57,933 nt of DNA from a virus, in the IMG/VR virus record IMGVR_UViG_3300030101_003124, positions 1 through 57,933 of that record; one strand, 5' to 3'. The notes under the pieces are model-generated. The model was not told the origin of the DNA and did no database searches. It saw only the letters and a program-made list of their open reading frames with translations. Positions 1-57,933 of the stretch are shown one piece after another. Position numbers and translations under genes: made by a program. Position 1 is the first letter of the stretch. Every line of letters begins with the position of its first letter.

Positions 1-229
1 CATTTACTTTGTGACCTGCGCCGTATAAAAACGCTTCACAAGACTCTGAGTCAGGATTCCATTTATTTTCATCATTACATAACGAGCTAATGTCATATCT
101 ATATACCTTACCGTCATTAAAATCTAGTAAGAATATGTACTTAGCTGTGTAGCTGCTTGTGCTTCTTAGCCCGCTGTAGTTACAAGTTTCTTCTTTATCT
201 TCAAAGTATTTTTTTACTGAATCACTCAT
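1..229 (-). CDS. Hypothetical protein, 3' end outside the window
   Basis: This is the N-terminal 76 residues of a leftward gene that runs off the left edge. It begins MSDSVKKYFEDKEE and contains an aromatic, acidic stretch (KVYRYDISSLCNDENKW). The ATG overlaps the end of the preceding gene by 8 bases, so it belongs to the same leftward operon of small genes. I recognise no family, and no signal peptide or membrane segment is visible in the part present. Confidence 0.65.
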   Translation of the reverse strand, partial: MSDSVKKYFEDKEETCNYSGLRSTSSYTAKYIFLLDFNDGKVYRYDISSLCNDENKWNPDSESCEAFLYGAGHKVN

Positions 230-440
230 CGTAATATTTATTAGTGTTTACATCAAAAGCATTTGCGACATGACGAGCGACAGTTCTTGCCATGTAACTA
301 TGAGCTTCGTTTATTATTTTGCCCTCACTGTTAGGGGGCAGAAACTGATCCACTTGCCAGTCGCATTGCTTATTGATTTGTTTTGTTATATCTTCTGCTA
401 TTTCTTTAGCTACTATATGTATTTGTTTTATTACTGCCAT
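222..440 (-). CDS. Hypothetical 72-aa protein
   Basis: Small soluble protein with an amphipathic N-terminal half (MAVIKQIHIVAKEIAEDI) and a C-terminal half holding HSYMARTVARHVANAF. Its last codons overlap the next gene and only 4 bases separate it from the gene upstream, so it is probably translated as part of one leftward message. Its leader resembles those of neighbouring leftward genes (an ATAAT-rich run just before ATG). Function unknown. Confidence 0.6.
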   Translation of the reverse strand: MAVIKQIHIVAKEIAEDITKQINKQCDWQVDQFLPPNSEGKIINEAHSYMARTVARHVANAFDVNTNKYYDE

Positions 441-444
441 AGTA

Positions 445-657
445 TTATCTTAAACATGTACCGTAACCTCTACGAGCGCCAAGCTTTCTAACACGTTTCG
501 CCTGGCTTGCCGGCATAATTTGAATGGTGTTGCCGGTTTTGTGGTATGTGATTTGAACACAGCCGTACGCTTCTACATCGGAGCAGTTGACGCAAGAGGT
601 GTAACCTAGTGCGAGGCGCTGCGGAGGTATTATATTATTGCATTTACATTTTGTCAT
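445..657 (-). CDS. Small cysteine-rich, probably zinc-binding protein
   Basis: A 70-residue protein with cysteines at C4, C6, C22, C25 and C33 (CKC, then CVNC), consistent with a small zinc ribbon, followed by YHKTGNTIQI and a basic tail (KRVRKLGARRGYG). Proteins of this look are common in marine phages and are sometimes loosely called DksA-like; I infer metal binding only. The gene starts directly behind copy A of the 33-bp leftward element, only a few bases after its end, which suggests that the element controls its transcription or translation. Confidence 0.65.
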   Translation of the reverse strand: MTKCKCNNIIPPQRLALGYTSCVNCSDVEAYGCVQITYHKTGNTIQIMPASQAKRVRKLGARRGYGTCLR

Positions 658-661
658 CGTA

Positions 662-694
662 TATATTATCCAGCTTTAATCGTATTTTGTTTGT
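662..694 (-). promoter_or_regulatory. 33-bp leftward element, copy A
   Basis: Read on the minus strand it has ACAAACAAAATACGA, a 7-base spacer, then TGGATAATATA. Both blocks recur at identical spacing in copies B, C and D. It lies immediately before the 70-aa cysteine-rich gene and supplies the stop codon (GGA TAA) of the upstream gene. Best guess is a phage promoter; an operator or RNA-level signal is possible. If ATAATA acts as the -10, the downstream ATG would be nearly leaderless. Confidence 0.7.
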
Positions 695-1127
695 AATTCT
701 TTAGATAATATTCTAACATATAGTTTAATCTAGCAAGACCTGACCATACTTTAGCTCTTGCCTTGCCAATATATTTTCTAGTTTCTAACTTACCATCAAT
801 TAAAAATGTAGTTCTTTGTTCTTGATTATAAGTTTTATTTATTTGATATGGCGAATAAGTGCCATTTTGTTTTCTTACATAGCCTGATTTGAAGCAAGCT
901 AACCTTAATCTTGGTGTATCATTTAGTGATTTACCTTTAGATTTTAGCCAATTCTTGTAAAATTGATTAGTGTTCTCGTGTGTAGAACAAGGAAATTCAA
1001 ATTCTCTTGTACCATTTATTGCTTGTCTTTGTGTAGTTACTTCTTTAATATTGTATTTAATGAGCAATTGTCTTACAAAAGCGTTTTCTAACGCCTCTTG
1101 CTCTTGTTTCCAAGTTAATTCTGTCAT
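666..1127 (-). CDS. Hypothetical 153-aa protein
   Basis: Starts MTELTWKQEQEALENAF. I chose the ATG at 1127 rather than the in-frame ATG at 1154 because the latter lies inside the tRNA-like minihelix, and because 1127 follows the ATAATAACT leader seen before several genes in this block. The protein is basic and soluble (LRLACFKSGYVRKQNGTY; GKARAKVWSGLARLNYMLEYY) and could bind nucleic acid, but no family is recognised. Its last codons (NTIKAG) lie inside copy A of the 33-bp element. Confidence 0.6.
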   Translation of the reverse strand: MTELTWKQEQEALENAFVRQLLIKYNIKEVTTQRQAINGTREFEFPCSTHENTNQFYKNWLKSKGKSLNDTPRLRLACFKSGYVRKQNGTYSPYQINKTYNQEQRTTFLIDGKLETRKYIGKARAKVWSGLARLNYMLEYYLKNYKQNTIKAG

Positions 1128-1148
1128 AGTTATTATATTTAAATTAGA

Positions 1149-1194
1149 GAGCATGGCAGGAGTCGAACCTGCACCTTAGTACCGTAGCATGCTC
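1149..1194 (-). ncRNA. tRNA-like minihelix (T arm plus acceptor), RNA 1
   Basis: On the minus strand a perfect 7-bp helix (1188-1194 with 1149-1155, GAGCATG/CATGCTC) stacks directly on a perfect 5-bp stem (1168-1172/1156-1160) closed by the canonical T-loop TTCGACT (1161-1167). Only 15 bases (1173-1187) occupy the place where D and anticodon arms would be. Just upstream on the RNA a further hairpin can form (1237-1242 with 1198-1203). CCA is not encoded. I could not fit a normal cloverleaf. It may be a degenerate tRNA, an RNase P or CCA-enzyme substrate, or the 3' domain of a small structured RNA. Confidence 0.5.
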
Positions 1195-1249
1195 ACCGCT
1201 CTTTTGTTTTCAACACCAAGCTTACAGTGTATTCCCAAGAGCTATTTAG

Positions 1250-1312
<63 letters not shown>

Positions 1313-1322
<10 letters not shown>

Positions 1323-1546
1323 TTTATAAATTCCCAGTCAAGTTGAAATCTGCCTGGAGGCGCATATTTGTTATATGTGTCGACTAATTCTTTAGTCCAA
1401 CCGCCTTGTTCTTTAATTTTATTGTATATTATTTCACGCTCGCGACTGCCAGCTTTGTAATATCTATTGTCATCACTCATCATATAAGTGTGGTCGTGAT
1501 GCTCGAACATTTCTTCGAGTGTTAAATCGTCAAAGTATTTTGCCAT
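1313..1546 (-). CDS. Hypothetical 77-aa protein
   Basis: Starts MAKYFDDLTLEEMFEHHDH; the ATG at 1546 is preferred to an upstream in-frame one because the latter would overlap the neighbouring gene. It is rich in charged and aromatic residues (SREREIIYNKIKEQGGW). The final codons (A-G-stop) fall inside the 5' acceptor strand of the tRNA, so tRNA maturation would cut the end of this message. No family recognised. Confidence 0.55.
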
Positions 1547-1557
1547 AATTTTAGTTT

Positions 1558-1749
1558 TTAAGAGTATATTCTGCCATTTACGCTTACCCATTTGTTAAAT
1601 GAGTGATACATTTTGTCTTCGCTGTCATAATATCTTGTATGTGGTGACAGTGTTAGTACTTCTGTTTTGCCATCTTTTGTTAATGTGATAGCTTGAGGTA
1701 CATTGAAGTTGCTAGGATTAGCGCCGTGGAATTTTATAGTATTAATCAT
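1558..1749 (-). CDS. Hypothetical 63-aa protein
   Basis: Begins MINTIKFHGANPSNFNVPQA and looks like a compact all-beta protein (TLTKDGKTEVLTLSPHTRYY). It starts 14 bases after copy B of the 33-bp leftward element, so it is the first gene under that element. Function unknown. Confidence 0.55.
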   Translation of the reverse strand: MINTIKFHGANPSNFNVPQAITLTKDGKTEVLTLSPHTRYYDSEDKMYHSFNKWVSVNGRIYS

Positions 1750-1762
1750 AATTGTAATTTAT

Positions 1763-1795
1763 TATATTATCCAACTTTATTCGTATTTGTTTTGT
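1763..1795 (-). promoter_or_regulatory. 33-bp leftward element, copy B
   Basis: Minus strand reads ACAAAACAAATACGA, then 7 bases, then TGGATAATATA. The two blocks and spacer length match the other copies. It overlaps the last codons of the 41-aa gene and precedes the 63-aa gene. Confidence 0.7.
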
Positions 1796-1892
1796 ATGTA
1801 GCAAGGTTATATCTTCTGTACCACTCGTCTACTTCAAAGTTAAATGCTTTTTTAGTTAGTTTTATTTGTTTATATTTTCTAGTGCGTGCCAT
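1767..1892 (-). CDS. Very small basic protein (41 aa)
   Basis: Starts MARTRKYKQIKLTKKAF and then has EVDEWYRRYNLATYK. The start overlaps the stop of the 35-aa gene upstream by 14 bases, the arrangement seen throughout this block, and the reading frame ends inside copy B. Strong positive charge at the N-terminus suggests nucleic-acid contact, but nothing more can be said. Confidence 0.45.
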   Translation of the reverse strand: MARTRKYKQIKLTKKAFNFEVDEWYRRYNLATYKTNTNKVG

Positions 1893-1986
1893 AATAGTAT
1901 TCTGTATATTCTTCAACAGTTACATATTTATCTATTTCGTGACAGTAAATCATACCATCAATCACATGTAGTTCTTCAAATGTCAT
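1879..1986 (-). CDS. Very small acidic protein (35 aa)
   Basis: Reads MTFEELHVIDGMIYCHEIDK and ends EEYTEYYYGTH. The ATG is preceded by ATAATAACT, the same leader found before the genes starting at 1127 and 2210, which argues that it is translated. It overlaps the following 41-aa gene. Function unknown. Confidence 0.45.
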   Translation of the reverse strand: MTFEELHVIDGMIYCHEIDKYVTVEEYTEYYYGTH

Positions 1987-1996
1987 AGTTATTATT

Positions 1997-2089
1997 TTAG
2001 CATGGGCAAAATACCCATAGTGATACATATAGTAGCGCGAATAAACACACTACAAATAAAAATTCTAGTATTATTTTCTTAAAATCCAT
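1997..2089 (-). CDS. Membrane microprotein (30 aa)
   Basis: Reads MDFKKIILEFLFVVCLFALL followed by YVSLWVFCPC: a short basic-acidic head, then one hydrophobic helix ending in two cysteines. The start overlaps the end of the 43-aa membrane protein upstream by 11 bases, suggesting coupled translation. Small single-span phage proteins often modulate host membrane enzymes or lysis, but no homologue is recognised. Confidence 0.45.
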   Translation of the reverse strand: MDFKKIILEFLFVVCLFALLYVSLWVFCPC

Positions 2090-2210
2090 AAGTTATAGTT
2101 GGGTTATTGAATATTAAGTGGTAAACTAAGTTTACAAAGCCGAATACAAAGAGTGAAGTCATACTGATTAACACTGCGTTGATTACATAGTGAGTGAATT
2201 TTCTGTTCAT
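2079..2210 (-). CDS. Membrane microprotein (43 aa)
   Basis: Reads MNRKFTHYVINAVLISMTSL then FVFGFVNLVYHLIF: a basic N-terminus followed by a long hydrophobic stretch, consistent with one inner-membrane helix. It has the ATAATAACT leader before ATG and overlaps the 30-aa membrane protein downstream. The pair may act together. Function unknown. Confidence 0.5.
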   Translation of the reverse strand: MNRKFTHYVINAVLISMTSLFVFGFVNLVYHLIFNNPTITYGF

Positions 2211-2231
2211 AGTTATTATATTAATTGTTAG

Positions 2232-2272
2232 TTGCCATGAGTGGAATCGAACCACTATAAACCATTATGGCA
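2232..2272 (-). ncRNA. tRNA-like minihelix (T arm plus acceptor), RNA 2
   Basis: On the minus strand TGCCAT (2267-2272) pairs with ATGGCA (2233-2238). This helix sits, across one A-C mismatch, on a perfect T stem AGTGG/CCACT (2252-2256/2240-2244) with T-loop TTCGATT. Only 9 bases join the two strands where D and anticodon arms are expected. Upstream on the RNA lie a 6-bp hairpin (2295-2300/2319-2324) and an 8-bp hairpin (2330-2337/2353-2360). A longer tRNA fold using GTTGC near 2311-2316 leaves two unpaired acceptor positions and is less good. Confidence 0.45.
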
Positions 2273-2329
2273 TTTGCTTGTTCGCATTTTTTATAAGTCG
2301 CTAAACAATGCGCAACTACGACTTTAGCC

Positions 2330-2360
2330 ACCTCAGCTTACTCTGCACTTCGGCTGAGGT
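2330..2360 (-). other. 8-bp hairpin after the 75-aa gene
   Basis: ACCTCAGC and GCTGAGGT flank a 15-base loop, starting 9 bases past the stop of the leftward 75-aa gene. No U-run follows, so it is not a classical terminator. It could stabilise the 3' end of the message or form the 5' domain of the structured RNA that ends in minihelix 2. Confidence 0.5.
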
Positions 2361-2369
2361 ATTTGTCGA

Positions 2370-2597
2370 CTATACTAAGTCTTTACCTCTTAGTGCTAAC
2401 GGTATATTGTTAGTTGCAGTGTAAGACTTGTACTTTTCCCAGCATGGTAAAGTTGTAAGTGTTGATTTCATAATGTTGAAAGCTTTGTCATGTGAGTACA
2501 CATACTTGTCACCTTTTTTGTTAGTGAATTCGAATGTTACATTTTTTCCGATTAGTGATTTTCTTAGTACAAATCTTTTTGTGATTAAATTGCTCAT
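2370..2597 (-). CDS. Hypothetical 75-aa protein, first leftward gene
   Basis: Starts MSNLITKRFVLRKSLIGKNV and continues with TFEFTNKKGDKYVYSHDKAF. It is basic and probably beta-rich at the start. It is the first gene of the leftward unit, 40 bases downstream of copy C of the 33-bp element, and so is probably among the earliest and most strongly made products. An overlapping frame covering 2521-2724 is rejected as low complexity. No family recognised. Confidence 0.6.
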   Translation of the reverse strand: MSNLITKRFVLRKSLIGKNVTFEFTNKKGDKYVYSHDKAFNIMKSTLTTLPCWEKYKSYTATNNIPLALRGKDLV

Positions 2598-2637
2598 AGT
2601 AAATTGATTTAAAGTTATTATTATTATTAGTTACATT

Positions 2638-2670
2638 TATATTATCCATTTGAGTTCGTATTTTGTTTGT
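2638..2670 (-). promoter_or_regulatory. 33-bp leftward element, copy C
   Basis: Minus strand reads ACAAACAAAATACGA (identical to copy A), 7 bases, then TGGATAATATA. It is fully non-coding here, which shows that the conservation is at the DNA or RNA level and not that of a shared C-terminal peptide. It precedes the 75-aa gene. Confidence 0.75.
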
Positions 2671-2778
2671 GTAAAAGTAGATACTTTGTTTACTTGTAAA
2701 ATTAGTATTAGTATTATTCCGCACTCACTCACACTATCTCATTTATTATTTAAGTATTTCATTTATATTACTTACAAT

Positions 2779-2811
2779 TATATTATCCATTATGATTCGT
2801 AATTACTTTGT
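2779..2811 (-). promoter_or_regulatory. 33-bp leftward element, copy D
   Basis: Minus strand reads ACAAAGTAATTACGA, 7 bases, then TGGATAATATA. It is the most divergent copy in the upstream block but identical in the downstream block, lies in non-coding DNA and is the outermost copy before the leftward unit. Confidence 0.7.
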
Positions 2812-2917
2812 GAGAATTAGAATAGTGAAGTGAAAAATGCTATACATGTCTACACGTGATTGCCAAAGGTTAACATGAAAAACCTGGGAAAAAGGGGCCC
2901 CGGCTGAAAAAAATCTG

Positions 2918-2931
2918 TTTTCCTAGGAAAA
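2918..2931. repeat. 14-bp perfect palindrome
   Basis: TTTTCCTAGGAAAA is its own reverse complement and lies between copy D and the rightward repeats. On the plus strand it is followed at once by TACGAAT, the core of the 33-bp element, but without the TGGATAATATA block. A dimeric-protein operator is a reasonable reading. Confidence 0.55.
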
Positions 2932-3017
2932 TACGAATGGTGGAGGGTAGGGGCAACACAGTACCTCTTATTATCTAACGTGTTTTTTTATGACAATAGC
3001 CTATAAGATATACCTAG

Positions 3018-3033
3018 TAATAGGCTAGTGTCA
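3018..3033 (+). repeat. Direct repeat, copy 1
   Basis: TAATAGGCTAGTGTCA. It recurs 71 bases downstream with a single mismatch. Both copies lie upstream of the first rightward gene and may be activator or repressor sites or promoter parts. Confidence 0.55.
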
Positions 3034-3047
3034 CTGTCTCCCTTTAT

Positions 3048-3070
3048 AAGATTATACTAAGTATAATCTT
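3048..3070. repeat. Inverted repeat with 11-bp arms
   Basis: AAGATTATACT and AGTATAATCTT are perfect reverse complements separated by one base. The site lies midway between the two direct-repeat copies. It is a likely operator; as RNA it would be a weak A/T hairpin with no U-run. Confidence 0.6.
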
Positions 3071-3088
3071 TAGGATTAGTATAATTAA

Positions 3089-3104
3089 TAATAGGCAAGT
3101 GTCA
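3089..3104 (+). repeat. Direct repeat, copy 2
   Basis: TAATAGGCAAGTGTCA, differing from copy 1 at one position, 38 bases before the first rightward start codon. Confidence 0.55.
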
Positions 3105-3142
3105 TCATTTAAATTTTTGCTTTACTATGTAATTATTATTGT

Positions 3143-3382
3143 ATGGCACAGAAATTATCACGTCGAGCAGCATCGGCAAAGAAGAAAAGAGATTTAGCAT
3201 TTGCTAAGACTGCAGCGCGTAAACGTAAAAAAGCTGAGAATCAGAGGTTACGTAGAGCTGCTAAAAAAGCTGGTAAAAGCTTAAAGGGTAAAGACTATGA
3301 CCATAAAAGAAATAGATTTGTCAGCGTAAAATCTAACCGTGGAAACGAGGGCAAGGGTACCAAAAGAGAAGGGCGTAAGTAA
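3143..3382 (+). CDS. Small, extremely basic protein (79 aa)
   Basis: First gene of the rightward unit. Almost half the residues are Lys or Arg (for example SRRAASAKKKRD and AARKRKKAENQRLRRAAKK), with no hydrophobic core visible, so it is probably disordered and nucleic-acid binding. Basic proteins of this kind in phages can be packaged with DNA or act on the nucleoid or RNA; I cannot choose between these. The position directly behind the palindrome and direct-repeat region suggests strong or early expression. Confidence 0.65.
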   Translation: MAQKLSRRAASAKKKRDLAFAKTAARKRKKAENQRLRRAAKKAGKSLKGKDYDHKRNRFVSVKSNRGNEGKGTKREGRK

Positions 3383-3429
3383 GCTCCGCCAACCAAAAGC
3401 AGCATACATTAACCTAAAATACCAAAATT

Positions 3430-3756
3430 ATGACGTATTTTTATTACAAGACTAATACGTGGAATAGTCACCCACAACCACAAGTAACCGAAGAAACAAT
3501 AAACCTTTGGAAACACCTCGCAGAGAAAAAGAACTGGAGGATTGTACAACTACCTAACGGATTCTTTCAGACGGAATATATGGATATTGATTGTCCTTGT
3601 AATCCTGAAGAAGACGCATGCTGTGAAAAATGGCATGATGTCACAAGAAGAGAAACTATAGAAGGAGCAGAAGCTGCAATTGATGGAAGCATCGAGCACT
3701 ATGCTAAGAAAGTAGATTTCTTAAAAGGACCTAAAGTAGTAAAAACATTCAAATAG
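3430..3756 (+). CDS. Hypothetical 108-aa protein
   Basis: Soluble acidic protein beginning MTYFYYKTNTWNSHPQPQ. It carries a cysteine-rich patch (DCPCNPEEDACCEKWHD, about residues 54-70) that could bind metal, then a helical C-terminus. It lies just upstream of groEL, so a link to folding is possible by position only. No family recognised. Confidence 0.55.
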   Translation: MTYFYYKTNTWNSHPQPQVTEETINLWKHLAEKKNWRIVQLPNGFFQTEYMDIDCPCNPEEDACCEKWHDVTRRETIEGAEAAIDGSIEHYAKKVDFLKGPKVVKTFK

Positions 3757-3778
3757 TAAATAACTAAAATTTAATTAA

Positions 3779-5350
3779 ATGGAATTTAATAACCCTAGTC
3801 AGATCGTAAAAGATCTAAACTTTGGCGATGTTGCCAAAAAAAGAGTTATTACCGGTGTAGAAAAATTAGCATCCGCTGTTAAATCTACACTTGGTGCTTC
3901 TGGTAAGTGCGTAGTATATGAAGACGCAAGAGGAAACCCTGTTATTACAAAAGACGGTGTTACTGTAGCTGAATCAGTTATACTAAGAGATCCTGTAGAA
4001 AACATAGGTGCAACACTTATTAAAGAAGCTGCTAAAAATACAGTGAGAGAAGCAGGTGACGGTACCACTACGGCTACCGTCCTTGCTGAATCACTATTAA
4101 AATTAGCAAATAGTAACGAATATTATGATGAATCTATACGAGATATTAAGCACGGTATGCAAACTGGGCTTAAAAAAGTAGAAGATTACTTAAAAGATAA
4201 TTCAGTAGCGGTAACTGGTGATATGTTAACTAGTGTAGCTACTATAAGTTGCAACGGAGATGCTAATCTAGGTAAGATAATTGCTGAAGCTTATGCTAAA
4301 GTTGGTAAAGATGGCACGGTTTTAATGGAAGAAAGCGAAACTGAAGAGACTTATGCTGACGTTGTTGAGGGTGTTAAGCTATCTGGAGGTCTAACATCTC
4401 AATATTTTGTAACTGATAAAGATAAAAACAGAGCAATACTAGAAAATCCACTAGTTTTAATTGTATCTTCTAAAATACCTAACATAAGAAAGATACAAAA
4501 CATACTAGAACATGTGATAAAAACTGGTAGATCTTTGCTAATTATGGCAGAAGTTGATCAACAGGTCAAATCTGCGCTTTTAATGAATAAAGTTAAAGGT
4601 AATATTAAAGTAAACATTGTAGATTTACCTGCACATGGTAAATATAAAGATCAAACTTTAGATGATTTAGCTTTAATAACTGGTGCAAAGGTCATGAACG
4701 AAGAGCTTGGAGATGATTTAGATCTAATCCAGCCAGATTGCTTGGGTGAAGTAGTAAAATCTGTGACTGACGACAGAACTACAGTCCTGACAACTGGTCC
4801 TCGAACAAGTAAACTTGAAGAAAGACAAGAAGAAATCAGAAAGTTAATAAAAAATGAGGAAAACGGTTATATAAAGAAGCAATTGCAAAAAAGATTATCA
4901 ACACTTTCAGGTTTTGTTGGTGTGATAAAAGTCGGAGCGTACTCAAAAGTTGAAATGAAGGAGAAAAAGGACAGAGTTGAAGATGCTATTTTTGCTACAA
5001 AAGCTGCTTTACAAGAAGGAATCGTTTCAGGCGGTGGAATTGCATTATTAAATGCTGCTTTAAGTATAAAAGAAGAAAATATAGGCGAAGAAATAGTTTC
5101 AAAAGCTATATTATCACCATTTAGAACTATACTTGATAACGCAGGTATTGAAAATGCTAAAGTTCCTAAAAAAATAGGCTATGGTATTGATGTAATTACT
5201 GGAAAAGAGGTCAATATGATTGAAAATGGCATTATTGACCCGGTTTTGGTAACAAAAACGGCACTAAAAAATGCAATTTCAGTAGTTTCTACTATAATTT
5301 CTGCAGATTGTGTAATATCTAATATAAGAGTGGACAATGCAAGCAGTTAA
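3779..5350 (+). CDS. groEL: Chaperonin GroEL (Hsp60), phage-encoded
   Basis: ATP-driven protein-folding ring, 523 residues against about 540-548 in bacteria. The whole family architecture is present. The equatorial ATP site has ITKDGVTVAE (near 56-65) and GDGTTTAT (93-100) with D94 matching E. coli D87. The catalytic aspartate region is DRVEDAIFATKAAL with D402 matching D398, followed by SGGGIA. The apical substrate groove keeps the SQYF tyrosine and phenylalanine. The Gly-Met-rich C-terminal tail found in bacterial GroEL is missing, which may alter cavity behaviour. It overlaps groES by 14 bases; the gene order is the reverse of the bacterial operon. It probably folds phage virion proteins. 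Very sure of family. Confidence 0.97.
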   Translation: MEFNNPSQIVKDLNFGDVAKKRVITGVEKLASAVKSTLGASGKCVVYEDARGNPVITKDGVTVAESVILRDPVENIGATLIKEAAKNTVREAGDGTTTATVLAESLLKLANSNEYYDESIRDIKHGMQTGLKKVEDYLKDNSVAVTGDMLTSVATISCNGDANLGKIIAEAYAKVGKDGTVLMEESETEETYADVVEGVKLSGGLTSQYFVTDKDKNRAILENPLVLIVSSKIPNIRKIQNILEHVIKTGRSLLIMAEVDQQVKSALLMNKVKGNIKVNIVDLPAHGKYKDQTLDDLALITGAKVMNEELGDDLDLIQPDCLGEVVKSVTDDRTTVLTTGPRTSKLEERQEEIRKLIKNEENGYIKKQLQKRLSTLSGFVGVIKVGAYSKVEMKEKKDRVEDAIFATKAALQEGIVSGGGIALLNAALSIKEENIGEEIVSKAILSPFRTILDNAGIENAKVPKKIGYGIDVITGKEVNMIENGIIDPVLVTKTALKNAISVVSTIISADCVISNIRVDNASS

Positions 5351-5594
5351 TCAATACATAGTAATAGAAAAAATTAAGCAAGAGCGTACTAAAGTTGCAG
5401 GTTTAGAGCTTACAGAAGAATTAGACAGTGACAATAGGTATGCTAAAGGCAAGGTTATAACTTGTGGCAGGTTTGCAGAAGGAGTAAAAGACGGAGATAT
5501 TGTACATTACGACAAGCATGTTGGCCATAGTATAAGATACAATGACAATGTATATGAGGTTATAACAATAAGAGATGTTGTTCTTGTCGGATGA
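5337..5594 (+). CDS. groES: Co-chaperonin GroES (cpn10)
   Basis: Lid of the GroEL ring, 85 residues. The cpn10 fold is seen as an N-terminal strand (NQYIVIEKIKQERTKVAGLE), a short mobile-loop region (GLELTEELDSDNRYAKG), then GKVITCGRFAEGVKDGDIV and a final strand VITIRDVVLVG. The mobile loop differs from the IVL type of bacterial GroES (candidate hydrophobic contact LEL), suggesting adaptation to its own GroEL partner or altered affinity for host GroEL. The start lies inside the end of groEL, so synthesis of the two is coupled, and its stop overlaps the next start (ATGA). Confidence 0.9.
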   Translation: MQAVNQYIVIEKIKQERTKVAGLELTEELDSDNRYAKGKVITCGRFAEGVKDGDIVHYDKHVGHSIRYNDNVYEVITIRDVVLVG

Positions 5595-6031
5595 GAATAA
5601 CAGCTCAAGATATTAGAGAATTAAATTTATTTAAGTATTACAGGCTTGTTAGAAAATGGGCCTGTAAAACTTACGGGTTAAAAGACGCTGATTTAGAACT
5701 TTTGATCTATTTAGATTGCAAATCGCGATTTACACGTAATAACTTTATAGATGGCACTTATACTTACTCATGGGATAAAAACCGATGGGAACGACTTAGA
5801 AGAGAAGGTTGGATAGAAGTATGGAGACATCGAAACAGAACTACAATTAAATATAGTATATACAAAACCTCATTTAAATCAAGTCAACTTATATCCCGTA
5901 TATACAGAATCTTATTGGGTGAAGAGGATCTCCCCACTTCAGAAAGAAATACATTTTATAATAATAAATCATATACTGATAAAGTTTATAATAAGGCTAT
6001 TGATGATATGATTAAAGACAAAAACAGATAA
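5591..6031 (+). CDS. Possible winged-helix DNA-binding protein
   Basis: A 146-residue basic protein. Helical segments (FKYYRLVRKWACKTYGLKDA; DLELLIYLD) followed by a turn and a WDKNRWERLRREGWIEVWR stretch and a beta hairpin (NRTTIKYSIYK) look like a MarR-type winged helix, where the wing would follow the recognition helix. Arg-rich helix content supports nucleic-acid binding. Its start overlaps the stop of groES by the ATGA pattern, so it is in the same operon. A regulator of the rightward genes is an inference from fold only. Confidence 0.6.
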   Translation: MRITAQDIRELNLFKYYRLVRKWACKTYGLKDADLELLIYLDCKSRFTRNNFIDGTYTYSWDKNRWERLRREGWIEVWRHRNRTTIKYSIYKTSFKSSQLISRIYRILLGEEDLPTSERNTFYNNKSYTDKVYNKAIDDMIKDKNR

Positions 6032-6033
6032 TC

Positions 6034-6411
6034 ATGGGAAAACCAGGAAACAAAAATCAAAGCACACTTAGCAATATATTTTGCAGAGTGCCTAATGCGT
6101 GTTCAGCTAACACTAGAAAATCATCTAAACCTAAAGTACCAGGAATTAGTCCAGCTAAAGCAATGTACGATAGCAACTCTAAATTTACAGCTGAAGCTTT
6201 AAGCAAACTAAAAGCTGCTGACATAGGTGGTAAATTTGGTGCAATAGTAGACAATGCTCAACCTACTGATACTAATAGCAATGCTAAATACGGTATAGGT
6301 AATGAAGGTGGTTACGCTAGAGACGCTCAACAAATATCTTCAGATAAAGATGTTGTATCATCTGCTAAGAAAAAAGGCTGCGGACATAAAGGTAGTAAAT
6401 ATAAAAAATAA
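6034..6411 (+). CDS. Small basic protein with SPAK motif
   Basis: A 125-residue protein that is low in hydrophobic residues and likely disordered in part. It contains GISPAKAMYDSNSKF near residue 47 and ends in KKKGCGHKGSKYKK. The SPAK tetrapeptide and a Gly-Cys-Gly/Lys tail recur in the two small proteins encoded at 52.8-53.5 kb, suggesting a common role, perhaps in virion assembly. It is tightly packed between neighbours (ends in TAATG). No enzyme motif. Confidence 0.55.
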   Translation: MGKPGNKNQSTLSNIFCRVPNACSANTRKSSKPKVPGISPAKAMYDSNSKFTAEALSKLKAADIGGKFGAIVDNAQPTDTNSNAKYGIGNEGGYARDAQQISSDKDVVSSAKKKGCGHKGSKYKK

Positions 6412-6860
6412 TGGGATTTAAATTACCAAAAACTCATAAGTCACTATTCTATAAAATGAACGGTAAGGCTTCTGATGCTTTTAAACCTAAACATCCTGTA
6501 GAAGTAAAACCTTTAGGTGAAGGTATAAAAGCTGAAGCAAATCAAGACGGGACAACATATGTTAGTCCAGACGTTGATCTAAATTCTTATGAGGGAAGAT
6601 TAGTTTTAGAACATGAAGAAGCTCATCACGATCAGTTTGAAGCTTTATGGGATAAAAAACTAGAAAAAGAAGTTGACGAACCAAATGAAAACACTGTTGC
6701 TTTATTTTCATATGATGATAAATATACATATTGGAAAGGCGAAGCTATTCCTAGAGATAAAGAAAACGAAGGTAGTGGTAACTTAGATTGGGAGAAAGAC
6801 GCTGAAGATAGAGTAAAAGCAAAAATAGGTTACGGTACCTATGGCAAAGTAAAAGAATAA
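6411..6860 (+). CDS. HExxH-motif protein, putative zinc metallopeptidase
   Basis: A 149-residue protein. Residues 66-73 read LEHEEAHH, a zincin HExxH signature (H68, E69, H72) in a predicted helix after an Asp/Ser/Tyr-rich stretch. A possible third ligand is the Glu of KDAEDRVKAK near the C-terminus. The N-terminus (KTHKSLFYKMNGKASDAF) resembles the basic heads of nearby small structural proteins. The context among virion-type genes would suit a maturation peptidase or cell-envelope peptidase; the motif alone does not prove activity. Its start overlaps the upstream stop (TAATG). Confidence 0.6.
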   Translation: MGFKLPKTHKSLFYKMNGKASDAFKPKHPVEVKPLGEGIKAEANQDGTTYVSPDVDLNSYEGRLVLEHEEAHHDQFEALWDKKLEKEVDEPNENTVALFSYDDKYTYWKGEAIPRDKENEGSGNLDWEKDAEDRVKAKIGYGTYGKVKE

Positions 6861-6870
6861 ATAAAAAATC

Positions 6871-7983
6871 ATGGCAAAAATAACAGAAATATTAAAACAC
6901 AATGAGAAATCATTGTCATCTGCAAAACACTTAGTAGATGGTAAAGGACATGGCATGGACGGTCATGATCACACTTCAGCTATAGGTAATATAGATGGGA
7001 TTAAAAAAATTATAAACACTAAAGCTGATGGTACAAAAACTTACGAGGTTCCTCCTGCTGTAGCTGGTGGAGAAGCTGGTGACGCTTATAAAAACAAAAT
7101 GATTGAAATGTATAAGGGTGGCGCTTCAATAGAAGACCTAGTAAAGCAAAAGCACGGTACTGTTGAAGGTTTAACAAAATTATTAGAAGGAGTTACAAGA
7201 ACAACAACAATACCAGGTAGTCAAACATTACAAGATATACCTAGTACAAATCCAGGCACGCCTGGAACTCCTCCGATACCTGAAAAATCAGTGACAGAAG
7301 GTGATTATTTAACAGCTGGTGAAACTAGAGAAGCTGGTAAAATATTAAAACTAAGAAATAAAGGTGGTGATAAAAGAAAGAAACAAGCCACTAAAAGCTT
7401 AAACAAGATGGTTAAGCAAGGTTTAGATATAGATAAAGAAATAGCAGCTGGCAACCAAAGTGTTATTAGCTTACTAGAACAAAGCGGTGGTTATAACAAA
7501 GGTGGTAAATTCAGAAAAGGATTTCTTGGTTTAGGTGGGGTAAATGATGATTTTGTTAGTACATCAGATAAAGTAGATGTTAAAAGCGCAAGTAGTGATC
7601 CTAGAGTTACAAACCCATATGTACGTAGACCTGGTAGTGCACAAGGTGTTAATAGAATGAACTTAGACAATAAAGTTATAACACAAGAAGCTGTAGAAGG
7701 AACAGAGGGAACAGCCGGTACTAGTTCACCAACTACACCAGCTGGTCCAGATGATACAGTTTATAAGAAAAACCCTAACACAAATAAATATGAGGCCGTG
7801 CCTAGTCCTGACACAAAACAAGAGGACATTATTTCTACAACTAGTTTATCATCACAAATGGAAACAAATGTGACTGGTAGTGGCGTAAGACCTAGTAGTA
7901 AGTACAAAGGAAACGCTGTGTCTAGGTTTAAAGTTAAAGGATATAAAATGAGCGGCTTTGGAAACAAGGCTAGTAAAAAATGA
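6871..7983 (+). CDS. Hypothetical structural-type protein (370 aa)
   Basis: Starts with a His/Gly-rich segment (GKGHGMDGHDHTSAIGN), then helical and Pro/Thr/Gly-rich linkers (GTPGTPPIP; TSSPTTPAGPDDT), a basic middle region, and ends KVKGYKMSGFGNKASKK. Low complexity and lack of enzymatic motifs suggest a virion or scaffold-associated protein. The basic, glycine-containing tail is like those of the SPAK proteins. The stop overlaps the holin start (ATGA), placing it in the same unit. No family recognised. Confidence 0.55.
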   Translation: MAKITEILKHNEKSLSSAKHLVDGKGHGMDGHDHTSAIGNIDGIKKIINTKADGTKTYEVPPAVAGGEAGDAYKNKMIEMYKGGASIEDLVKQKHGTVEGLTKLLEGVTRTTTIPGSQTLQDIPSTNPGTPGTPPIPEKSVTEGDYLTAGETREAGKILKLRNKGGDKRKKQATKSLNKMVKQGLDIDKEIAAGNQSVISLLEQSGGYNKGGKFRKGFLGLGGVNDDFVSTSDKVDVKSASSDPRVTNPYVRRPGSAQGVNRMNLDNKVITQEAVEGTEGTAGTSSPTTPAGPDDTVYKKNPNTNKYEAVPSPDTKQEDIISTTSLSSQMETNVTGSGVRPSSKYKGNAVSRFKVKGYKMSGFGNKASKK

Positions 7984-8384
7984 GCAAGATATTAAGTAAA
8001 ATATTTGGCAAAGCAGGTGGCTCTGTTGTAGATAAACTAGCTGGTGTTGCTGATAGATTCATAAGAACAAAAGACGAGAAAGCTGAGTTTGAAAAAGAAA
8101 TGACCAGCATTTTAATAGAAGCTGAAGCTGCTATGCAAAAAAATGTAACCGAAAGGTGGAAAGCAGATTTAGAGCACGGAAACTGGTTAACGCGTTCAGT
8201 TCGTCCTCTCGTACTTATATTCCTCATAGTGGCGACCGTGCTCATGGTATTTATAGATTCAGGTTCAATTAACTTCAATGTTGAAGAAAAATGGACTGAT
8301 TTATTGCAATTAGTACTTATGACAACTATCGGCGCCTATTTCGGCGGACGAAGTGTTGAAAAGTATAATAAAATGAAAAAATAA
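7980..8384 (+). CDS. Holin, GTA/3-TM holin type
   Basis: A 134-residue protein that probably permeabilises the inner membrane at lysis. It has a soluble helical N-terminus (residues 1-65, with KDEKAEFEKEMTSILIEAEA), then the NWLTRSVRPLV signature typical of the 3-TM holin family (Pfam GTA_holin_3TM, from memory), a membrane helix at about 76-92, a short loop, and a second helix at about 108-122 ending in a GGRSVEKY basic tail. Codons in the first membrane helix are GC-richer than in the surroundings. The endolysin is far away (52.3 kb), so the lysis genes are split. Confidence 0.8.
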   Translation: MSKILSKIFGKAGGSVVDKLAGVADRFIRTKDEKAEFEKEMTSILIEAEAAMQKNVTERWKADLEHGNWLTRSVRPLVLIFLIVATVLMVFIDSGSINFNVEEKWTDLLQLVLMTTIGAYFGGRSVEKYNKMKK

Positions 8385-8386
8385 AA

Positions 8387-9121
8387 ATGGCAAGAATATC
8401 TACGTATCAAATAGATAATGATTTAACTCAAGACGATAGAGTCTTAGGTTCTGATGCTGGTGGAGCAACTAGAAACTATACTTTACTAGATATTGCTAAA
8501 TTTTTATCAAACACTAACTCACACGGTGTTTCTGGTTGTATACCTTACAAATACAGTAATACTGATGCAGGTGGTGGCAAAATGAAATTTCAAAACAGCG
8601 GTTTATCAGAACTTGCTTTTCCAACAGGTAACAACCAAATACTACAAGTTAGTAAGTTTCCAAATGGAAATACAAGTAGAAGTACTTTAGCTGTTTTAAA
8701 TACATACTTAAACAAAGACGTTATAATAAGTCAAGTACAAGACCCTAATGTTTTTGCTGTTTATAGAGTTAAAGAAATAGCTCAAGTTGGTAGTCAAGAT
8801 AAATATAGGCTAACAATGGATTTTATAACAGGAAATAACGATGCTAGTGGTAAAGGCTTATTAAATAATATTATATATAATTTAGTTCCATGGACTGGTA
8901 GTCAAGATAAAGAGTTCTCAAAAGACTTTTCAACAAGTGATTTAATTTTAGAAAACGGAGAATATTATTTTGCTATCACCCACAATTTAGGTAAATTCCC
9001 ATCTATAACTGTAAAAATAAGTACAGGACAAGTGGTAGAAGTACCGGTAAAACATATAACAAAAAATGAATCAAGAGTATATTTTAAGGGACAAAATTCC
9101 GGTACGGTATACGCGAACTAA
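8387..9121 (+). CDS. Tail-fibre-associated protein (244 aa)
   Basis: The N-terminus MARISTYQIDNDLTQDDRVL with GGATRNYTLLDIAKFL resembles short domains at the start of many flavophage tail proteins, where they act as attachment modules. The rest is beta-rich (SDLILENGEYYFAITHNLG; FPSITVKISTGQVVEVPV). It lies at the head of the adhesin gene cluster and probably connects fibres to the baseplate or tail hub. This assignment rests on position and composition. Confidence 0.55.
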   Translation: MARISTYQIDNDLTQDDRVLGSDAGGATRNYTLLDIAKFLSNTNSHGVSGCIPYKYSNTDAGGGKMKFQNSGLSELAFPTGNNQILQVSKFPNGNTSRSTLAVLNTYLNKDVIISQVQDPNVFAVYRVKEIAQVGSQDKYRLTMDFITGNNDASGKGLLNNIIYNLVPWTGSQDKEFSKDFSTSDLILENGEYYFAITHNLGKFPSITVKISTGQVVEVPVKHITKNESRVYFKGQNSGTVYAN

Positions 9122-9136
9122 TAAACAACTTAAACA

Positions 9137-10759
9137 ATGGCAATACAATATTTACACGATTTAAATATCAATTACAACGAGCTGCAAAATGCTAAGCTCC
9201 ATGTAACAACATCCACGCCTACAGCTGTAAAAGGTGTTATTTATTATGATGATAACAACAACGTAATAAAGTACCGAGATAATGCTGGGTGGAAAACAAT
9301 TGAAACAACAACTGGCGACTCTAATACTTTTTTAAGTGGATTAGCTTTTAATACCAGTTCGGGTGTTTTAACAGCAACATTAACCGACTCAAGCACTGTA
9401 ACAGTTGATCTTGATGGTAAGTACGCTGAAGCATCACACGTTCACACTTTTGCTTCTTTAACAAGTAAACCAACAACAATAGATGGTTTCGGTATTACAG
9501 ATGCTTTTGATGGTGCTTATAGCTCTTTATCTGGAATACCATCTACTTTCACACCTGCTTCACATACTCACGCAGCAAGTGACGTAACATCTGGAACTTT
9601 TGCTGATGCAAGAATTCCTAGTTTGGCTGCAAGTAAAATAACTAGTGGCACTTTTGGAACAGCAAGAATACCTGATTTAGCAGCTTCTAAGATAACATCT
9701 GGAACTTTAGGTACAGCTAGAATTCCTAATTTAGCCGCATCTAAAATAAACAGTGGTACATTTGATGCTGCAAGAATACCAAATTTAGCTGCATCTAAAA
9801 TAAGTAGTGGTCAAGTAGCGGTTGCACAAGGTGGTACTGGTGCTAGTACATTAGATGGTGCTGGTATTGTGTTGAAGTCAGGTGCTCAGTCAATAGCTGG
9901 TAATAAAACGTTTAGTAATAATGTAACTGTAAATGGTGATTTAATTGTATCTGGTAATCAAACAACTAAAAATTCTGAAGTTGTATTAATTGAAGATAAT
10001 ATAATTACTCTTAATAGTAACGAAACTGGTTCACCTAGTGAAGATTCTGGTATACTAGTTGAAAGAGGAACAGCTACAAACGTACAGTGGATATGGGATG
10101 AGAGTGCTTCAAGATGGGGTGCTTTTGGTGGTGAATCAATGGGTACTAAAGGAAATGTTGGTGTAGGAACATTATATGCTGACACTCTTGATGTAACAAA
10201 CTACGGTTTAACTGCAGGTGATATACCAAACCTTAACACAAGTAAGTTAACAGCTGGCACACTGCCTGTTGCAAGAGGTGGTACTGGTGCTACTTCGTTT
10301 ACTGATAAATCAGTTATTGTTTCACAAGATACTGGTACAGATGCTTTAGCTGCAAAAGCAATGACTACAAATGGATCATTATTAATTGGTGGTACATCTG
10401 GTCCTGAAGTTGCAACTTTAACAGCTGGTTCAAATGTAACAATTACAAACGCAAACAACAGTATTACAATTGCGTCTTCTGTTAGTACATCAGATATTAA
10501 CAATCAGATCGATGCTAGATCTAGTGCTCATACAATTACTGGTGATGGTAGTGATGTTGAATTTACAATTACTTATGGGTTTACTGCAGCTGCTATAAAC
10601 GATGTTATGATACAAGTTGTTGATAGCTCTGGTGATCACGATGGCGATACAGTGTTTGCTGAAGTTGAAAGACACTCAACCACACAGTGTAAAATTAAAT
10701 TTGCTACAGCACCTGCTAACAACAAAACATATAGAGTACTTTGCTTTAAAATAGCATAA
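9137..10759 (+). CDS. Tail fibre with tandem collagen-like/beta repeats
   Basis: A 540-residue fibre protein. The N-terminus (YLHDLNINYNELQNAKLH) resembles that of the next gene (FLQDLNLSSVEID), a shared attachment helix. Residues of about 160-235 carry four near-identical repeats of the type LAASKITSGTFGTARIP, then AVAQGGTGAS, which reappears later as PVARGGTGATS; such motifs are frequent in trimeric tail fibres. The C-terminal domain is beta-rich. It probably forms a trimer that recognises the cell surface. Confidence 0.75.
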   Translation: MAIQYLHDLNINYNELQNAKLHVTTSTPTAVKGVIYYDDNNNVIKYRDNAGWKTIETTTGDSNTFLSGLAFNTSSGVLTATLTDSSTVTVDLDGKYAEASHVHTFASLTSKPTTIDGFGITDAFDGAYSSLSGIPSTFTPASHTHAASDVTSGTFADARIPSLAASKITSGTFGTARIPDLAASKITSGTLGTARIPNLAASKINSGTFDAARIPNLAASKISSGQVAVAQGGTGASTLDGAGIVLKSGAQSIAGNKTFSNNVTVNGDLIVSGNQTTKNSEVVLIEDNIITLNSNETGSPSEDSGILVERGTATNVQWIWDESASRWGAFGGESMGTKGNVGVGTLYADTLDVTNYGLTAGDIPNLNTSKLTAGTLPVARGGTGATSFTDKSVIVSQDTGTDALAAKAMTTNGSLLIGGTSGPEVATLTAGSNVTITNANNSITIASSVSTSDINNQIDARSSAHTITGDGSDVEFTITYGFTAAAINDVMIQVVDSSGDHDGDTVFAEVERHSTTQCKIKFATAPANNKTYRVLCFKIA

Positions 10760-10778
10760 TAAATTAAATTAAAATAAT

Positions 10779-11372
10779 ATGTCTTTAAAATTTCTACAAG
10801 ATTTAAATCTTAGTAGTGTCGAAATCGATGCGCCAAACGCTCCGACAAACTTAAGCTTAACAGTTGTTGGAGACACTATTAATGTGACTTTTACAGCGTC
10901 GACTTCTACAAACATAGACTATTATCTAATATTTGGCTCGGTTGCTGGTGGTGATTATGGATTAGTATCTGTAATACCTCCAGCTGACTTTGCTAATACA
11001 ATGAGTACAATAGATAATTCTTTTGATACTCCAGGCACACAAGCATATAGAGTATATGCGGTTAAATCAGGTAAATATTCCTCGGCTTTAACAGGCAGTA
11101 TATCTTTTAGCGCTGGTACTGTTGAGGTAACAGGTATGACAGTTACTGCTTTAAATAGTGCTTTTCTAATACAATGGAATCCTCCATCGTCAAAATCAAG
11201 ATTTGTTACAGCTTACAATGTTTTCAAGCATCAGCACGCTACTCAAGGTAGTTTAGCTGAAGGCTCGGCTAGTTTAATATATTCTGGTTTAGATACTAGG
11301 TTTATGTACGTAGTTAGTGGTAATAGCACTGACTTTCATCAATTTTGGATAACTACAACAATAGCATCGTGA
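10779..11372 (+). CDS. Fibronectin type III-like adhesin (197 aa)
   Basis: After the FLQDLNLSS attachment segment the protein has two Fn3-like halves: PNAPTNLSLTVVGDTINVTF with IDYYLIFGS and QAYRVYAVKSG, then EVTGMTVTALNSAFLIQWNP with VTAYNVFKH. Conserved Pro, Trp and Tyr positions match the Fn3 beta sandwich. Such domains on phage tails are thought to bind cell-surface sugars. The stop codon overlaps the next start (TGATG). Confidence 0.65.
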   Translation: MSLKFLQDLNLSSVEIDAPNAPTNLSLTVVGDTINVTFTASTSTNIDYYLIFGSVAGGDYGLVSVIPPADFANTMSTIDNSFDTPGTQAYRVYAVKSGKYSSALTGSISFSAGTVEVTGMTVTALNSAFLIQWNPPSSKSRFVTAYNVFKHQHATQGSLAEGSASLIYSGLDTRFMYVVSGNSTDFHQFWITTTIAS

Positions 11373-11530
11373 TGGAAGAAAAAGAATATTGGGAATGGTT
11401 TTTAGAACAAGCAGAACAAGATTTATCTTTAGAAGAAACTAGAAACGAAGATGACAATTTAATACAATTACTTAAGCAAAATATACAAGAAGCTAAAGTT
11501 AGAATAAAACAATTAGAAGATGGCATTTAA
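11372..11530 (+). CDS. Small acidic coiled-coil protein (52 aa)
   Basis: Starts MEEKEYWEWFLEQAEQDL and is a single heptad-bearing helix (LIQLLKQNIQEAKVRIKQLE). I chose the ATG at 11372 because it overlaps the upstream stop as TGATG, like other gene joins here; an in-frame upstream ATG lies inside the Fn3 gene. It may be a trimerisation or chaperone-like partner of the adjacent fibre proteins. It overlaps the next gene by 11 bases. Confidence 0.55.
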   Translation: MEEKEYWEWFLEQAEQDLSLEETRNEDDNLIQLLKQNIQEAKVRIKQLEDGI

Positions 11531-13259
11531 AACAGAACCATTAGAACGTGGTGATATTATAAGTATAGTTGGCGCTGCTCAAAACGATTATTTAGGACAA
11601 AAAGGTATTATGCCTGTGGCTAAAGGTGGTGTAAGCAACGTACTTGTAAGAAGTGGCTCTGGTGAGTATGATGGTGGTGATAGGGTTATAGGCTGGCCAA
11701 ATGGTTTTGAGGTTCATGATGATTTAATATTCACTGTTGGTTGGGGTGATGGTTTTGCTGTTAGAAGATTAAACAATGACGGTTCATTAACAAAGTTATA
11801 CCACGATAATAACTTTTTATATAGAGATACTAGTAGTACATATAATCACTTACAGTCAGTAGCAATAAGCACAACACAGAAAAAAGGTGTTGTTATGACT
11901 TACAATGTTGATGGTTATACTACTTTTGATTATAGTGGTTTAATGAACGGAGGAACAACGTTTGTAAAAGATGCTAGACCAACACATTCAAATCCACAGA
12001 GATTTATAGGTGGTGCTGGTGATAGTGGATTAAATGTATCTTCAGCTGGTTTATATTACACTAGTGGTTTAGTTGCGGCTGGTGATTATATATATGTTGG
12101 TGAATATGACGCAAGACATTATAGAAGATGTTTACGAAGAAACATGTCTAATGGTAATGAAGAAGTATTAGGTAGTTCAGATGGAACTGCAGATAAATTG
12201 TCAGGTAGTGCAACTGTAGATAGAGATGGTTATAGATTTACTTTGTTTTATGATGAGGTAAATGATAGAGTATTTTACATGGCTTATTACAACTCTAATT
12301 TCCAAGTTGTATTAGATGCTTCAACTTCAACACCTGAATTATTATGGTGTGATTTAGGTGACGCTGGTGCTGGAGATGATGCTTACGAACAAGGTTTGTT
12401 TATACCTGATCCAACTAATGCTCCTAACAGAATGTGGGTAGGTTGTGCAAATAAACTAGTAGATATTGATATAACACCTTGTTTAACAGGTAGTGCACCT
12501 ACGGTTCACAACACTATACGCTTAGATAATAGTTCAAATATTGTCTTTGACGTTTTATTTAGGTTTGGTGCTAAATATCAAAAAACATCTGGTCTACCAA
12601 TGGACAAAGATCCTAGTTATCTTAACTATATAAGGACTATGTCTGATAGAGGTAAAAACATGAATTTAGGTTGGATAGACACATCAAATAATAAAACACC
12701 TGGTTTTATAAGATATAACGATACAACAGAAGACACAACAACAGGTGGTAGAGGAAGATCGCTAAGATATGATTACGGTGGTCATCATGTTTTAATGGCT
12801 TCTGCAAATGGAACTAAATATTGGGTTTTAGTAGGTTATAGTGGTGGAGATGGTCATACTCTTATAACTTACAACGAGTCTGATTACCCTAAAAGACTTA
12901 TAGGTAACTGGGAAATAGTATACGGTACATACACGCTTGCTAACAGTGCTAATATAGATGAGGCTTTTGTAAGCAATGTAGATAAATTTGATATACCATC
13001 AAACTGTTCTCTTACTGTTTATTTAAGTAATAATAATGGTTCTAACTGGGAAACTTACGATACAGCTTCGACAACAGCTCATAGGTTTAGTACAACAGGA
13101 ACTCAATTGAGAATAAAAATAACAGCGAGTGGACATCCAGATAAATCACCATATTATATGGGGTTTGAAGGACCTTTAGCCGTACATTACAAATCATTAC
13201 ACGCGGCTGCAAAAGATGCAAATATTAAATATAAAGTAACAAGAAAAAGATTAAGGTAA
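11520..13259 (+). CDS. Putative receptor-binding protein, beta-propeller-like (579 aa)
   Basis: The protein has repeated Trp/Gly-rich strands (VIGWPNGFEVHDDLIFTVGW; YYTSGLVAAGDYIYVGEYD; NRMWVGCANKLVDID), reminiscent of propeller blades, with a shorter C-terminal beta domain that ends in basic residues. Located between fibre genes, it probably caps the tail and touches the host surface. No enzymatic residues are recognised. A glycan-binding role is an inference. Confidence 0.55.
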   Translation: MAFKTEPLERGDIISIVGAAQNDYLGQKGIMPVAKGGVSNVLVRSGSGEYDGGDRVIGWPNGFEVHDDLIFTVGWGDGFAVRRLNNDGSLTKLYHDNNFLYRDTSSTYNHLQSVAISTTQKKGVVMTYNVDGYTTFDYSGLMNGGTTFVKDARPTHSNPQRFIGGAGDSGLNVSSAGLYYTSGLVAAGDYIYVGEYDARHYRRCLRRNMSNGNEEVLGSSDGTADKLSGSATVDRDGYRFTLFYDEVNDRVFYMAYYNSNFQVVLDASTSTPELLWCDLGDAGAGDDAYEQGLFIPDPTNAPNRMWVGCANKLVDIDITPCLTGSAPTVHNTIRLDNSSNIVFDVLFRFGAKYQKTSGLPMDKDPSYLNYIRTMSDRGKNMNLGWIDTSNNKTPGFIRYNDTTEDTTTGGRGRSLRYDYGGHHVLMASANGTKYWVLVGYSGGDGHTLITYNESDYPKRLIGNWEIVYGTYTLANSANIDEAFVSNVDKFDIPSNCSLTVYLSNNNGSNWETYDTASTTAHRFSTTGTQLRIKITASGHPDKSPYYMGFEGPLAVHYKSLHAAAKDANIKYKVTRKRLR

Positions 13260-13260
13260 T

Positions 13261-16200
13261 ATGAGTGTAACAGTAACAGGACAAAAACGACATCTTGATT
13301 TAAATGGTGCTACGCTAACCACGACTGGCAATATTACTATTGGTGGTGATATATTAGTTGCAGAGAGTAAAGCTATAAAGCTTGGTACTGGTGGAACTTT
13401 TCAGCTTTGGCATCAATCTGGTGCAAATGGTAATAGTTTTATTGACGAGCAAAGCACAGGTGAATTATTCATAAGATCTAACAGTACTATAAGATTAGCT
13501 CATTATGCTAATAATACTTATTCAGCTACTTTTAATCCAGCAGGTGCTGTTGAGTTGTATCATAATACTGCTAAGAAATTTCAAACAGAAGCCGCGGGTG
13601 CTTCAGTAACAGGTAATTTTTATTTAACATCTGGTAATCATGTACATTTTGACAACGGTGTAAGTAATAATTACTATTTAAGAAAAACAGGTACCACGTT
13701 AGAGTTTAAAACAGGTGGTAGTTATAACTTTTTATCTGGTGATGCAACTTTTTCAGGTAGAGTTGGACTAAATGGAACAACGCCAAGTGATTTTAATGCA
13801 GACGCTGATGATTTAATAGTAGGTAGTGGATCGGGAGATGTTGGAATTACTATGTATTCTGGTTCAAGCGTAGGAGATTATGGTGCAATTTATTTTGCAG
13901 ATGGAACTACTGGTTCTGCTGAATATAAAGGAATTATATCTTACGAACAAAATAATGAAATCATGAGATTTCATACTAATACAACGGAAGCTCTTAGATT
14001 AGATTTAAATCAAAATGCAACTTTTGCAGGGAATATTGGTCTTGGTAACGCAACTAGTCCTAACAGACTTTTGCATATAGACAATACATCTAACACATCT
14101 AAAGCTAGTGCTTATTTCTATACAAATGGTGTTCATACAGGAACAACATCACAATCACATGTTGCAATATGGTCAGACAACGCAAGTTCTACTGGTACAT
14201 TAATATACGGTAGAGGTGACGGCACCGGTGATTTACTTATTTTAAATAAAGGCGGTACAAACAAACTTGTTGTTGATGATGATGGAGCTGCAACTTTTGC
14301 AAGTTCGGTAACAGCAACTTCATTTTCTGGTGATGGTAGTAATTTAACAAATCTTCCAGCACAAGCTGCGCCATCAAATATGGTAACCACTGATACAAGC
14401 CAAACAATATCAGGAGATAAAACATTTACAGGATCTACAATTGTTGGTGAATTAGTTACTACTAATCATATTTACGGTAGGTATGTAAATAATTCGTTCT
14501 CTCAATTATATAGATTTGGTGGTTTATTCTTAACTTGGGATAGTGATACTTATGGAACTCAATTAAATCATAGTATAACATCTACAGACAACGGAACGTA
14601 TAGTGATAGTATTACTATTAACTCATATGATAAAGTTAGAATTAATATTGATAGTAACAATAACGATTCAGCCTCTACATTTAGTATTGGTAAACATGGA
14701 ACTGGAACAAGTGGAACTTTATTAACACTTGAAGAAGATGGTGATTTAACAATTACAGGTAATGTAACTGCTAACGGTACTGTTCTTACAGGTGCTACCA
14801 GCTTAGCTGGTTATGCAACTGAAAGTTATGTAGACACTGCTGTATCGAATTTAGTTGATAATGCGCCAGCAAATTTAAACACATTAAACGAATTAGCAGA
14901 AGCTTTAAATGATGATGATGATGCTATTGTAACTATCAACACCGCTTTAGGTAATAGAGTTAGAGTTGATACAGCTAGTCAAGGATTAACTTCTACTCAA
15001 AAGTCAAATGCTAGGACAAATATAGGTGCTCAAGCATCGGGAAATTATTTAACTTCATTTGATATAACAACACAAACAGATTCTAAGTATTTAAGAAGTG
15101 ATACAGCTGATACAGCTACTGGTAAAATAGTATTAGAAGGTAACTCAGCTGCTTGGAACACAACAACTCCTGGAACTACAACAGGTTCTTTACATTTTGA
15201 TCCGGGCGCTACTACTGATCACTTTGGTAGTGCTATAACATTTGGTGCTTCAGATACTGGTGATGGAGCTAATGCTCAAGCTGGTATATACACAAGATCA
15301 GATGGTAGTTATGGTACTAGAATGTATTTTGCAACTACAGATAGTTATGCTAGTGGATCTAAAGTAGCTATGTACATAAACCATAATAAAGACGTTTATT
15401 TTAAATCTAACATAGTTGTTGATGGTACAGTAGATGGTGTTGATATAGCTACAAGAGATGGTGTATTGACATCTACAACAACTACCGCAAACGCTGCATT
15501 ACCAAAAGCTGGTGGTACAATGACTGGTAATTTAGTCATGGAAGATGAAATGATTGATTTTGCTAACAATGGCAACGCAACACTACCAAACTTTAAAGGT
15601 AAAAGAGCTAATACTAGACTTAATGATAGAGACTGGGACACTGAAGGTGGTTGGTCTTATACTACATTTGAAAATAATACAACCGATAGACCTAGTGATG
15701 GCTTACATAATGGTAATGGATTGTTAACCTTTAACACACATAGTGGTGATGGTACTAACAACTACATGCATCAAATTGCTATGACTACAAACACCAATAA
15801 ACTTTGGCATAGACGTAGAAGCGGTGCAAGTTGGGGTTCTTGGGAAGAAATTTTAAAAGGTTCTCAAACTTTTGCTAGTTTAACAAGCAAGCCTACTACA
15901 ATATCTGGTTATGGTATAACAGATGCTTATACAAAAACAGAGTCTGATGGAAAATACTTGTTAAACACCACTGATACACTTAGTGGTAATTTAACTGTTA
16001 CTGGTAACTTAACTGTTCAAGGTATTAATTATGGCTTGTATCATGCTGAAACCCCTGCTAGTAATGAAAGTGGTAGTTCTAGTAATTATTATCACGATCC
16101 ATATGGTGGTGGTAGACATTTAGCAATGTTCTTAAAAAATGCTAGAGCAGATATTATTAGATATAGAGCTATAGACAACGTTGAATATTGGAATGGTAGT

Positions 16201-18807
16201 TCTTGGCAAGACGGATCATCTCAATTAGCAAACGTAAAAAAATTATTAGATGGTAGACAAGATACAATGTGGGCTATACCAGAAGCTTATTATAAGTTTA
16301 GATTTACAATTTCTCCGTCTACACCTTGGCCAACAACAGCTAAAGTAGGTACACAAACAAGTTGGACTGGTTCTACATACCCTGGTCACAGAATGATAGT
16401 TGAAGAGTATGATGGTAGTGCTTGGGGAACTAGAGTTACAGCTAAGTTCGGTGGTAGCAGCACCACAGTGGAAACAACTGATAATAATTGTGATAACTGG
16501 GGTTGGAATTTTATATCAACAAACCAATTACATACTGGTAATGGTACTAGTAGTAGTTATAACAGCGGTCAAAATACTAGAATAACAATTGATTTTTACG
16601 GTTGGTCACCTAGTAACAGTAGTTATGTAACTATACCTATGCAGAATATATTTATAACTTCTAATTTCTCTGGTATAGAAAACACTGATTACACAAACTT
16701 ATTAGATTACGATAGAAACATAACTACAGCGGGTGCTATAAACTTAGGTCACGCTAGTGATACTACTATAGCTAGATCTGCTGCTGGTAAAGTTACTATT
16801 GAAGGTAACGAAATATATCATGAAGGCCATAAACCTACTTATTCAGAGCTTGGCAATATGAATTACAGCAATTTAACAGGTACAGTGCCTACTTGGAACC
16901 AAAATACTACTGGTTCAGCCGGTTCAGTTCCTTATAGTGGCGTAAGTAGTAAACCAACGTTTGTTGTTAACGCGGCATTATCAGGTAGAAGCACTACAGC
17001 ACAAGATACAGCAGGAGACGGTAGAGGTGTAACATTTAATTATAGCGGTACCACTGGTAATAAACCTACAGGTACAGACCATAGTTTAATGACAATGGCT
17101 TACAGTAATGATTGGCAAACACAATTAGCACAAGACTGGAGAAACTCTGGTAGAATGTATTTAAGAGGCCAAAACAATGGTACATGGTCTTCGTGGAACC
17201 AAGTGTGGGATTCATCTGATTTTACCAAAGCTAGTGTATTAAACTCAAACGTAACGCTAGCGTCACTAGGTGCACAAGCTGCTGGTAATTATTTAACAGC
17301 TCACCCAAGTATTTCTGCAGCAAATAGTGTAGATAACACTGGTAATACTTTTATACAAGATTTAACACTTGATAGTAACGGTCATGTTACATTTGTTACT
17401 TCAGCTGGTGTTGCAATACCTAACCACGACGATTTATCAGGTTGGGTTGCAGAAAAACATATTGATTGGACTGTTGATAATAGTGGTGTATATTCAATAC
17501 ACTCAGGAAATATACCTGATTTATCTGGAACTTATTTAACTAGTTTGTCAGGAGCTGTGTTAACAACTACTAATCAAACAATAGCTGGAGTAAAAACTTT
17601 TGACGGTAAAACAGTACATAATGATGGAATAGCAGTACAAGATTTAAACGATACAACTATAACTAGACATTCGTCTGGACATTTACAATTACCTAGTAAC
17701 GTTAGAATATTCTCTGATAATTACCATCCCAATGCAGACAAGCTAACTACAGCAAGAACGATCGCTGGTACTAGCTTTGATGGTTCTGCAAATATAGATA
17801 TTAATTATAATAATTTAATTAATAAACCTACCATACCTACTGGTGATATAACTCAAGTTTCTGCAGGAGCTGGTTTAACAGGGGGTGCTACAAGTGGAAA
17901 CGCAACACTTAATTTAGATGTAGACGGAACTAACAGCTACATACACATGAATAACACAGTAACACCTACCACTGGTGATTTTATTCCTTTTCATGATACA
18001 AACGGTAATGTTGTTAGAAAAACAACTATAAGTACTCTTTTAGGTTTAGGTGGAACTGGAAGCAAAAGTTTATCTTCTAGTGGTAACAGATATGATGTAA
18101 TACCTTTTGTTGGTAGCGACGGTGTTATGGAAGTAGGTAGATATATTGATTTCCATACTAGTGATGGTAGCACAAGTGATTTTGCACATAGACTAACTGT
18201 TAACGGTAGTACATTAAGCTTTAGTGCTGGTATATCTGGATCTTCAGCTTCATTTAGTAGTACTGTTGATATGAACTCTACCGCAAGGTTTAACTATTCA
18301 TCTGGTAGTAGAGGTTCTCAATTTGAAGCAGCTACAACCTCATTGCAAACTTTAAGGTGTGATTCTGATAGATTTAGATTTTGGTTAGGTAGTGAAAGAC
18401 TTACTATTACTGATACTGGTAGAGTAGGTATAAATGATAGCACACCTGATTACACTTTAGACGTAAGTGGAAATGTTAGTGGTATATCAATATATGCTTC
18501 TCACGATATAGCTGCATACTCTGATAAACGAGTTAAAAAAGATATAGAAACAATAGAAGATGCTTTACAAAAAGTAAACAAGTTAAGAGGTGTAACGTTT
18601 AAAAGAAAAGACGGAAAATCAGATAAAGTTCACATGGGTGTTATAGCTCAAGAAGTACAAGAAGTAATACCTGAGGTTGTTACAGCTAAAGAATCTGATG
18701 GGCATTTATCGGTTTCATACGGTAACATGGTAGGTGTATTAATAGAAGCTGTAAAAGAATTAACAGCTGAAGTTGAAGAACTAAAAAGTAAATTAAACGA
18801 TGTTTAG
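13261..18807 (+). CDS. Giant tail fibre with C-terminal S74 chaperone domain
   Basis: 1848 residues. The body is built of many beta-repeat segments with GNLTVTGNLTVQG, GDGSNLTNLPA and IYHEGHKPTYSELGN types typical of fibre shafts, plus inserted Trp-rich domains around residues 920-1130 that may bind sugars. Residues from about 1750 form an intramolecular chaperone/peptidase S74 domain: YSDKRVKKDIETIEDAL with the self-cleavage Ser1754-Asp1755, then GVIAQEVQEVIPEVV and a final coiled coil (LIEAVKELTAEVEELKSKL). The domain drives trimer folding and is then cut off. Its end overlaps the methyltransferase gene by 8 bases. Confidence 0.88.
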   Translation: MSVTVTGQKRHLDLNGATLTTTGNITIGGDILVAESKAIKLGTGGTFQLWHQSGANGNSFIDEQSTGELFIRSNSTIRLAHYANNTYSATFNPAGAVELYHNTAKKFQTEAAGASVTGNFYLTSGNHVHFDNGVSNNYYLRKTGTTLEFKTGGSYNFLSGDATFSGRVGLNGTTPSDFNADADDLIVGSGSGDVGITMYSGSSVGDYGAIYFADGTTGSAEYKGIISYEQNNEIMRFHTNTTEALRLDLNQNATFAGNIGLGNATSPNRLLHIDNTSNTSKASAYFYTNGVHTGTTSQSHVAIWSDNASSTGTLIYGRGDGTGDLLILNKGGTNKLVVDDDGAATFASSVTATSFSGDGSNLTNLPAQAAPSNMVTTDTSQTISGDKTFTGSTIVGELVTTNHIYGRYVNNSFSQLYRFGGLFLTWDSDTYGTQLNHSITSTDNGTYSDSITINSYDKVRINIDSNNNDSASTFSIGKHGTGTSGTLLTLEEDGDLTITGNVTANGTVLTGATSLAGYATESYVDTAVSNLVDNAPANLNTLNELAEALNDDDDAIVTINTALGNRVRVDTASQGLTSTQKSNARTNIGAQASGNYLTSFDITTQTDSKYLRSDTADTATGKIVLEGNSAAWNTTTPGTTTGSLHFDPGATTDHFGSAITFGASDTGDGANAQAGIYTRSDGSYGTRMYFATTDSYASGSKVAMYINHNKDVYFKSNIVVDGTVDGVDIATRDGVLTSTTTTANAALPKAGGTMTGNLVMEDEMIDFANNGNATLPNFKGKRANTRLNDRDWDTEGGWSYTTFENNTTDRPSDGLHNGNGLLTFNTHSGDGTNNYMHQIAMTTNTNKLWHRRRSGASWGSWEEILKGSQTFASLTSKPTTISGYGITDAYTKTESDGKYLLNTTDTLSGNLTVTGNLTVQGINYGLYHAETPASNESGSSSNYYHDPYGGGRHLAMFLKNARADIIRYRAIDNVEYWNGSSWQDGSSQLANVKKLLDGRQDTMWAIPEAYYKFRFTISPSTPWPTTAKVGTQTSWTGSTYPGHRMIVEEYDGSAWGTRVTAKFGGSSTTVETTDNNCDNWGWNFISTNQLHTGNGTSSSYNSGQNTRITIDFYGWSPSNSSYVTIPMQNIFITSNFSGIENTDYTNLLDYDRNITTAGAINLGHASDTTIARSAAGKVTIEGNEIYHEGHKPTYSELGNMNYSNLTGTVPTWNQNTTGSAGSVPYSGVSSKPTFVVNAALSGRSTTAQDTAGDGRGVTFNYSGTTGNKPTGTDHSLMTMAYSNDWQTQLAQDWRNSGRMYLRGQNNGTWSSWNQVWDSSDFTKASVLNSNVTLASLGAQAAGNYLTAHPSISAANSVDNTGNTFIQDLTLDSNGHVTFVTSAGVAIPNHDDLSGWVAEKHIDWTVDNSGVYSIHSGNIPDLSGTYLTSLSGAVLTTTNQTIAGVKTFDGKTVHNDGIAVQDLNDTTITRHSSGHLQLPSNVRIFSDNYHPNADKLTTARTIAGTSFDGSANIDINYNNLINKPTIPTGDITQVSAGAGLTGGATSGNATLNLDVDGTNSYIHMNNTVTPTTGDFIPFHDTNGNVVRKTTISTLLGLGGTGSKSLSSSGNRYDVIPFVGSDGVMEVGRYIDFHTSDGSTSDFAHRLTVNGSTLSFSAGISGSSASFSSTVDMNSTARFNYSSGSRGSQFEAATTSLQTLRCDSDRFRFWLGSERLTITDTGRVGINDSTPDYTLDVSGNVSGISIYASHDIAAYSDKRVKKDIETIEDALQKVNKLRGVTFKRKDGKSDKVHMGVIAQEVQEVIPEVVTAKESDGHLSVSYGNMVGVLIEAVKELTAEVEELKSKLNDV

Positions 18808-19387
18808 ATCATCTGACTACATATCATCTACACTAACGTTTAATAGCGATAGTATACTTTGGACAAATCCTCATGACAATAAAGTGTATGAGGTTATGAT
18901 GAGCTGGGAACAACCTATTATGGATAAAATGGCTGAACTAGCTGTTAACGAAGGCGACGATGTTTTAGAACTGGGTTTTGGTATGGGTATACTTTCAAAT
19001 GCGATACAATTAAGAAAGCCTAAATCACATACTATAGTAGAGTGTCACCCAGAAATAATAGTTAAATTAAAAGAGTGGGCCAGTGATAAAACAAACGTTA
19101 CTATAGTTGAGGGTAATTGGTTAGAAAAAACAGAAGAATTAAGTACTTACGACGCAATATTACAAGATACATATGCGGATGACAATTTACATAATTTTGT
19201 TTCTTTTGTTTGTGATATAGCAAATCCTGGTTGTAAAGTAACTTGGTGGAATAACAAAAACAGTGACACTGACTGGAGTTATTTATTTGATGATTATAAT
19301 TTAACTTTAACTGATGTGGATGTAAATCCACCAGCTAATGAATATTATAATGAAAAGAATTATAAAATACCTTTAAAGATAATATAA
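18800..19387 (+). CDS. GAMT/RMT2-like SAM-dependent methyltransferase
   Basis: 195 residues. SAM-binding motif I is VLELGFGMGILS (55-66); the ribose-binding acid follows in HTIVECHPE (E81); then LKEWA, YDAILQDTY (118-125) and NPGCKVTWWNN. These blocks, in order and spacing, follow guanidinoacetate N-methyltransferase and the arginine methyltransferase RMT2 (LEVGFGMAI, IIECNDGVF, ILYDTYP). The opening MSWEQPIMDKMAE also matches the WETPYM start. The substrate may be a guanidino group (arginine of a virion or host protein, or a small metabolite). It is embedded in the tail-fibre operon, overlapping neighbours on both sides, so it may modify tail protein. Confidence 0.8.
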   Translation: MFRSSDYISSTLTFNSDSILWTNPHDNKVYEVMMSWEQPIMDKMAELAVNEGDDVLELGFGMGILSNAIQLRKPKSHTIVECHPEIIVKLKEWASDKTNVTIVEGNWLEKTEELSTYDAILQDTYADDNLHNFVSFVCDIANPGCKVTWWNNKNSDTDWSYLFDDYNLTLTDVDVNPPANEYYNEKNYKIPLKII

Positions 19388-19953
19388 TGACAATGCAAGC
19401 ATCGGGACTGATAAAGTTCTCTCAAATAATGGCTGAAATAGATAGTGATGAAGAACCTTTTAGATTAGGTCACGCTAATAATGGTATTTATGAAAATATA
19501 AATATTACTAATAGTAATGCAAATAAACCAGACACTGTTGATCCAGATAGAATAAGCGAGTGGTATAAATACCAACACAACAATAGTGTTAGTACAACAC
19601 CATTTAGCGATTCAAATAACAGTAATAGTGGGGCAACTGGTTCAATAACAGTTTCAACAGGTACATATGTACCTTGGACTGCTAGCACATCTGCTTCATG
19701 GATAACAATAAGCGCATCGTCTAGTTCTGGTACTGGAAATGGAACAGTTAGTTACACTATAGCTTCAAACTCAGGTAGCTCTAGATCAGCAACAGTTGTA
19801 GTTACTTTTACAGTAGGAACAAGCAGTGGGTCTCACCCATCTGGTGCTAATAGTAGCACAACAAGAAGCACGAATGTAAGTCAAAATGCTGGAAGCGGTG
19901 GCGGCGGTGGCGGAGATGGTCCTCCTCCAGGTGGTGGTCGTGGCGAACCATAG
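19387..19953 (+). CDS. BACON-domain tail protein with Gly/Pro-rich tail
   Basis: 188 residues. The N-terminus (SGLIKFSQIMAEI, FRLGHANNG, RISEWYKYQH) is an attachment segment seen in phage tail proteins. Residues of about 85-165 match the BACON fold pattern: PWTASTSASWITIS, GTGNGTVSYTIASN, SSRSATVVVTF, and a closing STNVSQNAG. BACON domains are typical of Bacteroidetes and their phages and are linked to carbohydrate or mucin binding. The end is GGGGGGDGPPPGGGRG, a flexible tail. It supports the host assignment and probably helps surface attachment. Confidence 0.8.
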   Translation: MTMQASGLIKFSQIMAEIDSDEEPFRLGHANNGIYENINITNSNANKPDTVDPDRISEWYKYQHNNSVSTTPFSDSNNSNSGATGSITVSTGTYVPWTASTSASWITISASSSSGTGNGTVSYTIASNSGSSRSATVVVTFTVGTSSGSHPSGANSSTTRSTNVSQNAGSGGGGGGDGPPPGGGRGEP

Positions 19954-19987
19954 GTAAAAAATGTGAAAATAGCGTAATAATATAATC

Positions 19988-20314
19988 ATGGCAATAACAT
20001 ATACATATAAGATAAATAACGTAAGAGTGTATTCAACTAGTGAGTTAACCGATATAGTTAGCGAAGTTGACTATACTTATACAGCTACTGAAGGAACTGG
20101 AGACGATAAAGTTAGCGTCTTTCATGACTTCATGGTAACGTTAAATGAACCTGATAAGAATAATTTTAAAGCTTTCAATGATCTTACAGAGGCAGAAGTA
20201 AGAAATTTTGTTAAATCTGTAGCTGACGTTGAAGGTAGTAAATACATATTAAATTCTTATTTAGAGGCAAAAAAAGCCCCTGTAAAAGTAGACAAAGTTC
20301 TACCTTGGGCATAA
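19988..20314 (+). CDS. Hypothetical 108-aa protein
   Basis: Begins AITYTYKINNVRVYSTSELT, then ATEGTGDDKVSVFHDFMVTL and ends KVDKVLPWA. It is predicted to be beta-rich at the start and helical at the end. Proteins of this look close the tail-adhesin cluster in related marine phages in my memory, without known function. It may be a small virion or assembly factor. No motif for an enzyme. Confidence 0.55.
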   Translation: MAITYTYKINNVRVYSTSELTDIVSEVDYTYTATEGTGDDKVSVFHDFMVTLNEPDKNNFKAFNDLTEAEVRNFVKSVADVEGSKYILNSYLEAKKAPVKVDKVLPWA

Positions 20315-20341
20315 AATTAAGTTAAATTAAATAAATAAATT

Positions 20342-20614
20342 ATGGCAAAGAAAACAAATGATTTAAAAATCACTGACAAAGAATTAGAAAATATTCAGTC
20401 AAAAGTAAAGGATATACAAGCTATCGAGGCTAACATAGGAAGAACTGAAATAGCTAAAATGTCGATGCTTGAACAAGTTAAGTTGTTACAAACAGATATT
20501 CAAGGAATACAAGTAGAACTTGAAGAAAAGTACGGTAAAGTTTCTGTAAACTTACAAGACGGTACAATATCTGAGATACCTGAAGAAGATGGAGAAGCTG
20601 ATAAGAAAGATTAG
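20342..20614 (+). CDS. Small coiled-coil protein (90 aa)
   Basis: One long amphipathic helix (KELENIQSKVKDIQAIEANI; LEQVKLLQTDIQGIQVELEE) and then a short beta segment and acidic tail (EIPEEDGEADKKD). It is probably oligomeric. It overlaps the start of the next gene by 26 bases. A role in packaging or tail assembly is possible by position before the terminase cluster; unknown otherwise. Confidence 0.55.
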   Translation: MAKKTNDLKITDKELENIQSKVKDIQAIEANIGRTEIAKMSMLEQVKLLQTDIQGIQVELEEKYGKVSVNLQDGTISEIPEEDGEADKKD

Positions 20615-20810
20615 TATTGGTAAAGATTATAAAAACGATGCCATGCATTACTCTGTAGGCCAAGAGGTTTATGGTGGGCATACTATTGAAGCTATATTAG
20701 AGGATAAAGATAAGTTTAGCGTTTATATAAAAAAGAACGATGAAATTATACCTTGGAAAGATTTCAATAAAAACATGGCAATATCTGTTGAATATAACCT
20801 AGAGTATTAG
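20589..20810 (+). CDS. Hypothetical 73-aa protein
   Basis: Begins MEKLIRKISIGKDYKNDAMH and contains YSVGQEVYGGHTIEAILED, a pattern I associate with small conserved proteins next to marine phage terminase genes. Compact alpha/beta, soluble. The start lies inside the preceding gene and its stop overlaps the GTG start of the next (TAGTG), so the four genes are tightly coupled. Function unknown. Confidence 0.55.
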   Translation: MEKLIRKISIGKDYKNDAMHYSVGQEVYGGHTIEAILEDKDKFSVYIKKNDEIIPWKDFNKNMAISVEYNLEY

Positions 20811-21406
20811 TGAAAGGTGTACAAAACTTTATAATAAAACCATTAGGTAGTAGATATAACAACGAGAAAAAAATTGGTGATAAAAATCTTATATTAAATA
20901 CAGATATTTTTCAACATAAATTTGTAAATAGACACGCTGTTGTTATAGAAACTCCTACTGTTGGTGATACAAAAATAAAAAAAGGTGACACTGTTATAGT
21001 GCACCATAATGTTTTTCGTAGATGGCATGATGTAAAAGGTGTTGAAAGAAATAGCAAAAGCTATTACAAAGACGGTTTATATTTTGTTTATCCAGATCAA
21101 GTTTTTGCTTATAATAATGGTAAAGAGTGGTTAGCTACCGATGGTTTTTGTTTTGTACAACCTATTGAAAACGATAGTGTGTATAGCATAAATGCAGAAA
21201 AAGAATTAGCAGGTATATTGTTTTACCCAGATAAACACTTAACTGATGCAGGTTTAAAAAAAGGAGACTTAGTTGGTTTTAAACCTAACACTGCTTACGA
21301 GTTTACAATAGATGGTAAGAAATTATATAGAATTATGAACCACTCAATTACAATTAAATATGAGTACAAAGGAAACGAAAAAGAGTATAATCCAAGCTGG
21401 TCATAA
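20810..21406 (+). CDS. Putative double GroES-like (cpn10-fold) protein
   Basis: 198 residues with a GTG start overlapping the upstream stop. Two halves each resemble cpn10: first FIIKPLGSRYNNE, then HAVVIETPTVGDTKIKKGDT and VIVHHNVFR; second GFCFVQPIENDS, then GILFYP, GLKKGDLVGFKPNTAYEF and IDGKKLYRIM. The strand-loop-strand, KKGD turn and IDGxxYRI ending match the order in GroES. Whether it docks on the phage GroEL is untested. Position beside terminase suggests a structural or folding role in head assembly. Similarity is inferred by eye. Confidence 0.5.
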   Translation: MKGVQNFIIKPLGSRYNNEKKIGDKNLILNTDIFQHKFVNRHAVVIETPTVGDTKIKKGDTVIVHHNVFRRWHDVKGVERNSKSYYKDGLYFVYPDQVFAYNNGKEWLATDGFCFVQPIENDSVYSINAEKELAGILFYPDKHLTDAGLKKGDLVGFKPNTAYEFTIDGKKLYRIMNHSITIKYEYKGNEKEYNPSWS

Positions 21407-21635
21407 AGCTGTTGAAGAATTAATAAAAGTAGCTAAAGAACCTATAGTCGATAGCGATGATGATATATCAGCTGATAGATTAAAAAATGCTGCAGCAACA
21501 AAAAAGCTAGCTATATTTGATGCTTTTGAAATATTAAATAGAATACAAGACGAGCAAGATATGCTTGACGGTAAAGCAAAAGAAGAGAAAAAAGAAGAAA
21601 GTTTTTCTGGTTTTGCTGAAAGAAGATCTAAGTAA
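21360..21635 (+). CDS. Small protein before terL, possible small terminase
   Basis: 91 residues, all helical (KSIIQAGHKAVEELIKVAKE; ADRLKNAAATKKLAIFDAFE) with a basic C-terminal tail GFAERRSK. It immediately precedes terL, overlapping it by one base (TAATG), and overlaps the previous gene by 47 bases. By position and size it is the best candidate for the small terminase subunit that recognises phage DNA, although no helix-turn-helix is evident. Confidence 0.4.
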   Translation: MSTKETKKSIIQAGHKAVEELIKVAKEPIVDSDDDISADRLKNAAATKKLAIFDAFEILNRIQDEQDMLDGKAKEEKKEESFSGFAERRSK

Positions 21636-23851
21636 TGTACGAGCAAAGCTTATATAAGGTTATAGAACCTATAAAAATAAACACCATTAAAAGATTAAAT
21701 AAATCTAAAAAATGGGAATATGGATATAATAAAGAACACGATGTTATAGTTGTATCTAAAACTGGTATGATAGGTGAAATCTATGAAATACAAAACTTAA
21801 AAATAGCTTTACCAAAAAAACCTAAAGATATTTATAAGTTTAAAAGCGATAGGTGGGAAGTAACTGAATATCCAAAAGAATTAAATAGAATAAAAACGAT
21901 ATTTGATTGGAAAGAATATCCTAAAGATTTTAAAAGTAAGTACATAGATTATATAGAAAATGAGTTTAAAAAAAGAGAAGAAGGTTTTTGGTATTATAAC
22001 AAAGGTGTTTCTACTTATATTACTGGTACTCATTACATGTACTTGCAGTGGTCCAAAATTGATGTTGGGAAACCAGACTTTAGAGAAGCAAATAGATTAT
22101 TCTACATCTTTTGGGAAGCTTGTAAAGCAGACAGAAGGTGTTATGGAATGTGCTATCTTAAAAACCGTAGATCGGGATTCTCGTTTATGGCCTCAGGAGA
22201 GGTGGTTAATGCAGCTACTATTAGTTCCGATTCACGATTCGGCATATTGTCCAAATCTGGGCCCGACGCTAAGAAAATGTTCACAGATAAGGTGGTCCCA
22301 ATATCGGTCAATTATCCGTTCTTTTTTAAACCCATACAGGACGGTATGGATAGACCAAAAACCGAACTCGCATATAGAGTACCCGCTAGTAAGCTCACAA
22401 GACGGAACATTACAAGTACCGATAAACCCGAAGCCCTACAAGGACTCGATACAACGATCGATTGGAAGAACACCGGTGATAACTCCTATGATGGAGAGAA
22501 ACTTAAACTCCTCGTCCATGATGAATCAGGGAAGTGGGAAAGGCCAAACAACATCCTCAACAACTGGAGGGTCACGAAAACAACATTAAGGTTAGGTAGT
22601 AGAATTATTGGTAAGTGTATGATGGGCTCAACGTCAAATGCTTTAGATAAAGGTGGTGATAACTTTAAAAAACTTTATAAAGATTCAGATGTCACAAAAA
22701 GAAACCGCAACGGACAGACTAGTTCGGGATTATATAGTTTGTTCATACCTATGGAATGGAACTACGAAGGATTCATTGATTCTTATGGCTTACCTGTATT
22801 CGAAACACCCGATACTGAGACAACAGGACCCCATGGAGATTATATCGATACAGGGATTATCGAGCATTGGCAAAACGAAGTTGACGGATTAAAACACGAT
22901 GGAGACGCTTTAAATGAATTTTATAGACAGTTTCCAAGAACTGAAGAACATGCTTTCAGAGATGAAACTAAAAACAGTATATTTAATTTAGCAAAAATAT
23001 ACGAGCAAATAGATTTTAATGAAGAGTTAAATAGTAGTGCAGCTATAACTACTGGTAACTTTCAATGGGTTAATGGTATAAAAGATACAAGAGTTATATT
23101 TTATCCTGACATAAAAGGAAGGTTTAAGGTATCATGGGTACCACCTAGTAGACTACAAAATAATATTATATTAAAAAATAATAGAAAATATCCTGGTAAC
23201 GAGCACATGGGTGCTTTTGGTTGTGATAGTTATGATATATCAGGCACAGTTGATGGTAAAGGATCTAAAGGTGCTTTACACGGTTTAACTAAGTTTAGTA
23301 TGGAAGACTGTCCACCTAGTCAGTTCTTTTTAGAATATATAGCTAGACCAGCAACCGCAGAGATGTTTTTTGAAGATGTTTTAATGGCTTTAGTATTTTA
23401 CGGGATGCCATTACTTGCAGAGAATAATAAACCTCGTCTATTGTATTATTTACGAAGACGTGGTTATAGAGGTTTTTCAATGAATAGACCTGATAAAGTT
23501 TGGAATAAATTATCAGTTGCTGAAAAAGAAGTGGGTGGTATACCAAACTCAAGTGAAGATATTAAACAAGCACATGCAGCTGCTATTGAAATGTATATAC
23601 AAGAGCACGTTGGTATGAAGTCAGATGGTTCTCATGGTACAATGTATCTTACAGAAACTTTACAAGACTGGGCTAAGTTTAATATAAACAATAGAACAAA
23701 GTACGATGCTACTATAAGTTCTGGTTTAGCTATTATGGCTTGTAACAGACACTTATATACGCCAAATGCTAATATAGAAAAACAGAAATTAAACATAAGT
23801 ATTGCCAGATATAAAAACGATGGTAGTATATCAAAACTAATACAAAATTAA
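21635..23851 (+). CDS. terL: Terminase large subunit
   Basis: 738 residues; motor ATPase and nuclease that packs DNA into the procapsid. An atypical P-loop with an adenine-side Arg pair is seen in KNRRSGFSFMASGEVV (about residues 178-193). Walker B with catalytic Glu is LKLLVHDESGKW (about 290-301). The C-terminal RNase H-like nuclease begins with GAFGCDSYDISG, followed by a long helical domain and RPATAEMFFEDVLMALV. Within residues of about 135-318 and 350-425 the codons change to C/G-ending types (CTC, GTC, CCC, TCC) unlike the TTA-rich remainder. It is followed by the portal gene. Confidence 0.92.
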   Translation: MYEQSLYKVIEPIKINTIKRLNKSKKWEYGYNKEHDVIVVSKTGMIGEIYEIQNLKIALPKKPKDIYKFKSDRWEVTEYPKELNRIKTIFDWKEYPKDFKSKYIDYIENEFKKREEGFWYYNKGVSTYITGTHYMYLQWSKIDVGKPDFREANRLFYIFWEACKADRRCYGMCYLKNRRSGFSFMASGEVVNAATISSDSRFGILSKSGPDAKKMFTDKVVPISVNYPFFFKPIQDGMDRPKTELAYRVPASKLTRRNITSTDKPEALQGLDTTIDWKNTGDNSYDGEKLKLLVHDESGKWERPNNILNNWRVTKTTLRLGSRIIGKCMMGSTSNALDKGGDNFKKLYKDSDVTKRNRNGQTSSGLYSLFIPMEWNYEGFIDSYGLPVFETPDTETTGPHGDYIDTGIIEHWQNEVDGLKHDGDALNEFYRQFPRTEEHAFRDETKNSIFNLAKIYEQIDFNEELNSSAAITTGNFQWVNGIKDTRVIFYPDIKGRFKVSWVPPSRLQNNIILKNNRKYPGNEHMGAFGCDSYDISGTVDGKGSKGALHGLTKFSMEDCPPSQFFLEYIARPATAEMFFEDVLMALVFYGMPLLAENNKPRLLYYLRRRGYRGFSMNRPDKVWNKLSVAEKEVGGIPNSSEDIKQAHAAAIEMYIQEHVGMKSDGSHGTMYLTETLQDWAKFNINNRTKYDATISSGLAIMACNRHLYTPNANIEKQKLNISIARYKNDGSISKLIQN

Positions 23852-23852
23852 T

Positions 23853-26270
23853 ATGGCTGAGTCAGTTGTAAAAAGTAATTTTCCGAGTCAAATCGCAAGC
23901 GATTTAGAAAAGCTGAGTCCAGAGTATGGGCTAGAAGTGGCTAAAGCCATTGAAAGTGAGTGGTTTGATAGAGATACGGGTGCTAATAGATATTTTAATA
24001 ATATAAACGAGTTTCATAAACTAAGGCTTTATGCTCGTGGAGAACAATCTGTGCAAAAATATAAAGACGAGTTATCTATAAACGGAGATATGTCTTATCT
24101 TAATTTAGACTGGAAACCAGTTCCTATTATACCTAAGTTTGTAGATATAGTAGTGAATGGTATTGCAGAAAGAACCTATGACGTAAAAGCATTTTCACAA
24201 GATCCTTTTGGTATATCTAAAAGAACTAAATACATGGAAGGTGTTTTAGCTGACATGAGAACTAAGGAATTAACTAACTTAGCTCAAACAGCATTTGGTA
24301 TAAGCATAGGTCAATATCCAGAGCCTGAATTACCTGATTCAAAAGAAGAGTTAGAATTACATATGGCTTTAACTTACAAACAAGCTATTGAGCTTGCTGA
24401 GGAACAGGCTATAAATACTTTATTTGAGTCTAACAAGTATGAGTATACTAAGAAAAGATTTTATTATGATTTAACTGTTTTAGGTATTGGTTGTGTAAAA
24501 AATACATTTAATACTTCTGAAGGAGTTAAAATAGAATATGTAGATCCAGCTGATATTGTTTATTCACATACAGATTCACCTTATTTTGATGATATATATT
24601 ATGTAGGTGAAATGAAAACAATACCTGTAAATGAGTTAAAAAAACAATTTCCAGACTTAGACGAGGATAAATTAAAAGAAATAACAAGTTCTGCTTTATA
24701 TAAGAAAAGTAGACACATGCACACACACAATGCTCATCATGACAAAATAGACCAGAACCAAGTTCAAGTTTTATATTTTAATTATAAAACATATATGAAT
24801 GAGGTTTATAAAGTTAAAGAAACAGCTACAGGTTCTGATAAAGCTATATTAAAAGATGATCAATTTAATCCACCTGTTAGCGATAACTTTGAAAAAGTAG
24901 AAAGATCTTTAGAGGTTTTATATGAAGGTGTTTTAATATTAGGTACTGATATATTATTAAAGTGGGAAATGGCTAGAAATATGATGAGGCCAAAAAGTGA
25001 TAATTCAAAAGTAAAAATGAATTATGCTATAGTTGCACCACGTATGTATCAAGGTGAAATAGATTCTTTAGTAAAACGTATTACAGGTTTTGCTGATATG
25101 GTTCAATTAACACATTTAAAGCTGCAACAAGTTATGTCTAGATTAATACCTGATGGTATTTATTTAGATGCTGATGGTTTAGCTGAAATAGATTTAGGTA
25201 ATGGAACAAACTATAATCCACAAGAAGCATTAAACATGTTCTTCCAAACTGGTAGTATTATAGGTAGATCTATGACTGGTGATGGTGAAATGAATCCTGG
25301 TAAAATACCTATACAAGAAATACAAAGCGGTAGTGGTGGTCAAAAACTACAGAGTTTAATTAGTACATATAATTATTATTTGCAAATGATAAGAGATGTG
25401 ACTGGATTAAACGAGGCTAGAGACGCTAGTGTGCCTGATGCTAAGTCTTTAGTTGGTATACAAAAAATGGCAGCTGCTAATAGTAATACTGCTACTAGAC
25501 ATATATTACAAGCTGGGTTGTTTTTAACAGCTGAAACCGCTGAGTCTTTATCGTTAAGGGTATCTGATATTATAGAATACTCACCAACAAAAGAAGCATT
25601 TATACAAAAAATAGGTGCTCACAATGTAGGTACGTTAGAGGAAATGTCCAACTTACATCTACATGATTTTGGTATATTTATAGAGTTATCACCTGATGAT
25701 GAAGAAAAACAGATATTAGAAAACAATATACAACAAGCGTTGTCTCAACAATCAATAGATTTAGAAGACGCAATTGATCTTAGAGAAATTAAAAATGTTA
25801 AATTAGCTAACAGATTATTAAAAATTAAACGTAGAAAGAAACAAGAAAAAGATCAAAAAATACAACAGCAAAATATGCAGGCTCAATCACAGGCTAACGC
25901 TCAACAACAACAAGCTGCCGCAGAAGCTGAAGTACAAAAACAACAAGCGTTAACTCAAAATAACATTGCTTTTGAAGAAGCTAAAGATGCAATTGAAGAA
26001 AGAAAGCAAATGAGAGAAATGCAAATGAAAAAAGATTTAATGGATCACGAGTTTCAGTTAAACATGCAATTAAAAAGAGTTGAAACTGATGCATTAGCTA
26101 ATAAAGAATCTATGAAGGAAGATAGAAAAGATGAACGTACTAGAATACAAGCGTCTCAACAGTCTGAATTAATAGATCAAAGAAAAAAAGATAAAGCACC
26201 TAAAAAGTTTGAATCAAAAGGTAACGATGGATTAGGTGGTTTTGATCTAGGTCAATTTATGCCTAGATAA
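23853..26270 (+). CDS. Portal protein
   Basis: 805 residues; the dodecameric ring through which DNA enters and leaves the head. Placement directly after terL, the long length, and the sequence pattern (WFDRDTGANRYFNNINEFHK; PKFVDIVVNGIAERTYDV; VTGLNEARDASVPDAKSLVG) fit portals of crAss-like and related podoviruses. The last 130 residues are a Gln/Lys-rich coiled coil (NMQAQSQANAQQQQAAAEAE) followed by a short FDLGQFMPR end, perhaps a plug contacting internal proteins. No frameshift is visible. Confidence 0.88.
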   Translation: MAESVVKSNFPSQIASDLEKLSPEYGLEVAKAIESEWFDRDTGANRYFNNINEFHKLRLYARGEQSVQKYKDELSINGDMSYLNLDWKPVPIIPKFVDIVVNGIAERTYDVKAFSQDPFGISKRTKYMEGVLADMRTKELTNLAQTAFGISIGQYPEPELPDSKEELELHMALTYKQAIELAEEQAINTLFESNKYEYTKKRFYYDLTVLGIGCVKNTFNTSEGVKIEYVDPADIVYSHTDSPYFDDIYYVGEMKTIPVNELKKQFPDLDEDKLKEITSSALYKKSRHMHTHNAHHDKIDQNQVQVLYFNYKTYMNEVYKVKETATGSDKAILKDDQFNPPVSDNFEKVERSLEVLYEGVLILGTDILLKWEMARNMMRPKSDNSKVKMNYAIVAPRMYQGEIDSLVKRITGFADMVQLTHLKLQQVMSRLIPDGIYLDADGLAEIDLGNGTNYNPQEALNMFFQTGSIIGRSMTGDGEMNPGKIPIQEIQSGSGGQKLQSLISTYNYYLQMIRDVTGLNEARDASVPDAKSLVGIQKMAAANSNTATRHILQAGLFLTAETAESLSLRVSDIIEYSPTKEAFIQKIGAHNVGTLEEMSNLHLHDFGIFIELSPDDEEKQILENNIQQALSQQSIDLEDAIDLREIKNVKLANRLLKIKRRKKQEKDQKIQQQNMQAQSQANAQQQQAAAEAEVQKQQALTQNNIAFEEAKDAIEERKQMREMQMKKDLMDHEFQLNMQLKRVETDALANKESMKEDRKDERTRIQASQQSELIDQRKKDKAPKKFESKGNDGLGGFDLGQFMPR

Positions 26271-26295
26271 TTGTTTAATTATATAATATTATATT

Positions 26296-27504
26296 ATGGA
26301 AGAAAAAAATGAAAACCCAGTAGTAGAAACTACTGAGCAAAAAGACGTGCCACAAGAAACTGGTAAGTTAAAAGCTAAAAAACCTAAAAATTTAGGAAAA
26401 GTTAATGAACCTGCTGTAGCAAAAGTTGATATGGCAAAGGTTGAAGAAAAACAACAAGAAGCTACTGAAGAAGTGGCTAAAGTTGATTTATCTGAAGATA
26501 AAAAAGAAGAAGTTGTAGAAGAAGTTAAAGAAACTGTAGAAGATGTTAAGGAAGAAGAAACTCCTGTAATAGAAGAAATAGTAGATGAAGAAACTTCTGA
26601 TGAAAAAACTGTAGAAGAGGTAAAAGAACAAGTTGAAGAAGCTGTACAAGAAGCTCAACAAACTGGTGAACCTTTACCGGAAAACATACAGAAAGTTGTA
26701 GATTTTATAAATGAAACAGGTGGTAGTTTAGATGATTACGTTAGTTTAAATAAAGACTATAGTAACTTTGACAACGAAGCTTTGTTAAGAGAGTACTACA
26801 AACAAACAAAACCTCATCTATCTAGTGAAGAAATTAATTTTATGCTAGAAGATCAATTTTCGTATGACGAAAACACTGAAGATGAGCGTGATATTAAAAG
26901 AAAAAAATTGGCGTTAAAGGAGCAAGTTGCGAACGCTAAGTCCCACTTAGACGGGCTAAAGTCTAAATATTACGAAGAAATCAAAGCTGGAAGTAAACTG
27001 CTCCCAGAGCAACAGAAAGCAGTTGATTTTTTCAATCGTTACAATAAAGAAGCTGAACAGAATCAAAAACTTCTTGACAGACAACAAAACATTTTCAACA
27101 AAAAGACTAATGAAGTCTTTAACGAAAAGTTCAAAGGTTTTGAATTTAACGTAGGTGAAAAAAAGTATAGGTTTAACGTTAAGAATGCAGATGAGGTAAA
27201 ACAACAGCAAAGTAGTATTGATAATTTTGTTTCTAAATTTTTAGGCAAAGACAATACTATAGATAATGCTAAAGATTATCACAAATCGTTGTTTACCGCT
27301 ATGAATCCAGATGCTGTGGCTAGACACTTTTATGAACAAGGAAAAGCTGATGCTATTAAAGATAGTGTTGCTAAATCTAAGAACATTAACATGGATCCTA
27401 GAGCGCAACACTCAACTAATAAATCAGAATTTATTGATGGTATAAAAGTTAGACACGTAGCTGGTAGTTCTGCTAGTGACTTTAAAGTGCGAATTAAAAA
27501 ATAA
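26296..27504 (+). CDS. Scaffold-like acidic protein (402 aa)
   Basis: Placed between portal and major capsid. Residues 1-130 are highly charged and repetitive in Glu, Val and Lys (KEEVVEEVKETVEDVKEEET), then helical segments with long coiled-coil potential (KKLALKEQVANAKSHLDGLK; PEQQKAVDFFNRYNKEAEQ). Composition and location match internal scaffolding proteins that shape the procapsid. No protease motif is visible. Codons in the stretch of about 26880-27130 are GC-richer than the flanks, as in terL. Confidence 0.72.
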   Translation: MEEKNENPVVETTEQKDVPQETGKLKAKKPKNLGKVNEPAVAKVDMAKVEEKQQEATEEVAKVDLSEDKKEEVVEEVKETVEDVKEEETPVIEEIVDEETSDEKTVEEVKEQVEEAVQEAQQTGEPLPENIQKVVDFINETGGSLDDYVSLNKDYSNFDNEALLREYYKQTKPHLSSEEINFMLEDQFSYDENTEDERDIKRKKLALKEQVANAKSHLDGLKSKYYEEIKAGSKLLPEQQKAVDFFNRYNKEAEQNQKLLDRQQNIFNKKTNEVFNEKFKGFEFNVGEKKYRFNVKNADEVKQQQSSIDNFVSKFLGKDNTIDNAKDYHKSLFTAMNPDAVARHFYEQGKADAIKDSVAKSKNINMDPRAQHSTNKSEFIDGIKVRHVAGSSASDFKVRIKK

Positions 27505-27531
27505 AGTTTAACATATTAAAAATTAGAAATT

Positions 27532-29019
27532 ATGCCTTTTCAAAATTCCGGGGCTGGAACAGCCCTAGCAAATTTGACTCCGCGACCAACTCAGATCACA
27601 GCATGGGATAACTACATGTCATTTGACTCTGCTTCAGGTGGTGGAACATTCTTACAGCAATTTCTACCTGAAATTTATGAAAAAGAAGTCGAAAGATATG
27701 GTAAAAGAACTGTATCAGGTTTCTTAAAAATGGTAGGTGCTGAAATGCCTTTAGCTTCTGATCAAGTAATTTGGTCTGAGCAAGGTAGATTACATATCGC
27801 TTATGATGACAGCGTTGCAGGTGAAGCTTGTAACATTGTTGTTGCTGCTGATAATACAATAGCTTTACCAACTGGACACCAAGTTCAAATTAACGATACT
27901 ATTATCGTTAGAAACTTGACACAAGCAAGTGCTCCAGTTATGAAAGCAAGAGTTAGTGCAGTTAATGGATCTGGTGGCGCACCTGCTTCAGGTATCGTTG
28001 CTCTTCCTTATGCTACTAACGATTTTGCAGACTCTGGTTTTGGTTACGCAAACAACGATAACTTAGCGTTATTTGTTTATGGTAACGAATTCGGTAAAGG
28101 ATCTGCAAACTTAACAAGATCTATGGACGCGAGTTTTACTCAGTTCTCTAACAGACCAATGATCATTAGAGATAGATACTCTGTTACTGGTTCTAACACT
28201 GCTCAAATCGGTTGGGTTGAAGTTACTACTGAAAACGGAGCTTCTGGTTACTTATGGTACTTAAAGTCTGAAGCAGAAACTAGATTAAGATTCGAAGATT
28301 ACCTAGAGATGGCAATGATCGAGGCTGAAGAAGTTGAGTCTGGTTCTGCTATCAGCGGTGTATCTGGTTCACAAGGTTTATTTGACGCTCTAGAATCTAG
28401 AGGTTTAGTATTTACTGGAACTGACTTTGATGTACAAACGGGTGCAAACTCAAGTGGTGTTTCAACTGCTTACGTATTCCAAAGTGGTTTAGCTGAATTT
28501 GATGCTATTCTTCAAGAATTAGATAGTCAAGGTGCTATTGAAGAAAACATGATGTTCTTAGATAGAGGAACTTCTCTTGAAATTGACAACATGCTTGCTT
28601 CTCAAAACTCTGCAGTAGTTGGTGGATCATCTTACGGTGTATTCAACAATGAAGAAGATATGGCGCTTAATTTAGGTTTCTCTGGTTTCAGAAGAGGTTC
28701 TTATGACTTCTACAAAACTGACTGGAAATATTTAAATGACTCTGTAACACGAGGAAACTTCAGCGATGTTGAAGGTCTTATTGTACCAGCTGGTACTTCT
28801 ACTGTATACGATGAAAGCTTAGGTAAAAACATAGCTAGACCGTTCTTACACGTTAGATATAGAGCTTCAGAAGCAGATGATAGAAAGATGAAATCATGGA
28901 TTACTGGTTCAGTAGGTGGTAACTACACTTCTGACGAAGATGCTATGAATGTAAACTTCTTATCAGAAAGATGTTTATGTGTTCAAGCTGCGAATAACTT
29001 CGTATTATTGAAATCATAA
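27532..29019 (+). CDS. Major capsid protein
   Basis: 495 residues, directly after the scaffold-like gene and followed by a strong terminator, as expected for the most abundant virion protein. The sequence (YMSFDSASGGGTFLQQFLPE; AQIGWVEVTTENGASGYLW; RPFLHVRYRASEADDRKMKS) suits an HK97-fold subunit of crAss-like type. Codon use favours C-ending codons (AAC, TTC, GAC, ATC) more than its neighbours, a mark of high expression. Identification rests on position, length and composition. Confidence 0.85.
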   Translation: MPFQNSGAGTALANLTPRPTQITAWDNYMSFDSASGGGTFLQQFLPEIYEKEVERYGKRTVSGFLKMVGAEMPLASDQVIWSEQGRLHIAYDDSVAGEACNIVVAADNTIALPTGHQVQINDTIIVRNLTQASAPVMKARVSAVNGSGGAPASGIVALPYATNDFADSGFGYANNDNLALFVYGNEFGKGSANLTRSMDASFTQFSNRPMIIRDRYSVTGSNTAQIGWVEVTTENGASGYLWYLKSEAETRLRFEDYLEMAMIEAEEVESGSAISGVSGSQGLFDALESRGLVFTGTDFDVQTGANSSGVSTAYVFQSGLAEFDAILQELDSQGAIEENMMFLDRGTSLEIDNMLASQNSAVVGGSSYGVFNNEEDMALNLGFSGFRRGSYDFYKTDWKYLNDSVTRGNFSDVEGLIVPAGTSTVYDESLGKNIARPFLHVRYRASEADDRKMKSWITGSVGGNYTSDEDAMNVNFLSERCLCVQAANNFVLLKS

Positions 29020-29030
29020 CAACTATTATT

Positions 29031-29064
29031 AAAAGCAAAGGGAGCTTCGGCTCCCTCGGCTTTT
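29031..29064 (+). terminator. Rho-independent terminator after major capsid gene
   Basis: GGGAGC-TTCG-GCTCCC (29040-29055), with an outer AAAAGC/GCTTTT helix (29031-29036 with 29059-29064) across a 3-base internal loop, and T-rich sequence after it. It probably limits read-through, so that capsid mRNA exceeds that of downstream neck genes. Confidence 0.9.
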
Positions 29065-29091
29065 ATTTATTAACTTTTATTATATTATATC

Positions 29092-29832
29092 ATGGAAAAA
29101 ACACAATTAAAAGACCAATTATGGGTCTTAAAAGGTAAAAAACAACCGTTAATAACGGTTATACAATCAAAACATACTAGAAATAAACCTCTATTATATT
29201 TTGATCAAGAAAAGGGTTACAATAGAGAATTAAGATACGCAACAAATCAAAAGTCTCCTTTTGCTGATGAGCAACAAGGAAATGCTACTTTAGGACATAT
29301 TGTATTTAGACGAGGAAAATTGTTTGTAGAAGGTGTAAAACCAAATTTACAAAAATTTTTAGAACTTCACCCTAAAAACAATGATTTGTTTGAGTTATAC
29401 GATGCTGTCGAAGAAGCTCAAGATGAAACAGCTTGGATAAATGCACAACTTGACGCTATGAATATGGCTAGAGAGTTAGATATAGAGCATTTAGAAGCTA
29501 TATTAAGAGTAGAATACGGTAATAAGGTATCAGAGATGAGTTCTAAGGAGCTTAAAAGAGATGCTTTAGTATTTGCTCAAAGACAACCATTAAACTTCTT
29601 AGCGTTAGCTAAAGACGATAATGTAGAAATTAGAAACTTTGGTGTAAAAGCCGTAGAAGCTAATATTATTCAATTATCAAACGATCAAAGAACGTTTAAA
29701 TGGACATCAAATGGTAGAAAACTAATGACTGTTCCTTTTGACGAACATCCATACTCTGCTTTGGCCTCTTGGTTTAAAACAGATGAAGGTTTAGAAATCT
29801 ACAAAGCAATAGAAAAAAAGATTAAAAAATAA
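29092..29832 (+). CDS. Head-associated hypothetical protein (246 aa)
   Basis: Starts MEKTQLKDQLWVLKGKKQPL, then ITVIQSKHTRNKPLLYFD and HIVFRRGKLFVEGVKPNLQK. The N-terminal half is beta-rich and basic, the C-terminal half helical (DIEHLEAILRVEYGNKVSEM). Its place after the capsid gene suggests a head completion or decoration protein. It is the only gene between the capsid terminator and the next hairpin. No family recognised. Confidence 0.6.
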   Translation: MEKTQLKDQLWVLKGKKQPLITVIQSKHTRNKPLLYFDQEKGYNRELRYATNQKSPFADEQQGNATLGHIVFRRGKLFVEGVKPNLQKFLELHPKNNDLFELYDAVEEAQDETAWINAQLDAMNMARELDIEHLEAILRVEYGNKVSEMSSKELKRDALVFAQRQPLNFLALAKDDNVEIRNFGVKAVEANIIQLSNDQRTFKWTSNGRKLMTVPFDEHPYSALASWFKTDEGLEIYKAIEKKIKK

Positions 29833-29848
29833 TTAATCACTTATAGAG

Positions 29849-29873
29849 GTAACCATCTCTATGAGGTGGTTAC
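29849..29873 (+). other. 11-bp RNA hairpin with alternative fold
   Basis: GTAACCATCTC and GAGGTGGTTAC pair around loop TAT with one G-T wobble. The upstream part can instead form ATAGAG/CTCTAT, so two mutually exclusive folds exist. No U-run follows. It lies 22 bases before the start of the first neck gene, and could be an RNase processing site, attenuator or translational switch. Confidence 0.55.
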
Positions 29874-29894
29874 TTACTATAAATAAAAGAAATT

Positions 29895-30674
29895 ATGGCG
29901 GTAAACATAGATACTGTATATCAAAGAGTGCAAGCTATAGCAAATAAAGAACAAAGAGGTTATATAACACCACAAGAGTTTAACTTATTAGCTAACCAAG
30001 CTCAAATGGATATATTTGAACAATATTTTTATGATCAAAACGAACATGGTAGAAGACCTAGTAACGATACTACATATTCTGACATGTTAGATTTATTAGA
30101 AGAAAAAATTGATCATTTTGAAAGATATAGACAACCAGTCACTATGTCTACGCAAAGTGGTGAAGAAGGATTAGGTACTTTACCATCATACTATAGATTA
30201 GGTGAGTTATATTACAAAAAAGGTGCTGACTATTACGAAATAGAAAACGTTACTCAAAACGAAATACATCATTATCAAAGATCACCATTAACTGCACCAA
30301 CAGCCACAAGACCAATATATGTTAGGCATAGCGCTGTAACAGCAACAGGTCAAACAGGTACTACACTAAACGAAATTCCACTAGCTAGAACAATACAAGT
30401 TTATCCTATTACTATTACCAGTGGTGTGGTTTGTAATTATATAGCTAGACCACAAACAGTTAACTGGAACTATACTTTAGTTAACGGTTATCCATTATAT
30501 AACGCTACAGAAGGCGTTACAAACGGCACAAGACATTTTGAGCTACATCAGTCTGAAGAAACTGAATTAGTTATAAAAATATTAGCGCTAGCTGGTATAA
30601 CATTAAATGACGCAAACTTAGTTACATTAGCTGCTCAAGAAGATGTAAGAAACGAAACACAGAAAAAACAATAA
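29895..30674 (+). CDS. Neck/ring (head-tail connector) protein 1
   Basis: 259 residues. It starts with a helical region (IDTVYQRVQAIANKEQRGYI; LLANQAQMDIFEQYFYDQ) and continues with a beta domain (PSYYRLGELYYKKGADYYEI). The first gene after the head block, of the size of the ring protein placed there in crAss-like phages. It probably joins the portal to the tail. The C-terminal helix ends in NETQKKQ. Assignment from order and length; no direct motif. Confidence 0.65.
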   Translation: MAVNIDTVYQRVQAIANKEQRGYITPQEFNLLANQAQMDIFEQYFYDQNEHGRRPSNDTTYSDMLDLLEEKIDHFERYRQPVTMSTQSGEEGLGTLPSYYRLGELYYKKGADYYEIENVTQNEIHHYQRSPLTAPTATRPIYVRHSAVTATGQTGTTLNEIPLARTIQVYPITITSGVVCNYIARPQTVNWNYTLVNGYPLYNATEGVTNGTRHFELHQSEETELVIKILALAGITLNDANLVTLAAQEDVRNETQKKQ

Positions 30675-30677
30675 GCC

Positions 30678-31781
30678 ATGCCATTATTCACAGGAACACA
30701 ACAACAATATTACGATAATAGTCAAAGTTTTACCGCTACAGCGAACCAAACTGTATTTACTTTAACTTTTGATCCTTTACCTGCGATAGAAACTGAATTT
30801 ATAGTTTTTGTTAATGGTAATCAAATTAATAGTAATACATATTCTTACGCTGGTAACACCGGTGGTACTGCTGGTCAATTAACACTACCAGCTCAAGCAG
30901 CAGGTAATATTGTATTAGTAAGGCAAATAACAGAAAATGAATTATTAGGTAATTATCAATATATTGGTTTAAATGAATTGGTTAATAACTTTATAATAAG
31001 TTATGTTGGTGAAGAAAAATTAATAACTAAAGTAAAAAGAGCTGATGTAATATTCCATGCGTCACGAGGTATTGCTGAATTAAGTTATGATACATTAAGA
31101 TCTCATAAATCTCAAGAAATAGAATTACCACCAAGTTTAAAAATGAAATTACCACATGATTATGTTAACTATGTTAAAATATGTTATGCTGATAACAATG
31201 GTGTAGAAAGATTATTATATCCTTCAAGAAAAACAAGTAACCCAACAGCTTTATTACAAAGTGATGATTACGAATATTTATTTAATGAAGACGGAACACT
31301 TTTAAATGCTTTTGAATCTGACACTTGGGTTAATTATCAATCATCTGATAGAGCTTTAACTGATCCACAATACACTAGTGCTGATGATTACGATGATGAT
31401 AAACTTATATTTGAAGGTAAAAGATATGGTTTAGATCCAGAGTTTGCTCAAGCAAACGGTATATTCTATATTGATAAAAACAAAGGTTTTATACACTTTA
31501 GTAGTAATATGGTTGGTAAAATAATAACTTTAAAATACATAAGTGATAGCTTAGGTACTGAAGATGAAAAATTAGTACATAAATTTGCTGAAGAAGCAAT
31601 ATATAAACATATAGCTCATGCAATAATTGCTACAAGAGCTAATATGCCTGAATATCTTGTTCAAAGATTTAAAAGAGAACGCTATGCTGCTATTAGAAAC
31701 GCTAAGTTAAGATTATCTAACTTTAAGTCAGAAGAAATAGCACAAGTAATGAGAGGTAAATCTAAACAAATAAAACATTAG
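30678..31781 (+). CDS. Neck/tail connector protein 2 with N-terminal beta domain
   Basis: 367 residues. The first ~95 residues (TANQTVFTLTFDPLPAIETE; EFIVFVNGNQINSNTYSY) look like a small beta domain common on phage tail and fibre proteins. The remainder is alpha/beta (KVKRADVIFHASRGIAELSY; LPPSLKMKLPHDYVNYVKIC) like head-tail connectors. It ends in a basic helix (AEEAIYKHIAHAIIATRANM). It lies 3 bases after ring protein 1. The fusion suggests a connector that also anchors fibres. Confidence 0.6.
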   Translation: MPLFTGTQQQYYDNSQSFTATANQTVFTLTFDPLPAIETEFIVFVNGNQINSNTYSYAGNTGGTAGQLTLPAQAAGNIVLVRQITENELLGNYQYIGLNELVNNFIISYVGEEKLITKVKRADVIFHASRGIAELSYDTLRSHKSQEIELPPSLKMKLPHDYVNYVKICYADNNGVERLLYPSRKTSNPTALLQSDDYEYLFNEDGTLLNAFESDTWVNYQSSDRALTDPQYTSADDYDDDKLIFEGKRYGLDPEFAQANGIFYIDKNKGFIHFSSNMVGKIITLKYISDSLGTEDEKLVHKFAEEAIYKHIAHAIIATRANMPEYLVQRFKRERYAAIRNAKLRLSNFKSEEIAQVMRGKSKQIKH

Positions 31782-31784
31782 TAA

Positions 31785-34700
31785 ATGGCGGAAATAAAAA
31801 ATACGTTCACGTCGGGGAAAATGAATAAAGACCTCGACGAAAGATTAATTCCTAAAGGTGAATACAGAGACGCTTTAAACATAGATGTTGTCAACTCTGA
31901 AAGTTCAGATGTTGGTTCAATAGAAAATTGTTTTGGTACTGTTCAAAGGTCATTTTTAAGTCAAGTAGGTAATACTTGTATAGGTTCTTGTACGTATGGA
32001 AAAGAAGATAAAATATTATGGTTTATAAGAGGACCTGTTCAAGCTGGTACTGGTATAGATTTAATAGCTGAGTATAATGTTCAAACAGGCACGCCTAGAG
32101 CTGTTTTAGTTGATGTTTATCAGTGGAAAGGTGTTGTAGCTACAGCTAATCAAGGTTCTAATACAGTAGTTTTAGACGGAAGTATTGGTACATATAACAT
32201 TAGAAGAGATATGACCTTTACGATCGGTGTTAACGTATATACTGTAACAGCTGTAAACGGTAATAATATAACATTAGCTTCAAATTTAACAGCCGCTATA
32301 TCATCAGGAACAACAATAACATTTCACGCTGAAAGAGTTTTAAACTTTAGCGCTTTTGCAGATAGAAGAATTACTGGTATAAATGCTATAGATGGTTATT
32401 TATATTGGGCTGATGCTCAATCAGAGCCTAAAAAAATTAAAATAAAAAGATGTATATCTGGTACTCCAGATCCTATAAGCCACACTAAACACAGGGTTAA
32501 TGGTACAAATGTAGGTTATATAAAAGAAGAACATATAACTGTTATAAGAAAATATCCATTAGACGCTCCAACAATATCTATGTCTGATAGTCCTTTTACT
32601 GGAGCAATATCAGCAACCTGTACTACAGCTGCTGGTGTTTTTACATATAAAGATCAAGCTGGTAATACATTTCCTGTTCCAGCTGGTACTTCGCATGTAC
32701 CTACTGGTTTATTAGATTATTCAACATCTAGTAGTGGTTCTTCAAAAGTTATAGCACCTATAGCTTTTATTGGCAGTAACTTAGCTTTTGACGTTGGCCA
32801 TACTATTAAGTTAAAAGCTGATGCTACATTAAACGGTATAACAGAGGACTTAGAGGTTAGACTCGTTATAGACAATATACTTTCTCAAAATGCTACAGGA
32901 AAAACAACTCAAGTTACAATTGCTAGTATATCAGCGGGTATACCAAGTGCAGAATTAACATGGGTTGCAACACTAGAACAAGAAGATCCTTTTTATGAAT
33001 TAGTATTTCCTAGATTTGCTTATAGATGGAAGTATCAAGATGGAGAGTATTCAGCTATATCACCTTTTACAGACGCTGCGTTTTTACCAGAAAAGGTGTT
33101 TGGCTTTGATTACGATGCTCAAAATGGTTTTAATAAAGCAATGACTAACAATGTTAGAACAATCACACTTGGTGGTTGGGCTACAAAACCAGTTGATGTA
33201 ACTGAGGTTGATATATTATATAAAGAAGATGGTAAAACAGCTGTATACACTTTAGAAACATTAAAGAAAAATGAAATAACATTTGATATAACATCTGAGT
33301 TAATACACGCTTTATTACCTAGTAACCAAATGTTAAGACCTTATGATAACGTACCTCGTTACGCTAAAGCACAAGAAATAACTGGTAATAGATTACTTTA
33401 CGGAAACTATGTTCAACAATATGATTTGTTAGAAGACCCTGAGTTTGTTGTTAGTATTAATAGAACGCCTTGTCCTATTAAAATACCAAACCAATCACTT
33501 AAATCAATAAGAACATATCAAGTTGGTGTTGTATTCTTAGATAAATACGGTAGACAAACACCTGTATTTTCTTCAGATTCTGCAAACGTAACTCTTCACC
33601 AACAAGACTCTGACAAAATAAATAAACTTCAAGCTAGAATTACTACAGCTGCACCAAGTTGGGCTACTCACTATAAATATTACGTTAAAGAGCCATCTGC
33701 TGAATATTATAATTTAGCTATGGATCGTTGGTACGATGCTGAAGATGGTAATGTTTGGATCAGCTTTCCTTCAAGTGAAAGAAATAAAGTAGCTGTTGAT
33801 GATTATTTAATATTAAAGAAAGAACACTCTAGCAACGATCCTGTTTTTAGTGGTAGTGGTGGTACTATAAAGTATAAAATATTAGCTATAGATAATGAAG
33901 CGCCTGATTTTCTTAAACAAACAAAGTCTTCGTTAGGTAAAATTAATACTCAATACGGTAGAGGTCAAGCACCAACAGAAGGTTTTCCACAAAAAGACTT
34001 TAAAACAATAATGATACCTGGTGCTGATATAGCTAACAGTTCTTTAAAAAATATAGCAAGCGAATCAACTGGTGATAAATACCTTAGATTTGGTGACCAA
34101 TCTGGTAATGTTAGTGAATATTATGAAATATCATCTATAACTAGATATGATATAGGCGGTGATGGTGATTATGATGGTAGTGATGACTATTATGAAATAG
34201 AGTTAAAAACAGGTATGGGTGCTGACGTTAATTTTACTGGTACACCTACTAATAAAAAACCAAATTTAACTTTTGAGTGGTTTATAGAAGAATTAGATTT
34301 ATATAAAGCTGAGTTTGTAGGTAGATTTTTTATAAAAATAAACAAAGACTCTGCTTTAAGAAAACATTTATTAGATAAAGATGTTGATCAACAATATGTA
34401 ATAAAACATGAAGAACCTGTGTATTATTTAAAAGGTTCTAGAGATCAAGATGATTATAAAGGCGCACAGATTTTCTCTATTGATTACGGTACTACTCATA
34501 AACCTAGAGAATTTAGTGGTTACAATACTGGTAAAAGTTTTATACAAGGTAACAAAAAGGTAGATTTTAGATTAACTAACATGGGTCCTGAAACAGCCGC
34601 TTCTGGTTGGTATTATCCTGGTAAAAGTGAATTTAGAAATAATAATTACAAAATACACAGCGCTCTTAGAACTAATGGTACTTTGTTTAGATGGAAAGAT

Positions 34701-37700
34701 GATCCAGATCAAACAGTTTATGAAATACTAAATGTTCAAGCTGAGCATTTACACAACTGGAGTGATGAAGGCCAAGATTTAACTACATGGACAAACCAAA
34801 CAAAATGGACTACCAACCATGGTATTAGATATAAAATGACGTTAGACAAACAAGTAACTTGGTCTCCTGTAACGTCTCCAAATTCTGTGTCTTCGCCATC
34901 AAACCCTGATAGTAAAAATAAATTTGGTCAGAACGTTTTTCCGTTAACTAGATGGAAAAAAGGAGGTAGACATAGAAAATCGTTTACTGAACTTCAAATA
35001 TTAGAACAAAAGAACGACGAGGTTAGTTTTGTTTCAAGAAATCCAGCAATATTTGAAACTGAACCAAAAGAAAGAGCTGATTTAAATTTATATTACGAAA
35101 CTAAAAATACTTATCCTATATCTGATTTAGGTGTAGATAAAGAGCTAAGCTGGTATAATTGTTTTACTTTTGGTAATGGTGTAGAAAGTGATAGAATAAG
35201 AGATGACTTTAATGCTTCTAGGTTAGATAATGGCCCTAGAGTATCTACTGAGTTAGCAGAGCCATATAAGTCAGAGCGTAAAACAAATGGTTTAATATGG
35301 TCTGGTATATATAATAGTAATAGTAGAACCAATAATTTAAATCAATTTATACAAGCTGAAGCTATAACTAAAGATTTAAATCCTACTTACGGTAGTATAC
35401 AAAAGTTATTTTCTAGAAATACAAACGTATTAGCTTTTTGTGAAGATAAAGTTTTAAAAATACTAGCAAACAAAGACGCTTTATTCAATGCTGATGGTAG
35501 TAATAATTTAACAGCAACAAATAAAGTTTTAGGCCAGTCAATGCCTTTCTTAGCTGATCATGGTATATCTACGCATCCTGAGTCTTTTGCAGAATATGCT
35601 TTTAGAATATATTTTGCAGATTATCAAAGAAACGCTATATGTAGATTATCTAACGATGGTATAGAAGAAATAACTAGATATAGTATGACTGATTATTTTG
35701 GTGATGCTTTTAATGCTATTAGCTCTGGCGAATTAATAGTAGGTACTTATGATGAAGATAAACATAACTATAATATAACAATTAATAGTGAAAGAGTAGA
35801 TACAAATGTTCCTAGTACAACTAGTTTTACTGAAAAAGTAACTGGCTGGACAAGTAGAAAATCTTTTATACCTGAATCTGGCGTATCGTTAAATGGTTCT
35901 TATTATACGTTTAAAAACGGTGAAATATGGGAGCATAATGCAAATGCTACAAGAAACTCTTTTTATGGCGCTGCTGCTCAACCATCTACTGTTGATCTTA
36001 TATTTAACGATGAAGGTTCTAGTATTAAGAATTTTAAAACAATAAACTACGAAGGAACTACAAGTAGAGTTTATGATACAAGTCCTGGTAAAGAAACAGC
36101 TGTTACAACTCAAGGTTGGTACACGCCTACAATAACAACTGATCAACAAGATGGACATGTTAAATATTTTATTGAAAAAGAAGGTAAGTGGTACAACTAT
36201 ATAAAAGGTGTTTCAACTACTTGGGACAATAATTCGGGTTCTGGTAACCTAGATATTAGAGAGTTTTCAACACAAGGTATAGGTAATATTACAAGTAACG
36301 GTGTTGGTGGCGCTGCTCAAACAGTGCAAAACGTCACTGTATCTATTAATCCCACAACTAGCAATCCTAACTTTACAGCCTCAATACCTCAGATTATAAC
36401 CGCTACACCTGGTGAAACAGTTAATAACAGTTTAACATTTACACTATCACCTGTACATGGAAATGCTTTTTATCCTAGTCCAAACAACTTGACGTTTACT
36501 AGTGAAACAAGTAGCCCTGTTGCTGATGCAATGGGTACTCCAACTGGTTTAACAACTATAAAAGAAAATGGCGACATAGACGTAGTAATACCATTAAACT
36601 TTACTATGCCTTCGGCTAATCAATCAGTTACCGTTAACATAGCTGGTAGAGCTTTAAAATCTAGTAAAAGTATTAATGGTACACTAGATATTGTAGGAGA
36701 AAACTTTACAAAAGCGTTTACACCTTCTGGAGAAGCTTATAGCGGCACCGGTGCCCAAGGCAGTGGACCTGTTACTTTAAAAACAGTTGTATTAACAGCT
36801 GCTTCAAATCATAAGTTTAGTATATTACCAGCTTTAGATACAAGTGGTTTAAATGATGTAAACGATTATGATATAACAGTTACTGAAACCACAGGTAGTA
36901 TAGCTGGTGGTGATTTAACTGTTGTAACAATTGTTGTAAAATATACTTTCCCTGCTTCTAATGTTACTGGTGATGTTATAGGTATATTAGGAACAACTGA
37001 AACTACATTTGTTCCTTCTACAGATAAAATATATAACTATCAAATAAACGAAGCAAATATATCACATATAGGTGAAACAAGAAATTTAGTTTTATTTGGT
37101 GATCCGGGAGCTACCGTTACAATAGAAGCTGAAAACGCTGCAAGTACTTCTGAAAGCTTAATATCAGGTCCTAAGGTAGTGACTATAGCTTCTGCAACTG
37201 ATGAATTAACAGGTACTATAGCTGGTCAACATACTGAGGAAATATACTTCCCACCTATAACAGGAAGTTCTAATATAACTTATAATGTAACTTTAACAGA
37301 AACTTCTTCTGATTCTTTTCAGTTTAATTCTGGTAACTCACCAAAAGTAATAGCTTTAACACAAGCACCTTCAGTTAATGTTAATTTTGCAATATCAAAA
37401 ACAAGTACAACAAATCTAACAATACCTTCAACAGTATATACGTTTACTGGTAACGGTAGTAGTTATGATCCTAGAACACACGAGGGTTATGAAGATCCTG
37501 TTGTTTCTTGGGTTATTTCTTCTCAAAATAATAAATTATTTAGATTACCTGTTACACCTACAAACGCACATATAACAGAGGGTAGTACTAGCGGTGAAAC
37601 AAGATTATTAACAGGTGGAACTAAAGTTTTACCATTATTAGATATAACAGTTAACAATGCTGTTACTCCAGCTACAGCAACCGTAAACGGTGATTATTCA

Positions 37701-38480
37701 ATACACTTTTTAGGTACTAGCACTCAAACAGCTACTTTAAATTTAGATAATCTTATAAGTTTAAACACCGCGCCAACAACATCAAATAGTAGTTTTACAG
37801 CTAACTTAAACGGAGCTACAACACACGGTTTAACAGCAGCAGATGCTGATGGAGATAGTTTATCATACACTGTTGTTAACGCTCCTTCAAAAGGTACGCT
37901 TTCAATATCAACAAACGGTGTTGCAACATATACTAGAAACGTGGGTCAAACAGGAACTGACTTGTTTAGATTTAAAGTAAGTGACGGTTTACAAGATAGC
38001 AACACAGCAACCGTAAACATAACGCTTGGCTCGGGTAGTTTATTTAGTGTTAACACTGTTTATAAATGGAAAGATTTATCAGATACAGGAAATGAAACTA
38101 CAGAATATAACATGTCAGCTGTATTTAGTGGTACTTTAAATTCTACTAACTTAACATCAGGTAGTAGCAATGATATAACATTACAAGTTACGGACTGGGA
38201 TGTTAATGATACAAACGCTGGTGTTCCTACATATATGAACGACATATATGATTTCCATCAAGTATTATATAGACTTATAAACTCTTCTGGAACAACAGTA
38301 GCTAGTGGAGATATACCTATAAATCGTACAGGTTCAGGTAGTGGAACGTCAACGTTTAATAACAGTGAAAGAACAGGTGTGGTTAAAACTAACGTTCTTG
38401 ATACTAATCATAACAGTTTATCAGCTGAATCACACACTTTAGAAATAATATTAGTTTATAGAAACAACGCAACCCCATAA
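31785..38480 (+). CDS. Giant tail tube/stabilisation protein with C-terminal adhesin domains
   Basis: 2231 residues. Residues 1-60 (FTSGKMNKDLDERLIPKGEY, then RDALNIDVVNSESSDVGSIE) carry the signature I associate with the tail stabilisation/tubular protein of crAss-like and marine podovirus-like phages. The first ~1450 residues are mixed beta; the rest holds Ig-like and cadherin-like repeats, clearest at about 1990-2080 (TTHGLTAADADGDSLSYTVV, ATYTRNVGQTGTDLFRFKVS). The same polypeptide thus probably builds the tail and displays adhesion domains. Far longer than the ~800 residues of T7 gp12. Confidence 0.75.
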   Translation: MAEIKNTFTSGKMNKDLDERLIPKGEYRDALNIDVVNSESSDVGSIENCFGTVQRSFLSQVGNTCIGSCTYGKEDKILWFIRGPVQAGTGIDLIAEYNVQTGTPRAVLVDVYQWKGVVATANQGSNTVVLDGSIGTYNIRRDMTFTIGVNVYTVTAVNGNNITLASNLTAAISSGTTITFHAERVLNFSAFADRRITGINAIDGYLYWADAQSEPKKIKIKRCISGTPDPISHTKHRVNGTNVGYIKEEHITVIRKYPLDAPTISMSDSPFTGAISATCTTAAGVFTYKDQAGNTFPVPAGTSHVPTGLLDYSTSSSGSSKVIAPIAFIGSNLAFDVGHTIKLKADATLNGITEDLEVRLVIDNILSQNATGKTTQVTIASISAGIPSAELTWVATLEQEDPFYELVFPRFAYRWKYQDGEYSAISPFTDAAFLPEKVFGFDYDAQNGFNKAMTNNVRTITLGGWATKPVDVTEVDILYKEDGKTAVYTLETLKKNEITFDITSELIHALLPSNQMLRPYDNVPRYAKAQEITGNRLLYGNYVQQYDLLEDPEFVVSINRTPCPIKIPNQSLKSIRTYQVGVVFLDKYGRQTPVFSSDSANVTLHQQDSDKINKLQARITTAAPSWATHYKYYVKEPSAEYYNLAMDRWYDAEDGNVWISFPSSERNKVAVDDYLILKKEHSSNDPVFSGSGGTIKYKILAIDNEAPDFLKQTKSSLGKINTQYGRGQAPTEGFPQKDFKTIMIPGADIANSSLKNIASESTGDKYLRFGDQSGNVSEYYEISSITRYDIGGDGDYDGSDDYYEIELKTGMGADVNFTGTPTNKKPNLTFEWFIEELDLYKAEFVGRFFIKINKDSALRKHLLDKDVDQQYVIKHEEPVYYLKGSRDQDDYKGAQIFSIDYGTTHKPREFSGYNTGKSFIQGNKKVDFRLTNMGPETAASGWYYPGKSEFRNNNYKIHSALRTNGTLFRWKDDPDQTVYEILNVQAEHLHNWSDEGQDLTTWTNQTKWTTNHGIRYKMTLDKQVTWSPVTSPNSVSSPSNPDSKNKFGQNVFPLTRWKKGGRHRKSFTELQILEQKNDEVSFVSRNPAIFETEPKERADLNLYYETKNTYPISDLGVDKELSWYNCFTFGNGVESDRIRDDFNASRLDNGPRVSTELAEPYKSERKTNGLIWSGIYNSNSRTNNLNQFIQAEAITKDLNPTYGSIQKLFSRNTNVLAFCEDKVLKILANKDALFNADGSNNLTATNKVLGQSMPFLADHGISTHPESFAEYAFRIYFADYQRNAICRLSNDGIEEITRYSMTDYFGDAFNAISSGELIVGTYDEDKHNYNITINSERVDTNVPSTTSFTEKVTGWTSRKSFIPESGVSLNGSYYTFKNGEIWEHNANATRNSFYGAAAQPSTVDLIFNDEGSSIKNFKTINYEGTTSRVYDTSPGKETAVTTQGWYTPTITTDQQDGHVKYFIEKEGKWYNYIKGVSTTWDNNSGSGNLDIREFSTQGIGNITSNGVGGAAQTVQNVTVSINPTTSNPNFTASIPQIITATPGETVNNSLTFTLSPVHGNAFYPSPNNLTFTSETSSPVADAMGTPTGLTTIKENGDIDVVIPLNFTMPSANQSVTVNIAGRALKSSKSINGTLDIVGENFTKAFTPSGEAYSGTGAQGSGPVTLKTVVLTAASNHKFSILPALDTSGLNDVNDYDITVTETTGSIAGGDLTVVTIVVKYTFPASNVTGDVIGILGTTETTFVPSTDKIYNYQINEANISHIGETRNLVLFGDPGATVTIEAENAASTSESLISGPKVVTIASATDELTGTIAGQHTEEIYFPPITGSSNITYNVTLTETSSDSFQFNSGNSPKVIALTQAPSVNVNFAISKTSTTNLTIPSTVYTFTGNGSSYDPRTHEGYEDPVVSWVISSQNNKLFRLPVTPTNAHITEGSTSGETRLLTGGTKVLPLLDITVNNAVTPATATVNGDYSIHFLGTSTQTATLNLDNLISLNTAPTTSNSSFTANLNGATTHGLTAADADGDSLSYTVVNAPSKGTLSISTNGVATYTRNVGQTGTDLFRFKVSDGLQDSNTATVNITLGSGSLFSVNTVYKWKDLSDTGNETTEYNMSAVFSGTLNSTNLTSGSSNDITLQVTDWDVNDTNAGVPTYMNDIYDFHQVLYRLINSSGTTVASGDIPINRTGSGSGTSTFNNSERTGVVKTNVLDTNHNSLSAESHTLEIILVYRNNATP

Positions 38481-38482
38481 TT

Positions 38483-38857
38483 ATGGCAACAGTAACATTA
38501 GAATTTGACAACCCAATAAACGAATCATTACAAGCTAAAGCGCTTAATATTGCTACAGCTACATCACAAGCTGATGAAGGTGCTTGGGATATTATATACT
38601 ATGTAAGTAATAATGGTTCTATAATAAGATTGGGTGAGTGTATAGCAATTGATACAGCAACGAACACTATTTCTGTAGAAGTTGACAACAGTGTACCTAG
38701 ACCAAACGATGGTAACTTTGTGTTTTTTGGTAAAGATGTACAGGCGGGAACATCGGGTGTTATAGGTTATTATGCTCAAGTACAGATGAGAAATGACTCT
38801 ACAGATAGAGCAGAACTGTTTGCAGTTAGCTCTGAAATCTTTATAAGTAGTAAATAA
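38483..38857 (+). CDS. Small beta-rich virion protein (124 aa)
   Basis: Starts ATVTLEFDNPINESLQAKAL and contains YYVSNNGSIIRLGECIAID and QVQMRNDSTDRAELFAVSSE. It is likely a beta sandwich. It follows the giant tail gene within 2 bases, suggesting it is made with it and perhaps caps or decorates the tail. No family recognised. Confidence 0.6.
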   Translation: MATVTLEFDNPINESLQAKALNIATATSQADEGAWDIIYYVSNNGSIIRLGECIAIDTATNTISVEVDNSVPRPNDGNFVFFGKDVQAGTSGVIGYYAQVQMRNDSTDRAELFAVSSEIFISSK

Positions 38858-38899
38858 ATGATAAAAAGTGTAATTATAAATATATAAATAAATAAGAAA

Positions 38900-39652
38900 A
38901 TGAGTAATTCACCAGCAAAATTATTTCCAGTAGCTTTAGCCATGCAGGCCGCAGGTGGCGTGTATAATATTGCTAAGGGTATAATAGGTAGTAAAAAAAG
39001 AAAACAAGAGCAAAGAGAAGCTCAAGGTGAGTATAATAGAATGAAGGATAAAATTCTTCAGCAAGATACTAGTAATCCTTACGCAAACATGGAAAACGCG
39101 TATGAAGATCTTACCGTTAATCAACAAATGAATGAGTTTAAAGCTCAACAACAAAATCAAGCTTTAGCTAATACAATGCAAACAATGAGTGCTTCAGCTG
39201 GTGGTAGCGGTATTGCTTCGTTAGCTCAGGCTATGGCTCAACAACAAACACAGAACATACAGGCAAATGCTGCTTCTATAGGTCAGCAAGAGCAAGCTAA
39301 TCAAATGAAAATGGCTCAAGGTGCTGAAAGAGTTGATTTGTTACAAAGAAAAGGAGAGATGATGTCTAGAGAGATGCAGGCTAATCAAAATAAAACAGAG
39401 TTTGGTTTTTCGGCTAATAGATTAGAAAAAGCTAATCAAGCTAGAGAAGAAGCTAGAAAAAATTTAGAATCTGGTATAGCTACAACAGCAACAGCTGGAA
39501 TGAAGCTAGGTAATATGTTCGGTAAATCAACTAAAATCGGTGGATTTGGTGGTGGTGGCCAAGACGGTTTAGGTGGAGGTTTCCAAAATCACCCGTTGTT
39601 ATTTGGTGAAGGTGGAGTACCGTTAAGATCAGATAATTCATATGGTACATAG
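38900..39652 (+). CDS. Internal virion/ejection protein, membrane-active helix type (250 aa)
   Basis: Starts with a hydrophobic helix (AKLFPVALAMQAAGGVYNIA), then a long Gln/Ala/Met-rich helical region (QQNQALANTMQTMSASAGGS, ...GIASLAQAMAQQQTQNI...) and a Gly-rich C-terminus. This plan resembles T7 gp14-like and other podovirus ejection proteins that enter the envelope. It is followed by another internal protein and the giant polyvalent protein, in the order expected of an ejection apparatus. Confidence 0.6.
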   Translation: MSNSPAKLFPVALAMQAAGGVYNIAKGIIGSKKRKQEQREAQGEYNRMKDKILQQDTSNPYANMENAYEDLTVNQQMNEFKAQQQNQALANTMQTMSASAGGSGIASLAQAMAQQQTQNIQANAASIGQQEQANQMKMAQGAERVDLLQRKGEMMSREMQANQNKTEFGFSANRLEKANQAREEARKNLESGIATTATAGMKLGNMFGKSTKIGGFGGGGQDGLGGGFQNHPLLFGEGGVPLRSDNSYGT

Positions 39653-39668
39653 GATAAATAAATAAGAC

Positions 39669-41063
39669 ATGACACAAGAAGAATACAATAAAGCAATGAA
39701 ACAAAGAGCGTCTGGCGGTTATGCTAACACAAGCATAAACAAGGTACCTTATGCTACATCTACTGACTTAATAAACATAGATAGAAGAGTTGTACAGAGT
39801 CGTAACGACATGGGTATGAACTATAAAGAGCTAGGTGAAGTATTAAATCCTTTAATTTCTGATGCGCAAAGAAGAACTGATGCTGCTAGTAGACAATACT
39901 TATTAGACAAAGCAAATAAAAAAAATGAAAGAAAACTACGTAGAGCAGCTGCTAAAGCTGAAGTAGATAAAATGCCTTCCTTGGATTTAAGTAAAATACC
40001 ACCACAGTTTCAACCTATGTTGACACAAATGTTAATGCAAGATAAAATGACTTTTGCAAATAATGCTAAAGTTATTGCAGAAGGCGATCCATATTCAGAA
40101 GAGTATATGAATGCTAAAACTGGCAACGCTGGTATTATAGCTAACGCTAATAAATACAATAACTACTTTACTAATATGCAGGAAGAAAACATCGGTTATT
40201 TAAAAGATTTTGACGGTGGTATGATTTCTGAATCTAACAGTGATAAAGATCTTCATATTATAGACCAAATAAGAAGAAATAAAGCTCAAATAACAATGGA
40301 CGAAAATAAAAACATTGTTTATAATGTCGATTATAATGGAGAAGTGCTTAGTATACCTCAAGATCAAATTCCTGATTATAGACTAGAAGATGCTGAAGGA
40401 GCAACTGCTTATCTAGACATGTATCAAAAGTATATAGACAATGGTAATAGATATGGTATTCCTTATGACGATGCTAGTGTTAGATTAAAACTTATGAATA
40501 TGTTTAAAGGTAATAGAGATCGTTTATTATCTATGGCATATGATGATGTTGGTTCTACTGGTTTAAGTTTTGATGAGTGGTACGATAACGAGATTTTAGA
40601 AGGCAGAAAACAACCTGTTGATTGGATAGCACCACAAAACGAAGATTTATTAAGAAAAGAGCTAACTGATTATTATGCTGGTGTAATATCTAGTGGTGTT
40701 GGTACAGCTGTTGGTAATTATAATGCTAGAAAAAATCCTGATGATGATAAACCTGACTTTTCTCAATCTCAATTGGAGATGTTACAATGGATGAAAACTA
40801 ACGACGATCCAACTATATCGTTGACAATTGATGATTGGCAAAGTAATGTTTTCGCTGGAAGTAACTATGTAATTGTTCCTTTGCCTGATGGAGTTGGAAT
40901 TTATGATAAAAGAATGAATCAAGGTATGATGAAAACTTCTGATCCTAAATCCGCAGACTGGTTTTCTAAAAATATACTTTTTGATAAAAAAATGAAAGGC
41001 ACAAGCGTAAAAGATTTTATGAAGTACATAAGAAGACTAATAGCTCAAGGCGAACTTAAATAA
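39669..41063 (+). CDS. Hypothetical internal virion protein (464 aa)
   Basis: Mainly helical and charged. The N-terminus has ASGGYANTSINKVPYATSTD and a basic coil (DKANKKNERKLRRAAAKAEV); the middle has DNGNRYGIPYDDASVRLKLM; the C-terminus ends with a helix. No signal peptide or catalytic motif. It is encoded between the hydrophobic ejection protein and the 2915-residue protein, so a role in the internal core is likely. Confidence 0.6.
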   Translation: MTQEEYNKAMKQRASGGYANTSINKVPYATSTDLINIDRRVVQSRNDMGMNYKELGEVLNPLISDAQRRTDAASRQYLLDKANKKNERKLRRAAAKAEVDKMPSLDLSKIPPQFQPMLTQMLMQDKMTFANNAKVIAEGDPYSEEYMNAKTGNAGIIANANKYNNYFTNMQEENIGYLKDFDGGMISESNSDKDLHIIDQIRRNKAQITMDENKNIVYNVDYNGEVLSIPQDQIPDYRLEDAEGATAYLDMYQKYIDNGNRYGIPYDDASVRLKLMNMFKGNRDRLLSMAYDDVGSTGLSFDEWYDNEILEGRKQPVDWIAPQNEDLLRKELTDYYAGVISSGVGTAVGNYNARKNPDDDKPDFSQSQLEMLQWMKTNDDPTISLTIDDWQSNVFAGSNYVIVPLPDGVGIYDKRMNQGMMKTSDPKSADWFSKNILFDKKMKGTSVKDFMKYIRRLIAQGELK

Positions 41064-41069
41064 TAAAAC

Positions 41070-44000
41070 ATGTCAAATCATAATTACGAAGATTTATTGA
41101 CTTGGTGGAATACACCACAAGAAGATCCTATTATAGACCCTGATCTTCCTAAACCCTTTGATATAGCTAATCAACCAAACCCACGTATATTTGCTGGTGG
41201 TGGAATGGACGCTAAATTTAAGCCACAAGCTGTATACGATCAAGAGGAAGAAAACAGAAAGCAAAACAAAATAAAAGAAAACAAAAGAATAAACGACGTT
41301 AATTTTGTAAACCAGTATAATGGTGCTAAACAACCTATAATGGATTGGTTAAATAATCCTGAAAATATAGCTAACATCTATGGTGTTGACGTTGATCAAT
41401 ACGATAACGTAGTTCAATGGAAAAACATACTAAGAGGATATGATGATCAAGCTGAAGGTGATGCTGATGCTTATAAAAAAATAGCAAAAGAATTAAAAAA
41501 ACAATTCGGTGATCAAAACTGGTACGGTGGTTTTGAGCAAAAAGAAGGTTACGAAAACCTATTAGAAAGAGACTTAGACAAACTAATAAAATACGGTATT
41601 GAGAAAAAAGTATCAGAAGAAGATAATTTAAATAAAGATACTAATAAAAAAAGATTAAACTCTGAAATAGTAAAAAGAGCTGAAGATCCTAAGTTTAATA
41701 GTGAAGGCGCTATTGTTGCCACCTATGAAGAATACGATTATTTAGCATCAACTCCAGCTGAACAAAATGTAATGGATATTACAAAACAGCTAAAAAAATC
41801 CATGGCAGGTGAAACCATTGAAGATGAAAATGGTAATATTCTTACACCTGAAATCCTACAACAAAAATTAAAGAAAGCATATGATGAGCTTAATAAAAGC
41901 GAATATGGTAATAATGTTAAAAACCTATATGACTGGGATGGTAATCCTATTGAAACTTTAGATAAAACAAAAGATTCATACGAGTTTACAGAAGAAGAAA
42001 TAAATGCTTATAAAGAAATAATAGAAAACGGTGGTCAACTAACAGAACCTACATACGCAGAGCATATAAGATCATTAAGAGAGGGTAAGTTCAAAGAACT
42101 TGCTTTAAATGACTTTGAGGGTGAAGACATGTATGATGTTGTCGTTAATGATCCTGAAGCTTGGGAAGTATTAAAAGAATATAAAACAGGTGCTGTAGAA
42201 AATGGTTTTACTTATAGAGTACCTATGAGTGTATTAAGTAAAAATTTTAGTAGAACAATAGCTACTGATGGTGATAGTGCTGGTGGATCAAACGTGATAA
42301 CTGGAGAGGAACAAGCTGCTATAGAACAAGGTACTGGACAAAATATAATAACTGGTAATAATTTTGATTCACCATTAGGTTATTTTGGTTTATTAGAAAA
42401 TGATAAAAAACAAGAATTTGGTTGGTTAGAAAGAAATTTTTACGATGAGGATTTATTTAGTGATAAAGACTTGTCAAGAGCATTTAAATTAAAAGTTAGA
42501 GACCACAGAGATAACAGAAAACAAATACTTTTAGAAAAAGAAGTGTTAAGACAAATGGATGCAATGAACATTGATCCAACACAAAAACTAGAAGGACAAG
42601 GCTTTAAAGACTTTATGAAACAAGGTTTACTTAAAGCTGGTGAAGGTTTTAAAGGCGATTTAGCACAATGGGCAGGTTTTGATAAAGTATTTGAAAAATA
42701 CGATGAAGACAGTTACAATAAAGTTTATAAAAGAGATATATACACTATACGAAAAGAAAAAGACGTTGTACAAACATTAGAAGATACTTATGGTGGTGTT
42801 GTAACTGAAGAAATGAAAAAGAGACTTGACAGGTCAGTTGGTTATAAAACATGGGAAGGTTTTACTGGTTTTATACCTGCGTTAGCAGAGTTTGCTGCTA
42901 TAGATGTTGCTGCTAAAAAAGTTGGTGTATTTACAGGTATACCTAAATTAGCTAAAAACTTATATAAAGCCGGTAGAGGTGCTGGCATGAGTGTTAAGTC
43001 TTCTAGAGGATTAGCACACACAACCAACTTTGTATTACATGCTATGTACGAAGAAGCTAAAATGAAAGCTGCTTTTGACGAATATTATCATATGGGTGGT
43101 GGCGTTGCTTTTTACTCTATAGGAAAAGCTTTACCATTTTTAAAATCTGCAAGCCCTACATTAAACAACGTTGTTAACAATATAGGTAGAGGTGGTATAG
43201 CCGGTACGTTATCTGTTCAAGGTGCACAAAACCTTGAGGCGTTAGTTGAAGATTTAAAAGGTAATAAAACCTTTATGTCTCATTTAGAAGAAACTTACTT
43301 TAATGAAAACGATGAGTTTAAACTATCAGACACAGCACAAACAGCTTTAGTTGACTTTTTAGTATTTGGTACTTTAGGTATAAGAGGTATGGCTAAACAA
43401 GGTGGTCAAATAAGAAAAGGTTATGATGGTCTTGGTAAAATACCAGCCTCATTAGGTATAGCTCCTGTAAGATCACAAACGTTAAGAGGTAAAGTTTGGT
43501 GGAAAGGTATTGAGCAAGTTAGAAACGAATCAGTTGCTGTAACAAAACAAATAAATGAACAGATTTCATTTTTAGAAAATCAAATGAAAACCTTAGAAGG
43601 TAATAATCCAACCACAAAACAGAGATTAGAAAAATTAAAAGCAGATAGAAAAAAATATCAAGAGCTTTATATAAACTCAGAGAATATGTTGATGACAGCA
43701 TATAGATTTGAAGACTGGCAAGATGATGCTAAAGCAACAGAGCACGTTAATAAAGTTTTTGATAATGTAAAAACTATTATTGATCCTGAAGGTAATTTAG
43801 AAATGATTGCTGGTAAAGAAGCACCTAAGTGGGTTACAGACAAAACTGCTGCAGCTGAAATAAACGCTGCTAGAAACAGAATATGGATAAACACTAACAA
43901 AGCAGAACCTGGTAAATTACCTCATGAAATAGTACATTACGCATTTAAAGAACTTATAAAAAGAAATCCTGATGTAGCTGCACAATTAAGAACACAGCTA

Positions 44001-47000
44001 GAAAAAGTTTTTGATAAAAAGAAAATGTTTGACATGAAAGGTAACGAGTTCTTTATTAAAGATATTGTAGAAGGATATAAATTTACTGAAGAAAGAAAAG
44101 GAGCGCTTGAATTAGAGGGTAAAACAAAAGAACAAATAAAAACAGAAGAAAAGAAATTATTAAATGAAGAGTATGTTGCTTATGTATTTGAAGCTTTAGC
44201 TAATCCAAGAAATTACAGTAGGTTTGTAACGTCTGAAAAATATAAAGACCTAGGCAAGTGGTCTGAAGGTTTAATGGAAAAATTTGGCGTTGATTATAAA
44301 ATAAAAACAAAAGAAGATTTAGTTAATTTCTTTTATAGTCTATCACAAGGTTTATCAAAAGGTAAAGTAACTCAAAAACAATGGGATATTTTTAATAATA
44401 TAGATAAACAACACTGGTTAAAAGAACCTATTGGTTCAGATATGAGAACTAGAAAATCTGAAGCTGAAGGCTTTGCTGTAGAAACATCTTCTAAAAATTT
44501 ACAAGAACTTGCTAAAAAATCAAAATCAACACAAGATAGGTTTAATCAGTTAAAAGAAAAATACGATGGAAATATAGATCAAGTGTTAAAAGAACTTTTA
44601 CTACCTGATCCAGCAAAACCAACTACATCTGTTAGTAAAGAGTTTGACGGTATTGTATATAACGTTATTGATTCTTATAATCAAAGGATGGTTAGAAAAG
44701 GTGCTCCTGATCTACAAGTAACAGACCCAGCTGATAGATACATGCTAGCTACAGAATTAGTTTATGATTTATCAAGAGGTAAAAACAGAGGTTTAGAGTC
44801 TATAATTAAAACATATGATCCAGCCGCTTTTGGTAAAACAGAAGCTCAATACCCTTTAACAAAACATGTTATGCAGCAGTTAGCGCTACGTGTATTTGAA
44901 ATAAAAGAAGGTAGTTTAGATGTTGGTAAATCTGGAGGTTTTGATATTAGCTTGTCTGATCCTGATATTGCTAGAAATTTAGAAAACAAATATTTAAGCG
45001 GAGAGTCTTTTGATTTTAGACCAAAAGAAAGTGAACCAGCAAAAGCATTTAACGCTTTAAACGAGGGTATACGTATAAGTGAAATTACTAAAGCTCCTTC
45101 TTCTATAAAAACCCAAGATGTTATAGATTATGTAAAAGGTATAAAACCTGAAAACTATATAAAAGATTTATCTTTTAATAGTATAGGTAAAGCTTTTGAA
45201 AAAGTTACTGAAGATGGTTTGTATGAAGCTATGAATGTTACTCGTGATATGAAGCCAGCTGAGTTTGTAAATAATTTTAAAGAAGCATTTGATAATATAG
45301 GTGAAAAAAATGCACATGTGTTTTTGCCTAAAACATCTAATGAAAAGTTTTATCAACCTACAAACATAAACAAAAGTATATTTAAATCTATATATACTAA
45401 AACAAACGAAAAGTTTAAAAGTAATGAAATGCCTGAGTGGTCAGAAACTAACGCTAGAACACTTAAGTATACTAAAAACGATTATGTAGAAGGTCAACTA
45501 GAAAACATTATATTTAACAAAAGAGATAATGTAGCTATTAAAAAAGCAGCACAACAGTTTATAACATATATAAGTAAACCTAAGTCATCACAAGATTTTA
45601 GAGAAAAACTAAATGATCCAATGGTTCAAGATTTTATGAAAAAACAAGCTCCTGAAGCATATCATAAACTTACATTTGAAGATATTTATAATAGTTATAT
45701 TAAAGAAAAAATTGAAGGAGCAACACCAAAAGGTTTGCAGTCAAAAGATTTAAGCGAGTTGGCTAAAAAAGAAATAGGTGTTTGGAATAAGTTTAAACAA
45801 AGTATAAGAACACATAATTGGAATGATTATGAAAACACGGGTGAAGCATGGGAAAACTTAAAATTAAAATTTAGTACAGCTGATCAAAAAGTTTTAGATA
45901 AACACTGGGATAAAATAAGTGGTGAAAACGGTTATAAAATAAGTAGTGACGTTGTAAAAAACTTAAACGATAGAATGACAGCTATGCAGTCACTAGGTCT
46001 TACAGCTAAAGTAAAACCATTTGTGCCTATTTCTTTTCCTGACAAATACGTGGGAATAAATAGAGAGATAAATAGAGTTTTACAAGAAAAAGGTTGGGAT
46101 GCAAAAGATATTCAAAGACTAGAGTTTAACATTACCGACAAAAATGGTAAAATAAAAACAATGACAGATAGAGTAAAAGATCCTGTTTTTAATGAAAAGT
46201 TTTACTCTGAAATGGCTGAGATTGCAAAAACAATGGATCCTGCTATTGCTAAATTATTTACTAATAGTTTAGGTCATGGACAATACAAAACACCTTTATT
46301 AAATTTTGAAAAAGCAGATTATACTAAGGAAGGTTATTTGTCAGCTAGTCATAGAAAAAGAACTTATGATGGTTTAGGAACAAAAGAAAAATTAGATTTT
46401 AATCCAGCACATGTTAAATTAACTGATAACGTAAATGTTAAAAAGAAACACGATCAGTTGTTAGAAACTATTGACACGTCTACTCCTGCTGGTAAAAAGA
46501 GATATGCTAAAGCAATGTCTGACTTTTTAACTAAAAAAGGTGTTACATTAGAACAAACGGAAATAGCTAACGAAAAAGCATTAAACTATATAAAAGGCAA
46601 GTTGTTTGACTACTATGCTGGTTCTAAGGATAAAGCTTCTGCTTTAAGTAGTATACATCATCTTTTACAACTACAAACAAGTATAGGTCAAGGTTTTGCT
46701 AGAGGTTTAGCTACTCACAATGCCGGTGTTATAGACAAAGGTATGATTGATCCTGAAACTGGTAAAAGGATGTATAGAAGTGAGCATGAACTTCAAGTAG
46801 CTAATTTTAATGGTAACTCTTTAATTAAACTTCTTGAATCTAAAACAAAAGAAGAATATTTAAAAGAAATTGGAAAACTAACGGCTAAATATAGACAAAG
46901 TATAATACCTGAACAATTAAGAAAAATTGTAGATAACCCTGAGTTTGGCGGTAATACAGGTTTGTTAAAAGGGTATAATAGTAATATATCTGCTAAAGCA

Positions 47001-49817
47001 AATTTTATGCTAAATGAAATTGTAATGGAAAAAACAATAGATTTTAAAACAGGTAAGTCGTACAAACAACTAGTTGAAGAATCTGTAAATATAGCTACAA
47101 GCTATAAAACAGTAAACAAGATAAAACAAAATCTTTTAGAAAATTTAAATAAAAGATTTCCAGGCATGAAGTCTTTAGATTTATCTTCACCAGAATTAAT
47201 GAAAAAAATAGCAGAGGTTAATGATGTTATTACATTAATGGGTATAAAAGGTAGAAAAAGACAAGGTATTAGTATATTTGACTTTGATGACACATTAGCT
47301 AAGTCAAATAGTAAGGTATTAGTTACAATGCCTGATGGTAAGAAGTTTAAAATAAATGCTACTGAATTTGCTAAGCGAGATGCTGAGTTAACGGAAAAAG
47401 GGGCTAAATATGATTTTAGTGAATTTAATAAAGTTATACAAGGTAAAAAAGGTCCTTTAGCGGATTTAGCTTTAAAGCGACAAGATAAGTTTGGAAGCGG
47501 TGATATATTTGTATTAACAGCAAGACCACAACAATCAGCTAAGTCTATACATAAATTTTTAAAGAGTATAGGGTTAGAAATACCACTAGAAAACATAACA
47601 GGTTTAGAAAATGGAACACCAGCTGCAAAAGCAATGTGGGTTTTAAACAAAGCATCTAAAGGTTATAATGATTTTTATTTTGCTGATGATGCTATTAAAA
47701 ATGTAAAAGCTGTAAAACAAGTATTAGATTTAATAGATGTTAAAGGTGATGTTCAACAAGCAATGCAGTCAAAAGACCTTGACAAACTTATTAACGACAT
47801 GGTCGAAAGAAAATTTGGTATTGGATCACAAAAAGTTTATTCACCTAGTAAAGCTCAAGTCATGGGTGCTAAAAGTGGTAAGTTTCAATTTATGGCCTCT
47901 TCTGCTCAAGATTTTCAAGGTTTATGGTATAGACTTTTAGGTAAAGGAAAACAAGGTGATTTAGATAAAAAGTTTTTTGAAGATAATCTACAGAAACCAT
48001 ACAACAGAGCAGAAAACAAATTATCTAGCGATAGAATGAATATGATAAATGATTTTAACGCTATGAAAAAACAATTAGTTGAAGCTGGAATACCTAAAGA
48101 TTTAATGAAAGAAATACCAGGTGAGCCTTATACAATTCAACAAGCTATAAGAGTTTATACTTGGGCTAAGTCTGGTTACGAAATACCTAACTTATCAAAA
48201 GCTGATCAAAAAATGATGGTTGATTATGTAAATTCAAAACCTGCTTTAGCTAGATTTTCTCAACAATTAATAAATTTAAACGGTGGTAATGGTTATATAA
48301 AACCAACTGAGTCTTGGTTAGCTGGAACAATAACAACAGACTTACATAAAAACTTAAATGAAAATAAAAGAGCTGAGTATTTACAAGAGTGGCAACAAAA
48401 TGTTGATATAATATTTAGTCCTAAAAACATGAATAAGTTTGAGGCTGCTTTAGGTAGTAACTGGAGAGCTGCTATGGAGAACATGTTACAAAGAATGAAA
48501 ACTGGTAGCAACAGGCCTGGTCCTTTATTAAGTGGTAAGGCTGGTCAAATGGAACAAAGAGCTCTTGACTGGGTGAACAACTCTGTTGGCGCTATAATGT
48601 TCTTGAACTCTAAATCAGCTTTATTACAAACAATATCTACTATAAACTATGTTAACTGGACAGATAATAATCCTCTTCAGTTTTCTAAAGCTATAGCAAA
48701 CCAAAAACAGTTTTGGAAAGATTACACATATTTAATGAACTCTGATTTCTTAGTAGAAAGAAGGGGTGGTAATAGAATAAATGTTGCTGAAAATGAAATA
48801 GCAGAAGCTGCTAATAAAAATGGTGTTGAAGGTGCTATAAGTTATTTACTCAATAAAGGTTTTGTATTAACAAGAGCAGCTGATAGTCATGCTATTGCTT
48901 CTGGTGGTGCTGCTTTTTATAGAAACAGAACTAACAGATACATTAAAGAAGGTATGAGTAAAGCTGAAGCAGAGAAAAAAGCATTTGATGATTTTAGAGA
49001 AATAACAGAAGAGTCACAGCAGTCAAGTAGAGCTGATAGAATATCAATGCAACAAGCTAGTCATTTAGGTAGATTAGTTTTATCGTTTGCTAACACTCCA
49101 TCTCAGTATGCTAGAATAATGCAAAGAGCCGCTGATGATCTTAAAAACGGTAGAGGTGATGCTAGAGAGCATATGTCTAAAATAGCTTATTATGGTTTTA
49201 TACAAAACCTAATGTTTAACGGCTTACAAAACGCTTTATTTAGAGATGCATTTGATGATAATGAAAAAATAGACGGTGACTATGTTAGAACAGCTAATGG
49301 TATGGCTGAAAGTATATTAAGAGGTATGGGTTGGCAAGGTGCCGCTGTGAATACAGTTAGAAGTATGATGTATGCTGCTATAAAAGAAAGTCAAAAGAAA
49401 AGATCTAAATATGCTAACGTAGGTTATAATATAATGGACATGGCTCCACCTATAGATTCTAAAGTATCTAAACTAAGATCTGCTGGTTTAAAATTAGATT
49501 ATGAAATGGATCAAATAAAAGAAAAAGGATTTTTAGATCCTACAAACCCTGCTTACATGTCTCTTGGTCAAGTTGTATCAGCTACGACAAACGTTCCTTT
49601 AGACAGATTATTTATAAAATACAATAACATAGAAGCTGCGTTAAGAGAAGATACAGAAGACTGGCAACGTATAGCTTTATTACTAGGTTGGACAGAGTGG
49701 CAACTTGGCATGTTAGATAAAGACGAAACAGAGGATTTAAAAGATCTTATAAGGGAAATTGGTGAAAGATCAGTCGGAGAAAGAGAAATTGGTGAGAGAA
49801 CAATACAAGAACGTTAA
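41070..49817 (+). CDS. Giant polyvalent virion protein with zinc-peptidase motif and HAD phosphatase domain
   Basis: 2915 residues; probably packaged and ejected with the DNA. A mostly helical N-terminus is followed at about 595-710 by a hydrophobic Gly/Ala-rich region (GFTGFIPALAEFAAIDVAAK). Residues 952-956 are HEIVH in a zincin context (KLPHEIVHYAFKEL), with NEEYVAYVFEAL at 1032-1043 offering the third ligand. A HAD domain follows: IFDFDDTLAKS (D2071 and D2073), DIFVLTARPQQSA, an AAKAMWVL lysine, and DFYFADDAIKN. The C-terminus (ISTINYVNWTDNNP; LVLSFANTPSQYARIMQRAA) resembles other large polyvalent phage proteins. It ends with GER repeats. No RNA polymerase motif was found. Confidence 0.7.
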   Translation: MSNHNYEDLLTWWNTPQEDPIIDPDLPKPFDIANQPNPRIFAGGGMDAKFKPQAVYDQEEENRKQNKIKENKRINDVNFVNQYNGAKQPIMDWLNNPENIANIYGVDVDQYDNVVQWKNILRGYDDQAEGDADAYKKIAKELKKQFGDQNWYGGFEQKEGYENLLERDLDKLIKYGIEKKVSEEDNLNKDTNKKRLNSEIVKRAEDPKFNSEGAIVATYEEYDYLASTPAEQNVMDITKQLKKSMAGETIEDENGNILTPEILQQKLKKAYDELNKSEYGNNVKNLYDWDGNPIETLDKTKDSYEFTEEEINAYKEIIENGGQLTEPTYAEHIRSLREGKFKELALNDFEGEDMYDVVVNDPEAWEVLKEYKTGAVENGFTYRVPMSVLSKNFSRTIATDGDSAGGSNVITGEEQAAIEQGTGQNIITGNNFDSPLGYFGLLENDKKQEFGWLERNFYDEDLFSDKDLSRAFKLKVRDHRDNRKQILLEKEVLRQMDAMNIDPTQKLEGQGFKDFMKQGLLKAGEGFKGDLAQWAGFDKVFEKYDEDSYNKVYKRDIYTIRKEKDVVQTLEDTYGGVVTEEMKKRLDRSVGYKTWEGFTGFIPALAEFAAIDVAAKKVGVFTGIPKLAKNLYKAGRGAGMSVKSSRGLAHTTNFVLHAMYEEAKMKAAFDEYYHMGGGVAFYSIGKALPFLKSASPTLNNVVNNIGRGGIAGTLSVQGAQNLEALVEDLKGNKTFMSHLEETYFNENDEFKLSDTAQTALVDFLVFGTLGIRGMAKQGGQIRKGYDGLGKIPASLGIAPVRSQTLRGKVWWKGIEQVRNESVAVTKQINEQISFLENQMKTLEGNNPTTKQRLEKLKADRKKYQELYINSENMLMTAYRFEDWQDDAKATEHVNKVFDNVKTIIDPEGNLEMIAGKEAPKWVTDKTAAAEINAARNRIWINTNKAEPGKLPHEIVHYAFKELIKRNPDVAAQLRTQLEKVFDKKKMFDMKGNEFFIKDIVEGYKFTEERKGALELEGKTKEQIKTEEKKLLNEEYVAYVFEALANPRNYSRFVTSEKYKDLGKWSEGLMEKFGVDYKIKTKEDLVNFFYSLSQGLSKGKVTQKQWDIFNNIDKQHWLKEPIGSDMRTRKSEAEGFAVETSSKNLQELAKKSKSTQDRFNQLKEKYDGNIDQVLKELLLPDPAKPTTSVSKEFDGIVYNVIDSYNQRMVRKGAPDLQVTDPADRYMLATELVYDLSRGKNRGLESIIKTYDPAAFGKTEAQYPLTKHVMQQLALRVFEIKEGSLDVGKSGGFDISLSDPDIARNLENKYLSGESFDFRPKESEPAKAFNALNEGIRISEITKAPSSIKTQDVIDYVKGIKPENYIKDLSFNSIGKAFEKVTEDGLYEAMNVTRDMKPAEFVNNFKEAFDNIGEKNAHVFLPKTSNEKFYQPTNINKSIFKSIYTKTNEKFKSNEMPEWSETNARTLKYTKNDYVEGQLENIIFNKRDNVAIKKAAQQFITYISKPKSSQDFREKLNDPMVQDFMKKQAPEAYHKLTFEDIYNSYIKEKIEGATPKGLQSKDLSELAKKEIGVWNKFKQSIRTHNWNDYENTGEAWENLKLKFSTADQKVLDKHWDKISGENGYKISSDVVKNLNDRMTAMQSLGLTAKVKPFVPISFPDKYVGINREINRVLQEKGWDAKDIQRLEFNITDKNGKIKTMTDRVKDPVFNEKFYSEMAEIAKTMDPAIAKLFTNSLGHGQYKTPLLNFEKADYTKEGYLSASHRKRTYDGLGTKEKLDFNPAHVKLTDNVNVKKKHDQLLETIDTSTPAGKKRYAKAMSDFLTKKGVTLEQTEIANEKALNYIKGKLFDYYAGSKDKASALSSIHHLLQLQTSIGQGFARGLATHNAGVIDKGMIDPETGKRMYRSEHELQVANFNGNSLIKLLESKTKEEYLKEIGKLTAKYRQSIIPEQLRKIVDNPEFGGNTGLLKGYNSNISAKANFMLNEIVMEKTIDFKTGKSYKQLVEESVNIATSYKTVNKIKQNLLENLNKRFPGMKSLDLSSPELMKKIAEVNDVITLMGIKGRKRQGISIFDFDDTLAKSNSKVLVTMPDGKKFKINATEFAKRDAELTEKGAKYDFSEFNKVIQGKKGPLADLALKRQDKFGSGDIFVLTARPQQSAKSIHKFLKSIGLEIPLENITGLENGTPAAKAMWVLNKASKGYNDFYFADDAIKNVKAVKQVLDLIDVKGDVQQAMQSKDLDKLINDMVERKFGIGSQKVYSPSKAQVMGAKSGKFQFMASSAQDFQGLWYRLLGKGKQGDLDKKFFEDNLQKPYNRAENKLSSDRMNMINDFNAMKKQLVEAGIPKDLMKEIPGEPYTIQQAIRVYTWAKSGYEIPNLSKADQKMMVDYVNSKPALARFSQQLINLNGGNGYIKPTESWLAGTITTDLHKNLNENKRAEYLQEWQQNVDIIFSPKNMNKFEAALGSNWRAAMENMLQRMKTGSNRPGPLLSGKAGQMEQRALDWVNNSVGAIMFLNSKSALLQTISTINYVNWTDNNPLQFSKAIANQKQFWKDYTYLMNSDFLVERRGGNRINVAENEIAEAANKNGVEGAISYLLNKGFVLTRAADSHAIASGGAAFYRNRTNRYIKEGMSKAEAEKKAFDDFREITEESQQSSRADRISMQQASHLGRLVLSFANTPSQYARIMQRAADDLKNGRGDAREHMSKIAYYGFIQNLMFNGLQNALFRDAFDDNEKIDGDYVRTANGMAESILRGMGWQGAAVNTVRSMMYAAIKESQKKRSKYANVGYNIMDMAPPIDSKVSKLRSAGLKLDYEMDQIKEKGFLDPTNPAYMSLGQVVSATTNVPLDRLFIKYNNIEAALREDTEDWQRIALLLGWTEWQLGMLDKDETEDLKDLIREIGERSVGEREIGERTIQER

Positions 49818-49860
49818 AAAAAACTAAAAACAAGTAATAATAAAATAAAACCCCTACAAC

Positions 49861-51057
49861 ATGAGACAATTGCTAATTATAGTATTTTTACTATCAAATA
49901 TCACTGTTTTTGCACAAGAAAACAAAAAAAGTATATTTAAATCAATTTATGATGAATTTTTTAAATATAGTACTTTTTACATAGCTGGTGATATAGATAA
50001 TCCAAAAGAAGAAGTTAAAGATTATTTTGTAAGAACAAATCCAGATGGTGGTCTGTATGATATACCCGTTGTAGTAGACGGAACAGATTACTATGACTTT
50101 GATTATAGATATGGTTTTGGTGTGCGTAAACTAGCTAGGTTTGATTATGAATTTAAAGGTAAACATTATTATGATGGTACTGAAAGTAGTGTAGGCTTAG
50201 CCGCAACTAATTCACCTGTAAAAGGTTTTGAATATTTATTCCACTGGGAAAAGGAAAGAGAAAGAGACGAAGTATTTGACAATCATAGATATTTTTTAAA
50301 ACATAGTGGTAAATACCATGTTGTTAAAATAGAAAGTAGAAAACAAGGTAAAGTTGATTTTAACTATAAGTCAGCTGAAGTAAAAGCTAAATTACCTATT
50401 GGTAATAAATTTAGTTTATCTGCAGGCGCTATATACCGTACACACGAAAGACCTTATGGATATAATCCTATTGAAATATGGTTAAATGAAACAGAAATAA
50501 TAAACGGTCAAGAATATCCTGTTAACTATTGGTACGAACTAGGTTTCTTATATGGTTATGATGATGTATATTATACACAGCAAGATGAGTTTGGCAACGA
50601 AGTATATGACTGGTATTGGATAGATCCAGATGGAAATATAGTTGCTGATAGTGATTTAGAGTTTCGTGATGGTGTGTTTGCAGATCTTATGAACCGATAC
50701 AATAATGAGATATTTGAAAACATCGATGCGTTTGGTGTAATATCACCTGTTGTCGGTTTTGACTTTTACCACTATAAAAATAATTTCTGGCTCCATGCTT
50801 ATGGTAACTACCTATTACCATATCACAAGTATGTTCAAGGTGACGAAGACTTTAGTTATTTAAATAGAAATAACTGGGGTAAAGGTGGACTAAAACAAGA
50901 TTCTGAGCCAGAACAATGGGAGGATTATCAAGCTGGTGTTGTATTTGGTTGGAAGCTAAGTAAATCAATTGGTTTGTTTGTAGAGGGTGAATATACTAAA
51001 TTCTGGGATAGTAAAATCTATAACAGTTCTGTTGGACTAAATATAACACTAAGATAA
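49861..51057 (+). CDS. Secreted outer-membrane beta-barrel-like protein
   Basis: 398 residues. The N-terminus MRQLLIIVFLLSNITVFAQ is a clear Sec signal with the Bacteroidetes-style end AQ-E. The body is rich in alternating aromatic strands (FDYRYGFGVRKLARFDYEFK; AEVKAKLPIGNKFSLSAGAI; DYQAGVVFGWKLSKSIGLF), ending in a strand (SSVGLNITLR) as barrels do. It therefore should be exported by the infected cell, not packed in the virion. I recall similar proteins in other uncultured marine phages. Possible roles: blocking superinfection, altering the outer membrane, nutrient uptake, or lysis. It starts the cassette that ends with endolysin. Confidence 0.75.
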   Translation: MRQLLIIVFLLSNITVFAQENKKSIFKSIYDEFFKYSTFYIAGDIDNPKEEVKDYFVRTNPDGGLYDIPVVVDGTDYYDFDYRYGFGVRKLARFDYEFKGKHYYDGTESSVGLAATNSPVKGFEYLFHWEKERERDEVFDNHRYFLKHSGKYHVVKIESRKQGKVDFNYKSAEVKAKLPIGNKFSLSAGAIYRTHERPYGYNPIEIWLNETEIINGQEYPVNYWYELGFLYGYDDVYYTQQDEFGNEVYDWYWIDPDGNIVADSDLEFRDGVFADLMNRYNNEIFENIDAFGVISPVVGFDFYHYKNNFWLHAYGNYLLPYHKYVQGDEDFSYLNRNNWGKGGLKQDSEPEQWEDYQAGVVFGWKLSKSIGLFVEGEYTKFWDSKIYNSSVGLNITLR

Positions 51058-51341
51058 TGGCAAATCAAATTGGAGAAAACACAAAGGTAACATTAGACCT
51101 TAAAACAATAGGTATTATTGTAGGTTTTACAATTACTTTAGCAAGTATGTATTTTGTAATGCAAGCAGATATAGCTAAAGCTATGGAACTACCAGCACCT
51201 GTTATTGATAGAGTTGAATATGATTTAAAAGATGAATTAATTCGTCAGACAATTATGGATACGCAAGAAGACGTAGAAGAAATTAAAGAAACTATTGACA
51301 AGATAGATCAAAGATTATACGAAATACAAAGAAACAGGTAA
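51057..51341 (+). CDS. Single-span membrane protein with coiled coil (94 aa)
   Basis: Soluble head of ~15 residues, then a membrane helix (IGIIVGFTITLASMYFVMQA) and a long C-terminal heptad helix (DELIRQTIMDTQEDVEEIKE; KIDQRLYEIQRN). The layout matches inner-membrane spanins (Rz-like), whose periplasmic coil bridges to the outer membrane. It lies between the outer-membrane protein and the thioredoxin-like protein, with overlapping start and stop codons. A spanin role is inferred from shape only. Confidence 0.6.
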   Translation: MANQIGENTKVTLDLKTIGIIVGFTITLASMYFVMQADIAKAMELPAPVIDRVEYDLKDELIRQTIMDTQEDVEEIKETIDKIDQRLYEIQRNR

Positions 51342-51784
51342 TGAAAGAAAAAACTAAAATTTTTATAATGTATATGCTTATTTTAATACTAGCATTTACA
51401 GCTAGCCTTGCAATGGCACAATCAGACGTGCCAGAAAAATATTGGATAGATGATACTAATTTTGAAGAAAAAATAAATATAAAAGAGGCTTTTGGAGACG
51501 ATAACAACAAACCTGTTGTAGTTGAGTTTTGGGCAAAGTTTAACGAAGTAAACTGTTTTGCTGAGTGGGATCAGTTAGAAGATGCTATTTATTATAGAGT
51601 TGATATAGCTAAAGCTCCAACAGCTAAAAAGAAATACAAAGTCCGTATGGCACCAACTATTATAATATATAAAGATGGTTTTAAAGAAGAAGTTTTTAAA
51701 GCAGGTTTAGATCTTGAATTACCTGCAGGTCTCGAAGAAATTCAAGAAGCAATAAATGAAGTTAATAACGCAAGTAAATTTTAA
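51341..51784 (+). CDS. Exported thioredoxin-fold protein without CxxC
   Basis: 147 residues. Signal peptide in residues 1-26 (IFIMYMLILILAFTASLAMA). The mature part has the thioredoxin core VVVEFWAKFNEVNCF (59-73) and VRMAPTIIIYKDGF with the cis-Pro loop (MAPT, 103-106). Only one cysteine (C72) remains where a CxxC redox pair is expected, so it is probably not a normal dithiol enzyme; it could bind a partner protein or act through a single cysteine. Located in the periplasm by the signal. It overlaps the next gene by 29 bases. Confidence 0.7.
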   Translation: MKEKTKIFIMYMLILILAFTASLAMAQSDVPEKYWIDDTNFEEKINIKEAFGDDNNKPVVVEFWAKFNEVNCFAEWDQLEDAIYYRVDIAKAPTAKKKYKVRMAPTIIIYKDGFKEEVFKAGLDLELPAGLEEIQEAINEVNNASKF

Positions 51785-52142
51785 GCTATGTGTCCTTTTT
51801 GTCCTATTTGCATTTGTAAGTAATGCACAATTATTAAGTGAAAAAGATAAACAGTTACATTTTGTAGCTGGTAGCTTGGCTAGTGCAACCGGCTATACGT
51901 ATGTGTGGAACAAAACAAAGGATAAAAAATTATCTTTAATGGCTGGTATAGGTACTTCTATATTAGCTGGATCAATAAAAGAAATATTAGACTCTACTCA
52001 ACCAGGTAACAAGTTTGACACAAGAGATCTAACCGCTACAGCACTTGGCGGTATAACTGTAAGTGTTACAATTAATTTATTTAATAATGATAAATCTAAT
52101 AAAAAAGTTCGTAAAAGACGTTTGGGCGTATTTATGGAGTAA
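51756..52142 (+). CDS. Exported YfiM/DUF2279-like membrane protein (128 aa)
   Basis: Starts with a signal-type helix (FKLCVLFVLFAFVSNAQ). The mature region has KQLHFVAGSLASATGYTYVW, MAGIGTSILAGSIKEILDST and FDTRDLTATALGGITVSVTI, a pattern of two to three hydrophobic segments with KE, D and G positions like YfiM-type proteins. These are of unknown function but common in Bacteroidetes and phages near lysis genes. The end is basic (NKKVRKRRLG). It is part of the envelope cassette, overlapping genes on both sides. Confidence 0.6.
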   Translation: MKLITQVNFKLCVLFVLFAFVSNAQLLSEKDKQLHFVAGSLASATGYTYVWNKTKDKKLSLMAGIGTSILAGSIKEILDSTQPGNKFDTRDLTATALGGITVSVTINLFNNDKSNKKVRKRRLGVFME

Positions 52143-52326
52143 AACTACAGTAGATGAAAAAGCAATTGCTACTGTAAAAGAAATAAAGAAAAGATATAAG
52201 CTAACTGCAGAAGAACTTGCAGATGTAGCTAAAGCAATAAAAGAAGTTGGAAACCAATTAGGTGACATTGATGACGCTATTGCTGGTAAAGCACGTAAAG
52301 GTAGAAAAAGTGGAAAGACTAAGTAA
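52087..52326 (+). CDS. Small protein with amphipathic N-terminus and basic tail (79 aa)
   Basis: Starts MINLIKKFVKDVWAYLWSKT, which could insert in a membrane, then KEIKKRYKLTAEELADVAKA and ends KARKGRKSGKTK. I chose the ATG at 52087; the upstream in-frame ATG lies deeper inside the previous gene. It overlaps both neighbours. I recall similar proteins beside endolysins of marine phages, so a role in lysis or virion assembly is likely but unproven. Confidence 0.55.
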   Translation: MINLIKKFVKDVWAYLWSKTTVDEKAIATVKEIKKRYKLTAEELADVAKAIKEVGNQLGDIDDAIAGKARKGRKSGKTK

Positions 52327-52774
52327 ACACGTAAGTTATCGCGAAGGTGTGTATAGCAGAACAGCAGAGAGACTTGGATTAAAAAATGATCCCTCTGATG
52401 TTCATTTAACAAACATGAAGCTTATTGCAGAAAAAGTATTTGAACCTCTTAGAGAGTTTGTAGGAGGTCCTATAAAGATAAATTCATTTTATCGTGGACC
52501 TGAACTTAACAAAGCTATTGGTGGTTCATCAAAATCTCAACATTGTCATGGTCAAGCAATTGACATTGATGATACATTTGGACATGCTACTAATGCTGTT
52601 ATGTTTAAATGGATAAGAGAAAACATAGACTTTGATCAGATGATATGGGAGTTCGGCACTGACAAAAATCCTAACTGGGTTCACGTTAGTTACGTAAGTC
52701 CTGAGTCTAATAGAAAAAGATGCTTAAAAGCATATAAAGACAAAAACAATAAAACAAACTACAAAATAATATAA
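52310..52774 (+). CDS. Endolysin, M15-type peptidase
   Basis: 154 residues; cuts peptide cross-links of peptidoglycan at the end of infection. The M15 zinc site is complete: SQHCHGQAIDID (H78, D85), WEFG with catalytic-type E114, and PNWVHVSY with H125. KINSFYRGPELNKAIGG is the usual segment before the site. I chose the GTG at 52310 because it overlaps the upstream gene by a short stretch and gives the usual RLSKHVSYREG opening; an earlier ATG at 52262 would add an unrelated leader. No signal peptide, so it needs a holin. Confidence 0.88.
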   Translation: MERLSKHVSYREGVYSRTAERLGLKNDPSDVHLTNMKLIAEKVFEPLREFVGGPIKINSFYRGPELNKAIGGSSKSQHCHGQAIDIDDTFGHATNAVMFKWIRENIDFDQMIWEFGTDKNPNWVHVSYVSPESNRKRCLKAYKDKNNKTNYKII

Positions 52775-52776
52775 CT

Positions 52777-53046
52777 ATGGCAAAGAAAAAAGGTAAAGGT
52801 TTAAAAAGCGCTTGCTGGTCAGGTTACGAAGCTATCGGCATGAAGAAAAAAGGCGGTAGGATGGTACCTAACTGCGTTCCTATAACTAAGAAAGTAAAAA
52901 AATCGCCAGCTAAAATAGCTCCATTATTAGCAGCTGCTGTACCAATGGTTGGTAAAGCAATTGCGGGTGCTGTTGCAAATAAAGCTGTTAACGCAGTATC
53001 AAAATACTCACCTGCTAAAGCTGGTTGTGGTAATCATAAAAAATAA
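52777..53046 (+). CDS. Small basic SPAK protein with hydrophobic middle (89 aa)
   Basis: Begins AKKKGKGLKSACWSGYEAIG, MKKKGGRMVPNCVP, a sequence pattern I know from many phage small proteins, then VKKSPAKIAP, a hydrophobic Ala/Val helix (LLAAAVPMVGKAIAGAVANK) and a tail YSPAKAGCGNHKK. It carries two SPAK motifs. It may be a minor virion protein. Cysteines in the head and tail could bind metal. Confidence 0.6.
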   Translation: MAKKKGKGLKSACWSGYEAIGMKKKGGRMVPNCVPITKKVKKSPAKIAPLLAAAVPMVGKAIAGAVANKAVNAVSKYSPAKAGCGNHKK

Positions 53047-53049
53047 GAT

Positions 53050-53466
53050 ATGTGGTTAAAAAGAGTTAATAGCACTACAAACAATACGTTTAATTACGAC
53101 TGTCATACAGAGTGTAAAACCTGTGGTAGTCCAGCTAAACATTGTGGTTGTGGTATTATAGGACCTAAAAAAATAGGTGACGCACCATATCCATCTCCAG
53201 CTAAAAAGAAAAAAAGTAACGAACCTAGAAAAACTACTAAAGGTAAAGGGCGTAACTTTCGTACTACAAAAGAAGGTGCAGGTATGACTGAAAAAGGTGT
53301 AAAAGAGTATAGAAAGAAAAATCCTGGTAGTAAATTAAAGACAGCTGTAACAGGTAAAGTAAAACCTGGTAGCAAAGCTGCTAAACGTAGAAAATCATTT
53401 TGCGCTAGATCAAAAGGTTGGACCGGTGAAAGAGGTCGAGCTGCTAGACGTAGATGGAAATGCTAA
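53050..53466 (+). CDS. Lys/Arg/Cys-rich SPAK protein, NPGSKLKTAVTG family (138 aa)
   Basis: The N-terminus is a cysteine cluster (CHTECKTCGSPAKHCGCGII), which may hold a metal ion; then PYPSPAKKKK; then the conserved phage block GMTEKGVKEYRKKNPGSKLK, TAVTGKVKPGSKAAKRRKSF, CARSKGW and ARRRWKC at the end. The last block is widespread in marine phages with unknown function. Two SPAK motifs again. High positive charge suggests DNA or RNA contact in the virion or cell. Confidence 0.65.
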   Translation: MWLKRVNSTTNNTFNYDCHTECKTCGSPAKHCGCGIIGPKKIGDAPYPSPAKKKKSNEPRKTTKGKGRNFRTTKEGAGMTEKGVKEYRKKNPGSKLKTAVTGKVKPGSKAAKRRKSFCARSKGWTGERGRAARRRWKC

Positions 53467-53470
53467 AATT

Positions 53471-53686
53471 ATGTGGAAATTATTTGAAGATAAAAACAAC
53501 ATTAACGAAAAGAACATAATAGGTTTTGCTTCTTTTATAGTAATGGTTTTGTTTGCTGTGGCTGACTTACTAACAAGTCTTATAGCAGATAAAGATCTTA
53601 TTATTAATGAAGTAGTTTATAATTCTTTCGTGTGGGTTACACTTGGATGTTTTGGCATATCTGCTGTAGAAAAAATAAAGAAATAA
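53471..53686 (+). CDS. Two-span membrane protein, possible second holin (71 aa)
   Basis: Starts MWKLFEDKNNINEKN and has two hydrophobic helices (IIGFASFIVMVLFAVADLLT; IINEVVYNSFVWVTLGCFGI), ending VEKIKK. The start at 53471 sits just behind the previous stop. Size and topology fit class II holins or antiholins. Since a 3-TM holin is already encoded at 8 kb, this could act as an antiholin or pinholin next to the endolysin, or do something unrelated. Confidence 0.6.
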   Translation: MWKLFEDKNNINEKNIIGFASFIVMVLFAVADLLTSLIADKDLIINEVVYNSFVWVTLGCFGISAVEKIKK

Positions 53687-53689
53687 AAA

Positions 53690-53709
53690 AAAGGGGCTTT
53701 CGCCCCTTT
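53690..53709. terminator. Bidirectional terminator between convergent units
   Basis: GGGGC-TTTC-GCCCC (53693-53706) with an A-run before and T-run after it. It can therefore stop transcription from both sides: the rightward late unit and the leftward nrdA unit, whose stop codon lies 5 bases away. Confidence 0.92.
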
Positions 53710-53713
53710 AATT

Positions 53714-55498
53714 TTATCCATCGCAACTTAAACAATCTTCACTCATAGCTTGTTTAGCTATATCTCCTCTGAGAACTGATTCTGTTCTCATATAATACAA
53801 AGTTTTAATTCCTTTCTTCCAAGCTTCTAAATGTATTTTATTTATCCATTTAGGTTCTGCTTGTGAAGGAAAAGCTAAGTTTAAACTAACAGACTGATCT
53901 ATGTACTGTTGACGTATACCCGCCTGATTAACTAGTTCTAGTTGATTTATTTCCTTAAATGTTTTGTAAACTTCTTTTATAGGCACGTTGTGTTCTCCAA
54001 TAGTAATTTTGTCTAATTGTTTTATACCTTGTACTGAACCACCGTCTTTTAAAATTTGATTCCATATTTTATCTGTATTTAAATTATTCTTTTTTAATTC
54101 TTGTACCAACGTAGGGTTCTTACGAATGAACGTACCTTTAGCAGATTGCTCTGTAAAAACATTAGCAGCCCATGGCTCAACTCCAGGGCTAATATTACCA
54201 GAGAGCTTGCTATTACTAACAGTAGGAGCGATAGCTCTAAGATGTGTGTTCCTAAATCCTGTGCCAACGCACCAAAGCGGTTCGCCGAACGTTTCAGCAA
54301 GTGCCATGCTTGCTCTTTCCGATTCAATTTTGATTTGTGAAAATATTCTTCTTGTTTCATATTGTGCTAATAATCCTTCAAAAGGTAAACCTTTTTGTTG
54401 TAAATAAGTATGCCAACCTAATACTCCTAATCCTAGTGCTCTACCTTTTTCAGCAGATCTTATAGAGTTTTCAAAACCTTTTCTATATTTAGCTTTTTGT
54501 ATAAACTCTTCTAACACTCCATCTAAAAACCATATACTATCGTATATTAAATTAGAGTTTTTCCACTCTTTATATTTAGCTAGATTTAAACTAGATAAAC
54601 AACATACAAAACTATGGTTTTCATCTGTATGTAATACTATTTCACTGCATATATTAGTCATAAACACTTTTAAAGCATTGTCTTTATACGCAGCAGGGTT
54701 GTTCTTGTTAATATTACCTTTAAACATTATATAGGGTTCGCCTGTAGCTTTACGCTTTTGTAATAACTTACCCCATTTACGTCTTGCAACTTTATCACCA
54801 GCCATGAGTTTACGCATAAACTTATCGCCAATAACAGTACACTGATGCATGTTTAGTGATTGTCTATTAATATCACCTTTAGGTTCTCTTATTTCCAACC
54901 AGTCTTCCCAATCTTTATGTTCTATATTCAAGTTAACTGACGCAGCACCTCTACGGACAGCACCTTGATTTGTAGCTAATATAGTTGAATCATATATTTT
55001 ACAAAAAGGTACTACTCCGTCCGACGTGCCATTCATTGTTATCTCTGCACCTGCAGGCCTGATCTGGTTAATACCAATACCAACACCACCTCCGTGCTTT
55101 GCGAGTAACATCATCTCTAAATTTTTAGTTCCAATATCAATTATACTATCTGCAACATCAATACCAAAACAACTGATTGGTAAACCCCTATCAGTTCCTG
55201 TATTAGAGAGTACAGGAGACGCTAAGCATAACCAACCTTTCCATATATAATCAAAGAAAGTTTCAGCCATCTCAGGTCTTTTTAAACGTTTAGCTACAGT
55301 TGTAGCCACACGCATGTAAGCTTCTCTAGGTGTTTCACCGTTATATAAGTAACCACCTTGTATTGTTTTTTTATATACGTCAGCTTCTGCCCAATCTGGG
55401 TAGTCCTGACCTTTTATCCATCTATTACTCCACATTATGCTATTAAGTGTTTTGTCCAAGCAACTAAACCATTGATGTTTAGCGCTACTAAGTTCCAT
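53714..55498 (-). CDS. nrdA: Ribonucleotide reductase large subunit, class I
   Basis: 594 residues. Reduces ribonucleotides to deoxyribonucleotides. The catalytic site is complete: PISCF (C110), TNICSEI (N282, C284, E286), the second redox cysteine in SFVCCL (C299/C300), the radical-transfer tyrosine pair in LYYMR (568-569) and the C-terminal EDCLSCDG (C589, C592) that accepts electrons from thioredoxin or glutaredoxin. The N-terminal ATP-cone is absent, so dATP feedback through this subunit is not expected; this explains its shortness against ~760 in E. coli. It overlaps the small protein upstream by 64 bases and lies last in its unit. Confidence 0.96.
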   Translation of the reverse strand: MELSSAKHQWFSCLDKTLNSIMWSNRWIKGQDYPDWAEADVYKKTIQGGYLYNGETPREAYMRVATTVAKRLKRPEMAETFFDYIWKGWLCLASPVLSNTGTDRGLPISCFGIDVADSIIDIGTKNLEMMLLAKHGGGVGIGINQIRPAGAEITMNGTSDGVVPFCKIYDSTILATNQGAVRRGAASVNLNIEHKDWEDWLEIREPKGDINRQSLNMHQCTVIGDKFMRKLMAGDKVARRKWGKLLQKRKATGEPYIMFKGNINKNNPAAYKDNALKVFMTNICSEIVLHTDENHSFVCCLSSLNLAKYKEWKNSNLIYDSIWFLDGVLEEFIQKAKYRKGFENSIRSAEKGRALGLGVLGWHTYLQQKGLPFEGLLAQYETRRIFSQIKIESERASMALAETFGEPLWCVGTGFRNTHLRAIAPTVSNSKLSGNISPGVEPWAANVFTEQSAKGTFIRKNPTLVQELKKNNLNTDKIWNQILKDGGSVQGIKQLDKITIGEHNVPIKEVYKTFKEINQLELVNQAGIRQQYIDQSVSLNLAFPSQAEPKWINKIHLEAWKKGIKTLYYMRTESVLRGDIAKQAMSEDCLSCDG

Positions 55499-55686
55499 TG
55501 TTTTCTAGCTGCAACCTGTATTAACACGCAGCAAAAACCAGCTATGTATAATTTAGGTTCTAACGTCCAGTGTGCTGCTAATAAACAGCCCGCACCAAAA
55601 TAACCTACCCTACTAGCTAGTCTTTCGCTAGGTGTTAATTTTTTATTACGTACTAGAAACTTCATTATTTTATATTTAGTTCCCAT
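55435..55686 (-). CDS. Small membrane-type protein between nrdB and nrdA (83 aa)
   Basis: Starts MGTKYKIMKFLVRNKKLTPS with a basic head, then one or two hydrophobic stretches (VGYFGAGCLLAAHWTLEP; LYIAGFCCVLIQVAARKQWN). The C-terminal part overlaps the first 64 bases of nrdA, so translation may be coupled. The position between the reductase subunits is odd for a membrane protein. No family recognised. Confidence 0.55.
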   Translation of the reverse strand: MGTKYKIMKFLVRNKKLTPSERLASRVGYFGAGCLLAAHWTLEPKLYIAGFCCVLIQVAARKQWNLVALNINGLVAWTKHLIA

Positions 55687-55784
55687 TATTTATATAAATC
55701 TTTATATATATCATCTTCTGTTATATCGATATTATTCATAATATTTAATCTATTACCATATATCTTCGAAATCTTCTCCTTCAT
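55686..55784 (-). CDS. Possible 32-aa protein overlapping the nrdB end
   Basis: Starts MKEKISKIYGNRLNIMNNID and ends ITEDDIYKDLYK. Its stop overlaps the next start as TAATG, the usual join in this genome, and it overlaps the nrdB C-terminus by 32 bases. It is short and charged, and could be an artefact; a 17-residue form (from 55739) is an alternative. Confidence 0.3.
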   Translation of the reverse strand: MKEKISKIYGNRLNIMNNIDITEDDIYKDLYK

Positions 55785-56712
55785 TCGCTTTGCTGTAGTC
55801 TGTTGGGCGTATCGCGAAAAAGTCAGTATGAGTATGCCCGCCGGTAAGATGGTAAAACCAATCAAGATTATTTGCTGAAGCCTCGTCATACTTGAAAACT
55901 CCTTTATAACCGAGTTCAACAAGTTTTTCATTTAGTCTTTTTTTAATAAATTGTTTTAAATCGTTTGCTTTTAAATTTTCTATGTCACCCATTTCAAACA
56001 TTTTATCAATATACTTCATTTCAGCATCGTGCATTGCGCTAGCCGCATCAACAACAGCTTCTTTGCAATCTTTTAAAAGATCTTTATCTTCTTCACACAT
56101 ATGTCTAAATAATCTACATCCCATTTTACTATGTAATGATTCGTCTCTTACAGACCATTTCATTTGTTGTCCAATTCCTTTGAGCATGTTTCGCATTTGA
56201 AAGCTGTACAATACTGCAAAAGCGGAGTATAAAGAAACACCTTCAGCAAAAGCGGAAAATACCGCCAAGCTTTTAGCAATTTCTTTTTTATCATTTCCTT
56301 CATATCCTACTAAATTATCAAAACGTTCCATTGTTGCTTCGTCTTGCAAGAACGCTTCAAAGTTTTCTAATCCTAATGTTTCATTTAAGTAACTATAAGC
56401 TACTGCGTGTATTGTCTCTTGTGATCCAAACATCATAGCCATTTGTTGTATCTCGTGTTTAGGAAACCATGATACAACTTTTTGTGTCCAGTAATCACTT
56501 ACTGCACATTCAGTCTGAGCAAAACCTAGTAGTATATTTCCTACTAAGTTTTTTTCAGCTGGTGTTAACTTTTCGTTCCAGTCTTTTACATCTCCACTCA
56601 TTGGTATTTCTGTATGTAACCAAAACGCCTGAGCTTGTTTTAACCAACCTTCTGTGTAATACTCAGGGTACTCAAAAGGTTTATATGGTATTCTTTGATC
56701 AAATAATCCCAT
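55753..56712 (-). CDS. nrdB: Ribonucleotide reductase small subunit, class I
   Basis: 319 residues; start chosen at MGLFDQRIPYKPFEYPEYY because the family begins there and a 4-base gap then separates it from the preceding gene. Metal ligands by spacing to E. coli: E68 (in QTECAV, at the D84 position), E99 and H102 (QETIH), E157 (AEGVS), E191 and H194 (RDESLH). The radical tyrosine position is Y106 (HAVAY). The tail EGEDFEDIW is the peptide that docks on NrdA. Having Glu where E. coli has Asp, with the tyrosine kept, is reminiscent of unusual class I metal sites. No ATP-cone. Confidence 0.95.
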   Translation of the reverse strand: MGLFDQRIPYKPFEYPEYYTEGWLKQAQAFWLHTEIPMSGDVKDWNEKLTPAEKNLVGNILLGFAQTECAVSDYWTQKVVSWFPKHEIQQMAMMFGSQETIHAVAYSYLNETLGLENFEAFLQDEATMERFDNLVGYEGNDKKEIAKSLAVFSAFAEGVSLYSAFAVLYSFQMRNMLKGIGQQMKWSVRDESLHSKMGCRLFRHMCEEDKDLLKDCKEAVVDAASAMHDAEMKYIDKMFEMGDIENLKANDLKQFIKKRLNEKLVELGYKGVFKYDEASANNLDWFYHLTGGHTHTDFFAIRPTDYSKANEGEDFEDIW

Positions 56713-56716
56713 TTTC

Positions 56717-56857
56717 TTAATAATATGTTGTGTAACAAATATCAAAGAAGCCTAAGTATAATACATAGTCTATCTTTGAGTTATCTATATCTTCGTACTG
56801 TCTTATTCCAAACAGTACTCCTGGCACTAAGCCAATATTAATTTCCCATGCTTTCAT
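56717..56857 (-). CDS. Conserved-looking small protein (46 aa)
   Basis: Reads MKAWEINIGLVPGVLFGIRQ, YEDIDNSKIDYVLYLGFFDI and CYTTYY. It is a compact hydrophobic-aromatic protein whose opening I associate with small proteins found beside nucleotide genes in Bacteroidetes phages. It overlaps the upstream stop as ATGA, and nrdB follows after 4 bases, so it is in the same operon. Function unknown. Confidence 0.6.
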   Translation of the reverse strand: MKAWEINIGLVPGVLFGIRQYEDIDNSKIDYVLYLGFFDICYTTYY

Positions 56858-56988
56858 CTACCTTGTCCTTTATAACGTTTAACATAATTTTTACTACCTT
56901 TGCATTTAGACGTTTTAGTTTTAGCATGAACGCCTGGTCGTTTTTTTCTAGCTGGTTTATATATATGCACTGATACTTTTCTAGCCAT
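56854..56988 (-). CDS. Very small basic protein (44 aa)
   Basis: Reads MARKVSVHIYKPARKKRPGV then HAKTKTSKCKGSKNYVKRYK and GQGR. Nearly all positive charge is in a repeated Lys/Arg pattern, with a pattern (GVHAKTKTS...KGSKNYVKRY) I know from many phages. Starts 8 bases inside the end of the nuclease gene and overlaps the next start by ATGA. It probably binds nucleic acid. Confidence 0.6.
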   Translation of the reverse strand: MARKVSVHIYKPARKKRPGVHAKTKTSKCKGSKNYVKRYKGQGR

Positions 56989-57439
56989 TTTTCATTTGTT
57001 TTAATATTAGTTCTACAGTCATATCACACTCTTTTTGGTTTTGTGGTTTATATAGTGTAAAAGGTCCTAATCTTCTTTCAGCTACTAACTTTTTAAATAT
57101 TTTCCAACGTAGTGGAAAAGACTCATTAGCTCTACCTTTACACTCAATAATCCAGCCTTTACCTATAAAGTCTGGTGTGTATTTCATGTTTAATATTTTC
57201 TTATTACCTCTGTCTTTATAATCACCTTTACCATTGCTACATCTTTCGTAACATGAAAAAGGAAAATCAAATGATTCTATAAGTTCAAAGGTTTGGCCTT
57301 CGTATAAAGCGTGTATTTTAGCTTTCTTTAAAGCTTGATACATATACTTTTCTAAACCAGAAGCAAAGGTTATCCCGTCAACAGTAATTTTCTTACTATT
57401 AACAGGACCTTTCTTTTTTCTTCTATAATTCTTCCTCAT
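56981..57439 (-). CDS. PDDEXK-type phage nuclease (DUF1064-like)
   Basis: 152 residues. The PD-(D/E)xK site is visible: E30 in ASGLEKYMY, D90 in YTPDFIG, and E99-C-K101 in WIIECKGR. The opening is a basic tail (MRKNYRRKKKGPVN), and the order GLEKYM, YEGQTFELI, KYTPDF, IECKG and RWKIFKKLV follows phage DUF1064-type endonucleases proposed to act on branched DNA or in recombination. A Cys-rich insert (CYERCSNGKGDY) may bind metal. It probably resolves or trims replication intermediates. Confidence 0.75.
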   Translation of the reverse strand: MRKNYRRKKKGPVNSKKITVDGITFASGLEKYMYQALKKAKIHALYEGQTFELIESFDFPFSCYERCSNGKGDYKDRGNKKILNMKYTPDFIGKGWIIECKGRANESFPLRWKIFKKLVAERRLGPFTLYKPQNQKECDMTVELILKQMKNG

Positions 57440-57722
57440 CGTTTACAATATATTCTTTTCCAGTTTCAGGGTCTTTCCCATAATACCGTTGAATCATAGC
57501 TTCTTCAACTTCATCTTGCAAACATCTTTTTGCTGCTTCAATATATAATAACGCATCCATTATTTCTTCTTGTACATCTGTAAGAAACATATGTAAATCT
57601 TTTTTACCTGTTTCTATTTCGTCTTGCATTGTTTGACCATATTTTTTTTGACCAATAATACTTCGACTATCCATTTTTTGTATTACCGCTTGTACAATAG
57701 CGTCTGTTGTTTTAATTTTCAT
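57423..57722 (-). CDS. Small helical protein, MazG/pyrophosphohydrolase-like
   Basis: 99 residues: KMDSRSIIGQKKYGQTMQDE, HMFLTDVQEEIMDALLYIEA, AKRCLQDEVEEA. The GQKKYGQTM and QEEIMDALLYIE blocks resemble the all-alpha NTP pyrophosphohydrolase superfamily where QEE..DA positions bind Mg. The C-terminus RYYGKDPETGKEYIVNDEE looks like an added tail. It may clean up or limit nucleotide pools, together with the neighbouring MazG-like gene and the reductase genes. Confidence 0.6.
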   Translation of the reverse strand: MKIKTTDAIVQAVIQKMDSRSIIGQKKYGQTMQDEIETGKKDLHMFLTDVQEEIMDALLYIEAAKRCLQDEVEEAMIQRYYGKDPETGKEYIVNDEEEL

Positions 57723-57933
57723 CTTTTACAAATGTTCCGTTAATCATTTTACCTTTTCGTTTACTTATCACGTTGTATGCTTCTGCTATACACGTTTCTA
57801 TATTTGTTCCGTGTAAATGTGCTAGGTTTGTTAATACAACAACCATGTCACCGATAGCGTCATTTATCTCATCATGATCGTTATTTAATAATGCCTGAGC
57901 CAGTTCGCCAGCTTCTTCTTGAAGTTTTACATA
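57712..57933 (-). CDS. MazG-like nucleotide pyrophosphohydrolase, N-terminus outside the window
   Basis: The last 73 residues are present. YVKLQEEAGELAQALLNN carries the EExxE metal-binding signature and DEINDAIGDMVVVLTNLAH the second acidic pair; the end is KGKMINGTFVKDEN, as in MazG proteins. MazG hydrolyses NTPs (including signalling nucleotides) to monophosphates and in phages can shift host metabolism. The stop overlaps the next start. An N-terminal helix usual in the family lies beyond the edge. Confidence 0.82.
   Translation of the reverse strand, partial: YVKLQEEAGELAQALLNNDHDEINDAIGDMVVVLTNLAHLHGTNIETCIAEAYNVISKRKGKMINGTFVKDEN

Follow-up and report, generated by a model that had tools for sequence, protein, structure and literature searches.

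A conserved trio of envelope-targeted proteins beside the lysis genes of uncultured marine phages: a tentative three-component spanin

In many phages of Gram-negative hosts the outer membrane is opened without a recognisable spanin. Of the 677 genomes surveyed by Kongari et al., 91 yielded no spanin, some of them from Croceibacter (Flavobacteriia) and Bacteroides phages, and the authors proposed, as an untested possibility, that an outer-membrane protein might act as o-spanin (PMC6139136). In the two-component spanins (lambda Rz/Rz1, T4 PseT.3/PseT.2), a protein with an N-terminal inner-membrane span and a periplasmic coiled coil is encoded alongside its outer-membrane partner in the lysis-cassette neighbourhood, and ~96% of the known pairs have a periplasmic cysteine for an intermolecular disulfide (PMC6139136). 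Unimolecular spanins (u-spanins, T1 gp11 type) combine a lipobox and a C-terminal span in one protein. According to a 2025 survey, in which the O-spanin filters demand a lipobox, Bacteroidetes phages use only u-spanins (PMC12596118). Here we describe three adjoining phage genes, A, B and C, which provide a concrete and widely distributed candidate for the opening of the outer membrane, and which searches that require a lipobox would miss.

The genes lie in a stretch of 57,933 nucleotides (the window), the first 57.9 kb of an IMG/VR record of 68.7 kb. Its terminase and portal have relatives in Cellulophaga phi38:1 (Pervagoviridae), in Elemovirus and in further flavobacterial phages, the nearest deposited genome being MW202828 (terminase identity 62%); judged by these proteins, the window is a phage genome, a relative of Pervagoviridae and Elemovirus. 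The genome also encodes GroEL and a ribonucleotide reductase. The range 3779-5594 covers GroEL and, immediately after it, a GroES-like gene, and a second protein is encoded upstream of the terminase (20810-21406), at a place where the counterpart in relatives is annotated GroES. The last gene of the structural region (41070-49817) encodes 2915 amino acids; very long versions occur in relatives too, the counterpart in MW202828 and Elemovirus being ~11 kb. The features that concern us are as follows.

7980-8384, plus strand: 3TM GTA-type holin (phrog_3427 holin, E 7.4e-24), far from the A-B-C cassette
49861-51057, plus strand: gene A, core; 398-aa exported protein, predicted outer-membrane beta-barrel (signal peptide, AlphaFold, Foldseek)
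51057-51341, plus strand: gene B, core; 94-aa protein with a single span and a coiled coil (conserved family)
51341-51784, plus strand: gene C, core; 147-aa exported protein with a thioredoxin fold (Pfam Thioredoxin, E 4.7e-7)
51756-52142, plus strand: gene D, variable passenger; YfiM-like exported protein (NF008028, E 5.7e-9; phrog_26616 lipoprotein, E 1.6e-8)
52087-52326, plus strand: gene E, variable passenger; 79-aa small protein (ATG start at 52087)
52310-52774, plus strand: gene F; M15 peptidase endolysin without a signal peptide (Peptidase_M15_3, E 5.7e-14; phrog_894 endolysin, E 2.6e-30)
53471-53686, plus strand: two-span small protein, holin candidate (weak phrog_4325 holin match)
53690-53709, no strand: terminator-like hairpin, bidirectional, end of the late cassette

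A preliminary description of the window had presented A to F as one envelope-targeted cassette leading into the endolysin. All six genes were confirmed where it had placed them, save for two start sites: E more likely begins at ATG 52087, and for F the sequence makes GTG 52310 more likely than 52262. The three signal peptides that it had reported were found on A, C and D. Its reading of F as an M15 endolysin agrees with the PHROG match and with a Peptidase_M15_3 score of 52.6 bits, above the cut-off of 23.2. D is exported and resembles YfiM, as had been proposed; it scores 36 bits against the NCBIfam YfiM model, below the cut-off of 117, and the window copy lacks the lipobox that is present in several relatives, so that by sequence it is YfiM-like only and falls outside the YfiM lipoprotein family. 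The lysis region extends beyond 52774, to the two-span protein and the hairpin.

Gene A had been described as an outer-membrane barrel-like protein with a signal peptide, a description borne out by AlphaFold and Foldseek. The signal peptide is present in 159 of 161 members, and the AlphaFold model, of moderate confidence (pTM 0.65), is a barrel; the predicted antiparallel barrel and hydrophobic C-terminal strand, together with the signal peptide, give A the features of outer-membrane beta-barrels. Foldseek returned outer-membrane barrels in general, including porins, with low TM-scores, which supports the fold class of A only, and no specific barrel family was assigned. The nearest structural match was a viral protein (BFVD A0A516LKJ4; Foldseek E 4e-25, 24% identity, TM 0.55/0.63), which itself had no tblastn match in phage records. 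Searches of Pfam, PHROGs, NCBIfam and PDB gave nothing significant for A, and 50,697 deposited phage records gave nothing credible, the sole match there being meaningless (E 7). With porins among the Foldseek matches, and with phage-encoded porin-like proteins included in BFVD, A could serve uptake into the infected cell, as a porin or transporter assisted by B and C. We consider this very unlikely, as by sequence A is related to no porin family, and a transporter would leave its obligatory partners B and C, and the lysis neighbourhood described below, unexplained.

A is strongly conserved, with ~90 invariant residues among 45 diverse members. Conservation is higher on the polar strand faces (0.87), which in the model presumably point into the barrel, than on the nonpolar ones (0.74), and the predicted long loops are also strongly conserved (0.71 and 0.83) and not diversifying. 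Cysteine is absent from A in 148 of 165 members.

B, previously described as a single-span coiled-coil protein, indeed has one membrane span (residues ~17-36) and a heptad repeat (residues ~57-93) that is hydrophobic at 8 of 10 a/d positions vs 3 of 27 others. Its predicted topology (N-in/C-periplasm) gives it the layout of an i-spanin, a type II inner-membrane protein with a periplasmic coiled coil. A periplasmic cysteine was found in none of 186 members. Most members weakly match phrog_1009, the function of which is not annotated. B was rejected as a known holin or Rz, the matches to phrog_1296 and phrog_739 being just weak. In several phages a second B-like protein, with the conserved motif KWPRGEMGALPDDAKQDLRIxYLQKxV, adjoins B or the M15 gene:

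L060, 7233-7535: second B-like protein
L081, 7188-7487: second B-like protein
L453, 782-1126: second B-like protein

The description of C as exported and thioredoxin-like stood, given the Pfam match and the signal peptide, which was found in 157 of 165 members. The AlphaFold model (pLDDT 89) matched thioredoxins in Foldseek, and a profile search of the PDB likewise returned the thioredoxin fold. C shares with thioredoxins the fold and the cis-proline motif (MAPT), but, unlike them, it is exported, has obligatory partners and lacks the CxxC active site in every one of 165 members, which rules out an active oxidoreductase; 130 of the 165 have one cysteine per protein. From the fold, the export and the loss of CxxC, a structural or binding role for C is likely.

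The three proteins can now be set against the known systems. Like two-component spanins, they comprise an inner-membrane protein in which a periplasmic coiled coil follows an N-terminal span (B) and an outer-membrane partner encoded alongside, in the neighbourhood of a lysis cassette. Unlike two-component spanins, they have as outer-membrane partner a barrel of ~400 aa that lacks a lipobox, and they include a third protein, with a thioredoxin fold; cysteine, present in most such spanins, is missing from B and mostly from A, and we found no sequence relation. The u-spanin layout, with a lipobox and a C-terminal span in one protein, is shown by none of A, B and C. The preliminary description knew of no system of such composition; among open-licence papers we likewise found none on a system like A-B-C.

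A scan of IMG/VR with A gave 180 relatives, and gene families were built from the 80 kept loci. Among these, A, B and C are neighbours at almost every locus, arranged A-B-C or B-C-A. Where the flanks were at least 2.5 kb, all three genes were present in 55 of 55 A-anchored, 55 of 58 B-anchored and 48 of 48 C-anchored loci, the B- and C-anchored scans being independent of the A scan; loci with adequate flanks that were fetched by a B or C query alone had the complete trio in 103 of 106 cases. The trio is kept even where A is a distant relative detected by profile only (L431, L432, L433), and a search of 13 contigs over their full length gave a single copy of A per contig. We regard it as near certain that the association of A, B and C, found in hundreds of uncultured marine phages, mostly beside lysis genes, is real and conserved. 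The contigs are fragments, so that absences weigh less than presences throughout, and the rules for signal peptides, lipoboxes and spans were simple. The six-gene set of the preliminary description, which was to be judged by co-occurrence in relatives, stood in part: A, B and C co-occur as a unit, but D (near 21 of 96 trio loci) and E (near 37 of 96), both in shifting positions, do not. We therefore rejected a six-gene unit and treat D and E as passengers that vary between loci.

In the window A directly follows the 2915-aa gene, which could suggest that the trio belongs to the virion or to its assembly. This is extremely unlikely, considering the signal peptides on almost all A (159 of 161) and C (157 of 165) proteins, and the fact that in different phages the trio stays together beside unrelated structural genes. 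We also rejected a cellular origin of A. A pattern scan over 84,980 genomes found A on five contigs, all in MAGs and, where read, with phage-type gene sets, from which the archaeal and alphaproteobacterial labels look like mis-binning. The A-bearing GTDB contigs L087, L088, L089 and L090 are labelled Woesearchaeota, Maricaulis and Alphaproteobacteria.

We analysed the neighbourhood of the trio in 96 unique loci with at least 4 kb on each side of B, counting lytic genes within 5 kb on the same strand. A recognised lytic-type gene was found in 83 loci: M15 in 71, Amidase_2 with PG_binding_1 in 6, phrog_3000/endolysin-like in 3 and DUF5675, presumed to act on the cell wall, in 3. Among the remaining 13, an Amidase_2 gene (L176) and a gene for a PG_binding_1 protein (L159) come directly after C, and 11 are without a recognised lytic enzyme within 5 kb. 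Under our assumption of a 60-kb genome with one endolysin, a random gene would lie that close in ~1/6 of cases, and the loci are not independent of one another. Holins lie near part of the trio loci (Phage_holin_4_1, 3TM types and also a two-span family); the family of the two-span protein at 53471-53686 directly precedes A in many other trio loci. The trio thus shows the linkage to holin and endolysin genes that is typical of two-component spanins. On the tree of A the label of the lytic enzyme changes 17 times, and at least 5 changes of the M15 label are forced by well-supported branches (rows L092 and L094, with very long branches, are artefacts), indicating that the trio persists as the endolysins beside it are swapped. 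In several large phages (L122, L133, L149, L080, L073) a PAP2-type phosphatase gene adjoins the trio.

The trio may also stand apart from recognisable lysis genes: in L164 all of its neighbours are on the other strand, and in L171-L173 it lies amid baseplate-like genes. These loci would suit the other suggestion of the preliminary description, a superinfection-exclusion device. Late in infection A, in the outer membrane, would block adsorption or DNA entry of other phages, or mask receptors so that released virions do not stick to debris, with B as anchor and C as chaperone; the occurrence of the trio in phages with unrelated structural genes is also possible for exclusion genes. Yet no sequence-defined family of superinfection-exclusion proteins fits the trio, and we found no positive support for the suggestion. 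The apparently late operon position after the virion genes, the endolysin neighbours in most loci and the conserved, non-diversifying long loops of A argue against it, and we consider it unlikely.

We scanned the whole 68.7-kb record for hydrophobic segments. The scan returned the holin at 7980, A, B, C, D and the two-span protein at 53471; further matches were a weak stretch in the 52777 gene, one small minus-strand protein and spurious ORFs, along with segments inside the terminase and inside a single other protein from the virion region. The only exported proteins in this genome are A, C and D. No credible lipoprotein gene was found in it, the single lipobox match being an ORF antisense to a gene, nor any spanin candidate other than the cassette. 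Thus, if the phage opens the outer membrane by a periplasmic route, the candidates are A to D.

At the trio loci, neither A nor C showed a lipobox, and a relaxed u-spanin scan of 104 A-B-C loci returned D-type proteins only, in 6 of 104. Pairs of a lipoprotein and a type II protein were flagged by a loose rule in 11 of 104, and the lipoprotein families n10 and n19 occur near the trio. In related contigs without A, candidate u-spanins hold the place beside the M15 endolysin in 7 of 16, and this u-spanin family is absent from all 104 trio loci, a comparison that is confounded by clade. One of the 16 has a lipoprotein and type II pair. One of the 16, L449 (the same contig as L453), begins just ahead of a B-C pair, so A may lie off the contig, and one of the seven u-spanin contigs, L443 (the same contig as L452), also carries B and C. 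Four B-C pairs without A were found; in L161 the pair is alone, and the other three have the following partners.

L170, 6475-6738: 87-aa lipoprotein
L174, 5590-5853: 87-aa lipoprotein, shared with L170
L452, 4754-5149: u-spanin

By sequence, these loci fit a scheme in which B-C has several interchangeable partners in the outer membrane, A among them. L452, where B-C and a u-spanin coexist, indicates that B-C is not strictly exclusive with spanins. It is possible, though not very probable, that the trio is an accessory of lysis and not the disruptor of the outer membrane: B and C might, for example, regulate or position the endolysin or detect damage to the wall, and A might permeabilise the outer membrane as a pore, without membrane fusion. 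The coexistence in L452 and the same lysis-gene neighbourhood are compatible with such a role, as is the high conservation in A of the polar strand faces and the long loops, which would be expected of a channel or a binding site. The window genome, however, offered no other candidate for disruption of the outer membrane.

We consider it probable that A-B-C have a role in lysis of some kind. On balance we favour, less firmly, a spanin-like module for disruption of the outer membrane, in which the barrel A would replace the o-spanin lipoprotein. This reading is supported by the co-occurrence of the three genes, the adjacent unrelated endolysins and holins, the fact that no lipoprotein gene was found in this genome, and the u-spanin counts (7/16 vs 0/104). 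A lysis pathway that replaces classical spanins, as the preliminary description had suggested, thus finds support for A-B-C, but D and E are not obligate parts of it. The fuller proposal, that of a three-component spanin (A as o-spanin, a redox-dead C and a short B) that is widespread in marine phages, probably those of Bacteroidota, and not known from deposited isolates, is more tentative, and we put it forward as possible rather than probable.

We infer that A, B and C bind each other and act at lysis. B would sit in the inner membrane with its periplasmic coiled coil, like an i-spanin, A would be the outer-membrane partner, a beta-barrel instead of the usual lipoprotein, and C, the redox-dead thioredoxin fold, would bridge the periplasm between them or assemble them. 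B contributes only a short coiled coil (~36 residues), so that C and A would need to span the remaining periplasm. After the holin has opened the inner membrane and the M15 endolysin has degraded the wall, A-B-C would disrupt the outer membrane, perhaps by drawing both membranes together. Against the spanin-like reading stand the 11 of 96 loci without a lytic enzyme, the trios that stand alone in L164 and L171-L173, the scarcity of cysteine in A and B, and the 11 of 104 loci with a flagged pair of a lipoprotein and a type II protein. The trio is suited to the standard lambda lysis assay.

Neither A nor B was found by profile in MW202828, Elemovirus, phi38:1 and Panino. These phages have another protein of ~200 aa, with a span at the N-terminus and a C-terminus rich in beta structure, which in three of the four is encoded within ~2.5 kb of the endolysin. 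The divergent proteins of relatives without the trio (~180-207 aa) are located as follows.

L083, 35390-36013, minus strand
L084, 20392-20937
L085, 24701-25303, minus strand
L086, 44184-44783

Judging from its layout, which would be an unusual one, this protein is possibly a one-piece spanin reaching from the inner to the outer membrane. Its C-terminus ends like an outer-membrane strand.
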